A stretch of 64,000 nt of DNA from Xanthomonas bromi (GTDB lineage: Bacteria > Pseudomonadota > Gammaproteobacteria > Xanthomonadales > Xanthomonadaceae): assembly GCF_900092025.1 (NCBI RefSeq), contig NZ_FLTX01000027.1, forward strand, positions 62,001-126,000. The letters run 5' to 3'. Shown one piece after another: positions 1 through 64,000 of the stretch. A program made the translations under genes and the position numbers. Under the pieces are notes generated by a model, which worked only from the letters and a program-made list of their open reading frames with translations, ran no database searches and had not been told where the DNA came from. Position 1 is the stretch's first letter, and each line of letters opens with the position of its first letter.

Positions 1-306
1 GCTTTACGTCAAGCGCAAACCTGCGCGTTGATGGCGATATCGTCGCTGCGTTGGCTTACCGATTCTGCGGCCGCAGAATCGGTTGAGCGCGCGTCCGCGT
101 AATGTAAGCGCAGTGTCTGCATCGCAGCGACAACGCTGACCAGATAGTGCGCGCTGCGTTCGAAGGCTGCGGCCTGCCAACCACATGTCTTGGCATTCCG
201 ACATGCCGCAGGCGCATGACGTCGGCGTCATGCGCCGAGCACGCATGCTTTGCGTCCGGGCGCGTGGTCGGCAAGAATCGCAGACACCTCCCTGCTGGCT
301 GCCTTC
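1..306. other. Intergenic region with stacked hairpins
   Basis: No convincing coding frame is visible here. The stretch holds two strong palindromes: a perfect 24-nt one at 59-82, and an 11-bp-arm hairpin with a 4-nt loop at 211-236 (arms GGCGCATGACG and CGTCATGCGCC). A weaker CATGTC/GACATG pair lies at about 184-206. None is followed by a clear T-run, so terminator function is not evident. The region lies upstream of the cyclophilin gene. Confidence 0.6.
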
Positions 307-1221
307 ATGCACCTGCGCACTGTCGCTTCCGCCTGCCTGCTCGCTCTGCTGTTACCCGCAGCCGCCAATGCGGCCTACCGTAGCCCGCAACAGATTCTGG
401 ACAGCGCGCCGGACAGCGCGTGGCGCGTGCTCGACCCGGACCGCGCGCTGTACCTGGAGCTGGATGCCGGGCGGGTCATCATCGAACTGGCGCCGCAATT
501 CGCGCCGGAGCACGTCGGCAACATTCGCACGCTGGCGCACGAGCGTTTCTGGGACGGGCTGAGCATCTATCGCTCGCAGGATAATTTCGTGGTGCAGTTC
601 GGCGACCCGGATGGCGAGACGCCCGGCAAAGCGAAATCGTTGGGCTCTGCCAAGACGCATCTGCCGGCCGAATTCGAGCGCGCATCGCAGGGGCTGGACT
701 TCCAGCGTCTGCCCGATAGCGACGGCTGGGCGCCGCAAGTGGGCTTTGTCGACGGCTTCCCGGTCGGTCGCGACACCGCCCACGGCAAGATCTGGCTGGC
801 GCATTGCTACGGCACCCTGGGCGCCGGCCGCAACAACGATGAAGACAGCAGCATCGGCGCCGAGTTGTATGTGGTCACCGGGCAATCGCCACGCCAATTG
901 GATCGCAACATCACCGTGGTCGGCCGCGTCGTCAAAGGTATGGAATTGCTCAGCGTGACGCCGCGCGGACCCTCCCCGATGGGCTTTTACGAAGACCCCG
1001 CGCAACGCGCACCGATCCGTGCCATTCGGCTGGCCAGCGAAGTGCCTGCGCCCGAACGCACACCGCTGCAGTTGCTGCGTACCGACAGCCAGACGTTCCG
1101 CGATGTGGTCGAAGCGCGCCGCAATCGCAAGGACGATTTCTACAAGCGCCCCGCCGGGCACATCGACCTGTGTAACGTGCCGCTGCCGGTGCGTGCGCCA
1201 CCGGCGGTGCCGACGAGCTGA
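307..1221 (+). CDS. Periplasmic cyclophilin-type peptidyl-prolyl isomerase
   Basis: Predicted 304-residue exported protein that would catalyse cis-trans isomerisation of prolyl bonds during folding in the periplasm. The ATG at 307 is preferred over one 57 bases upstream because it begins a classical signal peptide (residues 1-22, ending ANA). The cyclophilin core follows: a strand with [16 protein letters not shown] (about 57-72), FWDGLSIYR (81-89) and [10 protein letters not shown] (94-103). Arg89 and Gln97 align with the catalytic Arg and Gln of CypA. The C-terminal 60 or so residues extend beyond the core and end in a Pro/Ala-rich tail. It appears to be transcribed alone; the next gene is convergent. 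Confidence 0.88.
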
Positions 1222-1246
1222 ATCGGGAATCGGGAATGGGAACGCA
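1222..1246. repeat. GGGAATCG-type short repeat after a stop codon
   Basis: Immediately after the cyclophilin stop codon the sequence repeats a GGGAATCG/GGGAATGG unit about three times. A similar GGGAATT run follows the acetyltransferase gene at 62933-62962. These look like the short low-complexity tails that sit between genes in Xanthomonas genomes (general impression, not searched). Confidence 0.45.
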
Positions 1247-1260
1247 TCAAGCGCTTTCAG

Positions 1261-2149
1261 TCAGCGGGCGCGCTGGCTGAAGGCCACGCTGCCGAGGATC
1301 AACACGGCAGCGACCAGCATCGTCCAGGTGAGCGGCTCGCCCAGCAGCGACCATGCCAACAACGCGCCGAACACCAGCACCAGATACGTCACCGTGGACG
1401 CGCGCGCCGGGCCGATGCGCTGGATCAGCCGGTAATACATCAAAAACGCCAGCCCGGTGCACACCACGCCCAGCGCAGTAGCGCAGGCCCACGCCACCGC
1501 CGGTACCGGCGTGGTCGGCCACTGCCACCAAGCCAGCGGCGCCAGCAACAACGCACTGCAGCCCAGCGTGGACGCCGCCGATGCCGCGGGCGGCAGATCG
1601 CCCATGTGGCGCTTCACCAGGTTGTAGCCAATGCCATACAACAGCGAGGCAGTTGCGCCGGCGAGCGCCGCCGGGCCCACGCTCAAGCCGGCGGATTTGC
1701 CGGTGGCCAGTACCAGCACGCCGATAAAGCCCACCAGCAACGCCAGTGCGCGGCGCGTGCCGATGCATTCGCCGAAAAAAAAGGAACGCGATCAGCGCAG
1801 TGAACAACACCGTCATCGCGTTGCAGATCGCGCCAATGGCGGCCGGCGCATGCTGCGCGCCCCAGGCGAACAGCAGGAACGGCAACGCCGAGTTGATCAC
1901 ACCGATTGCCGCCAACATCGGCCAGCGATGCAGCGGGAAACGGTCGCGTGCCAGCCACAGGAATGGCAGCAGCACCACCGCACCCAGCACCAGGCGAATT
2001 TCCACCAGCACCGCGGTGCCGAACCTGGGCGCGGCCACACGCATGAACAGGAACGAGCAGCCCCAGACGAGGCCCAGAAAACCAAGCTCAAGCGGTGTGC
2101 GCCATTCGCGTGCTGCACGTTCGGGCTGCACCGACGATTGCGCGCTCAC
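1261..2149 (-). pseudogene. EamA/DMT-family exporter, frameshifted at a homopolymer
   Basis: Two overlapping frames together encode a ten-helix drug/metabolite (EamA) transporter of about 295 residues. The N-terminal half starts at a GTG at 2149, with GGGAG 8 nt upstream, and runs to the helix TALIAFLFF. The C-terminal half, from GECIGTRRA onwards, is in another frame and stops at 1261. The switch falls in a run of eight T on the coding strand (A at 1775-1782); seven T would restore one frame. The gene is divergent from a LysR regulator at 2320, the usual arrangement for a regulator and its exporter. Alternatives are a sequencing error or slippage-controlled expression. Confidence 0.8.
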
Positions 2150-2319
2150 GGCCGTGCTCCCGACGCGTGCCGTGCGGTCACGAAACGGCAGCAGACAGCG
2201 GTGGGCAGACAGAGGGACATGGCACGATCATCGCAACGGGATGATGCAGCATCGCCTGCCACCGCAGGCGCGACAAGCGCGTAGTATCGGGGCGAGCCAC
2301 AAATATCACTCATGCCTCG

Positions 2320-3246
2320 ATGAACCTGCGCCCCATCCTGTTGCCCGCGCTGGGCGTGTTCGCCGCCGCTGCGCGCCACCAGAATTTCGCGCATGCGGCC
2401 GAAGAACTGCATCTCACCGCCAGCGCGGTCAACCACCATGTACGCAAGCTCGAAGCGCTGCTGGGCGTGATCTTGTTTCAGCGGTTGCCGCGCGGCGTCA
2501 AGCTCACCGCCGAAGGCCGTCAGTTGGCCGATGCCGCCACCGCCGCACTGGCCGAGATCGCCGCAGTGGCCGGCAACCTGCAGCCGCGCGAAGACGCCAT
2601 CCCGCTACGGGTCACCACGCTGCGCTCGCTGTCGTATTGCTGGCTGTTGCCGCGCCTGCCGCGCCTTTGTCGCGCCCATCCGCATATCCGCCTGGATCTG
2701 CAATCGGACCCGGCGTTCTCGCGTTTCGAAGAAGGCGGTCCCGAACTGGGCATTCGGTATGGGCAAGGCGCGTGGCCGGGGCTGACCTCGCACCATTTGA
2801 TGGACGACGAACTGTTCCCGGTGGCGTCGCCGTCGTTGCCGGAAGTGGCGGCTGCGCACACCGGCGCAGATTGCCCAGTTGCCGCTGCTGAGCGACATGT
2901 CGCCGCAGGGCTGGCGCGATTGGTTTCGCGCCGCCCAGGTGCGCGGCACCACCCTGCCGCCGATGCATACCTTCAGCGACAGCACCGATGCGATGCGCGC
3001 GGCGGTGTACGGCCTGGGCGCCGTGCTGGCACGCAAGCACGGCGCACAACCCTACCTGCAACGCTACGAACTGGTGCGCCTGCCAGGCCCCACGCTCAAG
3101 GCCCGTTACGTGTATTACACCCCAGCCACCGCGAGCCCAGCCCTGCAGCGGCGTTGTTCATCGACTGGCTCAAGCGCGAAGCCCTGGACGAACGCACGCC
3201 GATGCCTGCTTTGCCTGCAGAACTGGTGACACTGCCGGCGGCCTGA
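2320..3246 (+). pseudogene. LysR-family regulator (GcvA-like) with two compensating frameshifts
   Basis: The N-terminal winged helix-turn-helix is clear (residues 8-65, with LTASAVNHHVRKLEALLG), followed by a substrate-binding domain of GcvA type. Homology leaves the first frame near 2848-2852, where one extra G appears to be present. It continues in the +2 frame (PLLSDMSPQGWRDWF, then MHTFSDSTDAMRAAV) and returns to the first frame near 3120-3145, ending AAALFIDWLKREAL. The first frame therefore stays open to 3246 but about 90 residues of the effector-binding half are scrambled. The gene diverges from the equally broken DMT exporter, so regulator and target seem to have decayed together, unless these are base-calling errors. 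Confidence 0.75.
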
Positions 3247-3256
3247 TGCTCTTGGT

Positions 3257-3300
3257 TTAGAGCGGCTGACAGAAGGTCGCGCGCGGTGGTCGGAAGTCTT
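3257..3300. repeat. Dispersed hairpin-repeat end (copy A)
   Basis: Begins GAGCGGCTGACAGAAGGTCG and matches the ends of the elements at 4149-4296, 9777-9810 and 54842-54908. It lies directly between the LysR gene and the truncated DUF2867 gene, so it may mark the break point that removed the DUF2867 N-terminus. Confidence 0.6.
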
Positions 3301-3302
3301 CG

Positions 3303-3647
3303 TTGCTGTCGGCGCAGCGCGACTGTCTGTTCGCAGGGCGATTCCCGGTACTTGCGCAAGACACCGCGCCGCTGGATCCACGCGTGCAGGTATTGCTGGG
3401 TGCCGACGACCGCCACCTGGTGTTTCGTAGCAGCGTCGGCGTGGAGGTGTTGGACGATGGCAGCGTGGAGCTGAGCCTGGAGACGCGGGTGGCCTGCCGC
3501 AACCGCTTTGGCCGCGTGTACATGGCCTTGGTGGACGGCGTGCATCATCGCTACATCGCGCCGGCACTGCTGCGCACTGCCGCCCAGGCGCTGCTGGTGC
3601 CGATCCTGGACGCCGCCACGACACCGGTATCGGCGCGGCGCGCGTAA
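3303..3647 (+). pseudogene. DUF2867 protein, C-terminal remnant
   Basis: The readable product (about 114 residues from a TTG) matches my recollection of the C-terminal two-thirds of DUF2867 proteins: a PLDPRVQVLLGADDRHLVFR stretch, then a beta-rich segment and the closing GRVYMALVDGVHHRYIAPAL helix. DUF2867 proteins are usually about 150-180 residues, and the N-terminal segment is missing. No good start codon or Shine-Dalgarno sequence is seen. The upstream edge abuts a dispersed repeat. The function of this family is not known to me. Confidence 0.6.
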
Positions 3648-3728
3648 GCCGCGGGCGCATGCAGCCATCACCCGATCTTGCCTGATGGCTGCCTAGGCTT
3701 TGGGTCCCCAATCCAAGGAAGCACTCCC

Positions 3729-4022
3729 ATGCCGACCCTTCGCATGCGTATCACCGGCACCGACGACGACGCACGTGCCATCGCCAACCTGCTGCAAAGC
3801 ATCGACGGCATCGAGCACGTCGAAGAAGTGGATGATCTGATGCCGCATCTGGACGACGACGATTCCAGCTCGGCCGGCCTGTCCGACGACGAAGGTCCGG
3901 GTAGCCACGAATTCGAAGTGGAAGCCGGCAACCAGGCCACAGCGCAGAAGGTGCGCGACGCAGTGCAGGAACTGGCGTTGCAGCTGGACGTGTTTGTCGA
4001 ATACGAGTTCGACGAAGGCTGA
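3729..4022 (+). CDS. Small acidic hypothetical protein
   Basis: Encodes 97 residues. An AAGGA ribosome binding site lies about 9 bases before the ATG at 3729, which decides the start. The N-terminus (MPTLRMRITGTDDDARAIANLLQ) resembles a beta-alpha-beta unit, and the C-terminus (VRDAVQELALQLDVFVEYEF) could form a second helix and strand, so a small ferredoxin-like fold is plausible. The middle is a very acidic linker (HLDDDD, then LSDDEG). I recognise no characterised family, cysteine motif or signal peptide. It stands alone, followed by a repeat-bearing intergenic region. Confidence 0.75.
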   Translation: MPTLRMRITGTDDDARAIANLLQSIDGIEHVEEVDDLMPHLDDDDSSSAGLSDDEGPGSHEFEVEAGNQATAQKVRDAVQELALQLDVFVEYEFDEG

Positions 4023-4464
4023 GTCTGCGCTGGGTGCGACTACCGCATTGCATCGCTTGATGTCTGCAGTCGGCCTGCCCTTTCCTCCCACGAAGCCTGC
4101 GCCAAGCTGGCGCCTTGCGTCGGCAGGCGAGGCTCACACCGCAGGCTTGGAGCAGCTGACAAAACCGCTGCGCGGCCGCCAGGCGGGCGCAGTCGGTGCT
4201 CGGAATCGGCATGTACCACTCCGTACACTCCAGCTCCGAGCGCGCCGACCGCACGCTCCTGACGATCGCTCGCGACGTTTTGCTGGCCGCTCTTAAGGCA
4301 CGCAGGAAGCGACGCTGGTCGATAGAGCCTATGCAGACCAGCGATATCCGTGTGCGTGCAGGATTGCATACACCGGCGGGACTCAAGCGGCACTGTGCTC
4401 AATGAAGCCCGATGACGGCCCCTGCACGCGGCTGGGATGGTAGTGTTGCCCAGCCGCGCGCAGG
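4023..4464. other. 440-bp gene-free region with a hairpin repeat
   Basis: No coding frame with family resemblance is seen. The main content is the long inverted-repeat element at 4149-4296. Sequence on both sides (4080-4145 and 4300-4400) shows no promoter or terminator I can name. Confidence 0.55.
4149..4296. repeat. Long imperfect inverted-repeat (MITE/REP-like) element, copy B
   Basis: About 148 bp folding back on itself. The left arm begins GAGCAGCTGACAAAACCGC; the right arm read on the minus strand begins GAGCGGCCAGCAAAACGTCG. The arms stay alignable for about 55-60 bases down to CTCGGA, enclosing a small inner hairpin (GTAC cactcc GTAC). The same end sequence recurs at 3257, 9777 and 54842. 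It has no transposase, so it would be a non-autonomous or structural repeat. Confidence 0.7.
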
Positions 4465-5271
4465 TCAGGACATCCGGCGCCGCCGCGCGCGCCAGCGCCA
4501 CGCCTGCAACAGCAGCCAGCCGGCAATCGCCGCCAGCAGTGCCACTGGCAGCAGTGCCGCGACCGCACGGATCACGAACGCCACGCTGGACGAAAACACC
4601 TGCCCGAACTCGGCAGAGGCCTGCGCGATCTCGCTTCTGCCCTGTTCCCCGCCCGTACTGCGGAAGTTGAGCGTCAATAACTGGGTGCGGATGCGGCGTT
4701 GCTGCTGCGCCGATTCCTGCTGGGTCTGCTGCGCTTCGGCCTCGATCTCGGCCAGGCGCTTGGACAATGCAAGCAGATCGCTCACCGCCAGATCGCGGCG
4801 CTGCTGCAACTCCAGCAGGCGCGCGTGTTCCTTTTGAAGACGCGCCTGCGCCAGCCCGGTATCGGCAATCTGCTGGGCCAGATCCTCGGCACGCGTGCTG
4901 CGTGCCGCCACCTCGCCATGTTGGCCGGCCAGTTGCACCAATGGTTCGACGCCATCGGGCACGGTGCGCACACGAACGCTGCCGCTGGGCTCGCGTCCGC
5001 CATCCTGTTCCACCGCCAACAGCGCGCAGGTGCCGAACTGCGCGCTCTGGCAGGCAGCACGCACCGCGGCGATGCGCTGGCCGATCTGATCGGCTGGCAA
5101 CTCGATCCGCACATCGTGCTCGTAGGCAAGCGCATCGCCTTGTGCGGCTGGCGGCGCTGGTGGCGCGGGAGCACCGCCGTCGGCAGCCATCTCTCCCTGC
5201 GGCCGCGCACATCCGCACAGGGCCCAGCCTACCAGCAGCGCGATGCCAGGCCAGCGCATGCCCCGCCTCAT
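4465..5271 (-). CDS. DUF4349 lipoprotein
   Basis: Encodes 268 residues. An N-terminal hydrophobic segment ends in a lipobox-like LCGC (Cys21), then comes a Pro/Ala-rich spacer. The DUF4349 body includes a long charged coiled-coil region (about 120-205, rich in Glu, Gln and Arg). A single transmembrane helix lies near the C-terminus (about 230-258) and is followed by the basic tail RWRARRRRMS. This is the usual DUF4349 architecture; the family role is unknown. Its start overlaps the stop of the small gene upstream (ATGA at 5268-5271), which implies translational coupling. Confidence 0.82.
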   Translation of the reverse strand: MRRGMRWPGIALLVGWALCGCARPQGEMAADGGAPAPPAPPAAQGDALAYEHDVRIELPADQIGQRIAAVRAACQSAQFGTCALLAVEQDGGREPSGSVRVRTVPDGVEPLVQLAGQHGEVAARSTRAEDLAQQIADTGLAQARLQKEHARLLELQQRRDLAVSDLLALSKRLAEIEAEAQQTQQESAQQQRRIRTQLLTLNFRSTGGEQGRSEIAQASAEFGQVFSSSVAFVIRAVAALLPVALLAAIAGWLLLQAWRWRARRRRMS

Positions 5272-5432
5272 CGGCTGGCTCCGTCGACCAGTTGCACGCT
5301 CAAGCTGGTCAGATCCAGCGGGGGCAGACAGCGTACGTTGACCGCGACGCTGCTTTCGCAGGTCTTTGGGTTGGCCGCCTCTCTAACGGGCGCAATGTCG
5401 CACTGCGGGCAATGATGATGCTCGATCAACAT
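5268..5432 (-). CDS. 54-residue Cys-containing protein coupled to the DUF4349 gene
   Basis: A short gene supported by a near-perfect AAGGAGGA ribosome binding site 7-8 bases before the ATG at 5432 and by an ATGA overlap with the DUF4349 lipoprotein gene. The product starts MLIEHHHCPQCD and has Cys at positions 8, 11, 25 and 35, plus a His triplet. This suggests metal binding, but no complete zinc-ribbon is evident. There is no signal peptide. The C-terminal 20 residues are hydrophobic and beta-like. I do not recognise a family. Confidence 0.65.
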   Translation of the reverse strand: MLIEHHHCPQCDIAPVREAANPKTCESSVAVNVRCLPPLDLTSLSVQLVDGASR

Positions 5433-5666
5433 GGTGTTCCTCCTTGGAATGCACCACCTCGGTGTGGCGTGCAACAGGCAAACGGTGGCGACACGACTAC
5501 GGGCCAGACACCAGCCAAGGGTCTGCCCGAGACCGGCCGATTCAGCATAACGGCCGCACCGGCTTGGCGCGCGACGCACCGAGTCGATCGCCACTCTAAA
5601 CCAATGGCGGATGCGGACCACCGCACAGTTGCCTATGCTGGGCGATTGCCTCCACCAGGACCCACC

Positions 5667-7475
5667 ATGCGTCAACGCCTGCTTGTCCTCGCCCTGATCG
5701 CCGGCCTGAGCGCCTGCCAGCAGCAGCCCGAATCGCCGCGCGCCGGCACCACCGCACCGGCCGGTGCGCAAGATGCGCAGACCCCGGATGCGCGTTTCGC
5801 CGCGCTGTCCAAGCACGCCCTGGACACCTGGATGCAGCTGTCGCCGGTCACCGCTACCCAGACCGGCGATCACCGGTTCGATACGCAGATCGACGATCTC
5901 AGCACCGTCGGGCGCCAGCGCAGCCTGGATGCCGGCAAGCAGTTGCTGACCGAGCTGGAGGCGATCGACGTCGCCAAGCTGTCGCGCGAGAACCAGGTCG
6001 ATGCGGCGATCCTGCGTAACCAACTGCAATCGGAAATCTGGAACACCGAGGTCCTGCAGAGCTGGGCCTGGGACCCGCAGGTCTATAACGGGCTGGCCGG
6101 CAGCGCGTTGTACGGCCTGATGGCGCGCGAGTTCGCGCCGCTGTCCGAGCGCCTGGCGTCGGCCACCCAACGCATGGAAAAGATTCCCAGCATCTTTGCG
6201 CAAGCGCGCGAGAACCTGGACCCGGCGCGCGTGCCCAAGATCCACGCCGAGACGGTGGCCAAGCAGAACAAAGGCATCCTGAGCATCGTCGACACCTTCA
6301 TCGCGCCCAACATCAGCCAGCTCGGGCCGATCGAAGCGGCGCGTGCGCAGGCGGCCATCGACAACCTGCGCAAGGCCGTGACCGAACAGCAGACCTGGCT
6401 GGACACCGTGCTGGTGCCCAATGCCGAGGGCGACGTTCGCGTCGGTGCGGAAAAGTACGACCAGAAGCTGAAATTCGCGCTGTCGTCGTCGCTGTCGCGC
6501 GCGGACATCAAGCAGCGTGCGGAGTCCGAACTCAAGCGAGTGCGCAGCGAGATGTACGGCATTGCGCGCACCGTGCTCAAGGACAAGCCGGGCGCACCGA
6601 AGCTGCCCGCCTCGCCCAGCGACGAGCAGCAGCAGGCGGCAATCGAAGCCGCGCTGGAGCTGGCCTATGCCGACAAACCCGCACGCGACAAAGTGGTGGA
6701 CGCAGCCAAGGCGGCGCTGGCGCAGTCCACCGAATTCGTGCGTCAAAAGGATTTGATGACGCTGCCGGATTCGCCGGTGGACATCATCCTGATGCCGGAG
6801 TTCCAGCGTGGCGTGGCGGTGGCGTATTGCGATTCGCCCGGCCCGCTCGACAAGAATCTCAAGACCTTCTATGCGGTGTCGCCGATTCCCGACCATTGGA
6901 GCGACCAACAGGTCGATTCGTTCCTGCGCGAATACAACACCCGCATGATCCATCTGCTCAGCATCCACGAGGGCACGCCCGGCCATTACCTGGAAGGCTG
7001 GCACTCGGCCAAGTTCCCCTCCACGCTGCGTGCGGTGCTGCGCTCGGGCATGTTCGCCGAGGGCTGGGCGGTGTATACCGAACGCATGATGCAGGAACAG
7101 GGCTATCTGGATAACGACCCGCTGTTCCACCTGGTGCAACTCAAGTTCTACCTGCGCACCATTGCCAACGCCATCCTCGACCAAGGCGTGCATGTGGACG
7201 GCTGGGACCGCGACAAGGCGATGCACCTGATGACGCACGACACCTTCCAGCAGGAAAGCGAAGCCTCGGGCAAGTGGGTGCGTGCGCAGCTGTCGTCGGC
7301 ACAGCTGCCCACTTACTTCGTCGGCGTGCAGGAACATCTGGATACGCGCAAGGCGGTGCAAGAGAAGCTGGGCAAGGACTTCAACCTGAAGGCCTACCAC
7401 GACAAGATGCTGTCCTATGGCGCCCCGCCGGTGCGCTTTGCACGCGAGTTGATGCTGGATCAGCCGATCGAGTGA
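5667..7475 (+). CDS. DUF885 family lipoprotein (putative metallopeptidase-like)
   Basis: Encodes 602 residues. The ATG at 5667 starts a lipoprotein signal peptide (LIAGLSACQQQ), so the open frame further upstream is not coding. The mature protein is largely helical and carries the family hallmark SIHEGTPGHYLEGWH at about residues 432-446. This resembles an HExxxxH zinc site and is the reason DUF885 proteins are thought to be peptidases related to thermolysin-like or M32 folds. Further conserved blocks are GMFAEGWAVYTERMM and LKFYLRTIANAILDQ. Length is typical for the family. It would be anchored to a membrane facing the periplasm; its substrate is unknown. Confidence 0.85.
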   Translation: MRQRLLVLALIAGLSACQQQPESPRAGTTAPAGAQDAQTPDARFAALSKHALDTWMQLSPVTATQTGDHRFDTQIDDLSTVGRQRSLDAGKQLLTELEAIDVAKLSRENQVDAAILRNQLQSEIWNTEVLQSWAWDPQVYNGLAGSALYGLMAREFAPLSERLASATQRMEKIPSIFAQARENLDPARVPKIHAETVAKQNKGILSIVDTFIAPNISQLGPIEAARAQAAIDNLRKAVTEQQTWLDTVLVPNAEGDVRVGAEKYDQKLKFALSSSLSRADIKQRAESELKRVRSEMYGIARTVLKDKPGAPKLPASPSDEQQQAAIEAALELAYADKPARDKVVDAAKAALAQSTEFVRQKDLMTLPDSPVDIILMPEFQRGVAVAYCDSPGPLDKNLKTFYAVSPIPDHWSDQQVDSFLREYNTRMIHLLSIHEGTPGHYLEGWHSAKFPSTLRAVLRSGMFAEGWAVYTERMMQEQGYLDNDPLFHLVQLKFYLRTIANAILDQGVHVDGWDRDKAMHLMTHDTFQQESEASGKWVRAQLSSAQLPTYFVGVQEHLDTRKAVQEKLGKDFNLKAYHDKMLSYGAPPVRFARELMLDQPIE

Positions 7476-7529
7476 TTGATCCTTCTCTGGTGCGCGGGAG
7501 AGCGGCTACTGCAGCTTTTGATACGTGTC

Positions 7530-7553
7530 CCTTCTCCCGCGCGCGGGAGAAGG
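7530..7553. repeat. Perfect 24-nt palindrome in an intergenic repeat
   Basis: The half-site CCTTCTCCCGCG is followed directly by its reverse complement. It lies between the convergent DUF885 and ABC-exporter genes, with a similar hairpin at 7676-7698. Confidence 0.6.
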
Positions 7554-7675
7554 CGCCCCGCAGGGGCGGATGAGGGGCGCCTCGCGAAGTTGTCACTGCC
7601 TGGGAGGTCGAACGCGTCGCTATACGCCTTCAGAAATGACACCTCAAGTGGCTTCGCCCCGTACCCTCACCCCAA

Positions 7676-7698
7676 CCCCTCTCCCGCCGGGAGAGGGG
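7676..7698. repeat. CCCTCTCCCGC hairpin repeat
   Basis: Ten-base arms (CCCCTCTCCC and GGGAGAGGGG) around a 3-nt loop, preceded by CCCTCACCCCAA. This is a widespread intergenic repeat type in proteobacteria. It could act as a bidirectional transcription stop between the convergent genes, although no T-run follows. Confidence 0.55.
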
Positions 7699-7776
7699 CT
7701 TGCATCCTTGCTTACGTCGTTTGCAAGCGGTGAACGCGCATTTCCCTGTCACGCGGCTCTCGCACACAGCGTCCCG

Positions 7777-9609
7777 TCACGCGTCCGCCGCAACAAACCC
7801 ACCCGTCTGCCGCGCCCACAGCCGCGCATACAACCCGCCGTGTGCAATCAGTTCCGCATGCGTGCCGGTTTCGACGATGCGTCCGCCGTCCATCACCACC
7901 AGCCGGTCCATGCGCGCGATGGTGGACAGCCGGTGCGCAATCGCGATGACGGTCTTGTTGCCCATCAATGCATCCAGGCTGTCCTGGATCGCCGCTTCCA
8001 CTTCCGAATCCAGCGCCGAGGTGGCTTCATCCAGAATCAGGATCGGCGCGTCCTTCAACAGCACGCGCGCAATGGCGATGCGCTGGCGCTGACCGCCGGA
8101 GAGTTTGACCCCGCGCTCGCCCACATGCGCATCGAAACCGCTGCGGCCTTCGCCATCGATCAGCGTGTCGATGAAACTGTCGGCACGTGCCTTGCGCACG
8201 GCGTCGAGAATCTGCGCGTCGCTGGCCTGCGGCCGGCCGTACAGCAGGTTGTCGCGGATCGAGCGATGCAGCAGCGAGGTGTCCTGCGTCACCAGGCCGA
8301 TCTGCCCGCGCAGGCTTTCCTGGGTGACCTGCGCGATGTCCTGCCCGTCGATCAGGATGCGGCCCTGCTCCAGGTCGTACAACCGCAGCAGCACGTTGAC
8401 CAACGTCGATTTACCCGCACCGGAAGGGCCCACCAGGCCAATCTTTTCGCCCGCGCGTACCTGCAGATCCAGCCCGGCGATCACCCCGCCGCGCTTGCCG
8501 TAATGGAAGTGGATGTGCTCGAACTGCACCTGGCCTTGCCTCACCTGCAGCGACACCGCATGCGGTGCGTCCTGCACCTGCACCGGTTGCGAAATGGTCT
8601 GCATGCCGTCCTGCACGGTGCCGATGTCTTCGAAGATGCCGTTGACCGTCCACATAATCCAGCCGGACATGTTGTGGATGCGAATCACCAAGCCGGTGGC
8701 CAAGGTGATCGCGCCCACACTGATCTGGCCGCGGCTCCACAACCACAGCGACAGCGCGCAAGTGCCAACGATCAAAAAGCCGTTCGCCACCGCGATGGCG
8801 GTATCCATCGCGGTGGTCACGCGCGTCTGTCCGCGATGCTTCACTGCCAGCTCGTCGATGGCATCGCGTACATACGCCTCTTCGCGGCCGGCATGGGCGA
8901 ACAATTTGAGCGTGGAAATATTGGTGTAGCCATCGACGATGCGTCCGGTAGCCTTGGAACGCGCGTCCGATGCGACCCAGGCACGCGCCTTCATGCGCGG
9001 TACGAAGAACGCCATCAACGCGACATACACCACCAGCCACAGCAGCAGCGGCGCCATCAGCCACGGGTCGGCCTGCGCAAACAGCCACAAGGCGCTGCCG
9101 GTGTAGACCACGATGTACCAGAGCGCATCGACCATCTGCACCGCCGATTCGCGCAACGAGGTGCCCGTTTGCATCACGCGGTTGGCGATGCGCCCGGCAA
9201 AATCGTTGTTGAAAAAGCCCAGGCTCTGGCGCACCACGTAGTTGTGCATCAGCCAGCGCGAGCGGTTGCTCAGCCCCGGCACGATCGCCTGATTGACCAG
9301 CAGGTTATGCAACCCGGTGAACAGGGGCCGCGCCACCAGCGTGATCGCCGCCATCCAGATCAGCTCGCCTGCATGGCGACGGAAGAAGTCCGGCCCCGGC
9401 TTGTCGGCCAGCATGTCGACGATGCGGCCGAGGAAGTCGAACATCGCCACTTCCACCAACGCCAGCAGCAGCCCGGCGATCAAGGTGGCCAGCAGAATCG
9501 GCCATAACGGCCGCAGATAATGCAGATAAAAGCGCCACACGCTGCGGGGCGGCATCTCCCGCTCGACGGGCGGGAAGATATCGATCAGGGACTCGAACCA
9601 GCGGAACAT
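7777..9609 (-). CDS. ABC exporter, fused membrane and ATPase domains
   Basis: Encodes 610 residues from the ATG at 9609. Six transmembrane helices fill about residues 30-320, and an ATPase domain follows. Visible ATPase motifs are Walker A GPSGAGKST (about 394), signature LSGGQRQR (about 502), Walker B ILILDEATS (about 520) and the H-loop AIAHRLS (about 553). All catalytic residues are present. The arrangement is that of homodimeric exporters (MsbA-like, or putative lipid/drug exporters). The substrate cannot be read from sequence, and msbA itself usually sits beside lpxK, which is absent here. It is monocistronic between repeat-bearing intergenic regions. Confidence 0.85.
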   Translation of the reverse strand: MFRWFESLIDIFPPVEREMPPRSVWRFYLHYLRPLWPILLATLIAGLLLALVEVAMFDFLGRIVDMLADKPGPDFFRRHAGELIWMAAITLVARPLFTGLHNLLVNQAIVPGLSNRSRWLMHNYVVRQSLGFFNNDFAGRIANRVMQTGTSLRESAVQMVDALWYIVVYTGSALWLFAQADPWLMAPLLLWLVVYVALMAFFVPRMKARAWVASDARSKATGRIVDGYTNISTLKLFAHAGREEAYVRDAIDELAVKHRGQTRVTTAMDTAIAVANGFLIVGTCALSLWLWSRGQISVGAITLATGLVIRIHNMSGWIMWTVNGIFEDIGTVQDGMQTISQPVQVQDAPHAVSLQVRQGQVQFEHIHFHYGKRGGVIAGLDLQVRAGEKIGLVGPSGAGKSTLVNVLLRLYDLEQGRILIDGQDIAQVTQESLRGQIGLVTQDTSLLHRSIRDNLLYGRPQASDAQILDAVRKARADSFIDTLIDGEGRSGFDAHVGERGVKLSGGQRQRIAIARVLLKDAPILILDEATSALDSEVEAAIQDSLDALMGNKTVIAIAHRLSTIARMDRLVVMDGGRIVETGTHAELIAHGGLYARLWARQTGGFVAADA

Positions 9610-9911
9610 TGCGCAGACTTTGGAAAAACCGGGCACTCAGGCTAGCCGATCGCGCGTCAAGCCGCAGTGCGTTAACCCGTACCTGGGCGCGAGTCGCGGT
9701 GTAGGAATCAAGCCGTCAGGCGCGCATGTTGCGCCGCCCGCAGTCCACCGCGCCTTGCGTTCAGCAGCTGCATATAGAGCGGCTGACAACACGTCGCGCG
9801 GTGGCAGGGGCTGTAGACAGGGCGGACACACCGCAGTGTCTGCGCGCCAACTGCCGACTCCGGGGCCGCCCCCACCCTGCCAAACGCGCGCGTCCCCGTT
9901 GTTGGTCGCGC
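9610..9911. other. Gene-free region with dispersed repeat
   Basis: About 300 bp without a supported gene, between two minus-strand genes. It contains the repeat end at 9777. No promoter could be assigned with confidence. Confidence 0.5.
9777..9810. repeat. Dispersed hairpin-repeat end (copy C)
   Basis: GAGCGGCTGACAACACGTCG followed by CGCGGTGG, nearly identical to copy A at 3257 and to the arms of copy B. The second arm is not clear here, so this is probably a decayed or one-ended copy. Confidence 0.6.
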
Positions 9912-10508
9912 TTATTCGCGAATACGCGCAAGCAGCCGGTTGACCTCGACCAGATCGAAGTGGGCCGGATCGAAACGCCCGCCGAGCGTGGCCAGCTCTT
10001 GCACATGCTGCGGGTGGTCCGGGTCGGCGATGATGTGCAGAAACGCCTGGTAGTCGTCGATCCCGCTGCGGCTCTCCGGCGGGCAGGCGTTGGCACCATC
10101 GATGCAACGCGCGACGCGCAGGCCGGCATCCGGCGGCAGGATGGCTTCGACCTGCAGCGTGTGCTCCCAGCCAGCGCCAGCCCCATAGAAATACCCAAAT
10201 TCGCCGAGCTCGCCCACCGCGCTTTCCAGCGCGACCCGCGCGGCATGCTTAAGCCGCGAACGCTCCGGCACATCCAGCCCGGCCTCGCCATAGCGCCCGC
10301 CGCCGAAGTCGAATTCATACGGATGCGCGCCGCTCCAGCCCATTACCGGCTGCAGCACGCGATGCAAGGTGGCCAGCCGTACTGCGCCGGCCACCAGCAC
10401 GCGTCGCCACACCAGCGGCGCACTGCCCGCCAATGCGATCTGCAACTGATAGATCGGCACCAGGACCTGCACCGCCTGCTGGGCGGCTTTCTTTTTTGCC
10501 TTGGTCAT
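9912..10508 (-). CDS. Plasmid pRiA4b ORF-3-like (IS1096 TnpR-like) protein
   Basis: Encodes 198 residues. After a Lys-rich N-terminus (MTKAKKKAAQQ), the pattern VLVPIYQLQIALAGSAPLVWRRVLV, then LHRVLQPVMGWSGAHPYEF and GWEHTLQVEAILP, is diagnostic of the pRiA4b ORF-3 family. The central motif of a conserved Trp-Arg-Arg followed by Leu-His is present. These proteins were first noted on plasmids and in IS1096, but many are chromosomal housekeeping-type genes of unknown function. No recombinase catalytic motif is present. The gene stands alone. Confidence 0.8.
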   Translation of the reverse strand: MTKAKKKAAQQAVQVLVPIYQLQIALAGSAPLVWRRVLVAGAVRLATLHRVLQPVMGWSGAHPYEFDFGGGRYGEAGLDVPERSRLKHAARVALESAVGELGEFGYFYGAGAGWEHTLQVEAILPPDAGLRVARCIDGANACPPESRSGIDDYQAFLHIIADPDHPQHVQELATLGGRFDPAHFDLVEVNRLLARIRE

Positions 10509-10792
10509 GACGACTCGATGACGGATATCGGGCGCCAGTATGGCGTCGGCAGCACGCTCGCCTCAATGCGTCTGCACCGCGACTGCGTGCAGGACGCGGC
10601 GCGGACATCGTTTCGCCAGCCAGGTGCGTTCATCCGCAGCGTAGAGCGCGCGGCGCTGCACAGTCCCACGCCAACCTGCAGCTGCCAATGCGCAGCCTTC
10701 AGGCCTCATCGCTGCCGATCGATAATCAACAGGCAGGAATGCATTCTCGCCAGCGACGCCGCTGCTGTGCCATCGCAAGCAGCGACAAGCGT

Positions 10793-12058
10793 TCAGCGCT
10801 GTTGCAGGCTCGGCACCGCATCGCCCACGTTGGCGTGGCGACGCATGATCCAGTTGAACAGCGGCGTGGCCATCAGCGTGGACAGGATCGCCATCAGCAC
10901 CAACACCGAGAACAGGCCTTGTTCGATCACCTCGGCCTGCAAGCCGATGTTGATGATGATGAGCTCCATCAACCCGCGTGCATTCATCAGCGCGCCGATC
11001 GCCATCGCGTCGCGGTTGTTCTCGCCGGTGGCACGCGCTGCGGCCCAGCAGGCCACGCCCTTGCCGATGAACGATGCGGCCAGGATGGCCACGCCGGACA
11101 GCATGATCTGCGGCTGCAGCAATACGCTGAGCTGGGTTTTCAAGCCCGAATAGGTGAAGAACAACGGCAGCAGCAACACCACCACAAACGGCTGCATCAT
11201 TTCGCGCAGCTTTTCGGTCAATGCGCCTCGGGGCAGGCAGACACCGAGCAGGAAACCGCCGAACACCGCATGGATACCGATCGCATCCATTGCCCAGGCA
11301 CTGAGGCAGAACAACATCAGCACCACCGCCAGCACGCTGTTGCTGAGCGGCTGGCCCGGCACCACGTGATCGGCCAGGCGTTTGAGCAGATGCCGACCAA
11401 CGAAAATCATGAAGACTGCATAGCCAACGCCGCCGCCAATGGACAGGTAAGCACTGCCCCAACTGCCACCGAAACTGGCCAAGACCACGGCCAGGATGCA
11501 CCACGCCGCGGCATCGTCGAACGCACCAGCGGTCAGCGCCAATGTGCCCAATGGGCTATTGGTCAGGCCACGCTCGTGGATGATGCGCGCCAGCATCGGG
11601 AAGGCGGTGATCGCAATCGCCGCGCCCAGGAATAGCGAGGCTTCCATCAGCTTGGCTTTTTGCGAGAACAGGCCTTCCACGTTGATCAACCATGGGCACA
11701 TGGCGAACGCCAGTGCGAACGGCACCGCGATACCGGCCAGCGACACGCTCATCGCGCTGCGATAGCGCGCGCGAAAGTGGTCGCTGCGAAAATCGGTACC
11801 GACCAGGAACATGTACATGCCCACCCCGAACTGCGCGAACACGTACAGCACGTCCATGGTCTGCTTGGGGAACACCGCCGCCTGCGCGCCCGGGGCCAGC
11901 AAGCCGAACAACGATGGTCCCAACATCACGCCGGCAATCATTTCGCCCACCACCTGCGGTTGCCCAAGGCGCTTGGCCAGCATGCCGACCAATCTACAGA
12001 CCAGCAGGATCGCTGCGGCCTGCAGAAAAAAATACACCGACATCTGCGCAGTGGTCAT
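10793..12058 (-). CDS. Cation:proton antiporter (CPA2 family)
   Basis: About 421 residues from the ATG at 12058; an in-frame ATG at 12094 is an alternative and neither has a clean ribosome binding site. The protein has about 12 hydrophobic helices. Hallmarks are GEMIAGVMLGPSLFG near the N-terminus, ALTAGAFDDAAAWCILAV (paired acidic residues of the ion-binding core) and GIHAVFGGFLLGVCLPRG. It lacks the C-terminal RCK/TrkA-N regulatory domain of KefB/KefC, so it resembles short Na+/H+ or K+/H+ exchangers. It acts at the inner membrane. The ion preference is not inferable. Confidence 0.83.
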   Translation of the reverse strand: MTTAQMSVYFFLQAAAILLVCRLVGMLAKRLGQPQVVGEMIAGVMLGPSLFGLLAPGAQAAVFPKQTMDVLYVFAQFGVGMYMFLVGTDFRSDHFRARYRSAMSVSLAGIAVPFALAFAMCPWLINVEGLFSQKAKLMEASLFLGAAIAITAFPMLARIIHERGLTNSPLGTLALTAGAFDDAAAWCILAVVLASFGGSWGSAYLSIGGGVGYAVFMIFVGRHLLKRLADHVVPGQPLSNSVLAVVLMLFCLSAWAMDAIGIHAVFGGFLLGVCLPRGALTEKLREMMQPFVVVLLLPLFFTYSGLKTQLSVLLQPQIMLSGVAILAASFIGKGVACWAAARATGENNRDAMAIGALMNARGLMELIIINIGLQAEVIEQGLFSVLVLMAILSTLMATPLFNWIMRRHANVGDAVPSLQQR

Positions 12059-12254
12059 GTGTGCGGGGACATTCCTGAGAAGTGCGCGGATCATAGCGGC
12101 CCGCGCCGTCGGAAGGTAGCCGCTTTGCCGCCATGCGCGGCTGTTGCAGCATCGGCAGGCCAATTCAGCCGTTCTGGATCGACACGGCACTTCTCATTGA
12201 TTTCCGGGAAGCGCGCAGCGCAGCAGATGCGCTGGCGCCGCCGTCAGACGCGTG

Positions 12255-13847
12255 TCATTGCGAAGGAGATGCCGCCGGCACCGGCGTCAACAGCAGATCC
12301 TGGAAATCGAAACTGAAATCGGTCAGTGGCGAGATCGGCTCCATCCGCATCTCGCGCACTGCGCCATCGGGCGTCAGCGAGAAATTGACGAAGGCATCGG
12401 CATTCAAGGAGCGGTCGTCCCAGCGCACGATGAAGCTGTCGTGCTGCCAGTGCTCCAGCGTGCCGATCAGTTGTGCGGTCTTGGCAAACTGCAGGCGCAG
12501 CCGATCGCCGTCCTGGCGAATCACCACATCGCCGTACCACGGGTCGCGATAGGTGGCCGCATAACTGCGCAGCGGCAGCGAGGGCGTCGAGCGTGCGGCG
12601 CGCGCGTCCTGATGCTTCTTCCAGCTGGCGTCCGCGTCGCTGTCGGCCTTGCCCACCAGCTTGGCGTAGGCGGCGGTCCAATCGGTCGGCGGCACCTGCA
12701 AGAACGCATCCAGCACCTGGAAGGTCACTGCGTTGAACGCGGCGCCCACTTCCTGATTGGTCAACACCACCACGCCCAGTTTCTGATCCGGCAACAACGT
12801 CAGCCGCGACACCATGCCGGGCCAGCCGCCGGTGTGCCAGACCATGCGATGGCCACGGTAATCGCTCAGGCTCCAGCCCTCACCATAACCGGCGAAGTTC
12901 GGCCGCGCCGCGGCAAGCTCGGGCACTTGCACCTCGCCGATCGGGATCGGGGTGATCATCGACCACATTTCCTGCTGCCGCTTGGCGCTAAACAAGGGTT
13001 TGCCATCGGGCAGGACGCCGCCGGCCAGTTGCACATTCATCCATCGCGCCATGTCGTGCACGCTGGAATAGATGCCGCCGGCACCGGAGTTGTTGGACCA
13101 GGTCAGTGGCGCGACCGTGCGCAAGTCGGTGAAGTCGTACTTGGCATGTCCCACCGCAGCGTTATCGCCGGGTTGCAGGTGGTCGGCATTGAAACGCGTG
13201 CCGCGCATGCCCACCGGGCCGAAGATGCGTTGCTGCAGAAACGCCGCGTAGCTCTGTCCGGACACTTGCTCGATCACCTTCTGGGCGACCGCATAGAGAA
13301 TGTTGTCGTACGCATAGCGGTCGCGGAAACCACCCTTCAGCGGCACCTTGGCCAGGCGCTGCACGACTTCTTCGGTGGTGTAGCTGGTGCTGGGCCAGAA
13401 CAACAGATCGCCCGCGCCCAGACTCAGGCCGCTGCGGTGCGCCAGCAAATCGCGCACGCGCATCTCACCGCTCACATACGGGTCGGACATGCGAAACCAC
13501 GGCAAATGGTCGATGACCTTGTCGTCGAGCGAGAGCTTGCCTTCGTCGGCCAGCATCGACAGCGATGCCGCAGTGAAGGCCTTGGTATTGGACGCAATCG
13601 CAAATAACGTGTCGGCCTGCACCGGCGCGGGCTTGCCGGTCTCGCGCACGCCGTAGCCGCGCTCCAGCACGATCTGGCCATCCTTGACGATGGCCACCGC
13701 AATGCCGGGCACATCGAACTGTTTGCGCACGCGTTCCATCTGCGCATCGAACTGCTGCATGCCGGCGGGAAGGTCGGCCGCGTGCGTTGTCGTCACCAAG
13801 CTTGCCACCATCAGCACGCCCCCACTCAGCCATCGGTTCAAGGTCAC
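12255..13847 (-). CDS. Class C beta-lactamase-fold serine hydrolase, exported
   Basis: 530 residues from a GTG at 13847, chosen because GAGG lies 8 bases upstream and a signal peptide ending THAA follows at once. Catalytic motifs are S86-N-T-K89, Y180-D-N182 and H338-T-G-G341, the set of the AmpC/EstB/DD-peptidase superfamily. A beta-barrel-like C-terminal domain (about 430-520) follows the catalytic domain, a pattern seen in DUF3471-type beta-lactamase-related hydrolases. It might be an esterase or peptidase rather than a true beta-lactamase. It begins 10 bases after rraA ends, so the two are probably co-transcribed. Confidence 0.85.
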   Translation of the reverse strand: MTLNRWLSGGVLMVASLVTTTHAADLPAGMQQFDAQMERVRKQFDVPGIAVAIVKDGQIVLERGYGVRETGKPAPVQADTLFAIASNTKAFTAASLSMLADEGKLSLDDKVIDHLPWFRMSDPYVSGEMRVRDLLAHRSGLSLGAGDLLFWPSTSYTTEEVVQRLAKVPLKGGFRDRYAYDNILYAVAQKVIEQVSGQSYAAFLQQRIFGPVGMRGTRFNADHLQPGDNAAVGHAKYDFTDLRTVAPLTWSNNSGAGGIYSSVHDMARWMNVQLAGGVLPDGKPLFSAKRQQEMWSMITPIPIGEVQVPELAAARPNFAGYGEGWSLSDYRGHRMVWHTGGWPGMVSRLTLLPDQKLGVVVLTNQEVGAAFNAVTFQVLDAFLQVPPTDWTAAYAKLVGKADSDADASWKKHQDARAARSTPSLPLRSYAATYRDPWYGDVVIRQDGDRLRLQFAKTAQLIGTLEHWQHDSFIVRWDDRSLNADAFVNFSLTPDGAVREMRMEPISPLTDFSFDFQDLLLTPVPAASPSQ

Positions 13848-13857
13848 TGCATCAGCC

Positions 13858-14825
<968 letters not shown>

Positions 14826-15659
14826 ATGACCGATCTGTTCGCATCTGCCCCACCCGCCCTCGACGGCATCCATATCGGCATCGGTGGCTGGGTCTATGCA
14901 CCGTGGCGTGCAGGCATGTTCTATCCGGAAGGGCTGGTGCAGCGGCGCGAGCTGGAATATGCAAGCCGCCATGTCACCGCCATCGAGATCAATGGCACCT
15001 ACTACGGCACGCAAAAGCCGACGACCTACGCAAAGTGGCGCGATGAGGTGCCGCCCGGATTCGTGTTTTCGGCCAAGGCTCCGCGCCGCATCACCCAGTC
15101 GCGCAAGCTGGGCGGCACCAAGGCGCAGGTGGAGGACTTCATCGGCGGCATTGTCGAGCTCGGCGACACCCTGGGGCCACTGGTATGGCAGTTCGAACAA
15201 GGGCACCGGTTGCAGACCGACGACCTGGACGCGTTTCTCTCGTTGCTGCCCAAACGTGCAGGCACGCGTGCGCTGCGCCATGTGCTGGAAATCCGCGACC
15301 ACGATGCGGTAGATGCGTCGCTACTGACCCTGGTGCGTCGCCATGGCGTGGCCACGGTGTTCACCGACTCGGACGAGCATCCTTCGTTTGCGGATCTGTC
15401 CACCGATTTTGTCTACGCGCGCCTGATGCGTAGCCAGGCGCGCCTGCACGCGGGGTATCCGGCACCGGCATTGGCGCACTGGGCTGAGCGCATCCAGGCC
15501 TGGAGACGCGGCGACGACCCGGCCGATCTGCCGCATGTGGATGCGTCGACAGCGCCGGCACGTCAGCCACGCGAGGTCTTCGTGTTTTTCATCAGTGCGG
15601 CGAAAGAGCGCAATCCGGCGGCGGCGATGGCGTTGTTGAAAGACCTGTCGGCGCGTTAG
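14826..15659 (+). CDS. DUF72 family protein (YecE-like)
   Basis: 277 residues. The TIM-barrel DUF72 family is recognised by the opening HIGIGGWVYAPWRAGMFYP, the block YASRHVTAIEINGTYYG, and KAPRRITQSRKL, with the C-terminal REVFVFFISAAKERNPAAA. The ATG at 14826 is chosen because it lies just ahead of the first strand; an upstream in-frame ATG would add unrelated residues. Function is unknown, though structural relatives suggest a nuclease- or phosphatase-like barrel. It stands alone. Confidence 0.85.
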   Translation: MTDLFASAPPALDGIHIGIGGWVYAPWRAGMFYPEGLVQRRELEYASRHVTAIEINGTYYGTQKPTTYAKWRDEVPPGFVFSAKAPRRITQSRKLGGTKAQVEDFIGGIVELGDTLGPLVWQFEQGHRLQTDDLDAFLSLLPKRAGTRALRHVLEIRDHDAVDASLLTLVRRHGVATVFTDSDEHPSFADLSTDFVYARLMRSQARLHAGYPAPALAHWAERIQAWRRGDDPADLPHVDASTAPARQPREVFVFFISAAKERNPAAAMALLKDLSAR

Positions 15660-16063
15660 CGCGGCTAGCAAACCGATTACGCAGTGCAGACGGCGTGGCC
15701 GGCGCTCGGCGCGGCACGTACCGCTCGCACACGCCGGTGCTGGGTGCGACATCCACACCCACCTGATGACTGCTCGCCAGGGTTGGTGGCCGCTCTTGGT
15801 CCGCGCATGATGTGCAATCCGCGATGAGTGATGCGGCAATGTTTGGGGGCAGCGTTGATCGCCGAGGTGAGGCGATCGATCGCGGCGTGATGTGCTGAGC
15901 CGCTCGTCGAATATCTTGCCGTGATGCGGGTTGACCGATGGCTGGCGACCGGTCGCGCGATGACTGCTCAGCTGTCACGTTGGCCATGCCTTTAACCTGC
16001 CTCTACGCCCCAACTTCGCTTCCTTCGCAGCGCCGATCAGGCAGTTTTCGGCGACAATGTCGC
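15660..16063. other. 404-bp gene-free region
   Basis: Between two plus-strand genes. No supported gene, clear hairpin or repeat copy was found. Confidence 0.4.
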
Positions 16064-17011
16064 ATGCCCACGACCGACCTGCGCAAGGCGCAACTGCAAA
16101 TCCATTTCTGCGTGCTGCTTTGGGGCATCACCGCGATCCTGGGCAAGCTGATCACGCTGCAGGCGTTGCCGCTGGTGTGGTGGCGCATGTTGATCGTGGT
16201 GGTGGCGCTGGCCTTGTGGCCGCGCGTGTGGCGCGGGCTGCGCGGCGTATCCGGACGTGTGTTGCTCGGCTATTGCGGCATCGGCGCGCTGGTTGCCTTG
16301 CACTGGCTCACCTTCTACGGCGCGATCAAGCTGGCCAATGCATCGGTGGCGGCGACCTGTATCGCACTGGCGCCGGTGTTCACGGCGGTGATCGAGCCGT
16401 GGGTAACGCAACGCCCGTTCCGTCCGCGCGAACTGCTGTTCGGGCTGGCCGTGTTACCCGGCGTGGCGCTCGTGGTCGGCGGGGTGCCGGACGGCATGCG
16501 CGCCGGCGTGGTGGTGGGCGCGATTTCGGCGGTCTTCGTCGGGTTATTCGGCTCGCTCAACAAACGCATGGTGGCGCATGCCGACCCACTCACCGTCACC
16601 GCGCTGGAACTGGGCGCCGGCACGCTCACCTTGACGCTGCTCGCACCGGCGCTGCCGCTGCTATTGCCGGCCTTGCATGGCGATCTACTGGTCGTGCCCA
16701 GCCTGCACGACGGCGTGTTGCTGCTGGCGTTATCGCTGGCCTGCACCCTACTGCCGTTTGCGCTGGCGCTGGTGGCGCTGCGCCATCTCAGCGCCTATTC
16801 GGTGCAATTGGTGACCAATCTCGAACCGGTCTACGCCATCGTGCTGGCGATCGCGCTGCTGGGCGAACAACGCGAACTCACCCTGCAGTTCTATCTCGGC
16901 GTGGCGATCATTCTCGGCGCGGTCTTCCTGCATCCCGTATTGGAGCGTCGGCGCAAGGTGGTCCACCCGGAACTGCTGGGCACCGCCGAGGCGAAGAATA
17001 TTGTCGACTGA
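16064..17011 (+). CDS. EamA/DMT-family transporter
   Basis: 315 residues with ten predicted helices in two EamA repeats (about 10-140 and 150-290). Landmarks are FCVLLWGITAILGKLI, LPLVWWRMLIVV, LHWLTFYGAIKLANASVA and VTNLEPVYAIVLAIALLGE, the last typical of the family's final helices. It probably exports a metabolite or amino-acid-like solute across the inner membrane. Unlike the DMT gene at 1261-2149, this one is intact. It is convergent with the broken cyclase on the other strand. Confidence 0.85.
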   Translation: MPTTDLRKAQLQIHFCVLLWGITAILGKLITLQALPLVWWRMLIVVVALALWPRVWRGLRGVSGRVLLGYCGIGALVALHWLTFYGAIKLANASVAATCIALAPVFTAVIEPWVTQRPFRPRELLFGLAVLPGVALVVGGVPDGMRAGVVVGAISAVFVGLFGSLNKRMVAHADPLTVTALELGAGTLTLTLLAPALPLLLPALHGDLLVVPSLHDGVLLLALSLACTLLPFALALVALRHLSAYSVQLVTNLEPVYAIVLAIALLGEQRELTLQFYLGVAIILGAVFLHPVLERRRKVVHPELLGTAEAKNIVD

Positions 17012-18252
17012 GTTGCGCAGCGCAACTGCGGCAGGTCGCGCGGTTGCCAGGTCGGCGTCATCGGCAAGCGTCCAAACGCAGGCAATACGCGAACCGACTC
17101 CAACACCACCACCTGATCGCGCCCGCCACGCTTGGCCGCATACAAGGCCTGGTCGGCGCGCTTGATCACCGCCTCCACGGCTTCATGCGGGTGCAAGGCA
17201 GCCACGCCGATGCTCACGGTCACCGGTAGCGCGATCGTCATCGCTGCCACGCTTTGGCGCAGGTATTCGCACTGCACGCGCGCGCAGCAGATCCGCATTG
17301 GACAGCAGCAACACGAACTCTTCGCCGCCATAGCGGGCGATGGTGCCGGTACCGCCGACATGCGCGCGCAACAACGTGGAGAGCTCGCGCAGCACCACAT
17401 CGCCCTGATCGTGCCCATGCACATCGTTGACGGTCTTGAACTGGTCCACGTCCAGCAGCGCCACCGACAGCGGCTGGCGCGCAGCGCGGGTCTGCTCGGT
17501 GGCCGCCGCCAAGGCCGCCGCAAACGCACGTCGATTGGGCAGACCGGTCAGCGGGTCGGTGCGGGTCTGTTCGACCAGGTCGGCGTTCAACGCATCCATC
17601 GCCGCGTAATAGCCGGCCATCTGCTGCTCGTACCAATCGCGCTCGTGCAATTGCTGGCGCAGCTGCTTGCCTGCCAGGCGCAGCTCAAACAAGTGCTAGG
17701 CCTGCCGCGATAATGCCTGCAGCGCCTGGCGCTGATCCTCGCGCAGATGCGCCGGGGTCTGATCGAACACGCACAGCGACCCCAACGCCATGCCCTGGCT
17801 GCTCACCAGCGGGCGCCGGCGTAGAAGCGCACCCCGCCGCTGCCGATCACCATCGGGTTGTCGTGGAAGCGCGGGTCCAACAAGGTGTCGTCCACCATCA
17901 GCACTTCGTCCGGACGCAGGATCGCGTGCGCACAGAACGAAATATCGCGTGGCGCTTCGCTGCGCGGTGCACCGTACGCAGACTTGAACCACTGGCGATC
18001 TTCGTCCACCAACACCACGGCTGCCATCTGCGTCTCGCACAGCGTGGAGGCGATCATGGTCAGGTCGTCGAACGCACGTTCGGCCGGCGAATCCAGCACG
18101 TCGTATTGGCGCAGCGCGGCCAGCCGCTCGGCCTCGTTGCTCGGCAATTCCGGTTTGATCACTGCCGCCCCCCGCTGGCTGTTATCGTCGAAAGTATGCA
18201 GGAGCCCAGGAAGCGCGACCATCGGGAAGCGCCCCACGCCGCAAGCCCCCAC
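17012..18252 (-). pseudogene. GAF-GGDEF diguanylate cyclase, multiply disrupted
   Basis: Pieces in different frames add up to a cytoplasmic GAF-GGDEF sensor of about 400 residues. The GAF part runs from NEAERLAALRQYDVLDSPAE to GGVRFYAGA, then shifts frame at a G/C run near 17811 and continues as GMALGSLCVFDQTPAHLRED. An in-frame TAG at 17696-17698 interrupts the linker just before HLFELRLAGKQLRQQL. The GGDEF part has TDPLTGLPNRRAF and RYGGEEF (active-site form). A third lesion in a CG-repeat near 17276-17286 moves the end (VTVSIGVAALHPHEA) into another frame. Three independent lesions including a nonsense codon argue for true decay. Confidence 0.85.
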
Positions 18253-18436
18253 GCGTACCGTTCAGGCCGACGTCGGCCGTGTCGGCGCGGCCACACCCCT
18301 GGCATCCAGCAGCTGGCGAGCAGTCTCCAGATAAGGCACCCAGGCCACAGAGAACTGCAGTGTGCGACTGATGCGCATGCTGCCGAACACCGGCTGCGCT
18401 CGCCTCACAACACTGCAGTCGGCCCAGCAGAGGCGC

Positions 18437-19159
18437 TTACCAGTCGGTGCGTTGCGGCAGCAGGCCGCGCAGTTCCGCATCGCTGAGGTTGCGCCACTGT
18501 CCCGGCTTGAGCGCGGCCAGCTTGATGTTGTCGATGCGCACCCGGCGTAGTTGCGTGACCCGATAGCCGAACTCGGCGGCCATCAGGCGAATCTGCCGAT
18601 TCAAGCCCTGCTCCAGCACGATGCGGAAGCCGAATTTGGCGATACGCGCGGTGCGGCACGGCAGCGTGGTTTCGTTGTGGATGCGCACGCCGCGCGCCAT
18701 GCCACGCAGGAATTCGTCGGTGACCGGCTTGTTGACCGCCACCAGATATTCTTTCTGATGACGATTTTCCGCGCGCAGAATCTCGTTGACGATGTTGCCG
18801 TTGCTGGTCATCAGGATCAGCCCTTCGGACTCCTTGTCGAGCCGGCCGATCGGGAAAATGCGCTGCTCGTGGCCAACGAATTCGACGATATTGCCCTTGA
18901 CCGAACTCTCGGTGGTGCAGGTGATGCCCACCGGTTTGTTGAGCGCGATGTACACGTGTTTGCGGCCGCCGAGCTTCTTGGCCTCGCGCACGCGCAGCGG
19001 CTGGCCGTCCACCAGCACGGTGTCTTCCTCGCCCACCACCGCGCCGGTGCCGGCAGGCACGCCATTGACGGTCACCCGCCGTTCGCCGATCAGGCGATCG
19101 GCCTCGCGGCGTGAGCAGAAGCCGGTTTCGGCGATGTATTTATTGAGTCGAGTGGTCAT
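18437..19159 (-). CDS. 23S rRNA pseudouridine synthase RluF
   Basis: 240 residues. An S4 RNA-binding domain (residues 1-60, LNKYIAETGFCSRREADRLI) precedes the RsuA/RluB/E/F-type catalytic domain with the motif FPIGRLDKESEGL, in which Asp108 is the catalytic aspartate. It would modify U2604 (and possibly U2605) of 23S rRNA in the cytoplasm. The assignment to RluF rather than RluB rests on the SSVKGNIVEFV region and overall length from memory of the family. It appears monocistronic. Confidence 0.85.
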   Translation of the reverse strand: MTTRLNKYIAETGFCSRREADRLIGERRVTVNGVPAGTGAVVGEEDTVLVDGQPLRVREAKKLGGRKHVYIALNKPVGITCTTESSVKGNIVEFVGHEQRIFPIGRLDKESEGLILMTSNGNIVNEILRAENRHQKEYLVAVNKPVTDEFLRGMARGVRIHNETTLPCRTARIAKFGFRIVLEQGLNRQIRLMAAEFGYRVTQLRRVRIDNIKLAALKPGQWRNLSDAELRGLLPQRTDW

Positions 19160-19297
19160 CGGACAATTATCGGCGATTTAGAGCAGGCCGTGCGCCATGC
19201 CGTCTGCCCAGACCAGCAATCGGCAGCAGGCAGTCGCTAGATACGCGTGCACGCAGCGCCGGTCTAATGCTGCGCGGAGTCGTTTGCTCAGGCGCCC

Positions 19298-21703
19298 TTA
19301 GCCAGACACGGCCACCAGCTGCGGCGTGTGCAGCAGCTCTTCCAGCGGGCACGGACGATGCAGGCTGAAGCCCTGCACCTGGCCCACGCCGGCTTCGCGC
19401 AGCCCGGGGATATCGGACTCCGATTCCACGCCCTCGGCGACCACTTCGATGCCCAGCGCCAGCCCGACCTGGGCGATCGAATGCACCGCTGCGCGATCCA
19501 CCGCATCGTGCGCGTAGTTGCGGACAAAGCCGCAGTCGATCTTCAGCACGTCCACGGTGAATTGCTTGAGATAGCCGAACGAGGCCAGGCCGCTGCCGAA
19601 ATCGTCCAGCGCCACGTGGCAGCCACGCGCACGCACGCTCTGCACGAAACGCTGCGCATGTTCCAGGTCGCCGATGACCGCAGTCTCGGTGATCTCCATG
19701 CATAGCTTCGGCACAAGCGCCGGGTAGCGCTCGAACAAGGCGCAGACGAAGTCGAGGAAATCCGGTTGCGCGATCGATTGCGCAGACAAATTGACGTGAC
19801 ACAGATCCAGCGCCGCCACATGCATCGGATTGGCCGACAACTGTGCGCACAACGATTCCAGCACGTAGGTATCGACCATGCGCCCCAACCCGTAACGCTC
19901 CACCGCCGGCAGGAATTCACCCGGGCTCAGCACCCGCCCGTCGCTGGCGCGCATGCGCACCAGCACCTCGTACTGCAGCCGCCCCGGGTCGCTCAGCACC
20001 TGAATCTTCTGCGCGTACAACAGCAGGCGTTCTTCGGCGATCGCCAATTGCACCGCACTGATCCAGCCACCGTCGTGGCGGCGCTGCGCCAGAGCCAGAT
20101 CGTTTTCGTTGAAGCAGCGAATGCGGTTACGCCCTTCTGCCTTGGCCGCATGACAGGCCAGATCGGCGGCGGTCATCAAGGTATTCACGTCGCTGGCGCC
20201 CTGGAGGATCTCCACGACGCCAAAACTGCAGCTCGGCGTCAGCGGCCGCCCGCCCTGGTGGCTCCACGGTTGCCCGAGCACGCCGTGCATGCGCTCCAGC
20301 AAGGCACGCGCCTGCACCAGGTCGGTATTGGCCAACAGGATGGCGAATTCATCGCCGCCTAGACGCCCCAGCCAGTCGCCGGGACGCAGCTGCATGGTGA
20401 TCACATCGGCGAAGTGGCACAGGAACTTGTCGCCGACGGCATGCCCGAAGGTGTCGTTGACCAGCTTGAAATGATCCAGGTCGACGAAACACAGCGCGTG
20501 GCACAGCTGCGGCGATTGCGGCGGCTCGATCAAACGCTGCAGCCGGCGTTCGATTTCATGCCGATTGATCAGCCCCGTCAGCCCATCGTGGCGTGCATGG
20601 AAGGCCACTTCGTCGGCCAGCTCGTGCGCGTGCGAGACATCTTCGATCACTGCGAGCACCAGCGTGGGTTCCTGCGGGCCCGGCTCCACCAGCGAGGCGC
20701 TCCAGCGGCCCCACATCACTCCGCCATCGGCACGTATAAAGCGCAGTTCGCCGGATTGCAGCAGCTTGGGCCAATCGAGCATGCCGCGACTGTCCAGCTT
20801 GATGTCTTCCGGATGCATCACCTCGGCCAGCGTGCAGGCCTGCAGCTCTTCCGGCCGGTAGAGCAGCACGCTGGCCATCGACGCGTTCGCATCGAGCACG
20901 TTGCCGCGCAGATCGAACTTGACCATGCCCAACGCCGCCTGCTGGAACGCGGTGCGGAAGCGGCCTTCGTGCGACAGCAGGTAATCGCCGATGCGCCGCA
21001 TTGCCAGCACGCAGGTGATCAGCACCAGCAGCAAGGTCGCCAGGCTGCAGACCACCATCACATCGTGCAACAGCCGCGCGCAGCGGGTCAGGTACCCCAG
21101 GAATTCGGAAGCGTCGCGGCGCATGCGGCCGTCCAGCAGATTCAGCTCATCGCGCAATGCCTGCAGCGCGCGCGGATCCGGCCGGGCGGCGGCCTGCACC
21201 GAGGCGGCACGGTCGGCCAAGGCGCTCAGTTGCAGGATGCCGACGTCGGTGCGCTTCCACAGCGCAATGGCGTCGCCGAGATACGGAAACTGGTGCCCAT
21301 AGCGATACAGCCGCACCATTTGCGGCATGTCCTCACGCGCATTGCGGCCAGCGCCCAGGCCGGCGTAGACCACGTCCCAATCGATGACCGGTTGTTCGAT
21401 GGCCACGCGCGCCGCGCGGTCGCCCAGCGGTACGTCCAGTGCGCGGCAAGCGGCCTGCAGATCGGCCGTCTCGCCGCTGCCCAGGTAGCGCTCCATCCAG
21501 TACACCGATTCCTGCTGGGCGTTGGCCCAATGGCTTTGCCCGACGATCCAGGCGGTGGCGCCGGACTGGATTTCGATCACCAGCGCCGACACCACCGCCA
21601 TGCAGACGGCGACACCGATCAAGAGCGCCAGAGGAAGCGTCAGCCAACCACGCACCAGGTACATGGTCTGTCCACCGCCCTTGCTGCGTGCTGCCTGCGC
21701 CAT
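19298..21703 (-). CDS. Membrane GGDEF-EAL signalling protein with PAS domain
   Basis: 801 residues from the ATG at 21703, with AAGGA about 11 bases upstream. The N-terminus has a helix (about 18-45), a periplasmic segment with a four-helix look, and a second helix (about 235-260). A PAS domain (LSHEGRFRTAFQQAALGM) comes next, then GGDEF with intact GGDEF at about 449-453 and DGLTGLINRHEIERRL, then an EAL domain. The EAL signature reads EVL (about residue 578) in place of EAL, but downstream residues TETAV, DDFGSGLASFGYL, KIDCGFV and AEGVES are kept. It may make and/or degrade c-di-GMP. Confidence 0.87.
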   Translation of the reverse strand: MAQAARSKGGGQTMYLVRGWLTLPLALLIGVAVCMAVVSALVIEIQSGATAWIVGQSHWANAQQESVYWMERYLGSGETADLQAACRALDVPLGDRAARVAIEQPVIDWDVVYAGLGAGRNAREDMPQMVRLYRYGHQFPYLGDAIALWKRTDVGILQLSALADRAASVQAAARPDPRALQALRDELNLLDGRMRRDASEFLGYLTRCARLLHDVMVVCSLATLLLVLITCVLAMRRIGDYLLSHEGRFRTAFQQAALGMVKFDLRGNVLDANASMASVLLYRPEELQACTLAEVMHPEDIKLDSRGMLDWPKLLQSGELRFIRADGGVMWGRWSASLVEPGPQEPTLVLAVIEDVSHAHELADEVAFHARHDGLTGLINRHEIERRLQRLIEPPQSPQLCHALCFVDLDHFKLVNDTFGHAVGDKFLCHFADVITMQLRPGDWLGRLGGDEFAILLANTDLVQARALLERMHGVLGQPWSHQGGRPLTPSCSFGVVEILQGASDVNTLMTAADLACHAAKAEGRNRIRCFNENDLALAQRRHDGGWISAVQLAIAEERLLLYAQKIQVLSDPGRLQYEVLVRMRASDGRVLSPGEFLPAVERYGLGRMVDTYVLESLCAQLSANPMHVAALDLCHVNLSAQSIAQPDFLDFVCALFERYPALVPKLCMEITETAVIGDLEHAQRFVQSVRARGCHVALDDFGSGLASFGYLKQFTVDVLKIDCGFVRNYAHDAVDRAAVHSIAQVGLALGIEVVAEGVESESDIPGLREAGVGQVQGFSLHRPCPLEELLHTPQLVAVSG

Positions 21704-21966
21704 CGCCGTCCGTCCTTCGCCGCCCCAGTGCGATTCAGGCGCCCACTGGGCGCCTGAAGGCAGTAGCGGCCGCAACGGCCGGGTCTGTATGGCAAAACCC
21801 GCTCGGCGTACTGCAGGTCAGGTTAGCGACGCTGACTAGATCAGCCTGATCGCCAGCGCAGTGGAGCGCCGGAACGCCTCGCCGCTTTTGTATGCACATT
21901 CATGCATAGCGATACTAGGCAGCCGTACCGCCTACGGCGTCGCGCTGCAGGCAGCGCCGGCCATGC

Positions 21967-23889
21967 TTACTCGCCGCGCGGCTTCGGCGGACCCTTGCGG
22001 TGCGGTGCGCCAGCGCGGTCCATCGGACGGTTCGGACCATTCGGGCGCCCGGACGGCTTGCCGCCACGCGGGAAGCGCGGCTTGGACAGCGACGTGGCCG
22101 CTTCGCCCTCTTCCAGCTTGCGCATGTTGAGCTGCTGACCGGACACCCAGACCTTCTTCAGGTGGGTGAGCAGTTCGCGCGGCATGTCGGCCGGCAGATC
22201 CAGGATCGAATAATCGTCCTGGATGTCGATCCGGCCGATATAGCGGCTTTCCAGACCTGCTTCGTTGGCGATCGCGCCGACGATATTGGCCGGCTTCACG
22301 CCGTGGGTGTGGCCCACTTCGATGCGGTAGCTCTCCATGCCGAACTCCGGCTCGCCACGCGGGGCAGCCGGGTCGCGACGCGGACGCTCGCCACCGGCAT
22401 CGTCGCCGCGCGGCGGACGTGCAGCGCGCTCGCCGTCGGCACGTGGGCCACGTTCGAACTTGGGTTCAAAACGCGGACGCTCACCACGGTCATTACGGTC
22501 GCCGCGGTCGGCACGCTCGTTGCGCTCGCGCGGGGCGAACTCTTCGCGTGCGCCACGCACCGGCGGGGTCAGCAGGAATGGCGCGTCACCCTGCAGCAGC
22601 TTGGCCATGGCGGCGGCGATATCGATCGCCGGCACGTTGTTTTCGGCCTCGTAGCGCTGCAGCAGATCGCGGTACATGTCGATCTGGCCACCGGCCAGCG
22701 TCTCGGTGATGCGGGTCATGAAACGTGCAACGCGGGTGTCGTTGACCGCATCCACGCTCGGCAGCTGCATCTCTTCGATCGGCTGACGGGTGGCGCGTTC
22801 GATCGAGCGCAGCATGCCCTTTTCGCGCGGGGTGACGAACAGGATCGCGTCGCCGGTGCGCCCGGCGCGGCCAGTGCGGCCGATCCGGTGCACGTAGCTT
22901 TCGGTGTCGTACGGAATGTCGTAGTTCAGCACGTGGCTGATGCGTTCCACGTCCAGGCCGCGTGCGGCCACGTCTGTAGCGACCAGGATGTCCAGCTTGC
23001 CGTCCTTGAGCTGGGCGATGGTCTTCTCGCGTGCGGCCTGCTGCATGTCGCCGTTGATGGCCGCCGCCGCCAGACCGCGCGCCTGCAGCTTCTGCGCCAG
23101 CTCTTCGGTACCGGCCTTGGTGCGCGCGAAGATGATCATGCCGTCGAACGGCTCGACCTCAAGAATGCGGGTCAGCGCATCCAGCTTGTGCAGGCCGCTC
23201 ACCCACCAGTAGCGCTGGCGGATATTGGCCGAGGTGGTGGTCTTGGCCGCGATGGTGACTTCGGCCGGGTCCTTCAGATAGGTCTGCGCGATGCGGCGGA
23301 TGGCCGGCGGCATGGTGGCCGAGAACAACGCCACCTGGCGCTTTTCCGGCAACTTCTTCAGCACCGCTTCGACGTCGTCGATGAAACCCATGCGCAGCAT
23401 TTCGTCGGCTTCGTCCAGCACCAGCGTCTTGAGCTGGGACAGATCCAGCGTGCCGCGGTCCAGGTGATCGATCACCCGGCCCGGGGTACCGACCACCACA
23501 TGCACACCGCGCTTGAGCGCGCTCAGCTGCTGGGCGTAGGGCTGGCCACCGTACACCGGCAGCACGCGGAAGCCGGGGATGGCTTCGGCATATTTCTGGA
23601 AGGCTTCGGCGACCTGGATAGCCAGTTCGCGGGTCGGGGCCAGCACCAGCGCCTGCGGCTTGAGCTGGTTCAGATCGGCGTTGGACAGTACCGGCAGCGC
23701 GAACGCGGCGGTCTTGCCGGTACCGGTCTGCGCCTGGCCGAGCACGTCGCGGCCGGCGAGCAACGCGGGAATGGTGGCGGCCTGGATCGGCGACGGCGAC
23801 TCGTAGCCAACATTGGCAACGGCCTTCATCACAGCGTCCGAGAGGCCGAGGTCTGCAAACAGCAGCGGCGCGGGGGATTCTTGGGTCAT
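21967..23889 (-). CDS. DEAD-box RNA helicase DeaD/CsdA type
   Basis: 640 residues. The ATG at 23889 has GGAG 7 bases upstream. Motifs are the Q motif region SPSPIQ, Walker A AQTGTGKT (53-60), PTRELA, DEAD at 159-162, SAT at 190-192 and HRIGRTGRAGR. After the helicase core comes an Arg/Glu/Asp/Gly-rich linker (RERNERADRGDRNDRGER) and a DbpA/CsdA-type RNA-binding domain (YRIEVGHTHGVKPANIVGAI). A basic Pro/Gly-rich tail ends the protein. It would unwind structured rRNA or mRNA, chiefly in cold or in ribosome assembly. Confidence 0.92.
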   Translation of the reverse strand: MTQESPAPLLFADLGLSDAVMKAVANVGYESPSPIQAATIPALLAGRDVLGQAQTGTGKTAAFALPVLSNADLNQLKPQALVLAPTRELAIQVAEAFQKYAEAIPGFRVLPVYGGQPYAQQLSALKRGVHVVVGTPGRVIDHLDRGTLDLSQLKTLVLDEADEMLRMGFIDDVEAVLKKLPEKRQVALFSATMPPAIRRIAQTYLKDPAEVTIAAKTTTSANIRQRYWWVSGLHKLDALTRILEVEPFDGMIIFARTKAGTEELAQKLQARGLAAAAINGDMQQAAREKTIAQLKDGKLDILVATDVAARGLDVERISHVLNYDIPYDTESYVHRIGRTGRAGRTGDAILFVTPREKGMLRSIERATRQPIEEMQLPSVDAVNDTRVARFMTRITETLAGGQIDMYRDLLQRYEAENNVPAIDIAAAMAKLLQGDAPFLLTPPVRGAREEFAPRERNERADRGDRNDRGERPRFEPKFERGPRADGERAARPPRGDDAGGERPRRDPAAPRGEPEFGMESYRIEVGHTHGVKPANIVGAIANEAGLESRYIGRIDIQDDYSILDLPADMPRELLTHLKKVWVSGQQLNMRKLEEGEAATSLSKPRFPRGGKPSGRPNGPNRPMDRAGAPHRKGPPKPRGE

Positions 23890-24060
23890 GGGTAACTCCG
23901 GAGGCGCCGCACGGAGCCGGCAGGCGCAAAGCAGCATAGTGTGCCTCTTCAGCCCCCCTGCTGTCGAAATGTTCGTGACAGGCCATTCAGGTTGTGAGGA
24001 ATTGCACGTTCGCGCGAATCATCCTGGCGTGCAAACCCTCCCTCCCACCCGATTGGAGCC

Positions 24061-24561
24061 ATGCCCCTGGACACAGACCTGCAAGCCCGCTTCAGCACCC
24101 TGCTGCAGCAACACCGCGGCATCGTGCTGAAAGTGGCGGCAAGTTATTGCCACGACCGCGACGACCGCGACGAACTGGCGCAGGAAATCGCCACGCAATT
24201 GTGGCGGGCATTTCCCAGCTACGATCCGAGCCGGCGCTTTTCCACCTGGATGTACCGCATCGCCTTGAATGTGGCGATCAGCGATCTGCGCGGCCGCCGC
24301 CGCACGCCCGTCGAGCCGATCGCGCTCGACGCAGTCGTCGAGCGCATCGCCGATCCACTGGCGCACGCCCCAGTGCACGAGCAGCAGGTCGCCGCGCTAT
24401 ACGCCTTCATTGCGCAACAACCGCCGCTGGAACGCGCGCTGCTGTTGCTCTATCTGGACGAACACAGCTACCGCGAGATCGGCGAAGTGCTCGGCATCAG
24501 CGAAACCAATGTCGCCACAAAACTCAGCCGCCTGAAAACCCGCATTCGCGCCGAACTTTGA
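24061..24561 (+). CDS. ECF-type RNA polymerase sigma factor
   Basis: 166 residues. Region 2 is seen at about 15-80 (HRGIVLKVAASYCHDRDDRDELAQEI, then FSTWMYRIALNVAISDLR). Region 4 at about 110-165 includes LPPLERALLL-like residues and the helix-turn-helix YREIGEVLGISETNVATKLSRLK. The sequence is typical of membrane-partnered ECF factors. Thirty bases downstream a membrane protein begins that probably modulates it. No target promoters can be named. Confidence 0.88.
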   Translation: MPLDTDLQARFSTLLQQHRGIVLKVAASYCHDRDDRDELAQEIATQLWRAFPSYDPSRRFSTWMYRIALNVAISDLRGRRRTPVEPIALDAVVERIADPLAHAPVHEQQVAALYAFIAQQPPLERALLLLYLDEHSYREIGEVLGISETNVATKLSRLKTRIRAEL

Positions 24562-24590
24562 CCCACCCCGATCCGCAACCGGAGCAAGAC

Positions 24591-25238
24591 ATGGAACTGG
24601 ACGACATCGCCCGCGCCTGGCGTTCACTGGAACAGCGGCTGGACCAACAGACCGCACTCACCGGCCACCTGCTGGGCGCTATGCGCAGCCACGCAGTACG
24701 TGCGCAACTGCGTCCGTTGTGGCTGAGCCAATCGGCGCAGCTGCTGTGCGCCATCGCGCTGAGCGGCGTCATCGCCCATAGCTGGCTCCCGTTTGCCGAT
24801 CAGGCGGCAGCGGTCATTGGTGGAGTGCTGCTGCAGATGTGGTGTGTTGCGCTGGCAGCCTCGGCAGCGCGTCAACTGTGGCTGTTGTCGCAGCTGGATT
24901 TCGCCAGGCCACTGCTGCAGACGCAGCGGGCGCTTGCGCAGCTGCGGCGCTGGCGCACGCGGGTGACACCATGGCTGGGCGTGGCGTTCTGGGTGTTGTG
25001 GGTGGCAGTGGCGGACGCTGCATGGCGCGCCCTCACCGGGGTGTCGCTGCCAAATGTCTGGCTGCTGTGCAACGTGCTGGTCGGGCTGCTCGGCGGCATC
25101 GGCACCTGGCTGGGCTATCGGCGGCTGCAGCACAGCGGCCAACCCTGGCTGGAACGCATCGACAACGCACATGCCGGCCGCAGCGTCGCCCGTACCGAAA
25201 TCCTGCTGGAACAGATCGCGCGTTTCCAGCGCGAGTAG
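24591..25238 (+). CDS. Membrane protein partnered with the ECF sigma factor
   Basis: 215 residues, with GGAGC 6-7 bases before the ATG at 24591. The N-terminal 40 residues are amphipathic and soluble (MELDDIARAWRSLEQRLDQQ). Four hydrophobic helices follow (about 48-66, 70-92, 125-145 and 155-175), and a soluble C-terminal helix ends the protein. It lacks the zinc anti-sigma HxxxCxxC motif. Its position directly after the sigma gene suggests a regulatory partner, with the N-terminal segment as the candidate sigma-binding part. That role is inference only. Confidence 0.75.
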   Translation: MELDDIARAWRSLEQRLDQQTALTGHLLGAMRSHAVRAQLRPLWLSQSAQLLCAIALSGVIAHSWLPFADQAAAVIGGVLLQMWCVALAASAARQLWLLSQLDFARPLLQTQRALAQLRRWRTRVTPWLGVAFWVLWVAVADAAWRALTGVSLPNVWLLCNVLVGLLGGIGTWLGYRRLQHSGQPWLERIDNAHAGRSVARTEILLEQIARFQRE

Positions 25239-25274
25239 GCGGATAATCGCCGTCTCCCTGCGACCGAGCACACC

Positions 25275-25517
25275 ATGCAATATCTGGAATTCGACCTGGA
25301 CGGCGACCACATCGAACTCAACCAGTTGCTCAAGCTGGCCGGCATTGCCGACAGCGGCGGCCAGGGCAAGGCGATTGTGGCCAGCGGCGCGGTCAGCGTC
25401 GACGGCGTGCAGGAGCTGCGCAAGACCGCCAAGATCCGCCCCGGTCAGCTGGTGCAGTTGGAGGAGGTGGAAATTCGCGTGCTGGCACTGGACCCGGATG
25501 CGGACCCCGACGCATGA
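25275..25517 (+). CDS. S4-domain RNA-binding protein (YbcJ-like)
   Basis: 80 residues, almost entirely a small S4 fold: IELNQLLKLAGIADSGGQGKAIV then GAVSVDGVQELRKTAKIRPG and a closing strand QLVQLEEVEIRVL. This matches the YbcJ/COG2501 family, which binds RNA, perhaps in ribosome-related processes. Its final codons overlap the start of the next gene (ATGA at 25514-25517), so the two are translationally coupled. Confidence 0.85.
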   Translation: MQYLEFDLDGDHIELNQLLKLAGIADSGGQGKAIVASGAVSVDGVQELRKTAKIRPGQLVQLEEVEIRVLALDPDADPDA

Positions 25518-25834
25518 AGGTGGTAGAAATCGGCCAGCGCAACAACGCGCCTTCGGTCGACGATCCAACGCATGACGTCTATGTTTTTTCGATCGCCATC
25601 GATTCGGACAAACCGTTCTGGCTGGAGCAATCCATCCGCGGCGGGCATGCCGAGCGAGGCGGCTGCACAATGCTGGCCTTGCACGAACTGGACGCCTGGC
25701 CCGGCGGCTGGCGTGCAGATGTGACCAAGGCCGGCTGCGCGTGGGTGATTCCGATCCTGGAACAAGCCCTGCGCAGCAATGATGCGCAGGCGGCAATCGA
25801 CGCGATCCTGGCGCAGGTTCGAGCGCCGGGTTGA
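25514..25834 (+). CDS. Conserved-looking hypothetical protein coupled to the S4 gene
   Basis: 106 residues, starting in the ATGA that ends the S4-domain gene. The product has a beta-rich first half (DVYVFSIAIDSDKPFWLEQSI), a central ELDAWPGGWRADV and a C-terminal helix ([23 protein letters not shown]). No signal peptide, membrane helix or metal motif is visible. I do not recognise the family. Coupling suggests a role linked to the RNA-binding partner or simple co-regulation. Confidence 0.7.
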   Translation: MKVVEIGQRNNAPSVDDPTHDVYVFSIAIDSDKPFWLEQSIRGGHAERGGCTMLALHELDAWPGGWRADVTKAGCAWVIPILEQALRSNDAQAAIDAILAQVRAPG

Positions 25835-25860
25835 ACCGCACACCTGCCGGCGATGCTGCA

Positions 25861-26262
25861 TCAAACGCCTAGCAGTGCCCGCACCAGTTTGACGATGCCC
25901 CAGAACGACACCACCCAGATGGCGCTACGCAGGTAGGGGATACCCGCGGCATACACCGGCACATAGGCCACGCGCGCCCACAGGTACAGCTGCACGCCGA
26001 GCGCTGTCTCTGCACTGGTGCGCCCGGCCACGCTCACCGCCAGCACCGCAGCCGCGAAGATCGGAAAGGTTTCCAGATAGTTGCGGAACGCGCGGTCCAG
26101 CCGTGCGGCCACGCCGGTGAGCGGCTTGGCGTCGCCATCGCGTGCGCTGGCGTTCCACTTGGTGCCGCGCTGGGCGGTCATGCTGGCCGAGGCAGCCAGC
26201 AATTGCACAAGCCCGAGCACCATCGCCCAGCCCAGCGTTTGCAGTTCGATGGTCAGTTGCAT
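25861..26262 (-). CDS. MAPEG-family membrane protein
   Basis: 133 residues with four hydrophobic helices. The loop after helix 1 (TAQRGTKWNASARDGDAKPLTGVAARLDRAFRNYLETFPIF, split here at residues 29-70) matches the bacterial MAPEG pattern: charged loop, Arg-Asn-Tyr/Glu, then a hydrophobic helix. Human relatives are glutathione-dependent eicosanoid enzymes; bacterial members are of uncertain function. It sits in the inner membrane. It is probably monocistronic. Confidence 0.82.
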   Translation of the reverse strand: MQLTIELQTLGWAMVLGLVQLLAASASMTAQRGTKWNASARDGDAKPLTGVAARLDRAFRNYLETFPIFAAAVLAVSVAGRTSAETALGVQLYLWARVAYVPVYAAGIPYLRSAIWVVSFWGIVKLVRALLGV

Positions 26263-26287
26263 ACGTCTCTCCCAGCCGATGGAAACA

Positions 26288-26833
26288 TCATTTCACCGCC
26301 GTGCGCAGGCTGTAACCGGCCAGACGCCAGGTCTTGTCTTCGTCCAGACGGAACGACACCAGCTCGCGTACCGGCTGCTGCGCCTTGGCGAAGCGGGTCG
26401 GGAAGCTGACGTTGACGTACAGGCCTTCGGGCACCTGCGCGCCGGGGCCGTACTTGACCCGCGTCACCGAGCCCTGGCCGCGACCGACCACCGCGCCAAG
26501 CCGCACGCGTTCGGTGCCGATCTGGCTGACGAAGACGTCGCGCTTGACGGCGGTCTTGGCGACCTTGGACGCGCCATCCCACAACGAGGCGACCTGGTTG
26601 CCGTCCACCATCTGCGCCACGCGCAACGCGGCCTGGGTCATCTCGGTGTTCTGCTTGGTCAGCTGCGCCTCCTGCGCGGGGCTGAGCGCCGGCTGGCCGA
26701 CCGGCGCTCCTGACGCTGCAGCTGCCGACTGCGCCGCAACCGGCTTAGCGGCGCGGCTGGCGGGCTGCGGTTGTTGAGCGAACGCCAGCGCTGGAGCCAG
26801 TGCCAACGCGATAAGCAGACAGGAACGAAACAT
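26288..26833 (-). CDS. DUF4019-like exported protein
   Basis: 181 residues from the ATG at 26833. A signal peptide ends ALAFAQ (about residue 20), followed by an Ala/Pro-rich spacer. The domain then reads MTQAALRVAQMVDGNQVASLWDGAS with later FVSQIGTERVRLGAVVGR and SFPTRFAKAQQPVREL. The W-x-x-A-S and R-x-x-LG features resemble DUF4019. It would be periplasmic, of unknown role. It lies 25 bases downstream of the MAPEG gene's start on the same strand, reading towards it. Confidence 0.7.
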   Translation of the reverse strand: MFRSCLLIALALAPALAFAQQPQPASRAAKPVAAQSAAAASGAPVGQPALSPAQEAQLTKQNTEMTQAALRVAQMVDGNQVASLWDGASKVAKTAVKRDVFVSQIGTERVRLGAVVGRGQGSVTRVKYGPGAQVPEGLYVNVSFPTRFAKAQQPVRELVSFRLDEDKTWRLAGYSLRTAVK

Positions 26834-27247
26834 GGGACGGGGACCTTGTACGGATCGGGTGGAAGGAGAAACACCAGGCATCTTTCAGTGCGTAGCGCAG
26901 TCTAGGATGCCACCTGCACAACACAAGTACCGGATGCAGTTGCGGGGTGGCGCAGAAGGCAGACCATGGCAAGCGGCCGCGCGGAGCTGGTGGACGAAGC
27001 ACGCATCGAGCGCGCAAGCGGCAAGCACGGAACTCTGGCCACGGGCGCACTCGCTTGAAGCAATCAGGTCTGGCAGCGGCGCTTTCATCCTTGTATCTGG
27101 AGTCGCAAACGCTGTGGATAGCAGCGTCGAATGGATACCGAGGATCGCGCGGCAACGTGGTGGAAGTCCCTCGCTCATCCCGGGCAAAGCCGCGCATCCC
27201 TTGGCGACCGCAACGCCGTTTTCTACTCGATCTAGTTTCTACTCGAT
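26834..27247. other. Gene-free region ending in a 16-bp tandem duplication
   Basis: About 410 bp without a supported gene between two minus-strand genes. The only notable structure is the 16-bp duplication at its right edge (27220-27251). Confidence 0.5.
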
Positions 27248-27251
27248 CTAG
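27220..27251. repeat. 16-bp perfect tandem duplication
   Basis: The unit TTTCTACTCGATCTAG occurs twice head-to-tail. The second copy supplies the TAG stop codon (minus strand, 27248-27250) of the small membrane protein gene; AT-richness is higher than in the surroundings. Confidence 0.75.
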
Positions 27252-27502
27252 ACTTCGCCCCCGGGAGCTGGTGGCACGGCCGCCACAGCACGCGGTCGCC
27301 ACAGACGCCAACTGACCCAGAAGGCACGCGCAATCGCGGCAATCACCCCCGCCAGACTCATCCACATCGCCAGTGTCGCCGGCCACTGTTCGTGCATGGC
27401 GGCAGCGGCCACACGCAGCAACTCAGCCACACCGAAGCCCACCAGCACCAACAGAGCCGACGGTAAATATGCCAGTAACACCCCTTTGGTCTTGCCTCGC
27501 AT
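27248..27502 (-). CDS. Small two-helix membrane protein
   Basis: 84 residues. The ribosome binding site GGAGGG sits 4-5 bases before the ATG at 27502, supporting translation. The product has a short basic start (MRGKTKGVLL), a first helix (about 8-32) and a second (about 42-66), then an Arg/Trp-rich loop and a Pro-rich tail. I recognise no family. The stop lies within a tandem 16-bp duplication, so the C-terminus may differ between strains. Confidence 0.6.
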   Translation of the reverse strand: MRGKTKGVLLAYLPSALLVLVGFGVAELLRVAAAAMHEQWPATLAMWMSLAGVIAAIARAFWVSWRLWRPRAVAAVPPAPGGEV

Positions 27503-27580
27503 AAGCCCTCCCCGGCTCAGTCGTGATGCAGCGACGATAGGCAGCGTGGAGTGCGGTACGCGTGAAGCCCGCCACGGCTC

Positions 27581-28840
27581 TCAGCCTTCGGGATGCGTGG
27601 CTGATCGCGGCTCGACCTGGGCGGCATCCTGCGCCGGCGTGGAATCTGGCGCAGCTGTGGACTCGGCAGCGCCTGCCGCACCGCCCTGGGCCTCGCTGGT
27701 CTGCGCTTGGTCACTGCGCGCCTGACCGGTTTGCGGCTGGCCGTTATCCGCCTCACCGGTCCGGGTCTCGGCCGTTGGGCTGGCCGGCGGCAGGGCCGCG
27801 GCATCGGTTTCGGCCAGCGGGCTTTCTTCCGGACAGGCCGCATCGGGGAAGCCGAAGCGCTGCTTCAAGGCCAGCCCGCAGGCGTTGACCGCATCCAGAT
27901 CCGCGCCCTCGCCTTTGCACTTTTGATCGAAGGTCACCAAAAACGCGTCCTTGCGCCGCACGAAGGCATCGCCGCACTTGCGCATCTGGCGGATGCGTTC
28001 CAGATCGTCCTGCACGGCGTTGGTGCCGTCCAGGCCGTATTCGTGCAGTTCTTCAATCGTGAGCAGGCGCAGGCTGCGGTTGGGCACGGTCATCATCAGA
28101 TCGGCCACCGCCACGGCCACGCCGTTGCGCTCCAGGTAATCCTTGACGTTGCCATAGACCTCGCGCAATTCCCGATTGAGCTCTGCCCGCGACGTCGCCT
28201 TGGAGCTGATCCGCATCATGCGGTGAATGCCGACCTTGCCGGCGACCAGGCGGTTGTCGCCAGCCGCCAGCACGAACACACAGGCGCTATGGCAGATGGA
28301 GCCTTCGCGCACCCAGATGGTCCAGTTGGATTCGCCGATGGTGTCGCCGGCGCGGATCGCCGCCTCCACCTGCCCGCCGCTGGAATCCAGATCCAGGATG
28401 CGATGCGGCAACCCCAACTGCTCGGCCACCGCCGCAAGCCGCCACACCAGCGCCGCAAAGCCGGCATTGATCTTGCCCGCGTAGCGCACCCGCACCAGCC
28501 CGGTCTCGCGGCACGGCGCCAACGCAGCTTCCACGCTGGCCCGGTCCAGCGCCGGCAGCAAGGTGCCATCGCCGGCTTCCTTGCCGTAATCGGTGGCGCA
28601 GCTGATCCAGGCCTGGCCCGACTCCAGTTGCGCCTGCAGCCAACCCGGCTCGCCGATCTGCGCACGCTGGCGTGGCGGCGGTATCGGGTCGGGCGTATCG
28701 ACCGACACCATATGGTCGCCATCGCCCGCCTGCCCTGCACCATTCTGCTGCGCAACCGATGCATCGGCAGAGGTCGCCGAACGCTCGCAGGCGGCTAGCA
28801 GGAGCAAGCAGGCAAGTGACAGGCAAGCCGATTTCACCAT
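27581..28840 (-). CDS. ClpP/crotonase-fold-like periplasmic lipoprotein (COG3904-like)
   Basis: 419 residues from the ATG at 28840; a lipobox (LLAAC, Cys18) follows. The central domain (about 115-270) has ClpP-fold features: a strand ending LDLDSSGGQVEAA (150-161), then CHSACVFVLAAG (183-194), where Ser185 sits where the ClpP nucleophile would be, and KVGIHRM (202-208), where His206 matches the catalytic His. The paired Cys (183, 187) suits an oxidising compartment. The C-terminal 75 residues are low-complexity (Gln/Ala/Thr/Glu). It is likely a membrane-anchored periplasmic protein with possible peptidase activity; activity is inferred. Confidence 0.7.
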   Translation of the reverse strand: MVKSACLSLACLLLLAACERSATSADASVAQQNGAGQAGDGDHMVSVDTPDPIPPPRQRAQIGEPGWLQAQLESGQAWISCATDYGKEAGDGTLLPALDRASVEAALAPCRETGLVRVRYAGKINAGFAALVWRLAAVAEQLGLPHRILDLDSSGGQVEAAIRAGDTIGESNWTIWVREGSICHSACVFVLAAGDNRLVAGKVGIHRMMRISSKATSRAELNRELREVYGNVKDYLERNGVAVAVADLMMTVPNRSLRLLTIEELHEYGLDGTNAVQDDLERIRQMRKCGDAFVRRKDAFLVTFDQKCKGEGADLDAVNACGLALKQRFGFPDAACPEESPLAETDAAALPPASPTAETRTGEADNGQPQTGQARSDQAQTSEAQGGAAGAAESTAAPDSTPAQDAAQVEPRSATHPEG

Positions 28841-28987
28841 GATGTGGGGCACGCACCGCGACGGAGATCACCAGGAGTCTATGGCTGAATGGACTCATGG
28901 GTTGACCCGGCCATGAACGCGCAGACCCGCCGCAACCCTGTCCGAAAACGGCCAGCCGGTGCTGTGGCAAGCGCATAGACTGGCGCC

Positions 28988-30451
28988 ATGCAGACCGCAA
29001 CGCCCGACCGAACCCAATGCGACCGCGCCCGCCTGGCGCGCGATGCACGCTTCGACGGACTGTTTTTCACCGCCGTGCGCAGCACCGGCATCTATTGCCG
29101 CCCGGTGTGTCCGGCACCGCCACCGAAGCCGGCCAATGTCAGTTACTACCCCACTGCTGCGGCGGCCAGTGCGGCTGGGTATCGGCCGTGCCTGCGCTGC
29201 CGGCCGGAGCTGTCGCCGCAAGCGCAGCAGCATCTGGGCGAAGAAAGCGTGCAGCGCGCATTGGCGATGATTGCCGACGGCGCGCTGCAGGAGCAGCCGG
29301 TGCAGACGCTGGCCGATGCGGTGGGCTTGAGCGCGCGCCAACTGCAACGGCAATTCGTGCGGCAGTTGGGCGCCACGCCGATCCAGGTGCATGGCACGCA
29401 TCGGTTGCTGCTGGCCAAGCAGTTGCTGACCGAAACCGCCTTGCCGGTCACCGAGGTCGCGCTGGCAGCGGGCTTCAATAGCCTGCGCCGCTTCAATGCC
29501 GCCTTTCTGCAGGGCTGCGGCATGCCGCCGTCGGCCTTGCGCAAGCAGCGTGGCGAAGTACCGGGCGGCGAACTGACCCTGCGCCTGGGCTATCGCCCGC
29601 CGCTGGATCTGCCGGCGATGCTGGCATTTTTGCAGCGCCGTGCGATTCCGGGCATCGAGCAGGTCGATGCGAACGGCTACCGTCGCGTGATCGGCCCGCC
29701 GGGCAAGGCCAGCGTGATCGAGGTCAGCGCGGCACCGCAGCGTGCGGAACTGCTGTTGCGCATCGGTGCCACCGACCCGCGGCAGATTCTGCAGATCGTG
29801 CGGCGCGTACGCAGGCTGTTCGATTTGGATGCCGACCTGCAGGCCGTGCATGCCACGCTTGCGCCGGAACCCCTGCTGGCCGAGGCGATCGCACGCCGAC
29901 CCGGCCTGCGCGTGCCCGGTGGCTGGGACGGCTTCGAGGTGGCGGTGCGTGCGGTGCTGGGCCAGCAGATCAGCGTGGCCGGCGCGGCAACGCTGGCAGC
30001 GCGGCTGGTCCACCGTCATGGCGGCCATCATGCCGACATGCCCCCCGGCCTGGCCCGCAGTTTCCCCACGCCTGCACAGCTGGCCGACGCGCCGCTGGAA
30101 CAGCTCGGGCTGCCCCGTGCGCGCGCCGCGACGCTGCGTGCATTGGCATCCGCCTGCGTGCAAGGCCAGCTGCACTTCGGTGCCGGGCAGCGCCTGCCCG
30201 ACTTCATCGCCGCCTGCACCGCACTGCCCGGGATCGGTCCGTGGACCGCGCACTACATCGCCATGCGCGCGCTCTCGCATCCGGATGCGTTTCCCGCCGG
30301 CGATCTGATCCTGCAACAGGTCCTCGGCGCGCCGGCGCGTTTGAGCGAACGCGCCACCGAAGCGCGTTCGCAGGCATGGCGCCCATGGCGCGCGTATGCC
30401 GTGTTGCACCTGTGGCATCTCGCCGTCGATCGCAAGGACACCCGCCCATGA
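28988..30451 (+). CDS. Ada-AlkA fusion: methylphosphotriester sensor, AraC domain and 3-methyladenine glycosylase
   Basis: 487 residues. The N-terminal Ada zinc domain has Cys37, Cys41, Cys68 and Cys71 (GIYCRPVC then CLRCRPE), with Cys37 as the methyl acceptor. An AraC-type helix-turn-helix region (about 85-185, LADAVGLSARQLQRQF) follows. The second half is AlkA: an AlkA_N domain, then a helix-hairpin-helix GPD region (LPGIGPWTAHYIAMRAL) and the catalytic Asp in FPAGDLILQQ. It would sense methylation, activate transcription and excise alkylated bases. It lacks the second methyltransferase domain of E. coli Ada, which is the next gene. Confidence 0.93.
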   Translation: MQTATPDRTQCDRARLARDARFDGLFFTAVRSTGIYCRPVCPAPPPKPANVSYYPTAAAASAAGYRPCLRCRPELSPQAQQHLGEESVQRALAMIADGALQEQPVQTLADAVGLSARQLQRQFVRQLGATPIQVHGTHRLLLAKQLLTETALPVTEVALAAGFNSLRRFNAAFLQGCGMPPSALRKQRGEVPGGELTLRLGYRPPLDLPAMLAFLQRRAIPGIEQVDANGYRRVIGPPGKASVIEVSAAPQRAELLLRIGATDPRQILQIVRRVRRLFDLDADLQAVHATLAPEPLLAEAIARRPGLRVPGGWDGFEVAVRAVLGQQISVAGAATLAARLVHRHGGHHADMPPGLARSFPTPAQLADAPLEQLGLPRARAATLRALASACVQGQLHFGAGQRLPDFIAACTALPGIGPWTAHYIAMRALSHPDAFPAGDLILQQVLGAPARLSERATEARSQAWRPWRAYAVLHLWHLAVDRKDTRP

Positions 30452-30993
30452 ATACGCTCTACTACGACACCTTCCCCTCGCCGATCGGCGCGCTCAGCGT
30501 GGCCGCCGACGACACCGGCGTGCACCACATCCTGTTCGCGCAAAACCGCTACGACGCCATCGGCCGTGCGCGCTGGCTGCACGACCCCGACGCGCCGCTG
30601 GTGCGCGCAGCACGCGAACAACTGCTCGATTACCTGCATGGCGGGCGACGCAGTTTCGATCTGCCGCTGGCGCCGACCGGCACGCCGTTTCAGCTCAGCG
30701 TCTGGCGCACCCTGGCGCAGATTCCGTTCGGGCAGACCTGGAGTTATGCGCAACTCGCGCAGGCGGTAGGCCGCCCCGCCGCGAGCCGCGCAGTGGGTGC
30801 TGCCAACGGACGCAATCCGCTACCGATCGTGCTGCCCTGCCACCGCGTGATCGGCGCCAATGGCGCGTTGACCGGCTTCGGCGGTGGCCTGCCGACCAAG
30901 CAGGCGCTGTTGCAGTTGGAAGGTTGGTCGCCACCTCGCGCCGCACCTGCCGACGATCTGTTCACTCCTGCATCCGCACTGCGCAATGCCTGA
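30448..30993 (+). CDS. Methylated-DNA-protein cysteine methyltransferase (Ogt)
   Basis: 181 residues. Its ATG overlaps the stop of the ada-alkA gene, so the pair is translationally coupled. The active site IVLPCHRVIG places the acceptor at Cys131, and the helix-turn-helix WSYAQLAQAVGRPAASRAVGAANGRNP precedes it (98-123). The final GGLPTKQALLQLEG is the usual closing helix. It repairs O6-methylguanine and O4-methylthymine by irreversible self-alkylation. Confidence 0.93.
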   Translation: MNTLYYDTFPSPIGALSVAADDTGVHHILFAQNRYDAIGRARWLHDPDAPLVRAAREQLLDYLHGGRRSFDLPLAPTGTPFQLSVWRTLAQIPFGQTWSYAQLAQAVGRPAASRAVGAANGRNPLPIVLPCHRVIGANGALTGFGGGLPTKQALLQLEGWSPPRAAPADDLFTPASALRNA

Positions 30994-31029
30994 CTTCGCG
31001 AGGTTATCGCTGCATCGTAAACTGGCGAC

Positions 31030-32334
31030 ATGATCGACCGACGTTTTGGAATTGCCGCAGCGGCGCTTGCGCTGCTTGCGGCCTGTAGCAGCCAGCCATA
31101 CTTGCGCAGCGTGCCCACGCCGCTGCCACCCGCGGCAGCGGCGGCCGCCTCGGTGAGCAACGCATCCGCCAACGCACCGCATACCCTGCTGCTGATCTCC
31201 ATCGACGGCCTGCGCGCCGACATGCTCGATCGCGGCATCACGCCGACCCTGTCGCAACTGGCACGCGCAGGCGTGCGTGCGCGCTGGATGACGCCGTCAT
31301 ATCCGTCGCTGACGTTTCCCAATCACTACACCTTGGTCACCGGCCTGCGCCCGGATCACCACGGCATCGTGCACAACAGCATGCGCGACCCGACGCTTGG
31401 CGGTTTTTGGCTGAGCAAGCCCGACGCAGTGGGCGATGCACGCTGGTGGGGCGGCGAACCCGTGTGGGTGGGCGTGGAAAAGACCGGCCAGCATGCAGCG
31501 ACTTGGTCCTGGCCCGGTAGCGAAGCGGCGATCAAGGGCGTGCGCCCATCGCAGTGGCGCCATTACGAAAAAGGCGTGAGCCTGGACATGCGTGTGGGCG
31601 CGGTGCGGAACTGGTTGAAAACTGACGGTGCTCAGCGCAATCGCCTGGTCACGCTGTACTTCGAACACGTGGACGAAGCCGGCCACGACCACGGCCCGGA
31701 ATCGCGCGAGTACGCCGACGCCGTGCACACGGTAGACGCTGCAATCGGCAGGCTGCTGGACGGCATGCAACGCGATGGCACGCGTGCACGCACCAACATC
31801 ATCGTGGTCTCCGACCACGGCATGGCCGAGGTTGCGCCGGGGCACGCGATCAGCGTGGAAGACATCGCACCGCCGCAGATCGCCACCGCCATCACTGACG
31901 GCCAGGTGATCGGTTTCGAGCCGATGCTCGGGAAACAGACGGCTGCCGACGCCAGCTTGCTTGGTAAACACCCGCAGTACGACTGCTGGCGCAAGGCCGA
32001 GCTGCCGGCGCGCTGGCATTACGGCAGCCACCCGCGCATTCCGCCGATCGTGTGCCAGATGCACGAAGGCTGGGATGCACTATTGCCCGACAAACTCGCC
32101 AAGCGTGCGCGGCAAGGCTCGCATGGCTTCGATCCGGGGTTGCCGTCCATGCGTGCAGTGTTCCTGGCGCAAGGCCCGGACCTGGCGCAGGGCAGGACAC
32201 TGCCGGACTTCGACAATGTGGATGTCTACCCACTGATGACCCGGCTGCTGGGTATCCCCGCCGCGCCCAACGATGGCAACCCGGCCACCTTGCTGCCGGC
32301 CTTGCGGGTGCCGCCGGCCACCGGCATCGAATAG
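31030..32334 (+). CDS. Nucleotide pyrophosphatase/phosphodiesterase (NPP) lipoprotein
   Basis: 434 residues with a lipobox (LLAACSS, Cys19). It belongs to the alkaline phosphatase superfamily and resembles the structurally studied Xanthomonas NPP. Metal and catalytic residues are Asp59 (SIDGLRAD), nucleophile Thr95 (PSLTFPNHY), the H/D set in HVDEAGHDHG and the DHGM motif (VVSDHGMAEV). It hydrolyses nucleotide phosphodiester and pyrophosphate bonds in the periplasm. A long Pro/Ala linker (about 28-48) joins the anchor to the domain. It appears monocistronic. Confidence 0.92.
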   Translation: MIDRRFGIAAAALALLAACSSQPYLRSVPTPLPPAAAAAASVSNASANAPHTLLLISIDGLRADMLDRGITPTLSQLARAGVRARWMTPSYPSLTFPNHYTLVTGLRPDHHGIVHNSMRDPTLGGFWLSKPDAVGDARWWGGEPVWVGVEKTGQHAATWSWPGSEAAIKGVRPSQWRHYEKGVSLDMRVGAVRNWLKTDGAQRNRLVTLYFEHVDEAGHDHGPESREYADAVHTVDAAIGRLLDGMQRDGTRARTNIIVVSDHGMAEVAPGHAISVEDIAPPQIATAITDGQVIGFEPMLGKQTAADASLLGKHPQYDCWRKAELPARWHYGSHPRIPPIVCQMHEGWDALLPDKLAKRARQGSHGFDPGLPSMRAVFLAQGPDLAQGRTLPDFDNVDVYPLMTRLLGIPAAPNDGNPATLLPALRVPPATGIE

Positions 32335-32515
32335 CTGCGGCAGGCATCGTCAGCACGGTGCCGAGCATGCATGCGCACCTGTGCGTCAGCATTGATATCT
32401 CCCGCATAAAGACGCTGTTCCGCCTCGCTGCTACGCGCATTGATGCCGGCCACACGGGGCAGGACTGTGGATGGCTGCAGACCCGTCTGCCGCCAGGGAG
32501 TGCGACAATGGTGCT

Positions 32516-33907
32516 ATGTCTGCTTCCAATCCCCCGCCGCATCGCCTGCGGCCGCTGTTGTCCAGCGAAGGCTGGCGTCGTCGCGCTGCACTGTGGGGCG
32601 GCGCAATTGCGGTGGCGCTGGTGGCGATCGTGTTCGCCAAGGCCAGCGACGCGGCCTTCCATCTTTTTCAACGCATTACCGCACACTCGATCTGGTGGTC
32701 ATTGCTGCTGACGCCGGGCATTTTCGCTCTGCTCGCCTGGCTCACCTCCGGTGCGCTACGGCCCACGCGCGGCAGCGGCATCCCGCAGGTCATCGCCGCG
32801 CTGGAGCATCCGGACCCGGCATTTCGCGACAGCAATCTGTCGCTGCGCGTATCGCTGGGCAAACTTGCATTGACCACGCTGTCGCTGCTCGGCGGCGCAT
32901 CGGTCGGGCGCGAGGGACCCACCGTGCATGTGGGCGCCAGCCTGATGCATGTGTTCGGGCGCTGGTTCGGTTTTCATGATCCACGCGAGCTCTCGCACTT
33001 TCTGCTCGCTGGCGGCGCCGCCGGTATCGCGGCGGCCTTCAACACGCCGCTGGCCGGCGTGGTGTTTGCGATCGAAGAATTGAGCGGGCGCTTCGAGCAT
33101 CACTTCTCCGGCACGTTGCTCACTGCGGTGATCGTCGGCGGCGTGGTGTCGCTGGGTCTGTTGGGCAGCTACACCTATTTCGGCAAGGTGGCGGTGACCC
33201 TGCCGCTGGGTCAGGCGTGGTTGGCGATCGCGCTGTGCGGCAGCGTGGCCGGGTTGCTTGGCGGCGTGTTCGCGCGGATGGTGCTGGCCAGCGTCAGCGG
33301 TAAACCGCGCTGGTTGGGGGCGCTGCGTCAACGGCATCCGGTGCTGCTGGCCGCGTTGTGCGGCGTCGCCCTGGTCGGGCTCGCGCTGGTATTCGGGCAA
33401 GGCGCGTTCGGCACCGGCTACGAGCAGGCACGCAGCCTGGTACAGGGGCACGCGGTGGTTGGCCACGAATTCGGCCTGATGAAACTCATCGCCAATCTGG
33501 TCTCGTATCTGGCCGGCATCCCGGGCGGCCTGTTCTCGCCCGCATTGGCGGTCGGTGCCGGCATCGGCCACAACCTGTCGGTGTTGATGCCCAGCGTGGA
33601 CCCGCGCACCTTCGTGCTGCTGGGCATGTGCGCCTACCTGACCGGCGTGACCCAGGCACCGCTGACCTCGGCGGTGATCTCGCTGGAACTCACCGACACC
33701 AGCCAGATGCTGCTGCCGATCCTGGCCACCGTGCTGATTGCGCGCGCGGTGTCCGGGCTGGTGTGCAAGACGCCGATCTATCGCGGCCTGGCCGAGCAGT
33801 TGTTGGCCGTGCCGGTGCCCGCGACCGCTGCAGAGCGCGCGTCAACGTCGCGGCTCCAGACATTGGCCGGAAACAGCGGCCAGGACGACGCCCCACCACG
33901 AACATAA
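32516..33907 (+). CDS. CLC-family chloride channel or Cl-/H+ antiporter
   Basis: 463 residues with about 16-18 membrane segments. Selectivity-filter motifs are GSGIPQ (86-91), GREGPTVHVG (131-140, gating Glu133) and GGLFSPALAVGAGIG. The later TSAVISLELTDTSQ is also typical. There is no C-terminal CBS domain, unlike many longer CLC proteins. The ATG at 32516 is chosen because it precedes the first amphipathic stretch; an in-frame ATG upstream adds unlikely residues. Confidence 0.9.
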   Translation: MSASNPPPHRLRPLLSSEGWRRRAALWGGAIAVALVAIVFAKASDAAFHLFQRITAHSIWWSLLLTPGIFALLAWLTSGALRPTRGSGIPQVIAALEHPDPAFRDSNLSLRVSLGKLALTTLSLLGGASVGREGPTVHVGASLMHVFGRWFGFHDPRELSHFLLAGGAAGIAAAFNTPLAGVVFAIEELSGRFEHHFSGTLLTAVIVGGVVSLGLLGSYTYFGKVAVTLPLGQAWLAIALCGSVAGLLGGVFARMVLASVSGKPRWLGALRQRHPVLLAALCGVALVGLALVFGQGAFGTGYEQARSLVQGHAVVGHEFGLMKLIANLVSYLAGIPGGLFSPALAVGAGIGHNLSVLMPSVDPRTFVLLGMCAYLTGVTQAPLTSAVISLELTDTSQMLLPILATVLIARAVSGLVCKTPIYRGLAEQLLAVPVPATAAERASTSRLQTLAGNSGQDDAPPRT

Positions 33908-33979
33908 GCTGCCGCACCGCTCGCCAGCGGTGAAGCGCGGTAGATCCCCTCTTCATCGTGCTGCTTCCCGAGGTTATGC

Positions 33980-35020
33980 ATGCGTGCAATGCACTTCGAG
34001 CGTTTCGAACATGTTCCGAAAATTCTGCAACTGCCCGACCCGACGCCAAGCGATGACGGCGTGGTGATCAAAGTGGCGGCCACCGGCATCTGCCGCAGCG
34101 ATTGGCACGGCTGGATGGGGCACGATCCGGACATTGCATTGCCGCACGTGCCGGGACATGAGTTCGCCGGCGAAGTGGTCGCCTTGGGAAAACGCATCTC
34201 GGGCTTTGCGATCGGCACCAGGGTCACCGTGCCGTTCGTGTCCGGGTGCGGGCGCTGTGCGCTGTGCCACGGCGGCGATCAGCAAGTGTGCTCGAACCAG
34301 TTCCAGCCCGGCTTCACCGCATGGGGATCGTTCGCCGAATATGTCGCGATCGATTTTGCCGAAACGAATCTGGTCAGACTGCCGGAAAGCATCGACAGTG
34401 CGACGGCGGCAAGCCTGGGATGCCGGTTTGCCACCTCGTTTCGGGCCGTGGTCGATCAGGCCAGAACCGGCCCTGGCGAATGGGTCGTGGTACATGGCTG
34501 CGGCGGCGTCGGGCTTTCGGCAGTGATGATCGCAGCGGCACTGGGAGCGCAGGTGATTGCGGTGGACATCTTCGACGACAAGCTGGCATTCGCCGTCGAA
34601 TGCGGCGCGGTCGCAACGGTCAACGCGTCGAAAGCGGCCGACACGGTGGAGGCGATTCGCGAGATCACCAAGGGCGGCGCGCATGTTTCCATCGATGCGC
34701 TCGGCAGCCCCGCGACCTGTTTCAACTCCATCAGCAACCTGCGGCGGCGCGGCCGGCATGTCCAGGTGGGACTGATGCTGGGCGAACACGCCACGCCCAG
34801 GATCCCGATGGCGCAGGTGATCGGCCACGAACTGGAGATCTACGGCAGCCACGGGATGCAGGCGTGGCGGTACGATGCCATGCTGGAGATGATCCAGGCC
34901 GGGAAGATCGCACCACAACGGCTCATCGGCAAAAGGGTGGGCCTGGACGAGGCCATTGCAGTGCTGACCGGCATGGACGCTACGCGCGACCTCGGCATCA
35001 GCGTCATTGATCGCTTCTAG
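33980..35020 (+). CDS. Zinc-dependent alcohol dehydrogenase
   Basis: 346 residues of the medium-chain dehydrogenase family. The catalytic zinc ligands are in [11 protein letters not shown] and GHEFAGEVV; the structural zinc lobe is [15 protein letters not shown]. The NAD(P)-binding fold has [25 protein letters not shown] with an acidic residue at the end of the second strand, which favours NAD. The substrate is not inferable. It is monocistronic and is followed by a repeat-free spacer and the THX terminator on the other strand. Confidence 0.88.
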
Positions 35021-35099
35021 CGCATATCGCCGCCGGCATCCTGCGCACCTGGGCGCACATTGATGGGCCGGCCGGGAGCGTAAACGACTGGCCTGCAAA

Positions 35100-35131
35100 A
35101 CGAAAAACGCGGCGCAAGCGCCGCGTTCTGG
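35100..35131 (-). terminator. Rho-independent terminator of the THX gene
   Basis: On the minus strand an AACGCGGCG/CGCCGCGTT stem with a 4-nt loop is followed by a run of T (AAAAA at 35101-35105 on the plus strand). It lies just downstream of the ribosomal protein gene. Confidence 0.8.
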
Positions 35132-35151
35132 TGTGGAGAAGCGAGCCGGGA

Positions 35152-35334
35152 TCAGCCGGCCTTGGCGACGGTCTTCTTGGCGACGGCCTTCTTGGCCGGG
35201 GCCTTGACCACGCCCTTCTTGGCAACCGGGGCAGTTGCACCCACGACAACCTTGCTCACCGCGTGCGAACGCGAATTGCCGTAGCTGGCGTTGTAGCGCT
35301 TGCCCTTGGCGGTCTTACGGTCACCCTTACCCAT
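35152..35334 (-). CDS. 30S ribosomal protein THX
   Basis: 60 residues. The opening MGKGDRKTAKGKRYNASYGNS is diagnostic of the THX (Thx/bTHX) family of small ribosomal proteins, with an Ala/Lys-rich basic tail (KAPAKKAVAKKTVAKAG). It stabilises the 30S head by threading through rRNA. The first ATG before GKGD is used; longer upstream frames are not conserved-looking. It is transcribed alone with a strong terminator. Confidence 0.92.
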   Translation of the reverse strand: MGKGDRKTAKGKRYNASYGNSRSHAVSKVVVGATAPVAKKGVVKAPAKKAVAKKTVAKAG

Positions 35335-35624
35335 TTCGTCGACTCCTGAATGTGAATACAAATTCCCGTGCTGGCACGGGTCTGGCGAGGTTTCACCGGC
35401 GGCGCCCTCGCGCAAGGCCGACAAGCCTACCACGGCGGCTCCGGCCAGCGTAGCAGGGCTGCGTCCGACCCGACCTGCGAGCTGGTCCGGCTACAACACG
35501 CGCGTGCCGTGGCGAGCAGTCATCAGATGGGCGCGAGCGACGCAAAGCAAACCGGACGTGCGGATGAGAATATCGACTCTGCCGCGCTGGCCTGGCGACT
35601 CCACAGCCGCGTCGTTAGCGCTTC

Positions 35625-36041
35625 TCAATGCACACAACTGGCGTCGTGGACATGCCCATGTCCGTGATTCAGGCGCAGATTGACCAGGTGCGCGATGCCG
35701 ACCAGGGCGCCGCCCAGCGTCATCACCACCGCATGCGGCACCACCGAATGGTGCAGTGGGTCGTACAACAGGCCCACCCAGAGCAGGACCAGGCCCGGCA
35801 GCAGCAGCGCCAGCGCGTGTAGCGCCTTGTGCCGGCGATACCCGAGCACCAGGCTGAAAAGACCCAGCAGCGTCACGAACACCACGATGGCCAGTTCCAC
35901 CTCCTCACCCAGCCAGAACGACAGGCCCAGCGAAGGCGCCAGGGCCAGCACCAGTGGCAGTACCGCACAGTGCACGGCGCACAGCAGCGACCCGGTTGCG
36001 CCGAAGCGATCGAGAAGATGACGAAGGGTCGGTAGAGGCAT
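35625..36041 (-). CDS. MerC-domain membrane protein, likely zinc-regulated
   Basis: 138 residues with four hydrophobic helices. The first helix carries the metal-ligand pair in LLCAVHCAVLP, typical of MerC-like proteins. The C-terminus is a His-rich tail (HGHGHVHDASCVH), pointing to metal binding in the cytoplasm or periplasm. The gene diverges from a ZnuD-like TonB receptor, and the shared intergenic region holds a Zur-box-like palindrome. A zinc-related role rather than mercury resistance is inferred, since no merA, merT or merR is present. Confidence 0.82.
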   Translation of the reverse strand: MPLPTLRHLLDRFGATGSLLCAVHCAVLPLVLALAPSLGLSFWLGEEVELAIVVFVTLLGLFSLVLGYRRHKALHALALLLPGLVLLWVGLLYDPLHHSVVPHAVVMTLGGALVGIAHLVNLRLNHGHGHVHDASCVH

Positions 36042-36064
36042 AACGTCCAGCAGGTGCTCGCGGC

Positions 36065-36087
36065 AATGTGGAATAATATAACATCTT
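36065..36087. promoter_or_regulatory. Zur-box-like palindrome
   Basis: The core GGAATAATATAAC at 36070-36082 matches the enterobacterial Zur consensus GTTATAnTATAAC at 10 of 12 fixed positions. It sits between the divergent merC-like (start 36041) and znuD-like (start 36203) genes, where a repressor could serve both. The window also encodes Zur at 50812-51318. Confidence 0.6.
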
Positions 36088-36202
36088 ACTGTTCCAGCCC
36101 CGCATCACTGCATCGCGCAGCCATGCGGGTCTTGCCGCGGCGCAGCGGGAAAGCTGCGTCTTACCACTGATACAAAGTAACAATTACAGAGCCCCGCCCA
36201 CC

Positions 36203-38269
36203 ATGCCCGCTAGTCTCGCTCCCTCATTTCTCCGCTCCGCGCTCTCGCTGGCCCTGACCAGTCTGCTGGCCCCTGCCCTGGCCATGGCCGAAGACGCCCC
36301 GGCCGATGCCGACCCGCAGACGCCGCCGGCATCGGACAGCCGCCACGACGCCACCCATTCCAGCGGACGGCATATCAAGGACCTGGACAAGGTCGTGGTC
36401 ACCGCCAGCCCGCTGCGCGATGCCGCCGGCGAGCTGAGCCGCTCGGTGGAAGTGCTGGCCGGCGAGCGCCTGGATGAGGTGCGCAGTTCCAGCCTGGGCG
36501 AAACCGTGGCCAGCCTGCCGGGCGTGCAGAGCTCCAACTTCGGCCCCGGCGTGGGCCGGCCGATCATCCGCGGCCTGGACGGCCCGCGCGTGGCGGTGCT
36601 GCGCGACGGGCTGTCCACCCAGGACGTGTCCACCGTCAGCCAGGATCATTCGCCGGCGATCGAGCCGTTCCTGGCTAACCAGATCGAGGTGCTCAAGGGT
36701 CCATCCACCCTGCTGTACGGCTCCGGCGCCATCGGCGGCGTGGTCAACGTGGTCGACGGACGCATCGCCGAAACGCCGGTGGACGGCTTCAGCGGGCGCG
36801 CCGAAGTGCGCTTCGACGGCGGCGACAAGGACGGCAATACCGACATGTTCCGCGTCGATGCCGGCAACGGCAGCGGGCTGTCGATCCATGCCGATGGCGT
36901 GTACCGCAACCAGAACGACTACGACACCCCGCGGGGCCGCCAACTCAATAGCTGGATCGATTCCAAGGTGGGCTCGATCGGCGCCTCGCTGTCCGGCGAC
37001 TGGGGCTTTGTCGGCCTGTCGGCCTCGCGCTTTCGCGACAACTACGGCAACCCCGGCGAGCCGGGCGACCCGTCCATCGGCGAGCGTGGCGTCTCCCTGA
37101 AATTGCAGCAGGACCGCTACGACCTCAAGGGCGGGCTGACCGATCCGTGGGGCGAAGGCAGCGCGCTGCGCTACAGCTTCGGCCACACCGATTACGCGCA
37201 TACCGAATTCGAAGGCGACGAAGTGGGCACGGTGTTCACCAAGCGCGCCAACGAGGGCCGTGTGGAAGCATCGTTCACCTTCGGCGGCGGCTGGCAGACC
37301 GCGTTCGGCCTGCAGGGCAGCGACACCACCTTCCAGGCGATCGGTGAAGAATCCTTCGTGCCCAAGACCGATACGCGTTCGCTCGGTGCATTCGCCGTGG
37401 CGCGCAACAGCTGGGAGCGCGTCACCGCCGAAGTCGGTGCGCGCGTGGACAAGGTCAAGTACCAGACCGACATCGGCGTGGACCGCGATTTCACCCCGAC
37501 CAGCTTCTCGGCCAGCGGCGGTTTCCGCTTCAACGAGCAGTGGCGCCTGACCGCCAGCCTGGACCACGCCGAACGCGCGCCGGCCGAAGAAGAACTGTTC
37601 GCCAACGGCCCGCATATCGCCACCCTCGCCTTCGAGATCGGCAATGCGGATCTGAAGACCGAAAAGGCCAACCAGGCGGAGTTGGGTTTGAACTTTCAGA
37701 ACGAGTGGGTGGATGCCAAGGTGGCGGCGTACTACAACCGCTACAACGACTTCGTCTACATCGTCGACACCGGCAATCAGTGGTTCAACGAAGAAGACAA
37801 CGACTTCCTGCCGATCCGCCAGTGGACGCAGGCCGATGCGATCTTCCACGGCTTCGAGGGCGAGGCCACCTTGCATCTGGCCAACAACGACAACGGCGCA
37901 TGGGACCTGCGCGTGTTCGGCGACACCGTACGCGCGCGCTTGAGCGACGGCGGCAATCTGCCGCGTATCGCACCGGGCCGTTTCGGTACGCAGCTGCGCT
38001 GGAATGCGGAGCAATGGCGCGCATCGCTCGGCGCCACCCGCACCCTGAAGCAGGACAAGGTCGCAGTGAACGAAACCCCGACCGACGGCTACACCTTCGT
38101 CGATGCTCACCTGGCCTATCACATGGACCACGGCAGCACCGCATGGGAAGTGTTTCTGGATGGCAATAACCTCACCAACCAGGACGCACGCGTGCATACC
38201 TCCTTCCTCAAGGACGACGTGATGCTTCCCGGCCGCAGCGCCTCGTTCGGCGTGCGCCTGTTTTTCTGA
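36203..38269 (+). CDS. ZnuD-like TonB-dependent outer-membrane receptor
   Basis: 688 residues. Signal peptide at 1-29 (ending AMAE), then the TonB-box region DLDKVVVTASPL. The plug domain contains SLGETVASLPGVQSSNFGPGVGRPIIRGLDGPRV, split here as residues 96-129, with IEVLKGPSTLLYGSGAIGGVVNVVDGRI after it; both match the ZnuD family of zinc receptors. A beta-barrel follows, ending in Phe (RLFF), as expected for outer-membrane insertion. It probably imports zinc using TonB energy. A Zur-box-like palindrome lies about 120 bases upstream, and a terminator follows. Confidence 0.85.
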   Translation: MPASLAPSFLRSALSLALTSLLAPALAMAEDAPADADPQTPPASDSRHDATHSSGRHIKDLDKVVVTASPLRDAAGELSRSVEVLAGERLDEVRSSSLGETVASLPGVQSSNFGPGVGRPIIRGLDGPRVAVLRDGLSTQDVSTVSQDHSPAIEPFLANQIEVLKGPSTLLYGSGAIGGVVNVVDGRIAETPVDGFSGRAEVRFDGGDKDGNTDMFRVDAGNGSGLSIHADGVYRNQNDYDTPRGRQLNSWIDSKVGSIGASLSGDWGFVGLSASRFRDNYGNPGEPGDPSIGERGVSLKLQQDRYDLKGGLTDPWGEGSALRYSFGHTDYAHTEFEGDEVGTVFTKRANEGRVEASFTFGGGWQTAFGLQGSDTTFQAIGEESFVPKTDTRSLGAFAVARNSWERVTAEVGARVDKVKYQTDIGVDRDFTPTSFSASGGFRFNEQWRLTASLDHAERAPAEEELFANGPHIATLAFEIGNADLKTEKANQAELGLNFQNEWVDAKVAAYYNRYNDFVYIVDTGNQWFNEEDNDFLPIRQWTQADAIFHGFEGEATLHLANNDNGAWDLRVFGDTVRARLSDGGNLPRIAPGRFGTQLRWNAEQWRASLGATRTLKQDKVAVNETPTDGYTFVDAHLAYHMDHGSTAWEVFLDGNNLTNQDARVHTSFLKDDVMLPGRSASFGVRLFF

Positions 38270-38301
38270 CAGCGGATTCTCTTTCCGGCTGAATGGAAGC
38301 G

Positions 38302-38325
38302 AGGCCGCCTTCGGGCGGCCTTTTT
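38302..38325 (+). terminator. Rho-independent terminator after znuD-like gene
   Basis: AGGCCGCC/GGCGGCCT stem with a TTCG loop, followed by five T (38321-38325). A strong canonical structure 30 bases past the stop codon. Confidence 0.88.
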
Positions 38326-38656
38326 ATGCGTGTTGCTGACGCATCAGCGCATGCGGTAGTGGCGACACCACGCCTGCAGTCGCGTTCGTCGCTGCGCGCG
38401 TCGGTCCAACAGAGAAGATGTGATCGGCGCTGCACCGCAAGCAGACACGGCCGTCTCCACGAGGTGAAACGCAGCCATCGCTGCTGCGTTGCACAACAGG
38501 CTGCGGCGCATCTGGGGTTAAAACTTCATTAGCACTGCGTTGACAGGGGGCGCAAGCGACGCGATAGCGCGGGCGCACGCGTGCACTGCCTGCCGATGCA
38601 TGCACACCATTGCGTGGCTCGGCTGCGTTCTTGCACTGACACAAGGAGCCTTGCGC
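38326..38656. other. Gene-free region upstream of a TonB receptor
   Basis: About 330 bp after the terminator. It carries the AAGGAG ribosome binding site at 38643-38648. No Fur-box, riboswitch or other regulatory motif could be recognised; the GTTAAAACTTCATTAG stretch near 38517 is the most AT-rich part. Confidence 0.45.
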
Positions 38657-41038
38657 ATGCGTTTTTCCTCACCCCGCTACGCCCTCTCGCTCGCCATCGC
38701 CGCCGCGCTGCTGGCACCGGATGGCCGCACGCAGACCATCACGCCTGCCTCGGGCAATCAGGACGCCACCACGCTGGATGCGGTCATCGTCAGCGGTACC
38801 GCGCGCTTCAAGGGCCTGGCCAAGCGCGACGCCAGTTTTTCGATCACCACGGCCAGCCCGGAGCAGATTCAGCAAGCGGTGCCACAGAGCACCGCAGACC
38901 TGCTCAAGATCGTACCCGGCGTGTGGGCCGAGCCCAGCGGTGGCGGGACCGGTGCCAATATCTTCGTGCGCGGCATGCCGTCCGAAGGCGATGCACCGTT
39001 CGTGACCATGCAACTGGATGGCTCACCGCTGTTCCCGCCGCCGAGCTTGTCGTTCCTGGAAAATTCCACGCTGTTCCGCGTCGACGATACGATCGAACGC
39101 ATGGAAGTGTTGCGCGGCGGCTCCAGTCCCATCTTCTCCAACGGCCAGCCCGGACTTACCGTCAATTTCATCCAGAAAAAAGGCCAGGACGAACCCGAAG
39201 GCAGCGTGCGTGTGACCGGCGGCAACAATGCCTTGCGCCGGATCGACCTGTTCAACAGCGGGCCGATGGGCAATGGATGGTATTACAGCATTGGCGGTTT
39301 CTTCCGCGAGACCGACGGCGTACGCGACCCGCAGTTCTCCGCCGACAAGGGCGGTCAGTTCAGTGCCACCTTGAGCAAACGCTGGGACAGCGGCGAGTTG
39401 TCGTTCTATGCGCGGCATACCGACGACAACAACGCGTTCTATACCGCGATTCCGCTGCTCTCGCGCAATAACGGCAACGACCTGTCCAGCTTCCCCGGCT
39501 TGAACGCCCAGACCGGCACCCTGCTCGGCCGCGACTTCCGCAATGTGGGTCTGCTGATCGGCCCCAACGGCCAGACGCTGCGGCGCGATCTGGCCGACGG
39601 ACGTGGCGTCAACATCGATGTGTTCGGCGGCGAATGGAACTGGGAAAGCGGCGGCTGGACCGTTGCCGACCGCTTCAACGTGATGAGCGGCAGTGCGCCG
39701 ACCTACGCGCTGTTTACCGGCGATGCGCCGCAACGCCTAGGCGATTTCATTGCCGGTTACGGCAGCAGCGGTAGCGCCAGTTACACCAATGGCGGCGGCG
39801 CGGTAGACCCGAATCAGCAGGTGCTCGAAGCCGGTTGGTGGTCCGTGGACAAGCGCCTGAATTCCTTCACCAACGACCTGCGCATGAGCCGCGAGTTGTT
39901 TGCCGGCAATACGCTGACAGTGGGCGCGTATTACGCCAAGTATTCGTCTGCCGACACCTGGTACCTGGGCAACACCATGCTGCTCACCGCGCAAAACAAC
40001 GCGCGCCGCATCGATGTGGCATTGGACGATGGCCGCCAGGCCACGCGCCAGGGTTTTACCAGCACTGCTTTTCTCAACCTGCGCGCCAAGTACAACGGCG
40101 AAAACATCGCTGCCTTCGTCGCCGACGAGTGGGAACTGAGCGAGCGCCTGCGCCTGGACCTGGGCGCGCGCTACGAGCGCCAGAGCGTCACCGGCGATGT
40201 GCACGACACCGCCACCGTGGATCTGGATGGCACCCCGACCACGCTGTACGACAACGCCACCTCACTGGCACTGGCGACCACGCGGCGCATCGATCAGGAC
40301 GATGAGGCGTTTTCGTGGACGGCCGGCTTGAACTTCACGCTCGATCAGAACAACAGCCTGTTTGCGCGGGTCAACTCCGGGGTGAAGTTTCCCGGCTTCG
40401 ACAACCTGCGCGATGGGCAAACCCGGGTACAGGACGTGGATCAATACGAGCTGGGCCTGAAGTCCGGCACCAATGCATACGATGTGTATCTCACCGCGTT
40501 CTACAACACCTTCAAGAACTCACCCTTTCAGGCGTTTCTGGCCAATGGCCAGAACTTCACCGCGGTGGGCGACTCGCGCGCGCGCGGTCTGGAAGTGGAA
40601 GGGGCGATCCGTCCATTCGGTGGTTTCGAACTGGCGGGTACCGGGGTGTGGCTGGATGCGAAGTACCGCAACTATCGCGAATTCACCGGCAACCAGGTGA
40701 TGCGCCAACCCAAGCGCCAGTTCCGCATCACGCCCAGTTATTACTGGATGCTGCCGTTCGGCGATCTCAAGGTATTTGCCACCTACTCGTCCATCGGTGA
40801 TCGCTTCGCGGATCTGGCCAACAGCCAGCGCCTGCCCGCGTACGACATGCTGGATATCGGCGCCAACCTGCATGTGGACGAACATTGGGAAATCACCGCC
40901 AGCGGCAGCAACGTCACCGACACGCTGGGCCTCACCGAGGGCAACGTGCGCGTGCCCGGCGCGGCCACCGGCGGGGTCTTCATGGGCCGGCCGATTGCCG
41001 GGCGGCAGTACCAGATGTCGGTGGCCTACCGCTGGTAG
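38657..41038 (+). CDS. TonB-dependent receptor of unknown substrate
   Basis: 793 residues. The ATG at 38657 has AAGGAG 8 bases upstream. A signal peptide (1-26, RTQT) leads to a TonB-box-like segment TTLDAVIVSGTA and a plug with STADLLKIVPGVWAEPSGG and IERMEVLRGGSSPIFSNGQPG. The barrel has many alternating strands and ends in Trp (YRW). The plug lacks a distinct siderophore signature, so the ligand could be a siderophore, carbohydrate or other. Xanthomonas carries many such receptors. No partner genes are nearby. Confidence 0.85.
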   Translation: MRFSSPRYALSLAIAAALLAPDGRTQTITPASGNQDATTLDAVIVSGTARFKGLAKRDASFSITTASPEQIQQAVPQSTADLLKIVPGVWAEPSGGGTGANIFVRGMPSEGDAPFVTMQLDGSPLFPPPSLSFLENSTLFRVDDTIERMEVLRGGSSPIFSNGQPGLTVNFIQKKGQDEPEGSVRVTGGNNALRRIDLFNSGPMGNGWYYSIGGFFRETDGVRDPQFSADKGGQFSATLSKRWDSGELSFYARHTDDNNAFYTAIPLLSRNNGNDLSSFPGLNAQTGTLLGRDFRNVGLLIGPNGQTLRRDLADGRGVNIDVFGGEWNWESGGWTVADRFNVMSGSAPTYALFTGDAPQRLGDFIAGYGSSGSASYTNGGGAVDPNQQVLEAGWWSVDKRLNSFTNDLRMSRELFAGNTLTVGAYYAKYSSADTWYLGNTMLLTAQNNARRIDVALDDGRQATRQGFTSTAFLNLRAKYNGENIAAFVADEWELSERLRLDLGARYERQSVTGDVHDTATVDLDGTPTTLYDNATSLALATTRRIDQDDEAFSWTAGLNFTLDQNNSLFARVNSGVKFPGFDNLRDGQTRVQDVDQYELGLKSGTNAYDVYLTAFYNTFKNSPFQAFLANGQNFTAVGDSRARGLEVEGAIRPFGGFELAGTGVWLDAKYRNYREFTGNQVMRQPKRQFRITPSYYWMLPFGDLKVFATYSSIGDRFADLANSQRLPAYDMLDIGANLHVDEHWEITASGSNVTDTLGLTEGNVRVPGAATGGVFMGRPIAGRQYQMSVAYRW

Positions 41039-41636
41039 ATCGGCCTTCCACCGACCCGCGCAGCAGCAGAGATTGCTGCGCGGATGCCCGCACACGGCGC
41101 GCGCTGCTTCACCGCATTGTCGCGCCGACGGATGCAATGACCGTCGCCCGGCATTGCGAAACGCTGCCTGACGGCAACGCGAGCGCCTTCGCCACACGCA
41201 CCAGGCGGTGCAAGCACTGAAGCGCTAGCGCTCTTGAAAGCGGCACCCGATACGATGCAGGACTGCGCATTTCGATAGCTTATTCCGATCGACACCATCT
41301 CTCTTTCAAAATTTCGCGGGAATTTTTGCACGCGAAATTTCGCGTGTAAGACGCAACTCGACAAACAGGTCGTAAATTGCGCGACGCATCACGCAGATAC
41401 CACCGATTGCCGCCCTTGCAGGCAATGATTTCCCGCCCTTTACTCTAGGTAGTGGCGCTGTCGACGCGTCGCCAACATCGGCTGCATCGACATGCACAGG
41501 GGAATCGAGTCACGACCTGACCGCATGCATTCCATCAATGGAGCGTTTTTAGCTTTCGCGAGACAAACAGAGCGGTGCGCCGACCGACATGGCCAAACCC
41601 TTCCTATCTTCCCTGCCCCACTACAGAAACCATTCC
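41039..41636. other. Long intergenic region with repeated AAATTTCGCG motif
   Basis: About 600 bp without a gene. It contains a 12-nt perfect palindrome AGCGCTAGCGCT at about 41222-41233 and a run of inverted AAATTTCGCG units at 41309-41344, the likeliest control site for the protease gene downstream. Confidence 0.55.
41309..41344. promoter_or_regulatory. Triple AAATTTCGCG inverted/direct repeat
   Basis: AAATTTCGCG (41309-41318), its reverse complement CGCGAAATTT (41331-41340), and again TTTCGCG to 41344, so that 41331-41344 is itself a perfect 14-nt palindrome. Two interleaved palindromes about 300 bp upstream of the secreted protease gene suggest a regulator site. Confidence 0.5.
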
Positions 41637-43460
41637 ATGACACTGCCTACCCTGCGACGAATGCCGCTGCATTGCGCTTGTTTGCTGGCGCTTGGTCTCT
41701 CCTCGCTGGCAGCCAATGCTGCAGCAACCGGTGCTGATGCGCCGATTAAAACGACATCCAGCACAAAGGACGCCAGCGACCCGCTGTTCCGCTACCAATG
41801 GCATCTGCTCAATCAAGGCCAGCCGGTGTTCGGCGACCAACGTCCGCAGCCAGGCGTCGACCTGGATGTGGACATGCTGCACGCGGTCGGCATCCGCGGA
41901 GCCGGAGTCAAGGTGGCGGTCGTCGATGATGGGCTTGAGATCGCGCATGAGGATCTCGTCGACAACATCGTCGCCGGCGGCTCGCATAACTTCTTAAATG
42001 GCTCCAACGATCCGACGCCGCCGGCGGATGCAATCGATACCGACCACGGCACTGCCGTCGCCGGCATCATCGCGGCGCGTGGATGGAATGGATTGGGTGG
42101 ACGCGGTGTTGCACCCGAGGCGACGTTGGCTGGCTTCAACGCACTTTCCGAGAGCGACGGGAGCAAGCAGTACGTCGACATCCGTTACTCCTGGGGCGAT
42201 GGGCCCGAGGCCCGTGCGATGGATGTGTTCAATAACAGCTTCGGTGTCCAGGCGGCGGCCTATCAATTCAGCGATGTCGACGAGCAACGTTCCCTGGAAA
42301 AACTGATGCGTGCCCAGCGTGGCGGCAAGGGCGGTATCTACGTCAAGGCAGCTGGCAATGATTTCAAGACGCTGGTCGATGTGGATGCACAGGGCAAGCT
42401 GATCGATCGCTGCAGCGACCAGACCCGGCAGCTTGGCGTCGCCTGCGGCAGTGCCAATGTCGACAACCTCAACAGCCTGACCCCCATGATCGTGGTGGGT
42501 GCAGTGAACGCCAATGGGGTGCGTGCAAGCTACTCATCGCCAGGATCCGCCTTGTGGGTGTCCGGACTCGGTGGGGAGTTTGGCTTTCAGCGCCGCTTCG
42601 ACCCGCATCCTGAGACCTTCAGCCCGAAGACTGCATTGCTCGCTGCGCAAGGCCCGCAGCCCTTCTTCTCACCGGCGCTCGTCACCACCGATCTGAGCGG
42701 ATGCGCTTCGGGCAACAATCGCGATCGCACACGCGCGCCGCAGAACGCGCTGGATACCAGCCACTCCACCATTGATGCATCGTGCAACTACAGCGCACGG
42801 ATGAATGGCACCTCCGCGGCCTCACCAACGGTTGCAGGCGTCGCAGCGCTGATGCTGAGCGCCAACCCGCAACTGACGCTGCGCGATGTCAAATACATCC
42901 TGGCCACGACCGCGGTGCAGGTCGATCCCAATCAAGCCAAGGTGTACTACAAGAACGCCTTGATCGAGCCTGCCTGGATCACCAATGCGGCCGGTCACCG
43001 TTTCAGCAACTGGTACGGATTCGGTCTGGTGGATGCCGCCGCTGCGGTGGAGCGCGCTGTGCATTTCACTCCGCTGCCTGCAATGCAGGACACCGAATGG
43101 ACCGTCTATGATGGAAAAAGCAGCACCATTGGCGGTATCGGGTCTCCGGCGCGATTGGCGATCGACATCAAGCAGTCTTTCAAGGTGGAAGGCGTACAGC
43201 TGTACTTCGCCGGGACGCACAAGGACCCCCGCAACCTGCGCGCAGTGCTGGTCTCGCCCAGCGGCACCCGCAGCACACTGATGACGCCGTTTTCCACGCT
43301 CGATCAGAGTGACGAGGGCTTCGTTGTCTTCCTGACCTCAAGCAATGCTTTCCTGGACGAGCCGGCAGCCGGTCGCTGGACATTGGAGGTGGACGACATG
43401 CTCGCCGACAACGGCAAGGAACAACTACAGGAATTCGAAATGCGCGTGGTGGGCCACTGA
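41637..43460 (+). CDS. Secreted kexin-like subtilase (S8) with P domain
   Basis: 607 residues from the ATG at 41637; a signal peptide ends AANA (about 28). The catalytic triad is Asp97 (AVVDDGLEI), His137 (DTDHGTAVAG) and Ser393 (NGTSAASPTVAG), with the oxyanion Asn in KAAGNDF. The closest-looking group is the S8B kexin/furin type, supported by a C-terminal P/Homo-B domain (about 500-600: AIDIKQSFKVEGVQLYF, AGRWTLEVDD). Inserts between 215 and 330 carry extra Cys pairs. It is followed at one base by a second exported protein gene, which may be its chaperone or inhibitor. Confidence 0.88.
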   Translation: MTLPTLRRMPLHCACLLALGLSSLAANAAATGADAPIKTTSSTKDASDPLFRYQWHLLNQGQPVFGDQRPQPGVDLDVDMLHAVGIRGAGVKVAVVDDGLEIAHEDLVDNIVAGGSHNFLNGSNDPTPPADAIDTDHGTAVAGIIAARGWNGLGGRGVAPEATLAGFNALSESDGSKQYVDIRYSWGDGPEARAMDVFNNSFGVQAAAYQFSDVDEQRSLEKLMRAQRGGKGGIYVKAAGNDFKTLVDVDAQGKLIDRCSDQTRQLGVACGSANVDNLNSLTPMIVVGAVNANGVRASYSSPGSALWVSGLGGEFGFQRRFDPHPETFSPKTALLAAQGPQPFFSPALVTTDLSGCASGNNRDRTRAPQNALDTSHSTIDASCNYSARMNGTSAASPTVAGVAALMLSANPQLTLRDVKYILATTAVQVDPNQAKVYYKNALIEPAWITNAAGHRFSNWYGFGLVDAAAAVERAVHFTPLPAMQDTEWTVYDGKSSTIGGIGSPARLAIDIKQSFKVEGVQLYFAGTHKDPRNLRAVLVSPSGTRSTLMTPFSTLDQSDEGFVVFLTSSNAFLDEPAAGRWTLEVDDMLADNGKEQLQEFEMRVVGH

Positions 43461-43461
43461 C

Positions 43462-44058
43462 ATGAAAACCTCTCTGATCACGCTGCTGTGCGTCGCTGCA
43501 GCCAGCCTTTCCGCACCCGCATCGGCACAGGTGTTCGATAGCGCACGCCTGCGTGCTGCCGCGACCGGACAAACCATTGCGGTAGGCCATGCCAATTTCC
43601 GGCTGATTCCAGGTGCGCTGGTACGGCAAGTCGACGCCACGCGCAGCGCTGCCACCCTGCAATCGCTACAAGGCACGCAGACCAGCGCGAATGCGCCAGT
43701 TGCCCGCATCGATCGTTACGCGATCTACCTCGACAACGCGCGCGCCGCGAACTCGGTCGCGCGCACCATGGGCAGCGAACCGCCGGCGACCGTGGTTGCG
43801 GCACTGGAAACGCGCAGCGGCCAGCTGGCATTGCTTGGCGCTTCGATCAAATTGTTCGACACCACCCCCGTCATCGCACGTGCACTGGCCACGCGCACAG
43901 GCGGCAGGTTGATCTATGCCTCTGCCATCGATGGCAGCGCGATGATCGGCTACGACTCGGTGAGCACGGCATTGGACAATTGCCGACAGCTGCAAGGCAG
44001 CAACGGGGTGGGAGCGATCAAGCCGGAAGTGATTCAGCGGGCGGCGCGGCCGTTGTGA
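43462..44058 (+). CDS. Exported protein coupled to the kexin-like protease
   Basis: 198 residues. The ATG at 43462 follows the protease stop by one base, which implies translational coupling. A signal peptide ends ASAQ (about 22). The mature part is mixed alpha/beta with no Cys pair until LDNCRQLQG near the end, and no known motif. In Aeromonas sobria, the kexin-like protease ASP needs a dedicated external chaperone (ORF2) encoded immediately downstream. This gene has the same place and export signal, so a chaperone, inhibitor or propeptide-like role is a reasonable inference, not shown by sequence. Confidence 0.7.
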   Translation: MKTSLITLLCVAAASLSAPASAQVFDSARLRAAATGQTIAVGHANFRLIPGALVRQVDATRSAATLQSLQGTQTSANAPVARIDRYAIYLDNARAANSVARTMGSEPPATVVAALETRSGQLALLGASIKLFDTTPVIARALATRTGGRLIYASAIDGSAMIGYDSVSTALDNCRQLQGSNGVGAIKPEVIQRAARPL

Positions 44059-44141
44059 GGCGGCCACACTAAAACCTCGGCAGGGATGCGTGCCACGCTG
44101 CTGCGGTGAGGATGTCGCATGCAGCGATGGCGCAGCCGGCC

Positions 44142-45173
44142 CTACACCGGCAGCGGGCTACGCTCTGCAAACTGACCGCGCCAATAGGGGTAATAGGGGT
44201 ACGGTGGCTCCACTGCGCTGGCCTGATCCAGGCGGGTACGCTGGTCTTCGGTCAACGACCAGCCCACCGCACCGAGGTTTTCGCGCAACTGCACTTCATC
44301 GCGTGCGCCGATCAGCACCGTGCTCACGGTGGGCCGCTGCAACAGCCAGTTGATGGCGATCTGCGGGACGCTGCGGCCGGTCTCTGCGGCGATGGCATCG
44401 AGCGCATCGACGATGGCGAACAAGCGCGCATCCTCGATCGCGAGGCCGGCCGCGGCAGTGGCATGCAGACGGCTGTGTTGCGGCAACGGCTGACCGCGCC
44501 GCAGCTTGCCGGTCAGCCGTCCCCAACCGAGTGGGCTCCACACCACCGCACCAATGCCCTGGTCAATGCCCAGCGGCATCAGTTCCCACTCGTAGTCGCG
44601 CCCGGCCAGCGAGTAATAGGTCTGGTTGGCGACAAAGCGATTCCAGCCGTGCGCATCGGCCACCGCCTGCGATTTCATCAGCTGCCATCCGGCGTAATTG
44701 GAAGCGCCCAGATAGCGCACCTTGCCCGCGCGCACCAACCCGTCGAGCGTGGACAAGGTTTCTTCCATCGGCGTCAGCGCATCGAAGGCGTGCAGCTGCA
44801 GTAGATCGATGTAGTCGGTGCGCAAGCGGCGCAACGATGCGTCCACCGCACGCAGCAAACGGAAACGCGACGCGCCGGCGTCGTTGGGGCCATCGCCCAG
44901 GCGCAGGCCGGTCTTGGTCGAGATGATCACCTGATCGCGGCGGCCTTGCAGCGCCTGGCCGAGGATGTCTTCGGATGCGCCGTCGGAATACACATCGGCG
45001 GTGTCGAACAGGTTGAGCCCTGCATCGAGGCATAACGCGATCATGCGGCGCGCCTGCGCCACATCGGTGTCGCCCCAGGCAGAGAATAATGGCCCTTTCC
45101 CGCCGAATGTGCCGGCGCCCAGGCCGAGCACGGGCACCTTGAAACCGGAACGGCCGAGTAGACGGGTTTCCAT
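44142..45173 (-). CDS. Aldo/keto reductase
   Basis: 343 residues. The ATG at 45173 has AAGGAGT at a good distance. The (beta/alpha)8 reductase has the tetrad Asp and Tyr in FDTADVYSDG, Lys in ISTKTGL and His in LLQLHAF. The C-terminal GARDEVQLRENLGAV provides NADP contacts. It resembles the YajO/Tas/voltage-gated-beta-like group of broad-range reductases. No operon partner exists; upstream on the other side lies a deletion scar. Confidence 0.9.
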   Translation of the reverse strand: METRLLGRSGFKVPVLGLGAGTFGGKGPLFSAWGDTDVAQARRMIALCLDAGLNLFDTADVYSDGASEDILGQALQGRRDQVIISTKTGLRLGDGPNDAGASRFRLLRAVDASLRRLRTDYIDLLQLHAFDALTPMEETLSTLDGLVRAGKVRYLGASNYAGWQLMKSQAVADAHGWNRFVANQTYYSLAGRDYEWELMPLGIDQGIGAVVWSPLGWGRLTGKLRRGQPLPQHSRLHATAAAGLAIEDARLFAIVDALDAIAAETGRSVPQIAINWLLQRPTVSTVLIGARDEVQLRENLGAVGWSLTEDQRTRLDQASAVEPPYPYYPYWRGQFAERSPLPV

Positions 45174-45321
45174 CGAATGACTCCTTGCAATGTTGGATAA
45201 AGGGATGCGCCGCGTCATCGCTGACCGCTCGCGCATCTGTATTGGCCAGCAGCGATGCGGCGTATCGAGATCGGCCTGGCGCGCACGGCGCCACCGCGGC
45301 CATGACCAGCGCGCGATGAGC

Positions 45322-45480
45322 TCACCCCATCTGCGCGCAGACCGATGGCGCAGCAGTGCGGCGGCGTTGCAAGTGCACGCTCCACAGCGCGATCCCCAGC
45401 CCGATGGCACTCAACACCGCGGCCACCCACGGCGTTGCGACAAGGCCGGCCTGCGTGGCGATCACCACGCCCCCCAGCCA
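45322..45480 (-). pseudogene. MFS transporter, C-terminal remnant
   Basis: About 50 codons encode WLGGVVIATQAGLVATPWV, AVLSAIGLGIALWS and a basic tail LQRRRTAA. This resembles the last one and a half helices of DHA1-type MFS efflux proteins (typically about 390-400 residues). The remaining N-terminal part is absent: the frame stops resembling MFS at about 45480, exactly where the LysR remnant begins in the opposite direction. Confidence 0.6.
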
Positions 45481-45713
45481 TGCGCGACGCCGTGGTCGCC
45501 GGCCAGGGCATCGCGGTGCATTCGTACTGGCACATCGCCGACGAACTGCGCAGCGGCCGGCTGGTCGAAGTGATGCGCGACTACCCGCCACCCACCTCGC
45601 ATATCAGCGCAGTGATGCCGGCGCGCCAGCTGCAACCGCCGCGGGTGCGTGCGTTTGTGGAGTTCCTGCTGGAGCGGCTGGGCGAACAGCCACCGTGGGA
45701 AGTGCCGACGTAG
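45478..45713 (+). pseudogene. LysR-family regulator, C-terminal remnant
   Basis: About 77 codons match the end of a LysR substrate-binding domain: DAVVAGQGIAVHSYWHIADE, SGRLVEVMRDYPPP, AVMPARQLQPPRVRAFVEFL. The N-terminal helix-turn-helix and about two-thirds of the gene are missing. It begins at the same point at which the oppositely oriented MFS remnant ends, so both appear to be the outer halves of a divergent pair whose middle was deleted. Confidence 0.72.
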
Positions 45714-46507
45714 CGCCCGCGTGCGGGAGCTGCGCAAGCCGGGGTTGGCAGTTCACGCGACGATTGCGCAGCCGCGCAACGCGCGTGCCGGTCGTGCGAC
45801 ACGGCCCGCGGCGAGGTCTGCGACCTGTGACTGGCGACCGGAACGACGGCATCGACGACGCGCAAGCTGCGTGGCGCGCGCCCACTGCGCGCATTCGATG
45901 GCAGTGCACAACGCGCAGCTCTTGGCATGATGCCGCGCATGGCTCCCCCTGCATCAGCTGCCTCGCCGCTGCGGCACCACGTCGGCAGGTGTGACCCGCT
46001 GCTCCCGGGCAACCGCGCTGATCAGTGCTTGCGTCGATCAACGCCCGCCGCGCAGCAGGCGCTTGTGCAGGCTGCGGCGCTGCGCATCGCTCAACAGCGG
46101 CCCATGCGTACGCAGCAGGCCAAGGATCTGCAGATGCGCCTGTGCGGTGCGCCGGTCCAGCTCTGCGGCGGCAGCGTTTTCTAGCCGCTTCCATTCGGCG
46201 GGACTGGTCGGCGTGGGGACGCTGGAACGTTTTGCGGGCATGGCATGACAACGGTGCAGGAGACCGAACACATGATACGGCCGGCACGTGAGTGGTCTAT
46301 CAGTGCCGACGCAATGCCCGCGCAGGGCCAGCTGCAACCGCAGGCGCGCTTTTCCAGCGGACGCGACCTCACAGGCTGCGCCGCATGCCTTGCCGCCGAC
46401 ACCACCCGCACTCTTGTACGATCGGTGCCATCGCGGCTGGGCCGCATTGCATCGTCGACGGGTTTCCGCATGTCTTCGCTGACCGAGTTGAGCACGCTAT
46501 TGCGGCG
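45714..46507. other. Sparse region with one possible small gene
   Basis: About 800 bp between the scar and the decayed RND gene. The only plausible gene is the small minus-strand frame at 46038-46241. A hairpin (CATGCCC/GGGCATG, 46509-46529) marks the right edge, where RND homology ends. Confidence 0.5.
46038..46241 (-). CDS. Small basic hypothetical protein
   Basis: 67 residues from an ATG at 46241. The composition looks protein-like: two amphipathic helices (SPAEWKRLENAAAAELDRRT and SDAQRRSLHKRLLRGGR) and a hydrophobic segment between (HLQILGLLRTHG). No clear Shine-Dalgarno sequence is seen and I know no family. It lies in a degraded region, so it could be a remnant. Confidence 0.4.
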   Translation of the reverse strand: MPAKRSSVPTPTSPAEWKRLENAAAAELDRRTAQAHLQILGLLRTHGPLLSDAQRRSLHKRLLRGGR

Positions 46508-48518
46508 TCATGCCCCCGGGGAGGGCATGCATGCCACGCAGATTGCGAACACCCGGGCATCGCGGATGCCGGCGAAAAACGTGCTTGCCTTGGCCGCCAC
46601 CTCGGTGACGCTCTGGCCCTTGCCGGTACGCTCGTCCCACGGGCGCAACGTGACGAATGCCATGCCGGTATTCTGGCCGCTACCGGCAAAACTGAAGCCG
46701 GTGACGGCAAAGATGCCGGCCACAGACGCCTTCTGATCGACCAGGAAGTGATGCTCCACCTGTTTGAGCACATCGCTGGTCCGTGCATCGGTGGCACCGG
46801 GCGGCAACTGCACCAGCATGAACAAGGTGCCCTGGTCTTCGTCCGGCAGGAAGCCCACCGGCAACTTCATGAAACCCACAACTACCAGCGCCAGCAGCAC
46901 AGCATAGGCGAGCATGTAGCGCCAGCCCTTGCCCAGCATGTGCCGAACCACGCCCTGGTAGCCGGTATTGCCGCGATCGAACAGGCGGTTGAACCAACCG
47001 AAGAACCCGGTGGTCGCCAGATCGTGGCCCTGGTGCACCGGCTTGAGCAAGGTGGCGCACAAGGCCGAGGTGAGGATCATCGCCACCAGCACCGATAAGG
47101 TCATCGCAGAGACGATCGTGATCGAGAACTGTCGGTAGATCACACCGGTGGAACCGCTGAAGAACGCCATCGGCACGAACACCGCCGCAAGCACCAGCGC
47201 CACGCCGACCAGCGCACCGGAGATCTGGTCCATCGATGTACGCGTGGCGTCCTTGGGCGACAACTGCTCCTCGCCCATCACGCGTTCGACGTTTTCCACC
47301 ACCACGATCGCATCGTCCACCAGCAGGCCGATCGCCAGCACCATCGCGAACATGGTCAAGGTATTGATGGTGAAACCAAACGCCGCAAGCACGCCGAAGG
47401 TGCCCGGCAACACCACCGGCACCGCAATGGTCGGGATCAAGGTGGCGCGGAAGTTCTGCAGGAACAGGTACATCACCAAGAACACCAGCACTACCGCTTC
47501 CACCAGCGTGTGCGCCACCTGCTCGATGGAGATGCGCACGAACGGCGTGGTGTCGTACGGCTTTTGCACCTTCATGCCGGGCGGGAAAACTTTTCCTGTT
47601 CGTCCAGACTTTTATCGATCGCGCGTACCGTATCCAGCGCATTCGCACCGGTGGCCAGCTTGATCGCCAGACCGGCCGCCGGCTTGCCGTGGTAGCGGCC
47701 CACCGTGTTGTAGCTTTCGCTGCCCAGTTCGATCCGCGCCACATCGCCCAGCCGCACCTGCGAGCCATCGGCCTGCGTGCGCAGCAGGATATTTTCGAAT
47801 TCCTGTGCGGTCTTCAGCCGTGTCTGCGCGGTGATGGTGGCGTTGAGCTGCTGGTTGGCCACCGCCGGCAAGGCACCCAGCTGGCCGGCGGAAACTGGAT
47901 CGCGGTGCGCACGTCCACCGGGGTGAGCCCGAAATTGCTCAGCTTGTTGGGGTCCATCCACACCCGCATCGCGTACTGCGAACCGAACAAGGTGGTGTCG
48001 CCCACGCCTTCGACGCGCCTGATGGTTTCCTGCACGTTGGCAGCCACGTAATCGGACAGGTCCGAATCGCTCATGCTGCCGTCTTCGGAGGTAAAGGCCA
48101 GCACGTTGAGGGAGTTGGTGGCCGATTTGGTCACCGTGACGCCCTGCTGCTGCACTTCCTGCGGCAACAACGGCGTGGCCAGCGACAACTTGTTCTGCAC
48201 CTGCACCTGCGCGGTGTCCGGGTCGGTGCCGTTTTCGAACGTCAGGGTAATGGTCACCGCACCGCTGGATTCGCTGGTGGAGGCCATGTAGCTGAGGTGA
48301 TCCAGCCCCTTCATCTTCTGCTCGATGACCTGGGTGACGGTGTCTTCCAGCGTCTGCGCCGAGGCGCCCGGGTAGTTGGCAGTGATGGCGACAGCCGGCG
48401 GTGCGATGCTGGGATATTGCGCAATCGGCAAGGTGGCGACGGACAGGATGCCGGCCAGCATCACGATGATGGCCAACACCCAGGCGAAGATCGGACGATC
48501 GATAAAGAAACGTGCCAT
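46508..48518 (-). pseudogene. acrB-like RND efflux pump, frameshifted and truncated
   Basis: The intact start ([19 protein letters not shown], 48518) and many blocks of AcrB/MexB are present: [51 protein letters not shown], and the DD-containing helix [17 protein letters not shown]. Two frame breaks exist: near 47905, where about 16 bp look deleted after ATCCAG, and at 47586-47590, where a T is lost from a T-run (KFSRPA instead of KFFPPG). Homology ends at about 46540, roughly 390 residues short of the usual 1,040-1,050. The adaptor and repressor genes beside it are intact. Confidence 0.88.
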
Positions 48519-48534
48519 GACGTGTGATCCCGCC

Positions 48535-49746
48535 TCAGTTGGCCGCACGCGGTGCGGTCGGGGCGGAAGGACCGGCAGCATTGCCGGCGGCGGGCGTGGC
48601 CTTGGGCTGCCACGGCACGGTCTTCACCACGAGGCCATCGCGCGCGCGCGACGCGCCTTCGACCACCAACTGCTCGCCGGGCTTCAGCCCGCTGCGCACC
48701 AGCCACTGGTTGCCCACCGCGCGGTCGGTTTCCAGCACGCGCAGCTGCAACTTGTGATCGGCACCGACGACATACGCGGTGGGCTTGCCGGCGCCGTTAC
48801 GCGACACCGCCTGTTGCGGCACCAGCACGCCCTGTTCCTTGACGCCTTCCTGCAGCACCGCGCGCACGTAGATGCCCGGCAACAGCTCGGCATTCGGGTT
48901 GGGGACGACGGCGCGCAGGGTGATCGAGCCGGTGTTCTGGTCGACGGTCACGTCGGAGAACGCCAGCTGCCCTTGCAGCGGATAGGCACTGCCATCCTCC
49001 AGCAGCAGCGACACTTTTGCCGCGCCGTCGCCGGCCTGTTCCAGATCGCCGCGTGCCATCGCCTGCCGCAAGCGCAGCACCGCACTGCTGGGCTGGGTGA
49101 CGTCGATGTAGATCGGGTCCAACTGCTGGATGGTGGTCAGCGCGTTGGCCTGGTTGGCGGTCACCAACGCGCCCGGGGTCACGCTGGAACGGCCGATGCG
49201 GCCGGAAATCGGTGCATCCAGCCGGGCGAATGCCAGGTTGATGCGCGCGGTCTCCACGCTGGCCTTGCCGGCCGCCACGTCGGCCTTGGCCTTGCCTAGC
49301 GCGGCATCGGTGTCGTCGCCTTCCTGCTGGCTGATCGCCTTGATCTGCGCCAACTCGGTGTAGCGCTCGGCCTTGAGCTGCGCGGTGCGCAGCATCGCCT
49401 GGGCCTTGGCCAGGGTGGCCTGTGCGCTGGCATAGCTGGCGCGGTATTGGGCCGGATCGATCTGGTACAGGGTCTGGCCGGCCTCGACCTCGCCACCTTC
49501 GGTGAACTGGCGCGATTGAATCAGGCCACCCACTTGCGGGTGAATTTCGGCGATCAGGTACGGAACCGTTCGCCCCGGCAATTCAGTGGTCAGCGTCATC
49601 GATTGCTGCTTGACGGTCAGCACGCCCATTTCCGGGATGCCTTCCTGCGATGGTGGGCCTCCCAGCGGGCTGCCGCAGGCGCTGAGCAGCGCGGTGGCGG
49701 CAATGGCGACAACAAGCAACGACAGGCGAAACGAGCATGAGGACAC
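48535..49746 (-). CDS. RND efflux periplasmic adaptor (AcrA/MexA type)
   Basis: 403 residues from a GTG at 49746; GGAG is about 10 bases upstream. A lipoprotein signal peptide ends LLSACGS (Cys24). Membrane-fusion-protein parts follow: the beta-barrel-like region (about 40-65), a coiled hairpin (about 100-170, [22 protein letters not shown]), the lipoyl-type [22 protein letters not shown] and the membrane-proximal domain (about 290-380). It would bridge an RND pump to an outer-membrane channel. It is 16 bases before the pump gene, which is broken, so it may have no partner here. Confidence 0.9.
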
Positions 49747-49878
49747 ACGGGTAAATCTCCGACGGGAGGGAATGACGGTTAAATCTAAACGGTACGGTTC
49801 GGTATCTCAATAAGCTCAACCGTGGCCGTCAAGCATTTCTGCCCAGTCGGTATACTTATGAATCGGTGGGAAAACCTG

Positions 49879-50499
49879 ATGCGGGTCAGAACCGAAGAAA
49901 AGCGCGAGGCCATCGTCCAGGCGGCCAGCGAGGTGTTCCTGGAACTGGGCTTCGAAGGCGCCTCGATGTCGCAGATCGCCGCCCGCGTGGGCGGCTCCAA
50001 ACGCACGCTGTACGGCTACTTCCCGTCCAAGGAAGAGCTGTTTGTGGCCTTCGCCAAAGATATGTCGGACCGCTATTTCGACCCGTTGCTGCATGCGCTT
50101 TCGCAGCGCAGCGGCCTCGTCGATGAGGCATTGCAGCGCTTCGGCGAGGACGTGCTCACGTTCTTGTGCGCCCCGGCCAACATCACCAGCTGGCAGACCA
50201 TCATCGGGGTCTCAGGCAGATCACCCGTCGGCGCGCTGTTCTTCAGCGCCGGCCAACAGGAAGGCATGCAGCGCTTCGCCGAATACCTGCAGGCACAGGT
50301 GGACTGCGGCCTGCTCCACTGCGACGACACGCTACTTGCCGCCGACCAGTTCGCCGCCTTGCTGGAAGCCGAAACGCTGATGCCCTGCCTGTTCGGCGCA
50401 CTCAAAGACCCCACGCCCGCGTACCTGCGCGATGCGACGCGACGTGCGGTGGAGATGTTTATGGCGGCGTATGGCGACAAGGCAGGGACAGCGGCGTAA
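49879..50499 (+). CDS. TetR-family repressor, divergent from the efflux operon
   Basis: About 206 residues from the ATG at 49879; earlier in-frame ATGs at 49858 and 49822 cannot be excluded. The helix-turn-helix is at about 18-48 (GFEGASMSQIAARVGGSKRTLYGYFPSKEEL), split here, and the C-terminal ligand-binding part contains an AcrR-like helix bundle (FSAGQQEGMQRFAEYL). It diverges from the adaptor gene, as acrR does. It probably represses the pump operon and its own promoter. The gene is intact although the pump gene is not. Confidence 0.85.
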   Translation: MRVRTEEKREAIVQAASEVFLELGFEGASMSQIAARVGGSKRTLYGYFPSKEELFVAFAKDMSDRYFDPLLHALSQRSGLVDEALQRFGEDVLTFLCAPANITSWQTIIGVSGRSPVGALFFSAGQQEGMQRFAEYLQAQVDCGLLHCDDTLLAADQFAALLEAETLMPCLFGALKDPTPAYLRDATRRAVEMFMAAYGDKAGTAA

Positions 50500-50811
50500 T
50501 GCACGGTGCCGCGTTGCTGCAGAGCAGTGCGTACCTGCGATAGGCAGTGCGCAGCATGCGGGCGCTGAGCATGCAGTCCGCTCAGCCGTCCAAGGCGGCG
50601 TCGCCGCACCGCTGGCGCGACTGCAACCGCATTGCGAAATCACGCAGCGCTGCTGCGCTCTGCAGGCAGCGTAGGGACACATGCCGGGCGGCGATGCGAT
50701 CACGCTGCGACAACGCGACGGCACGGTGCAACCGCACACGTACTGCGCACCCGGGCAGTGCGCCGCGAGCGCAGAGAGCAGGCCGCGCTCTGCGCACGGC
50801 CGCGCGGCGGG
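50500..50811. other. 312-bp gene-free region
   Basis: Between tetR and zur, which are convergent here. No coding frame with family similarity and no canonical terminator with a T-run was seen. Confidence 0.4.
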
Positions 50812-51318
50812 TTACTCCACCACCGCGCACTTCGCGCACAAGCCATGCACTTCCAGCGTCTGCGCCTGCGGCTGGAAACCGAGTGCCTTGGCGCGGGCTT
50901 CGAGTTGCGACACGACGTCGCGATCTTCCAGCTCCACCGCGCTGTGGCAGCGGTCGCAGATCAGGAACGGCACCGAGTGCTGGGCGCTATTGGGGTGGTG
51001 GCAGGCCACGAACGCATTGACCGATTCGAGCTTGTGCACGAACCCGTTGGCCATCAGGAAATCCAGGGCGCGGTACACCGTGGGCGGGGCGTCGGCGCCC
51101 ACGCCCTTGCCTTCGCGCACCCAGTCCAGCAGTTCGTAGGCCTTGACCGGCTTACCGGCGTCGGCGATCAGCCGCAGCACGTTGGCGCGGATCGGTGTCA
51201 GGCGCAGGCCACGTTCGCTGCAGGCACGCTCCACCGCGCGCACGAAACCGTTGGCGTCGTCGACGTGGTGATGCGGTGCGGTGCAGGCGTGGTCTGGTGC
51301 GTGGGTGTGCTTGGTCAT
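50812..51318 (-). CDS. Zinc uptake regulator Zur (Fur family)
   Basis: 168 residues from the ATG at 51318. A His/Cys-bearing N-terminus (HTHAPDHACTAPHHH) precedes the winged helix (about 45-95, ANVLRLIADAGKPVKAYELLDWV, PTVYRALDFLMANGFVHKLE). The dimerisation domain has the structural zinc site CDRCH and LCAKC plus His-rich HHPNSAQHS, typical of Zur rather than Fur. With zinc bound it represses zinc-import genes. A Zur-box-like site lies at 36065-36087 in this window, between merC-like and znuD-like genes. Confidence 0.88.
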   Translation of the reverse strand: MTKHTHAPDHACTAPHHHVDDANGFVRAVERACSERGLRLTPIRANVLRLIADAGKPVKAYELLDWVREGKGVGADAPPTVYRALDFLMANGFVHKLESVNAFVACHHPNSAQHSVPFLICDRCHSAVELEDRDVVSQLEARAKALGFQPQAQTLEVHGLCAKCAVVE

Positions 51319-51331
51319 ACAGGCTCCGGCG

Positions 51332-52735
51332 TCAGGCCGCTCCAATCTTGATGAGTGCCGCATCGATGCGTTTCAAGGCACCCTCGCGTCCGGCCAGGTA
51401 CACCGTTTGCGAAATGTCCGGGCTGACCTGCGTCCCGGTGATGGCCACACGCAGTGGCTGGGCAACCTTGCCCATGCCCAGCTCCAGCGCGGCGGCGGCA
51501 TCGTGCAACGCGGCAGACACGCTCTCCACGCTCCATTCGTTCAGCGCAGCGAGCATCTCGCGCGCCTTGCCCAGCGGCACTTCCGCACCCAATTTCAGGT
51601 GCTTGATCACCGCTGCTTCGTCGTAGGTTTCCAGCGGCTGGTACCAGACCACGGCCTTTTCGGCCATTTCCTTCAGGGTGTGCACGCGCTCGCGCAGTGC
51701 CACCACCACATCGGCAGCGGCCGGGCCGGCGGCCAGATCCACGCCGAGTTTGGCGAGCTGGTATTCCAGCTGCGGGGCGATGCTGGCCGGGTCGTCGGTC
51801 TTGAGATAATGCTGGTTGACCCAGCCGAGCTTGGCCATGTCCAGGCGTGCGGCCTTGGAATTGACGTCCTTGACGTCGAACAGGTCCAGCAATTCCTGCG
51901 GCGTGAACAGCTCCTGGTCGCCATGCGACCAGCCCAGACGCGCCAGATAATTGATCAGCGCGTGCGGCAGGTAGCCGGCATCCCTGTACTGCATGACGTC
52001 GGCCGCGCCGGTGCGTTTGGACAGTTTGGCGCCCTGCTCGTCCAGAATCATCGGCATGTGCGCGAACTTGGGCACCGGTGCGCCGAGCGCCTCATAGATA
52101 TTGATCTGGCGCGGGGTGTTGTTGATGTGGTCGTCGCCACGGATCACCTCGGTGATGCCCATGTCCCAATCGTCCACCACCACCGCAAAGTTGTAGGTGG
52201 GGAAGCCGTCCGGGCGGAAGATCACCATGTCGTCGAGCTCGCTGTTGGCGATCTCGATGCGGCCCTTGATCAGGTCGTCGAACACCACCGTGCCGCCGAT
52301 GGGATTCTTGAAGCGGATGACGCGGTTGGGATCGTCGCGATACGGCAGATTCTGCTCGCGGGCAGCGCCGTTGTAGCGCGGCTTTTCCTGCTTGGCCATG
52401 GCCGCTTCGCGCATGGCGTCGAGTTCTTCGCGGGTTTCGTAGGCGTAATAGGCCTTGCCCTGCGCGAGCAACTGCTCGGCAACCTCTTGATAGCGGGCAA
52501 CGCGCTGGGTCTGGTAGATCGGACCTTCGTCGTAACCCAGGCCAAGCCATTCCATCGCTTCCAGGATGGCGTCGATGGCCGCCTGGGTGCTGCGCTCGCG
52601 GTCGGTGTCTTCGATGCGCAGCACGAACTGCCCGCCGCGGTGACGTGCCTCCAGCCAGCAATACAGGGCGGTGCGCGCGCCGCCGATGTGCAGGTAACCG
52701 GTGGGGCTGGGGGCAAAACGGGTGCGGCAGGCCAT
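51332..52735 (-). CDS. Glutamyl-tRNA synthetase
   Basis: 467 residues. Class I synthetase signatures are the HIGH-type [19 protein letters not shown] near the start and the KMSKS-type [11 protein letters not shown]. The N-terminal catalytic domain (about 1-320) and the helical anticodon-binding part (330-467) are both present and full length. It charges tRNA-Glu with glutamate. The adjacent zur gene starts 14 bases after its stop, on the same strand, so the two could be transcribed together. Confidence 0.95.
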
Positions 52736-52803
52736 GGAGCGCTCGGCAGAACGGGAGTCCCCTGATTTTACCTTGCGCAGCGTGGCCCTGCCCGGCCGGT
52801 GGC

Positions 52804-53895
52804 TCAGCGGTTGCGCAACAGGTCGCCGTACACCACGCAATCGCCGCCGCTGCGGGCCGTGCCCGGGGCGTCGTACAGCACCAGCCAGGTGGGAATCTGG
52901 CCGGCCAGCGGCTTGGGCAGGTTGCAGATGGCCTCGGCGCGGTCGCTGTCCTTGCCGTGCGGCAGCACCGCCGATTCCAGCAGGTCGTGCTGAAAGCGCA
53001 CTGGCGCGCGGTTGGTGGCCAGCACGGTGCGCGCATCCGGCCATTTGAACAGGCGGATCTCGCCGTTCAGCACCATTGTCGGTCCGGCCAGCAGGTACAG
53101 ATCGTCGCCGGAATAATGCAGATCGCGAATGCCCAGCCCGCCCAGTTGCAGGAAGTGTTTACGCAACAGCGTGCCGTCTTCGTCCAGCGGCGCCAGGCGC
53201 AGATGGTCGCCATGCGCTTCCACCTGGATTTCCAGCATCGCCGACCAACCGCGCAGCACCGGCCCGCGCAGGCCCAGCAGCAAACGATGACCATCGACCA
53301 CGATGCCTTCGATATCGAAGCCGTTGTCCTTGCCGGGAATCTTCAGGAAAGGGCCGAAATGCGGGTCGTCGGCCAGCAGATCGGTGAGCTGGTTGTGTTT
53401 GGCATCGCCCTTGAGACGCAACGCGCGGCGGCCGTCGGCGGCTTCGCGTACCAGCTGCGGGGTGCCGTCTTGTGCATGTTCGATCGGCAGGCAGGCCAAC
53501 AGACGGCGGTTGCCGTCAAGCTTCAACTTGGTCAGGCGTTTGGCGTTTTCGGCATCGTCGCGGCCAGGCTTGGCGTTCTTGCGCTTGCTGCCGTGCGAGC
53601 CGATCACCCAGAGAAATCCGTCCGACAGGCCCAGGCCTTCCAGGTCCGCCTCCTCGCCGTCTTCGCCCGGCAGATCCAGCAGGTCCGCCAACGGAAAGCT
53701 CTGCCCTGCGCCGAAGCGCAACGTCTCGTGCTGGACCGGATCGAGCTTGCGCAGCCGGTCCACCGCGCAGGCTTCGTCGCCGGCCACCCACAACCAGTCA
53801 TCGGTGAACGCGGCACCGGACAGATTGCTATGCACCAGCGCACCGGGCGCGAATTCGAGCCGGACGCTATGCGGAATCAGGGTTTTCTTGGCCAT
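52804..53895 (-). CDS. DUF3616 domain protein
   Basis: 363 residues, beta-propeller-like in composition. Landmarks are [44 protein letters not shown] and [21 protein letters not shown], all repeated WD-like strands typical of DUF3616. There is no signal peptide and no catalytic motif. The function is unknown. It lies 20 bases downstream of the nitrilase gene on the same strand, so the two are probably co-transcribed. Confidence 0.8.
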
Positions 53896-53915
53896 GGGAA
53901 CCTGTGGGTGGTGGA

Positions 53916-54800
53916 TCAACCGAACGCGGTCAGCTTGGCACGCGCCACACCGGCCGCCAACTGCCCTGGCCAATCGCGGTCGTTGGCCACCTGCGCTTGC
54001 GCGCGGCTGGCCTCGAACGCAGCGAAGTCCAACTCCGCCAGTGCCCACACCGTCTCGCCCCGGGTCTGCGCCAGCACGCCATCGGCGGGAAAGCCGACAT
54101 CCATCGGTGCAAACACCGCGGCCTCGCCGGTGTTGATGTCCAACGCAGGGCTCCAGGGCGCTTCGCCCGCGGTCACCGATTGCGCGACAAACACGCGGTT
54201 TTCCAGCGCGCGCGCCAGGCAGCCGATGCGCACGCGCATGGCACCGGCCGCGGTGTCGGTGCAGCTGGGCACGATCAACAACCGCGCACCGGCCTCGTAT
54301 TGCGCACGTACCGGCAGCGGGAACTCGCTGTCGTAGCAGATTGCGATTGCCGCGCGGATGCCGTCCAGTTCGAACACCTTCAATGCATCGCCGGGCTCGA
54401 TCAGCCCGGTGGCTTTTTCGAAGCCGGTGAGCTGCAACTTGTCTTGCCAGCCATGCAGGCCCTCCGGGGTGAACCAGTCGCTGCGATTGCGGTAGCGGCC
54501 ATGGCCCAGATCCAGCAAAAAGCTGCCGGCGATCAGATGCAGCCGATGTTCCCGCGCCAACCCGGCAAATAGCTCCAGCCACGGCGTGCGCAGTGCCTGG
54601 ATAGCGGCCAGCGATTCGGGCAAGCCGGCCGAAATAAGCGTGCCGAAGGTTGCGCCCAGCTCCAGCGACAGATATTCGGGCAGCACCACCACCCGCGCAC
54701 CGGCAGCGGCGGCCTCGCCGACCAGGGCCGACTGACGCGCGGCAAACGCGGCGAAATCGGCGGGTTTGCCGATCGGGTATTTGGCGACGGCGATTTTCAT
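53916..54800 (-). CDS. Carbon-nitrogen hydrolase (nitrilase superfamily)
   Basis: 294 residues. The nitrilase triad is Glu42 (VVVLPEYLS), Lys121 (WQDKLQLTGFE) and Cys155 (AIAICYDSEFPLP). It hydrolyses a C-N bond in an amide or nitrile, but the substrate group is not evident; it resembles the amidase-like branch. It has no signal peptide and therefore acts in the cytoplasm. It is followed by the DUF3616 gene. Confidence 0.88.
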   Translation of the reverse strand: MKIAVAKYPIGKPADFAAFAARQSALVGEAAAAGARVVVLPEYLSLELGATFGTLISAGLPESLAAIQALRTPWLELFAGLAREHRLHLIAGSFLLDLGHGRYRNRSDWFTPEGLHGWQDKLQLTGFEKATGLIEPGDALKVFELDGIRAAIAICYDSEFPLPVRAQYEAGARLLIVPSCTDTAAGAMRVRIGCLARALENRVFVAQSVTAGEAPWSPALDINTGEAAVFAPMDVGFPADGVLAQTRGETVWALAELDFAAFEASRAQAQVANDRDWPGQLAAGVARAKLTAFG

Positions 54801-54841
54801 CTGGCGGCCTTTGGGTTGTTGGATCGAAGTGGCGCTGCAAT

Positions 54842-54908
54842 CAGAGCAGCCAGCGAAAGTAGCGTGCTGCTGCCTTGCGGACTGCCCGAGATGTTTTGTC
54901 AGCCGCGG
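54842..54908. repeat. Short inverted-repeat element (copy E)
   Basis: The left arm AGAGCAGCCAGCGAAAGTAG matches the right arm of copy B; the right arm on the minus strand reads GCGGCTGACAAAACATC. The element is about 66 bp, much shorter than copy B, consistent with a deletion derivative or different size class. Confidence 0.6.
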
Positions 54909-54926
54909 TCGGGCGGCCGCTGCCGC

Positions 54927-55538
54927 TCACTGCGGTAACGCACGTGTCCACGCACTCAAGCTGTGGTCGATCTCACCGTGTTGCAACTCGGCCCACTCCA
55001 GGTGCACGCGCATGCCCGGCTGCGGGGCGTAGCCACGTTTGCGCCAGAACACCTCATTGCCGCGGTAGTCCGCTGGCTGGCGTGGGTCGTCGGGGGCACG
55101 TTCCACCGAACAAAACGCCGTCAATGCAAAGCGGCCCAACGTGCGTGCATGCGCTTCGCGCCGGTCGAAAAATGCATGACCGATGCCCTGCCCACGATAC
55201 GCCGGCAGCAACACCGATTCGCCGAAATAAAACACGCTGGCCGGGTCGATGCCGGCGGCACGGAACGGTGCGTGGAAAGCAGCGCTGTCGTCGAGCAACG
55301 GCAACCCGGTGGATGCGCCGATCACCGCATCGCCATCGCGTGCCAGCACGAAGACGCTCTCTGGCGATGCCGCATAAGCGGCCAGATACTCGCGTTCGTA
55401 AGCGGCATCGCCTTCGTACAGATACGGCCAGGCCCGGAACACCGCGATGCGCAGCTGCGCCACCGCATCCAGATGCGGTAGCACCTGCGTGCCGCGCACC
55501 GTTTCCACAATCAAGGAGGAGCCAGTCATGCCGGCCAT
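54927..55538 (-). CDS. GNAT acetyltransferase
   Basis: About 203 residues; starts at 55538 or 55529 are both possible, and the GTQVLPHLDAVAQLRIAVF helix begins soon after either. The GNAT core has the acetyl-CoA loop LLPAYRGQGIGHAFFDRREAHA (about 123-144) after a strand FYFGESVLL. The N-terminal part resembles YitH/YncA-type members only loosely. The acceptor is unknown. It is the third gene of a possible unit with creD and the frameshifted hypothetical upstream. Confidence 0.82.
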   Translation of the reverse strand: MAGMTGSSLIVETVRGTQVLPHLDAVAQLRIAVFRAWPYLYEGDAAYEREYLAAYAASPESVFVLARDGDAVIGASTGLPLLDDSAAFHAPFRAAGIDPASVFYFGESVLLPAYRGQGIGHAFFDRREAHARTLGRFALTAFCSVERAPDDPRQPADYRGNEVFWRKRGYAPQPGMRVHLEWAELQHGEIDHSLSAWTRALPQ

Positions 55539-55572
55539 GGTAAGCCAGCAAGGTGCGACTGCACTGCCAGAC

Positions 55573-55994
55573 TCAACGCAGCCAACGACCATGGTTCGCC
55601 ATGCTGGCCTCGGGCTGTTGCCACAACAACCACACCGCTGTTTCTTCGGTCGCCAGCAATACCCCGAGCAGCCCATCAATGCTGCGTGCCCAGTCGCTGC
55701 CATCGCGCAGCCGTTGCCACGGTCCGTCGCTGCGCGTCCGTGCGTCGCCGGTGGGAGTGTATTGCTGCGGCGATGACTGCAAAAACGCGACCCGCCAATG
55801 CGCAACCGCTGCGCGGTGCCTGCGTGCATCTGCAGGCCCACCACGCCGCGGCGCCCGTCGCGATTCAGCGGCAAGGCCGATAGCGCCGAGCATCCCCAGG
55901 GTTGCGGCCGCGCTACGGGCAGCAGCGCCACCGTGTCGATACCGGCGGGCCGCAAACGCTGCGCCCACCGATGCAACTGCGCATGCGCCCTCAT
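55573..55994 (-). pseudogene. Hypothetical protein downstream of creD, frameshifted
   Basis: The start at 55994 lies 8 bases after the creD stop begins. The first half (MRAHAQLHRWAQRLRPAGID, ALLPVARPQPWG) and the second half (AHWRVAFLQSSPQQYTPTGD, ETAVWLLWQQPEASMANHGR) lie in different frames. The change falls near 55790-55815, where one base looks lost in a CAGCG-rich stretch. The combined product would be about 140 residues. I do not recognise a family. Confidence 0.55.
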
Positions 55995-56001
55995 GCCGGC
56001 C

Positions 56002-57306
56002 TCAGCGCAGACTGTTGCCAAGCTCGTACCACTCGAGCTTGCGGGTCACCCACATGATGCTGGCCAGGATGCCGAACAGCATCAACGCCCCCATCAGCAG
56101 CGCGTTGTCTTCGGAGATCAGCAGGCTGTAGAGCACGGCGTACAACGCGGTGAGCAGCACCGAAAAACCCGCCGCACGCACCCAGCTGCGCAACACGCCC
56201 TGCAGCCCGATACACGCTGCCGCCGAGACCAGATACGCCTGCCAGAACGCGATGCGCTCGGAAAGGCTGAGCAGCAGCAGGAAGAAGATCGCCAGCGCCA
56301 GCCCCACCAACAGGGACTGCAATGGATGGATCGGCAGACGCTTGATCAACTCGAACAGCACGAACGCCACAAACGTCAGCACCACGAACAGGATGCCGTC
56401 CTTGCTGGCCGGGTCGGCCTGGGTATCCACGTCCACCGGGTCGACCAGGCGCACTTCCAGCGTATCCAGCGACGCTTGGCTGGACTGCAACTGCGTCTGC
56501 GCACTGGTAGCAGGCGACGACAGCGACCAACTCGCATCGAAGCCCCTCGGCCCGATGCTCGGCGCCTTCGGCAGGAAGCGGCCACCGAAGGACGGGTGCT
56601 GCCAGGTAGAGCGCAGCGCAATCTCGTTGTTGTCGGCAATCGGTGCGATGGCCAGCCGGCGCGTCCCGTCCAGCACGAACTGCATGTTCACCACAGTGCC
56701 GTCCTGCAGCCGGCCAGCGACCGGGTCGGCCAGCGGACGCAGTGGGGCATGGATGCCCGTCGAGCGATCGGCCAACGCGCCTGCACCGCTCTGCAATGCC
56801 AGTGTGCGGTCATCCACCTGCAGGCGCGGCGCGCCCACCAGCCCGCGCACGTCGGAGATGCCGATCGCCAAGTGCGGCTGGCCATACACCCGGGTTGGCG
56901 CCGCCGCGTAATCGAGTGGATCGTATTCGGCATGCAGTGTGGCTTTCCAGGAGTACACATGTACCCGGTACATGCCCACCTCTCTTACCGAGGGCACCAG
57001 CTCGCCGCTGAGTTTCAGGCTGCGCGGTGTTTGCAGCAGCGCACCTTCGCGCTTGCGCCACACCTTGCGCTGGTTGCCCTGCTCGTCCGGCTCGGTGACC
57101 TGCACTTCTTCGGTATACGGCAGCACCCGCACCGGCGCGATGAACTGCTGCTCGCCGGCCTTGCTCTGCGCCACCCGCTTCACCGCCTCGTCGCGGTAGC
57201 GCGCGCGGTCCTGCACCGCGCCACGGATCAACAGCAGTGGAATCAGCAACAGCAGGATCAGCCCGCCGATGGTGGCGAACCGCAATAACAGTGTCAGGGA
57301 TTTCAT
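56002..57306 (-). CDS. CreD-type inner-membrane protein
   Basis: 434 residues. One N-terminal helix (about 10-30) precedes a large periplasmic domain (about 40-280), followed by about five helices at the C-terminus (LIKRLPIHPLQSLLVGLALAIFFLLL and onwards). The domain blocks SLKLSGELVPSVREVGMYRV and LAIGISDVRGLVGAPRL are those of CreD. CreD is a CreBC-regulated envelope protein; loss alters colicin tolerance in E. coli. It lies downstream of a phased TTC motif array (57366-57392) and apart from creB and creC, with a peptidase gene in between. Confidence 0.9.
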   Translation of the reverse strand: MKSLTLLLRFATIGGLILLLLIPLLLIRGAVQDRARYRDEAVKRVAQSKAGEQQFIAPVRVLPYTEEVQVTEPDEQGNQRKVWRKREGALLQTPRSLKLSGELVPSVREVGMYRVHVYSWKATLHAEYDPLDYAAAPTRVYGQPHLAIGISDVRGLVGAPRLQVDDRTLALQSGAGALADRSTGIHAPLRPLADPVAGRLQDGTVVNMQFVLDGTRRLAIAPIADNNEIALRSTWQHPSFGGRFLPKAPSIGPRGFDASWSLSSPATSAQTQLQSSQASLDTLEVRLVDPVDVDTQADPASKDGILFVVLTFVAFVLFELIKRLPIHPLQSLLVGLALAIFFLLLLSLSERIAFWQAYLVSAAACIGLQGVLRSWVRAAGFSVLLTALYAVLYSLLISEDNALLMGALMLFGILASIMWVTRKLEWYELGNSLR

Positions 57307-57365
57307 CGGCCATCCTCAGCTTGGGAGGTCGCCAGGGTGCGATGCGCCGGCATGGGGGGTTTGAG

Positions 57366-57392
57366 GCGAATTTGAAGCGAATGTGAAGTGAA
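57366..57392 (-). promoter_or_regulatory. CreB-tag-like TTC half-site array upstream of creD
   Basis: On the minus strand the order is TTCAC, TTCAC, TTCGC, TTCAA, TTCGC at 5/6-nt steps. TTCAC-N6-TTCAA (57387-57372) matches 9 of 10 fixed positions of the cre/blr tag TTCACnnnnnnTTCAC. The array is 60-86 bp upstream of the creD start, where activation by CreB would be expected. Confidence 0.62.
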
Positions 57393-57749
57393 CGACCCGG
57401 ATGCTCGCCGGCCAGCACCATGACGCGATGAAGACATGCGCCTTTCAGATTCCGAAAGTGCGAGCCACGCCCATAACAAACTTCCTTTTCATCGACAACG
57501 CTTCGCGTTGCCCGCACAGAGATCGACGCCACGCGCAACGATGCACGGGCAGTTGCGCACTCCTGAAGCGTCGCGTTGTTTGGGTGATTGTTTTTCGTTG
57601 GTTGGGGCTTTCCATTTCCACTGTTCGTCGATGACTTTTTTAAGTCGCGTGCACTGCAGCCGCTTGGTTGCGGCTGCATGCCTGCTCGGCGATTGCTTCA
57701 GAGCTGCGCACAACTGCATCCCCCTTTTTTTGCCCGGAGTCTGCTTTAC
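57393..57749. other. Divergent control region of creD and the C1 peptidase
   Basis: About 360 bp without a gene. It holds poly-T stretches near 57588-57634 and at 57725-57732 (TTTTTTTT). The GGAG ribosome binding site of the peptidase gene lies at 57736-57739. No clear -35/-10 pair was assigned. Confidence 0.45.
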
Positions 57750-58568
57750 ATGACCACGCAACGCTCGCTTGCCCTTTGCCTGCTCGCCACCCTGAGCCTG
57801 ACCGCCACCGCCACCGCCGCGCAGGCGGCAGTGCACGGGATGGGCCTGAAACCTTCGTCACTGATGCAGCCGGTGACTCCATTGTTCGGCACTGCAAGCG
57901 TCAGCAAATCGTTACCCGCCAGTGTCGACTTGACTGCGTGGGCGGTCACGCCGGGCGACCAGGGGCAGGTTGGGTCATGCGCATCCTGGGCGACTGGCTA
58001 TACCCTGACCGGTTGGTATGCCAACGCCAACAAACAGGCGCAGACCCGCTTTGCCCCGATGTATCTCTATAGCCAGGTCAACGGCGGCGCCGATGGAGGT
58101 TCCACCTTGGAAGCCCCGTTGGAAGTGGCGCTGGCGCAGGGCATCGACACCGAGCAGCATTATTCTTGGGGCAACTACGACTGGAAGAGCCAACCCACCG
58201 CCGCCGACCGTGCCAATGCGGCCAAGAACCCGACGCCGTATCGCAAATACACCGTGTTGTATTCGGGCAATGGTAACGGTGGACGCGCCTTGATCGAGCA
58301 GATCAAACTCGCCCTTGCCTCTTCCACACCGGTGGCGATCGGCTTCTATGTGCGCGAAGGGTTTGAAGAACTGACACCCAAGAATCAGGTCGACTACGAC
58401 ATCAAGACGCCGATCCTGGGTGGACATGGGGTCGTCGCGCTGGGCTACGACAGCGAAGGACTGATCGTGGAAAACAGCTGGGGCACCGAATGGGGCAACA
58501 AGGGCTTTGGCAAGCTGTCCTGGTCGGTCGTCGCCAAGGACGTCATCGCCGCCGACGTTGTCCACTAA
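57750..58568 (+). CDS. Secreted papain-like cysteine peptidase (C1, xylellain-like)
   Basis: 272 residues; a signal peptide ends AQAA (about 27). Catalytic residues are Gln73 and Cys77 (QGQVGSCASWATGY), His at about 226 (GGHGVVALGY) and Asn at about 241 (ENSWGTEWGNKGFG). The enzyme resembles xylellain of Xylella, a papain-type peptidase with a short pro-region. It would be exported and could act on plant or envelope protein. The gene lies between creC and creD on the opposite strand, converging with creC. Confidence 0.87.
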   Translation: MTTQRSLALCLLATLSLTATATAAQAAVHGMGLKPSSLMQPVTPLFGTASVSKSLPASVDLTAWAVTPGDQGQVGSCASWATGYTLTGWYANANKQAQTRFAPMYLYSQVNGGADGGSTLEAPLEVALAQGIDTEQHYSWGNYDWKSQPTAADRANAAKNPTPYRKYTVLYSGNGNGGRALIEQIKLALASSTPVAIGFYVREGFEELTPKNQVDYDIKTPILGGHGVVALGYDSEGLIVENSWGTEWGNKGFGKLSWSVVAKDVIAADVVH

Positions 58569-58698
58569 CTTGCAGCGACCACACGCTGTGCGGCGGACTT
58601 GAAGCGGCTGCGGCATGCGCTCTGGCGCATGCCGCAGCCTCAGACCCGATGCCGCCCCCCCTCGGTGACCAACCGCTACAAACCCTCTGCCTGACCAC

Positions 58699-60176
58699 TC
58701 AGCCGGCTGGCAGGCGCAACACCGCAATCGCACCGACACCGTTGCGATTGCCCAACCTCACGTCTCCGCCATGCAGGCGCGCAACCTCACGCACGAACGG
58801 CAAGCCAAGACCGGAGCTGCGCTGACCGGTCTGCGGGCGTGCCAGCGAATAGAACCGCTCGAAGACGCGCTCGATCGCGTAATCCGGCACGACACTGCCG
58901 CGGTCTTCGACCGCCAATTCCCAATGTCCATGGCGCAACTGCGCATATAGCCGCACATGGCTGCGCTGCGGCGAGAACGCGATGGCGTTTTCCAGCAGGT
59001 TGATCAATGCCTGACGCAGCAAGAAGCCATCGCTGAGCACCTGGTGATCGCCTGGCATTGCAGCGCCTGTATCGACCTCCACCAAAAACGCCCGCCGCCG
59101 CCGCGTGCAACGACACCGCTTCCACGGCAGCCTGCAGCAGTCCGGCCACACCAATGCGCTCGCGCGTCGGCAACCAGCCGTGCTGCTCCACCTCGGCCAG
59201 CGCCAGCAGCTTGTCGATGGTTTCGGTCAGCCGTTGCTCCTGCGCGCGGATACTGGCAACGAAATGCTGGCGATCGGCTTCGGGCAGTGGTTCGGTCAAC
59301 AGCTCGGATGCACCGCGAATCGCCACCAGCGGACTTTCCATCTCGTGCATCAGCGACTGCACGTACTGCTCCACGCAAGCCTTGCCTTCCAGCTTGCGGC
59401 GCATACGTTCCAGCGCCTGGCCCAGGTCGCCGATTTCATCGCTACGCGGTTTGGGCGGCGCTACCGGGAAGCCGGCGCTCACCGCCTGCGCATAGCGATT
59501 GAGCCGCCCGATGCCGCGCATCAACCACCACGTCATCAAAATGCCGATCAATGCGGAAATGCCGATCAACCAGGCACCGCGCTGCAGGATATTGCGCTGG
59601 CTGGCTTGGATGAAGGGATCGATGCTGCGGTTGGGCTGGGCCACGGTGAGGACGCCGATCAACTTGCCGGGTTGGTCGGGCGCATAGATCGGTGCGGCCA
59701 CATGCATGACGGTTGCGCTGGGGTCGCCATCGAGTTCCGGACTGGAACGCGCGCCGTACTCGCCGCGCAAGGTGCGGTAGACATCGTTCCAGCGCGAGTT
59801 GTCGCGGCCTACGTCGCGGCCCAGCGAATCGAACGCCACCACCCCGCGCGCATCGGTCACGGTGACGCGCTAGTCCACATTAGTTCTTGCGAAAACGCCA
59901 CACCCGCGCCTTGGGATCGCGCTGCTGCGCACTGGCCACGTTGCGCGCGAAGCTGCCATCGGCAAGCGTGCCGGCGACCAGTTCGCTGCTGGCGATTTCC
60001 GCCAACACATTGGCCGCATCCACCAGCGTGGATTCCATCGCCTGCCGCACCCCTGGCTTGACCTCGTTGACGAATACGCGCATCACGAAGAACGCGGCCA
60101 GGCCCAAGATCAGGAAGAAGCCCAGAAACAGCTTGAGACCGAGCCGCATGTCAGCGCGCGGCCTCGCCAGGATCAC
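58699..60176 (-). pseudogene. CreC-type histidine kinase, disrupted by three lesions
   Basis: A GTG start at 60176 (AAGGA 5 bases upstream) encodes a membrane helix GLKLFLGFFLILGLAAFFV and a periplasmic domain, but the frame stops at a TAA at 59880-59882. The next piece begins after a TAG at 59870-59872 and continues through a HAMP region and HisKA (YVQSLMHEMESPLVAIRGA; His in LMHEME). A third break in an A5 run (59084-59088) precedes the ATP-binding part, which has N-box LINLLENAIAF, VEDRGSVV and GLGLPFV. Lesions include a nonsense codon, so sequencing error alone is unlikely. It lies downstream of creB. Confidence 0.88.
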
Positions 60177-60197
60177 TGCATCCTTGCAAGCGCATAC

Positions 60198-60890
60198 CTA
60201 GACCTCCAGCGCGTAGCCAAGGCCACGGTAGGTGCGGATCGGGTCGGCCGGCACGCCGGCCAGACGCAGCTTGCTGCGTAGCGTCTTGATGTGGGTGTCG
60301 ACGGTGCGGTCGGCACTGTCGGCGCTGGCATCCCAACCGCGGTCCATCAGCTGCGCGCGACTCAGGATCGCACCGGGGCGCTGCAGCAACGCCGCCAGCA
60401 ATGCGTATTCGTAACGGGTCAACGGCAACAAGGCATCGCCGTAGCGGATGCGGCTGCCGTCGTGGTGGATCGCGAACGCCCCATGCGGTTGCCAGCCCGA
60501 TTCGGCCGCCGCGCCCGCGTTGCGTCGGCGCAACCGTGCGCGCACGCGCGCCACCAGTTCGCGTGGCGAGAACGGCTTGGCCATGTAGTCGTCGGCGCCC
60601 AGCTCCAGCCCGAGCACGCGGTCGATCTCGTCGTTGCGCGCGGTCAGGAAGATCACCGGCACCTCGCTGAAACTGCGCAACATGCGGCACACCTCGAAGC
60701 CATTGATGTCCGGCAGGCCGACATCCAGCACCACCACATCGGCCGGATCGGCGCGCAGCCGCGCCAGCGCATCGCGCCCCGGCAGACAGTGCTCAGGCGC
60801 ATAGCCCTCGCTGCGCAGCGCGTAGAGCACGGCATCGGCAATGGCGGCTTCGTCTTCGACGACGAGCACGCAGGCGGGAGACTCGGACAT
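60198..60890 (-). CDS. CreB-type response regulator
   Basis: 230 residues of the OmpR/PhoB type. The receiver domain has the acidic pair VVEDE, phospho-acceptor Asp56 (VVVLDVGLP) and Lys at about 107 (MAKPFSP). The DNA-binding winged helix (about 130-228) includes LTRYEYALLAALLQ, DRTVDTHIKTLRSKL and the closing TYRGLGYALEV. It is intact, 22 bases before the damaged creC kinase gene, with which it forms an operon. It should bind tags of the type seen upstream of creD. Confidence 0.9.
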   Translation of the reverse strand: MSESPACVLVVEDEAAIADAVLYALRSEGYAPEHCLPGRDALARLRADPADVVVLDVGLPDINGFEVCRMLRSFSEVPVIFLTARNDEIDRVLGLELGADDYMAKPFSPRELVARVRARLRRRNAGAAAESGWQPHGAFAIHHDGSRIRYGDALLPLTRYEYALLAALLQRPGAILSRAQLMDRGWDASADSADRTVDTHIKTLRSKLRLAGVPADPIRTYRGLGYALEV

Positions 60891-61072
60891 GCCGCGCAGC
60901 ATGGTGGGATGCGGGCCGCCCTACAGACCGAGGGGGGCCGCGCCGGGCGGGGGCCGCGACAGCACGCTGCGTGCGGTATCGCGCAACATTCCGATACCGC
61001 CACGGCGCACCTGCGCCGGCCTGCCGTGCAATGGGCCGCAACAAACCTGGCCGCAGCCTCTACACTGCCGCG

Positions 61073-61981
61073 ATGAATTATCGCCACGCCTTCCATGCCG
61101 GCAACCATGCCGACGTGCTCAAGCACATCGCCCTGCTTGCCTTGATCGACACCCTCAAGCGCAAGGACACCCCGTTCTTCGTGCTGGATACCCACGCCGG
61201 GCGGGGGCGCTACCAGCTCGGTGGCGAAGAAAGCCGCAAGACCAACGAGGCCGATGCAGGCGTGATGCGGCTGATGGCCGAGGCGACCTTGCCCGAGGTG
61301 GTCGAGCGCTACCTGCGCGCGGTGCAAGCCGACAACCAGACCGTCGCCCGCCCGGCCACGCCCGGCCAGAAGCCCATGCGCCCCACGGCCGGCATCCAGC
61401 TCAATTACTACCCCGGATCGCCGCTGCTGGCCGCGCAGGCGCTGCGCGAACAGGACCGCATGGCGTTTTGCGAACTGCAGCCCGACGAAGCCGAAGCGCT
61501 CAAGGGCCTGTTCGCCAGGGACAGCCGCGTCCGCGTGCATGCGGGCGACGGCTATGCGGCAATCCGCGCCTTCCTGCCGCCCCGGGCGGGCGAGACCAAG
61601 ATCGGCCGCGGGCTGGTGCTGATCGACCCGCCCTACGAATCGCGGGATGCCGAATACCAGCAGATCGTCCATAGCGTGCGCGAGGTGCTGGCGCGCTGGC
61701 CGCAGGCGATTTGCATGGTGTGGTACCCGATCAAGCTGCGCCGCAGCCTGCAGCCGTTCATGCGCAAGGCCGCCACGCTGCCGGCCAAGTCGGTGCTGGT
61801 CGCCGAGCTGCAGGTGCGCCCGGACGATTCGCCGCTGCGTCTGACCGGCAGCGGGCTGCTGATCGTCAATGCCCCCTGGCAGTTCGACCAGGCGCTGGCG
61901 CCGGCGCTGCCAGTCCTCAAGACACATCTCGGCGAGCCGGGGGCCTCGACCCGGCTGGAGTGGCTGCGCCAGGACGGCTGA
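61073..61981 (+). CDS. 23S rRNA (adenine-2030-N6)-methyltransferase RlmJ
   Basis: 302 residues. The start MNYRHAFHAGNHADVLKHI is a strong family signature. SAM binding is expected at VLDTHAGRGRY (about 42-52), and the N6-adenine methyltransferase motif is IDPPYE at about 184-189. The last third binds the rRNA substrate. It is a housekeeping enzyme of ribosome maturation and stands alone, with divergent creB on its left. Confidence 0.94.
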   Translation: MNYRHAFHAGNHADVLKHIALLALIDTLKRKDTPFFVLDTHAGRGRYQLGGEESRKTNEADAGVMRLMAEATLPEVVERYLRAVQADNQTVARPATPGQKPMRPTAGIQLNYYPGSPLLAAQALREQDRMAFCELQPDEAEALKGLFARDSRVRVHAGDGYAAIRAFLPPRAGETKIGRGLVLIDPPYESRDAEYQQIVHSVREVLARWPQAICMVWYPIKLRRSLQPFMRKAATLPAKSVLVAELQVRPDDSPLRLTGSGLLIVNAPWQFDQALAPALPVLKTHLGEPGASTRLEWLRQDG

Positions 61982-62386
61982 GTCGGCAGACGCCTGCGCG
62001 CCACCATCGTCGCGGGCACGGTGCTGCAGGGATGGAAGTGTTGTCGGTCGATTGGCGCAGTGACTCGGGCCGCACGCGGCGCCGCCGACATGGCCGTTGC
62101 CGCAAGCACCGGCAGCGCAGCGTCTATAAGCGGGCGCAGCACCCGGCGGACCCACGCGCACACGACCACGCCCCGTTTCAATCGCCTTCCGGCCAGCCCG
62201 CGCCTGGGCGATTCATCGGCCACACTGCGCCACCGACCACGCTCACGACCGGCTCACGACTGCGCTCGTTACAGTTGTGTGGGGAGCACTGCCACCTCCT
62301 GTCGGCCCCCGGCGACACACCGGATTCATTCACGGTTTCGCGCCGGGCTGGTGCCAGAATCTTCCGATCTTTCAGGAACACCGGTC
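61982..62386. other. 405-bp gene-free region
   Basis: Between rlmJ and the GNAT gene. No supported frame, repeat copy or canonical hairpin with T-run was seen; a CAGGA ribosome binding site for the next gene lies at 62373-62377. Confidence 0.42.
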
Positions 62387-62929
62387 ATGGCCATTCGTAA
62401 TCGCATGCCTCCCTGGCATGAAAATTTCAGCCTGCCCAATGGCCGCATCCTTTTGCTCCGCCCGATCCGTCCCGAGGATGGTCCGCCGCTGCAGGGGGCT
62501 TTCAGCCTATTGGGACCGGAGGAAATTCGCGCGCGCTTCGTGCGCTCCTCCGCCGAAATCACCCCGGAGATGGTGCAGCGCCTCACCCACCCCAATCCCA
62601 AGAGCGAAATCGTGCTGGTCGCTGCCGAGCAGTTGCCGCCCGGCGAAGCGCTGGTAGGTGCGGTCGCGCGCGCCGCGCTGGTGCCGGGCACGCGTCAGGC
62701 CGAATACACCATTCTGGTCAGCAGCTTCGTCGCCGGCCAGGGGCTGGGGCGGCAGCTGATGCGCAAACTGGTCAAGTGGGCAAGGCGCAAATATCTGGAT
62801 TGCCTGTTCGGCGACGTGCTGCAAAGCAACGTGCCGATGCTGCAGTTGGCCGAGTCGCTGGGCTTCAAGCCGCAGGCGCATCCGGATTCGCCGGAGCTTG
62901 TGCGGATGGTGCTGGAGCTGGATGCTTGA
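62387..62929 (+). CDS. GNAT acetyltransferase, RimI/Pat-like
   Basis: 180 residues. The ATG at 62387 is preferred because CAGGA lies about 9 bases upstream. The N-terminal RPIRPEDGPPLQGAFSLLGPEEIRARF is typical of the C-terminal GNAT domain of bacterial protein acetyltransferases (Pat/YfiQ), here as a free-standing domain. The acetyl-CoA pyrophosphate loop is VAGQGLGRQLMRKLVKWA, with LQSNVPMLQLAESLGF ending the core. Its likely substrate is a protein lysine or small amine; unknown. Confidence 0.85.
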   Translation: MAIRNRMPPWHENFSLPNGRILLLRPIRPEDGPPLQGAFSLLGPEEIRARFVRSSAEITPEMVQRLTHPNPKSEIVLVAAEQLPPGEALVGAVARAALVPGTRQAEYTILVSSFVAGQGLGRQLMRKLVKWARRKYLDCLFGDVLQSNVPMLQLAESLGFKPQAHPDSPELVRMVLELDA

Positions 62930-63509
62930 GTTGCTGGAATTGGGAATTGGGAATTGGGGATTCGTTAAAAGCGCTTTGGCTGTTGGTTTGATGCGGATCT
63001 TTGCCCGCCCGCGGTCGCGGGACACGCCCCGGGTACGGCCTTGGGCGCTCTTCTGCGGCATCCAGTGCGCGTAAGGCGGGACCTGTCGATCGGGTTGGTA
63101 CACACGAGAGCCGCACAGACGCGTTCCAAGTCGGTCAATCGTTAGCTTCGCCCATCGCCCTGGCGGTGGCCTCTCAAGTTTCAGAACGAAGCTATCCGCG
63201 GTAGCGGCCACCGACCACGCAATGCCCTGCTTTCAATTGGCCACCAGCCAACTGTCTGGCGCGGTGTCCTCGCCGCTTGCGGGACCGTTGGCGGCATGGA
63301 TGCCGCCATCGAGCCTACACCGACGTACTTGCGGCGTGTCCTGCAAGCGGTGAGGACGCCGCGCACTCGACCAACAGCCCGGCTTGATACGTGTTCCAGA
63401 CACTCGGCACAACGCGCGCGCCCCGCAGCGCCCACGCTGGGCCGCCCGGCGTCTCCTTTCACACCAGATGGACCGGCCACAGTGGGGGCTCTGATAAAAT
63501 CGTGGGCTG
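62930..63509. other. 580-bp gene-free region with GGGAATT repeats
   Basis: It starts with three to four copies of GGAATTGG/GGGAATT (62933-62962), then about 500 bp without a supported gene. A possible -10 element (GATAAAAT at about 63493-63500) lies 10 bases before the mfd start. Confidence 0.5.
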
Positions 63510-64000
63510 ATGCCGTCGCCTACCTTCCCCTCTCCGCCGCTGCCCAAGTCCGGCCAGCTCCGCGCCTACTGGCGCGCCCCGTCCTCTCCGACTGCGCTGG
63601 CGTGGTCGATCGCACGGGCAGCCGAGGCGCATGCCGGCCCGCTGCTGGTGATCGCACGCGATAACCAGAGCGCACATCAGCTCGAAGCCGATCTGCATGC
63701 CTTGCTCGGCGAACACGCGGCGCTACCGGTGGTGCCGTTTCCCGATTGGGAAACCCTGCCCTACGACCAGTTCAGCCCGCACCCGGAAATCATCAGCCAG
63801 CGTCTGGCCGCCCTGCACCGCCTGCCCGGCTTGACCAAGGGCGTGGTGATCGTGCCGGTGCAGACGCTGCTGCAGCAGCTGTCGCCGCTGAGCTACATCG
63901 TCGGCGGCAGTTTCGATCTCACCGTCGGCCAGCGACTGGATCTGGATGCGGAAAAACGCCGTCTGGAAAGCGCGGGCTACCGCAATGTGCCGCAGGTGAT
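63510..64000 (+). CDS. Transcription-repair coupling factor Mfd (5' part)
   Basis: The first 163 codons of mfd run off the window edge. The visible UvrB-homology N-terminus reads GPLLVIARDNQSAHQLEADL, VVPFPDWETLPYDQFSPHPEIISQRLAALHRL (split at residues 76-107) and VVIVPVQTLLQQLSP, as expected for Mfd. The full protein of about 1,150 residues would release stalled RNA polymerase and recruit UvrA. The ATG at 63510 follows an AT-rich -10-like stretch. Confidence 0.92.
   Translation, partial: MPSPTFPSPPLPKSGQLRAYWRAPSSPTALAWSIARAAEAHAGPLLVIARDNQSAHQLEADLHALLGEHAALPVVPFPDWETLPYDQFSPHPEIISQRLAALHRLPGLTKGVVIVPVQTLLQQLSPLSYIVGGSFDLTVGQRLDLDAEKRRLESAGYRNVPQV

What the first reader, a model, noticed from the sequence alone, without database searches (positions are those of the whole stretch)
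57366..57392. Phased CreB-tag-like array upstream of creD, beside a broken creC
On the creD strand TTC(A/G)(C/A) half-sites occur five times in two interleaved 11-bp series. One pair fits the known cre/blr tag (TTCAC-N6-TTCAC) at 9 of 10 fixed bases. Established knowledge: CreB binds such tags in E. coli and its orthologue BlrA does so in Aeromonas. Here creB is intact, the kinase gene creC is broken, and creD keeps its array, so creD may be driven by another kinase, by acetyl phosphate, or not at all.
Basis: partly seen in the sequence, partly recalled or inferred. Interest (0 to 1): 0.78.

Follow-up and report, generated by a model that had tools for sequence, protein, structure and literature searches.

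The report
Four-unit CreB control array before creD
The repeats before the gene creD are part of a conserved docking strip for the regulator CreB that looks longer than the textbook tag, and in this Xanthomonas the strip, the sensor gene and creD itself all show signs of decay.

Summary
The five TTC half-sites exist at 57366-57392, but only part is a conserved site: TTCAC-N6-TTCAA (57387-57372), seen in 33 of 34 other Xanthomonas rows. The first TTCAC (57392-57388) is window-only; the TTCGC copies are spacer. The creD tag is already published for S. maltophilia.

Apparently new: aligned without gaps over 32 genera of the family, the tag is the upstream half of four 11-bp-phased units. CA pairs recur at offsets 2, 13, 24 and 35, then an invariant A and T suggest a -10 hexamer 14 bp past the last CA, with no recognisable -35. 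E. coli creD and another family share this, with a 10- or 9-bp step between the pairs. The module tracks creB: 72 of 76 creB+ loci score at least 13/15, against 0 of 16 creB- loci in genomes at least 90% complete. This resembles a pho-box-type activated promoter.

creC is one open frame in 22 of 24 named Xanthomonas relatives, broken in the window. There the unit-4 CA is also lost, the gene after creD is frame-broken, and creD has excess replacement changes (3 silent/13 replacement; others 68/39), unlike three neighbouring genes. Best reading: a known CreB operator with an extended architecture, decaying here. No binding or expression data.

The parts
57383..57387 (-). Unit 1 of the CreB array (TTCAC); first half of the cre/blr tag
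   Evidence: present in 34 of 34 other Xanthomonas rows, 7 of them second copies of a named genome; in one locus per genus T1 and C2 32 of 32, T0 and A3 31, C4 30 (these columns were used to place the alignment)
57372..57376 (-). Unit 2 (TTCAA); second half of the tag, 11 bp after unit 1
   Evidence: T12, C13, A14 in 32 of 32 genera; broken in 1 of 34 other Xanthomonas rows, L025; same tag form reported upstream of S. maltophilia creD (PMC4689548)
57361..57365 (-).
   Evidence: C24 in 32 of 32 genera and A25 in 24 of 32; TTCAA in E. coli
57350..57354 (-). Place of unit 4; the conserved in-phase CA is not present in this genome
   Evidence: C35 in 32 of 32 genera, A36 in 23 of 32; the window is the only one of 35 Xanthomonas rows that departs here
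57334..57339 (-). Inferred -10 hexamer (pattern nAnnnT), 14 bp from the unit-4 CA position to its A
   Evidence: A49 and T53 in 32 of 32 genera; TATCCT at the same spacing in E. coli; no start site mapped
57307..57390 (-). 84-bp creD promoter block: the only stretch of the creC-creD gap that aligns with all 23 named relatives compared; it begins 3 bp before unit 1
57388..57392 (-). Extra TTCAC half-site seen only in this genome, out of 11-bp phase with units 1-4
   Evidence: absent in 24 of 24 named relatives
57366..57370 (-). TTCGC, spacer between units 2 and 3
   Evidence: columns 17-21 variable across genera
57377..57381 (-). TTCGC, spacer between units 1 and 2 (its last C, column 10, is conserved as the base before unit 2)
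56002..57306 (-). creD, inner membrane protein, open reading frame, relaxed selection in this lineage
   Evidence: PF06123 E 3.4e-126; 3 silent and 13 replacement singletons
60198..60902 (-). creB, response regulator (receiver + Trans_reg_C), open
58699..60149 (-). creC, sensor kinase gene broken into three frames
   Evidence: HAMP and HisKA piece 58790-59860, HATPase_c piece 58702-59154; third frame for the N-terminal part; one open frame in 22 of 24 named relatives
57751..58568 (+). Papain-like C1A peptidase gene lying between creC and creD, divergent from creD
   Evidence: PF00112 E 2.1e-15 for the longer frame 57591-58565 (the start at 57751 is my choice); blastp match in the same gap of 15 of 23 named Xanthomonas relatives
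55573..55995 (-). Gene directly after creD (the position of hp136 in S. maltophilia), split over two frames here
   Evidence: one open frame of 135-140 aa in 21 of 23 named relatives, not in L019 and L020

Best explanation
The finding is the creD operator for CreB. Shown by sequence: it is a module of four direct units with 11-bp phase, in two pairs. The upstream pair is the known cre/blr tag; the downstream pair is degenerate and ends a fixed 14 bp before the A of a -10-like hexamer, with no recognisable -35 element. Inferred: two head-to-tail CreB dimers, made by CreC-driven phosphorylation, fill the array and the last unit holds sigma-70 in place of a -35, as PhoB does at pho boxes. In this Xanthomonas the pathway is decaying: creC and the gene after creD are frame-broken, the fourth unit's CA is lost, and creD accumulates amino-acid changes. 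creB is still open, so creD is most likely expressed at basal level and no longer under signal control (inferred).
For: Conserved block 80-81 bp before creD in Xanthomonas, sequence upstream of it diverged. Ungapped profile, one locus per genus, 32 genera: C24, C35, A49 and T53 without exception, besides the tag columns that placed the alignment; in 73 tag-bearing creB+ loci C24 73, C35 72, A49 with T53 72. Replication outside the family: E. coli 6 of 6 extension bases at step 10; of 18 other loci 7 score 6/6 and 5 score 5/6 at step 9, 2 score 5/6 at step 11; unchosen steps give 0-3. Tie to creB: score of at least 13/15 in 72 of 76 creB+ loci; in 3 of 24 creB- loci, all three from genomes 81-86% complete; in 0 of 16 creB- loci from genomes at least 90% complete; largest of 1520 shuffles 12. 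In the genus, 30 of 30 genomes with creB and creC matches have the creD-type tag, 0 of 5 in which they are missing or fragmentary. Decay: of the 25 Xanthomonas rows whose cre genes were examined, only the three with broken or fragmentary cre genes (window, L020, L025) depart at 17 conserved operator columns. creD 3 silent/13 replacement against 68/39, p=0.0009; creC HisKA piece 2/8 against 34/18, p=0.010; three neighbouring genes not raised.
Against: In S. maltophilia, deleting creBC raised creD expression and a phospho-mimic CreB had no effect (PMC4689548), which does not fit simple activation. No binding, footprint or start-site data. The creB result is unclear: 5/6 against 49/30, p=0.23, or p=0.048 if the odd row L008 is dropped. 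The window module still scores 13/15. creB+ loci L036, L043, L054 and L055 score below 13, and outside the family L093, L096, L100 and L117 fit poorly. Column 36 varies in 9 of 32 genera. The frame breaks come from one draft assembly of 133 contigs. Seven genes or pieces were tested for selection, so p=0.010 alone is weak.
Confidence: 0.68

Rival explanations
1. Only the two-unit tag is the CreB site; the downstream conserved CA pairs are parts of the core promoter (a weak -35 region and spacer) read by RNA polymerase alone.
For: Units 3 and 4 are degenerate in the window's family; the published tag is two half-sites (PMC3660660, PMC4689548, passages).
Against: Both CA pairs are exactly in phase with the tag; unit 4 reads TTCAC or CTCAC in 7 of the 14 creD loci of another family and unit 3 is TTCAA in E. 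coli; the step between pairs changes by 1-2 bp while the distance from unit 4 to the -10 stays fixed.
Confidence: 0.2
2. CreB stays active without CreC, through another kinase or acetyl phosphate, and drives creD through the remaining three units.
For: creB is open and not clearly relaxed; units 1-3 and the -10 are intact.
Against: Unit 4 is lost only here and creD has a replacement excess, which is not expected of a promoter and gene in use.
Confidence: 0.15
3. Loss of CreC derepresses creD, because CreBC is a repressor of creD in this family.
For: In S. maltophilia deletion of creBC raised creD expression (PMC4689548, section read).
Against: An operator in the place of a missing -35 is the layout of an activator; excess replacement changes in creD suggest disuse.
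Confidence: 0.15
4. The frame breaks are assembly errors and the cre pathway works normally here.
For: 133-contig draft; no second genome of this species was available to me.
Against: Independent substitution-level signals: damaged unit 4 and replacement excess in creD, with three neighbouring genes normal; the gene after creD is also frame-broken.
Confidence: 0.15

Closest known systems
cre/blr tag of CreB (E. coli) and BlrA (Aeromonas), TTCAC-N6-TTCAC
   Same: Units 1-2 match 9 of 10 fixed bases, upstream of creD, tied to creB across genomes
   Different: The conserved module has two more phased units and a fixed -10-like hexamer; the passages I could read speak of two half-sites only
S. maltophilia creD tag TTCACACTCGCTTCAA at -80 to -65 (PMC4689548)
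   Same: Same half-sites and distance from creD
   Different: There creBC is present and was reported to lower creD expression; units 3-4 are not mentioned in the passages I read
pho box of PhoB
   Same: 11-bp direct repeats bound head to tail by an OmpR/PhoB-family regulator (PMC4415409 and PMC2648988, passages); the spacing to the -10 and the lack of a -35 resemble what I recall of pho promoters (recalled, not looked up)
   Different: Sequence CTGTCAT against TTCAC; the regulator here is CreB; a variable 9-11 bp step between pairs

Membership tests
cre/blr tag | Two TTCAC half-sites, 11 bp apart | tested here: met
   9 of 10 fixed bases at 57387-57372
cre/blr tag | Lies upstream of a cre regulon gene, classically creD | tested here: met
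   unit 1 starts 81 bp upstream of the creD start; creD by PF06123
cre/blr tag | Present together with the regulator CreB | tested here: met
   tag at 9/10 or better in 73 of 76 creB+ and 3 of 24 creB- loci; full module 72 of 76 against 0 of 16 creB- loci in genomes at least 90% complete
cre/blr tag | Bound by phosphorylated CreB/BlrA | not testable with these tools
   needs a binding assay
pho-box-type activator promoter | Direct repeats with 11-bp period | tested here: met
   CA at offsets 2, 13, 24, 35; in the window itself the fourth is lost
pho-box-type activator promoter | -10 element without consensus -35 | tested here: inconclusive
   A49 and T53 in 32 of 32 genera; no sigma-70-type pair in 57290-57760, but only 0.2 expected in shuffles; no start site mapped
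pho-box-type activator promoter | Repeat sequence CTGTCAT | tested here: not met
   repeat is CTTCA(C/A); so it is not a pho box, it only resembles one in layout
pho-box-type activator promoter | Regulator contacts sigma-70 region 4 | not testable with these tools
   structure or mutational data needed

The most novel reading that the evidence does not exclude
The cre tag as defined is only half of the CreB operator: creD promoters from E. coli to Xanthomonas carry a four-unit array for two CreB dimers, with an elastic 9-11 bp step between the pairs and a rigid 14-bp distance from the last unit to the -10, and this operator erodes together with creC and creD when a lineage gives up the pathway.
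Probability: 0.6. Interest if true: 0.6.

Novelty: new variant of a known kind. Interest (0 to 1): 0.5.

Why it matters
It turns a short, weakly specific tag, which is not enriched in this genome, into a longer promoter grammar that separates creB+ from creB- loci, and it gives a testable model of how CreB would activate transcription. The decaying lineage shows which part of a two-component circuit can be lost and how its operator follows.

Tried and rejected
Two interleaved series as the functional unit: rejected, the second series is spacer. Dispersed CreB regulon in this genome by the tag: no support, 3 sites against 7 control matches. A second recurrent tag-like site (TTCAC, variable middle, TTATTCAC) upstream of a lipoprotein-like gene was read in three genomes; it is on the strand opposite to the gene and was not pursued. 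The site at G000:C114 was only displayed. RNA or inverted-repeat readings were not tested. The full four-unit pattern could not be searched genome-wide. Failed or unused: (stops in a requested frame); and the N-terminal creC query (frame off by one); one search's display of the window, which took the extra TTCAC as the tag start (one search uses the conserved start), where loci of - strand matches were read in the wrong orientation (one search replaces it). Rows dropped: 6 of 60 with tag below 9 before the profile; G080 and G175 among creD+ creB- genomes; L092 at a contig edge, L110 (same place as L097) and L120 (second piece of one creD) outside the family; two control genes whose coordinates gave stops.

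Full report
What was claimed and what is there. The five TTC half-sites are in the sequence at 57366-57392 on the - strand. creD (56002-57306, PF06123, E 3.4e-126), creB (receiver plus Trans_reg_C) and parts of creC (HAMP and HisKA in one frame, HATPase_c in another) are confirmed by Pfam. The window lies in a 4.84-Mb, 133-contig draft genome of a Xanthomonas; the species was not determined, and the closest CreD among named loci is X. nasturtii at 92%.

Conservation inside the genus. I fetched 25 named creD loci: 24 Xanthomonas and one Lysobacterales MAG (L024). In the Xanthomonas loci the block CTTCAC-N5-CTTCAA-ATTCGCCTCAAA or a close variant stands 80-81 bp before creD, while the sequence further upstream differs; L025 has a broken unit 2. 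In the creC-creD gap, 23 named loci were compared with the window: the stretch that aligns in 23 of 23 is the last 84 bp or so, beginning 3 bp before the conserved TTCAC. A papain-like peptidase gene lies in this gap in the window and in 15 of 23 named relatives, so the module has kept its integrity while the DNA beside it changed.

Conservation across the family. CreD was found in 192 of 247 family genomes and a CreB match at E 1e-55 or better in 169 of 247. Counted by hand from the two lists: both in 166, creD alone in 26 (one of them, G175, only as fragments), creB alone in 3, neither in 52. I read 60 creD upstream regions first (3 of them creB-) and 40 more later, of which 21 were chosen because creB was missing; G080 (contig edge) and G175 were left out. 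In these 100 regions the tag at 9/10 or better (A or C allowed as last base) occurs in 73 of 76 creB+ and 3 of 24 creB-. Two of those three are full modules in genomes 82% and 86% complete; the third (L126) sits at an odd distance. In two loci (L068, L082) creB lies about 5 kb upstream and the tag stays with creD. Inside the genus, 30 of 30 genomes with creB and creC matches have a creD-type tag; the 5 in which they are missing or fragmentary (G175, G252, G256, G257, G264) have none.

The longer module. I aligned one locus per genus (32 genera, after dropping 6 of 60 rows with a tag below 9) at the tag without gaps. The tag columns placed the alignment. Beyond them, columns without exception are C24, C35, A49 and T53. 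A25 (24 of 32) and A36 (23 of 32) complete CA pairs exactly 11 bp apart and in phase with the tag's CA pairs at 2-3 and 13-14. A49 and T53 fit the two key letters of a -10 hexamer at 48-53. In the larger set of 73 tag-bearing creB+ loci: C24 73, C35 72, A49 with T53 72. A consensus sigma-70 search of 57290-57760 finds no promoter, with 0.2 expected in shuffles, so that alone is weak.

Replication elsewhere. E. coli MG1655 creD has TTCAC, TTCAC, TTCAA, CCCAC and TATCCT, with 10 instead of 11 bp between units 2 and 3, and again 14 bp from the last CA to the A of the hexamer. From a second family of the class (14 of 60 genomes have creD) and a class-wide sample (19 of 229), 18 loci were scored after the tag alone had placed them: 7 reach 6/6 extension bases and 5 reach 5/6 at a step of 9, 2 reach 5/6 at a step of 11, 1 (L093) reaches 4/6, and 3 (L096, L100, L117) do not fit; unchosen steps give 0-3. 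creB or creC nearby was checked for only 5 of these 18 and found in all 5. A 15-point score of the whole module gives 13 or more in 72 of 76 creB+ loci, in 3 of 24 creB- loci (L121, L122, L123, genomes 81-86% complete) and in 0 of 16 creB- loci from genomes at least 90% complete; 1520 shuffled sequences reach 12 at most. Six class-sample loci without creBC found in the 2.6 kb upstream score 9-12. The window scores 13. The model and its steps were chosen after seeing part of the data, and genomes are not independent, so I give no combined p value.

Decay in this genome. creC is one open frame in 22 of 24 named Xanthomonas relatives; the exceptions are L020 (also broken, with a truncated creD) and L025 (X. 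populi, creD fragmented, creBC not on the contig). At 17 family-conserved operator columns, 32 of 35 Xanthomonas rows show no departure (7 rows are second copies of a named genome); the three that do are the window (unit 4), L025 (unit 2) and L020 (the base before unit 1). For the 10 rows L069-L078 the cre genes were seen only in part. Single-lineage changes in otherwise uniform columns: window creD 3 silent and 13 replacement against 68 and 39 in 22 others (one-sided Fisher p=0.0009); creC HisKA piece 2 and 8 against 34 and 18 (p=0.010); creC ATPase piece 0 and 3 against 12 and 16 (p=0.22); creB 5 and 6 against 49 and 30 (p=0.23; p=0.048 without L008, whose creB has 17 of those 30 replacements). 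Controls: C1 peptidase 6 and 4 against 35 and 86 (p=0.99), 60971-61981 7 and 4 against 52 and 25 (p=0.52), 53916-54800 1 and 1 against 41 and 42 (p=0.76); the names rlmJ-like and nitrilase that I gave the last two in the script are recalled, not tested. Two further control pieces were dropped because my coordinates gave stops. The gene just after creD, open in 21 of 23 named relatives, is split over two frames in the window. Sequencing error could make frame breaks but hardly a replacement excess limited to this locus.

How it most likely works. Shown: the module, its spacing, its tie to creB, its damage here. From established knowledge: OmpR/PhoB-family regulators bind 11-bp direct repeats head to tail (PMC4415409 and PMC2648988, passages read), and CreB/BlrA acts through the TTCAC tag (PMC3660660 and PMC4689548, passages read). 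Inferred: two CreB dimers on four units, with the last unit standing in for a -35. Against a simple activator: in S. maltophilia creBC deletion raised creD expression and a phospho-mimic CreB changed nothing (PMC4689548, abstract, section 19 and passages). With creC broken and unit 4 damaged, signal control of creD is probably lost here.

Novelty. The tag before creD is known, including in S. maltophilia. I found no description of units 3-4 or of the fixed -10 spacing in the listings, nor in the passages read of PMC4689548, PMC5402928 and PMC3660660; the library lacks most subscription papers, and the E. coli promoter study I recall (Cariss and colleagues, 2008) was not held, so it may already be described there.

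Noticed in passing
57751-58568: A papain-like C1A peptidase gene sits between creC and creD in the window and 15 of 23 named Xanthomonas relatives but not in the other 8 (e.g. L010, L011, L012); the shared sequence of the two groups begins just upstream of the creD operator.
   Followed up: partly
L004, L021, L023, L001, creC-creD gap: The gap holds repeated segments of about 110-170 bp, some inverted, that match each other between these loci.
   Followed up: no
L101, L102, L103, about 2.1 kb into each: A tag-like site TTCAC-NNN-TTATTCAC with variable middle recurs in many of 35 Xanthomonas genomes; in these three it lies upstream of a gene with MNRSLLATTIASCLVLTACGGGGG, on the opposite strand.
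   Followed up: partly
L008 creB: creB of the X. floridensis locus has 17 replacement and 7 silent single-lineage changes and only 83.5% identity to the window, perhaps a local frame change.
   Followed up: no
L093, L106, L114: Some creD promoters outside the family seem to carry a fifth or displaced unit (last CA at offset 44 or 55) while keeping 14 bp to an AnnnT hexamer.
   Followed up: no
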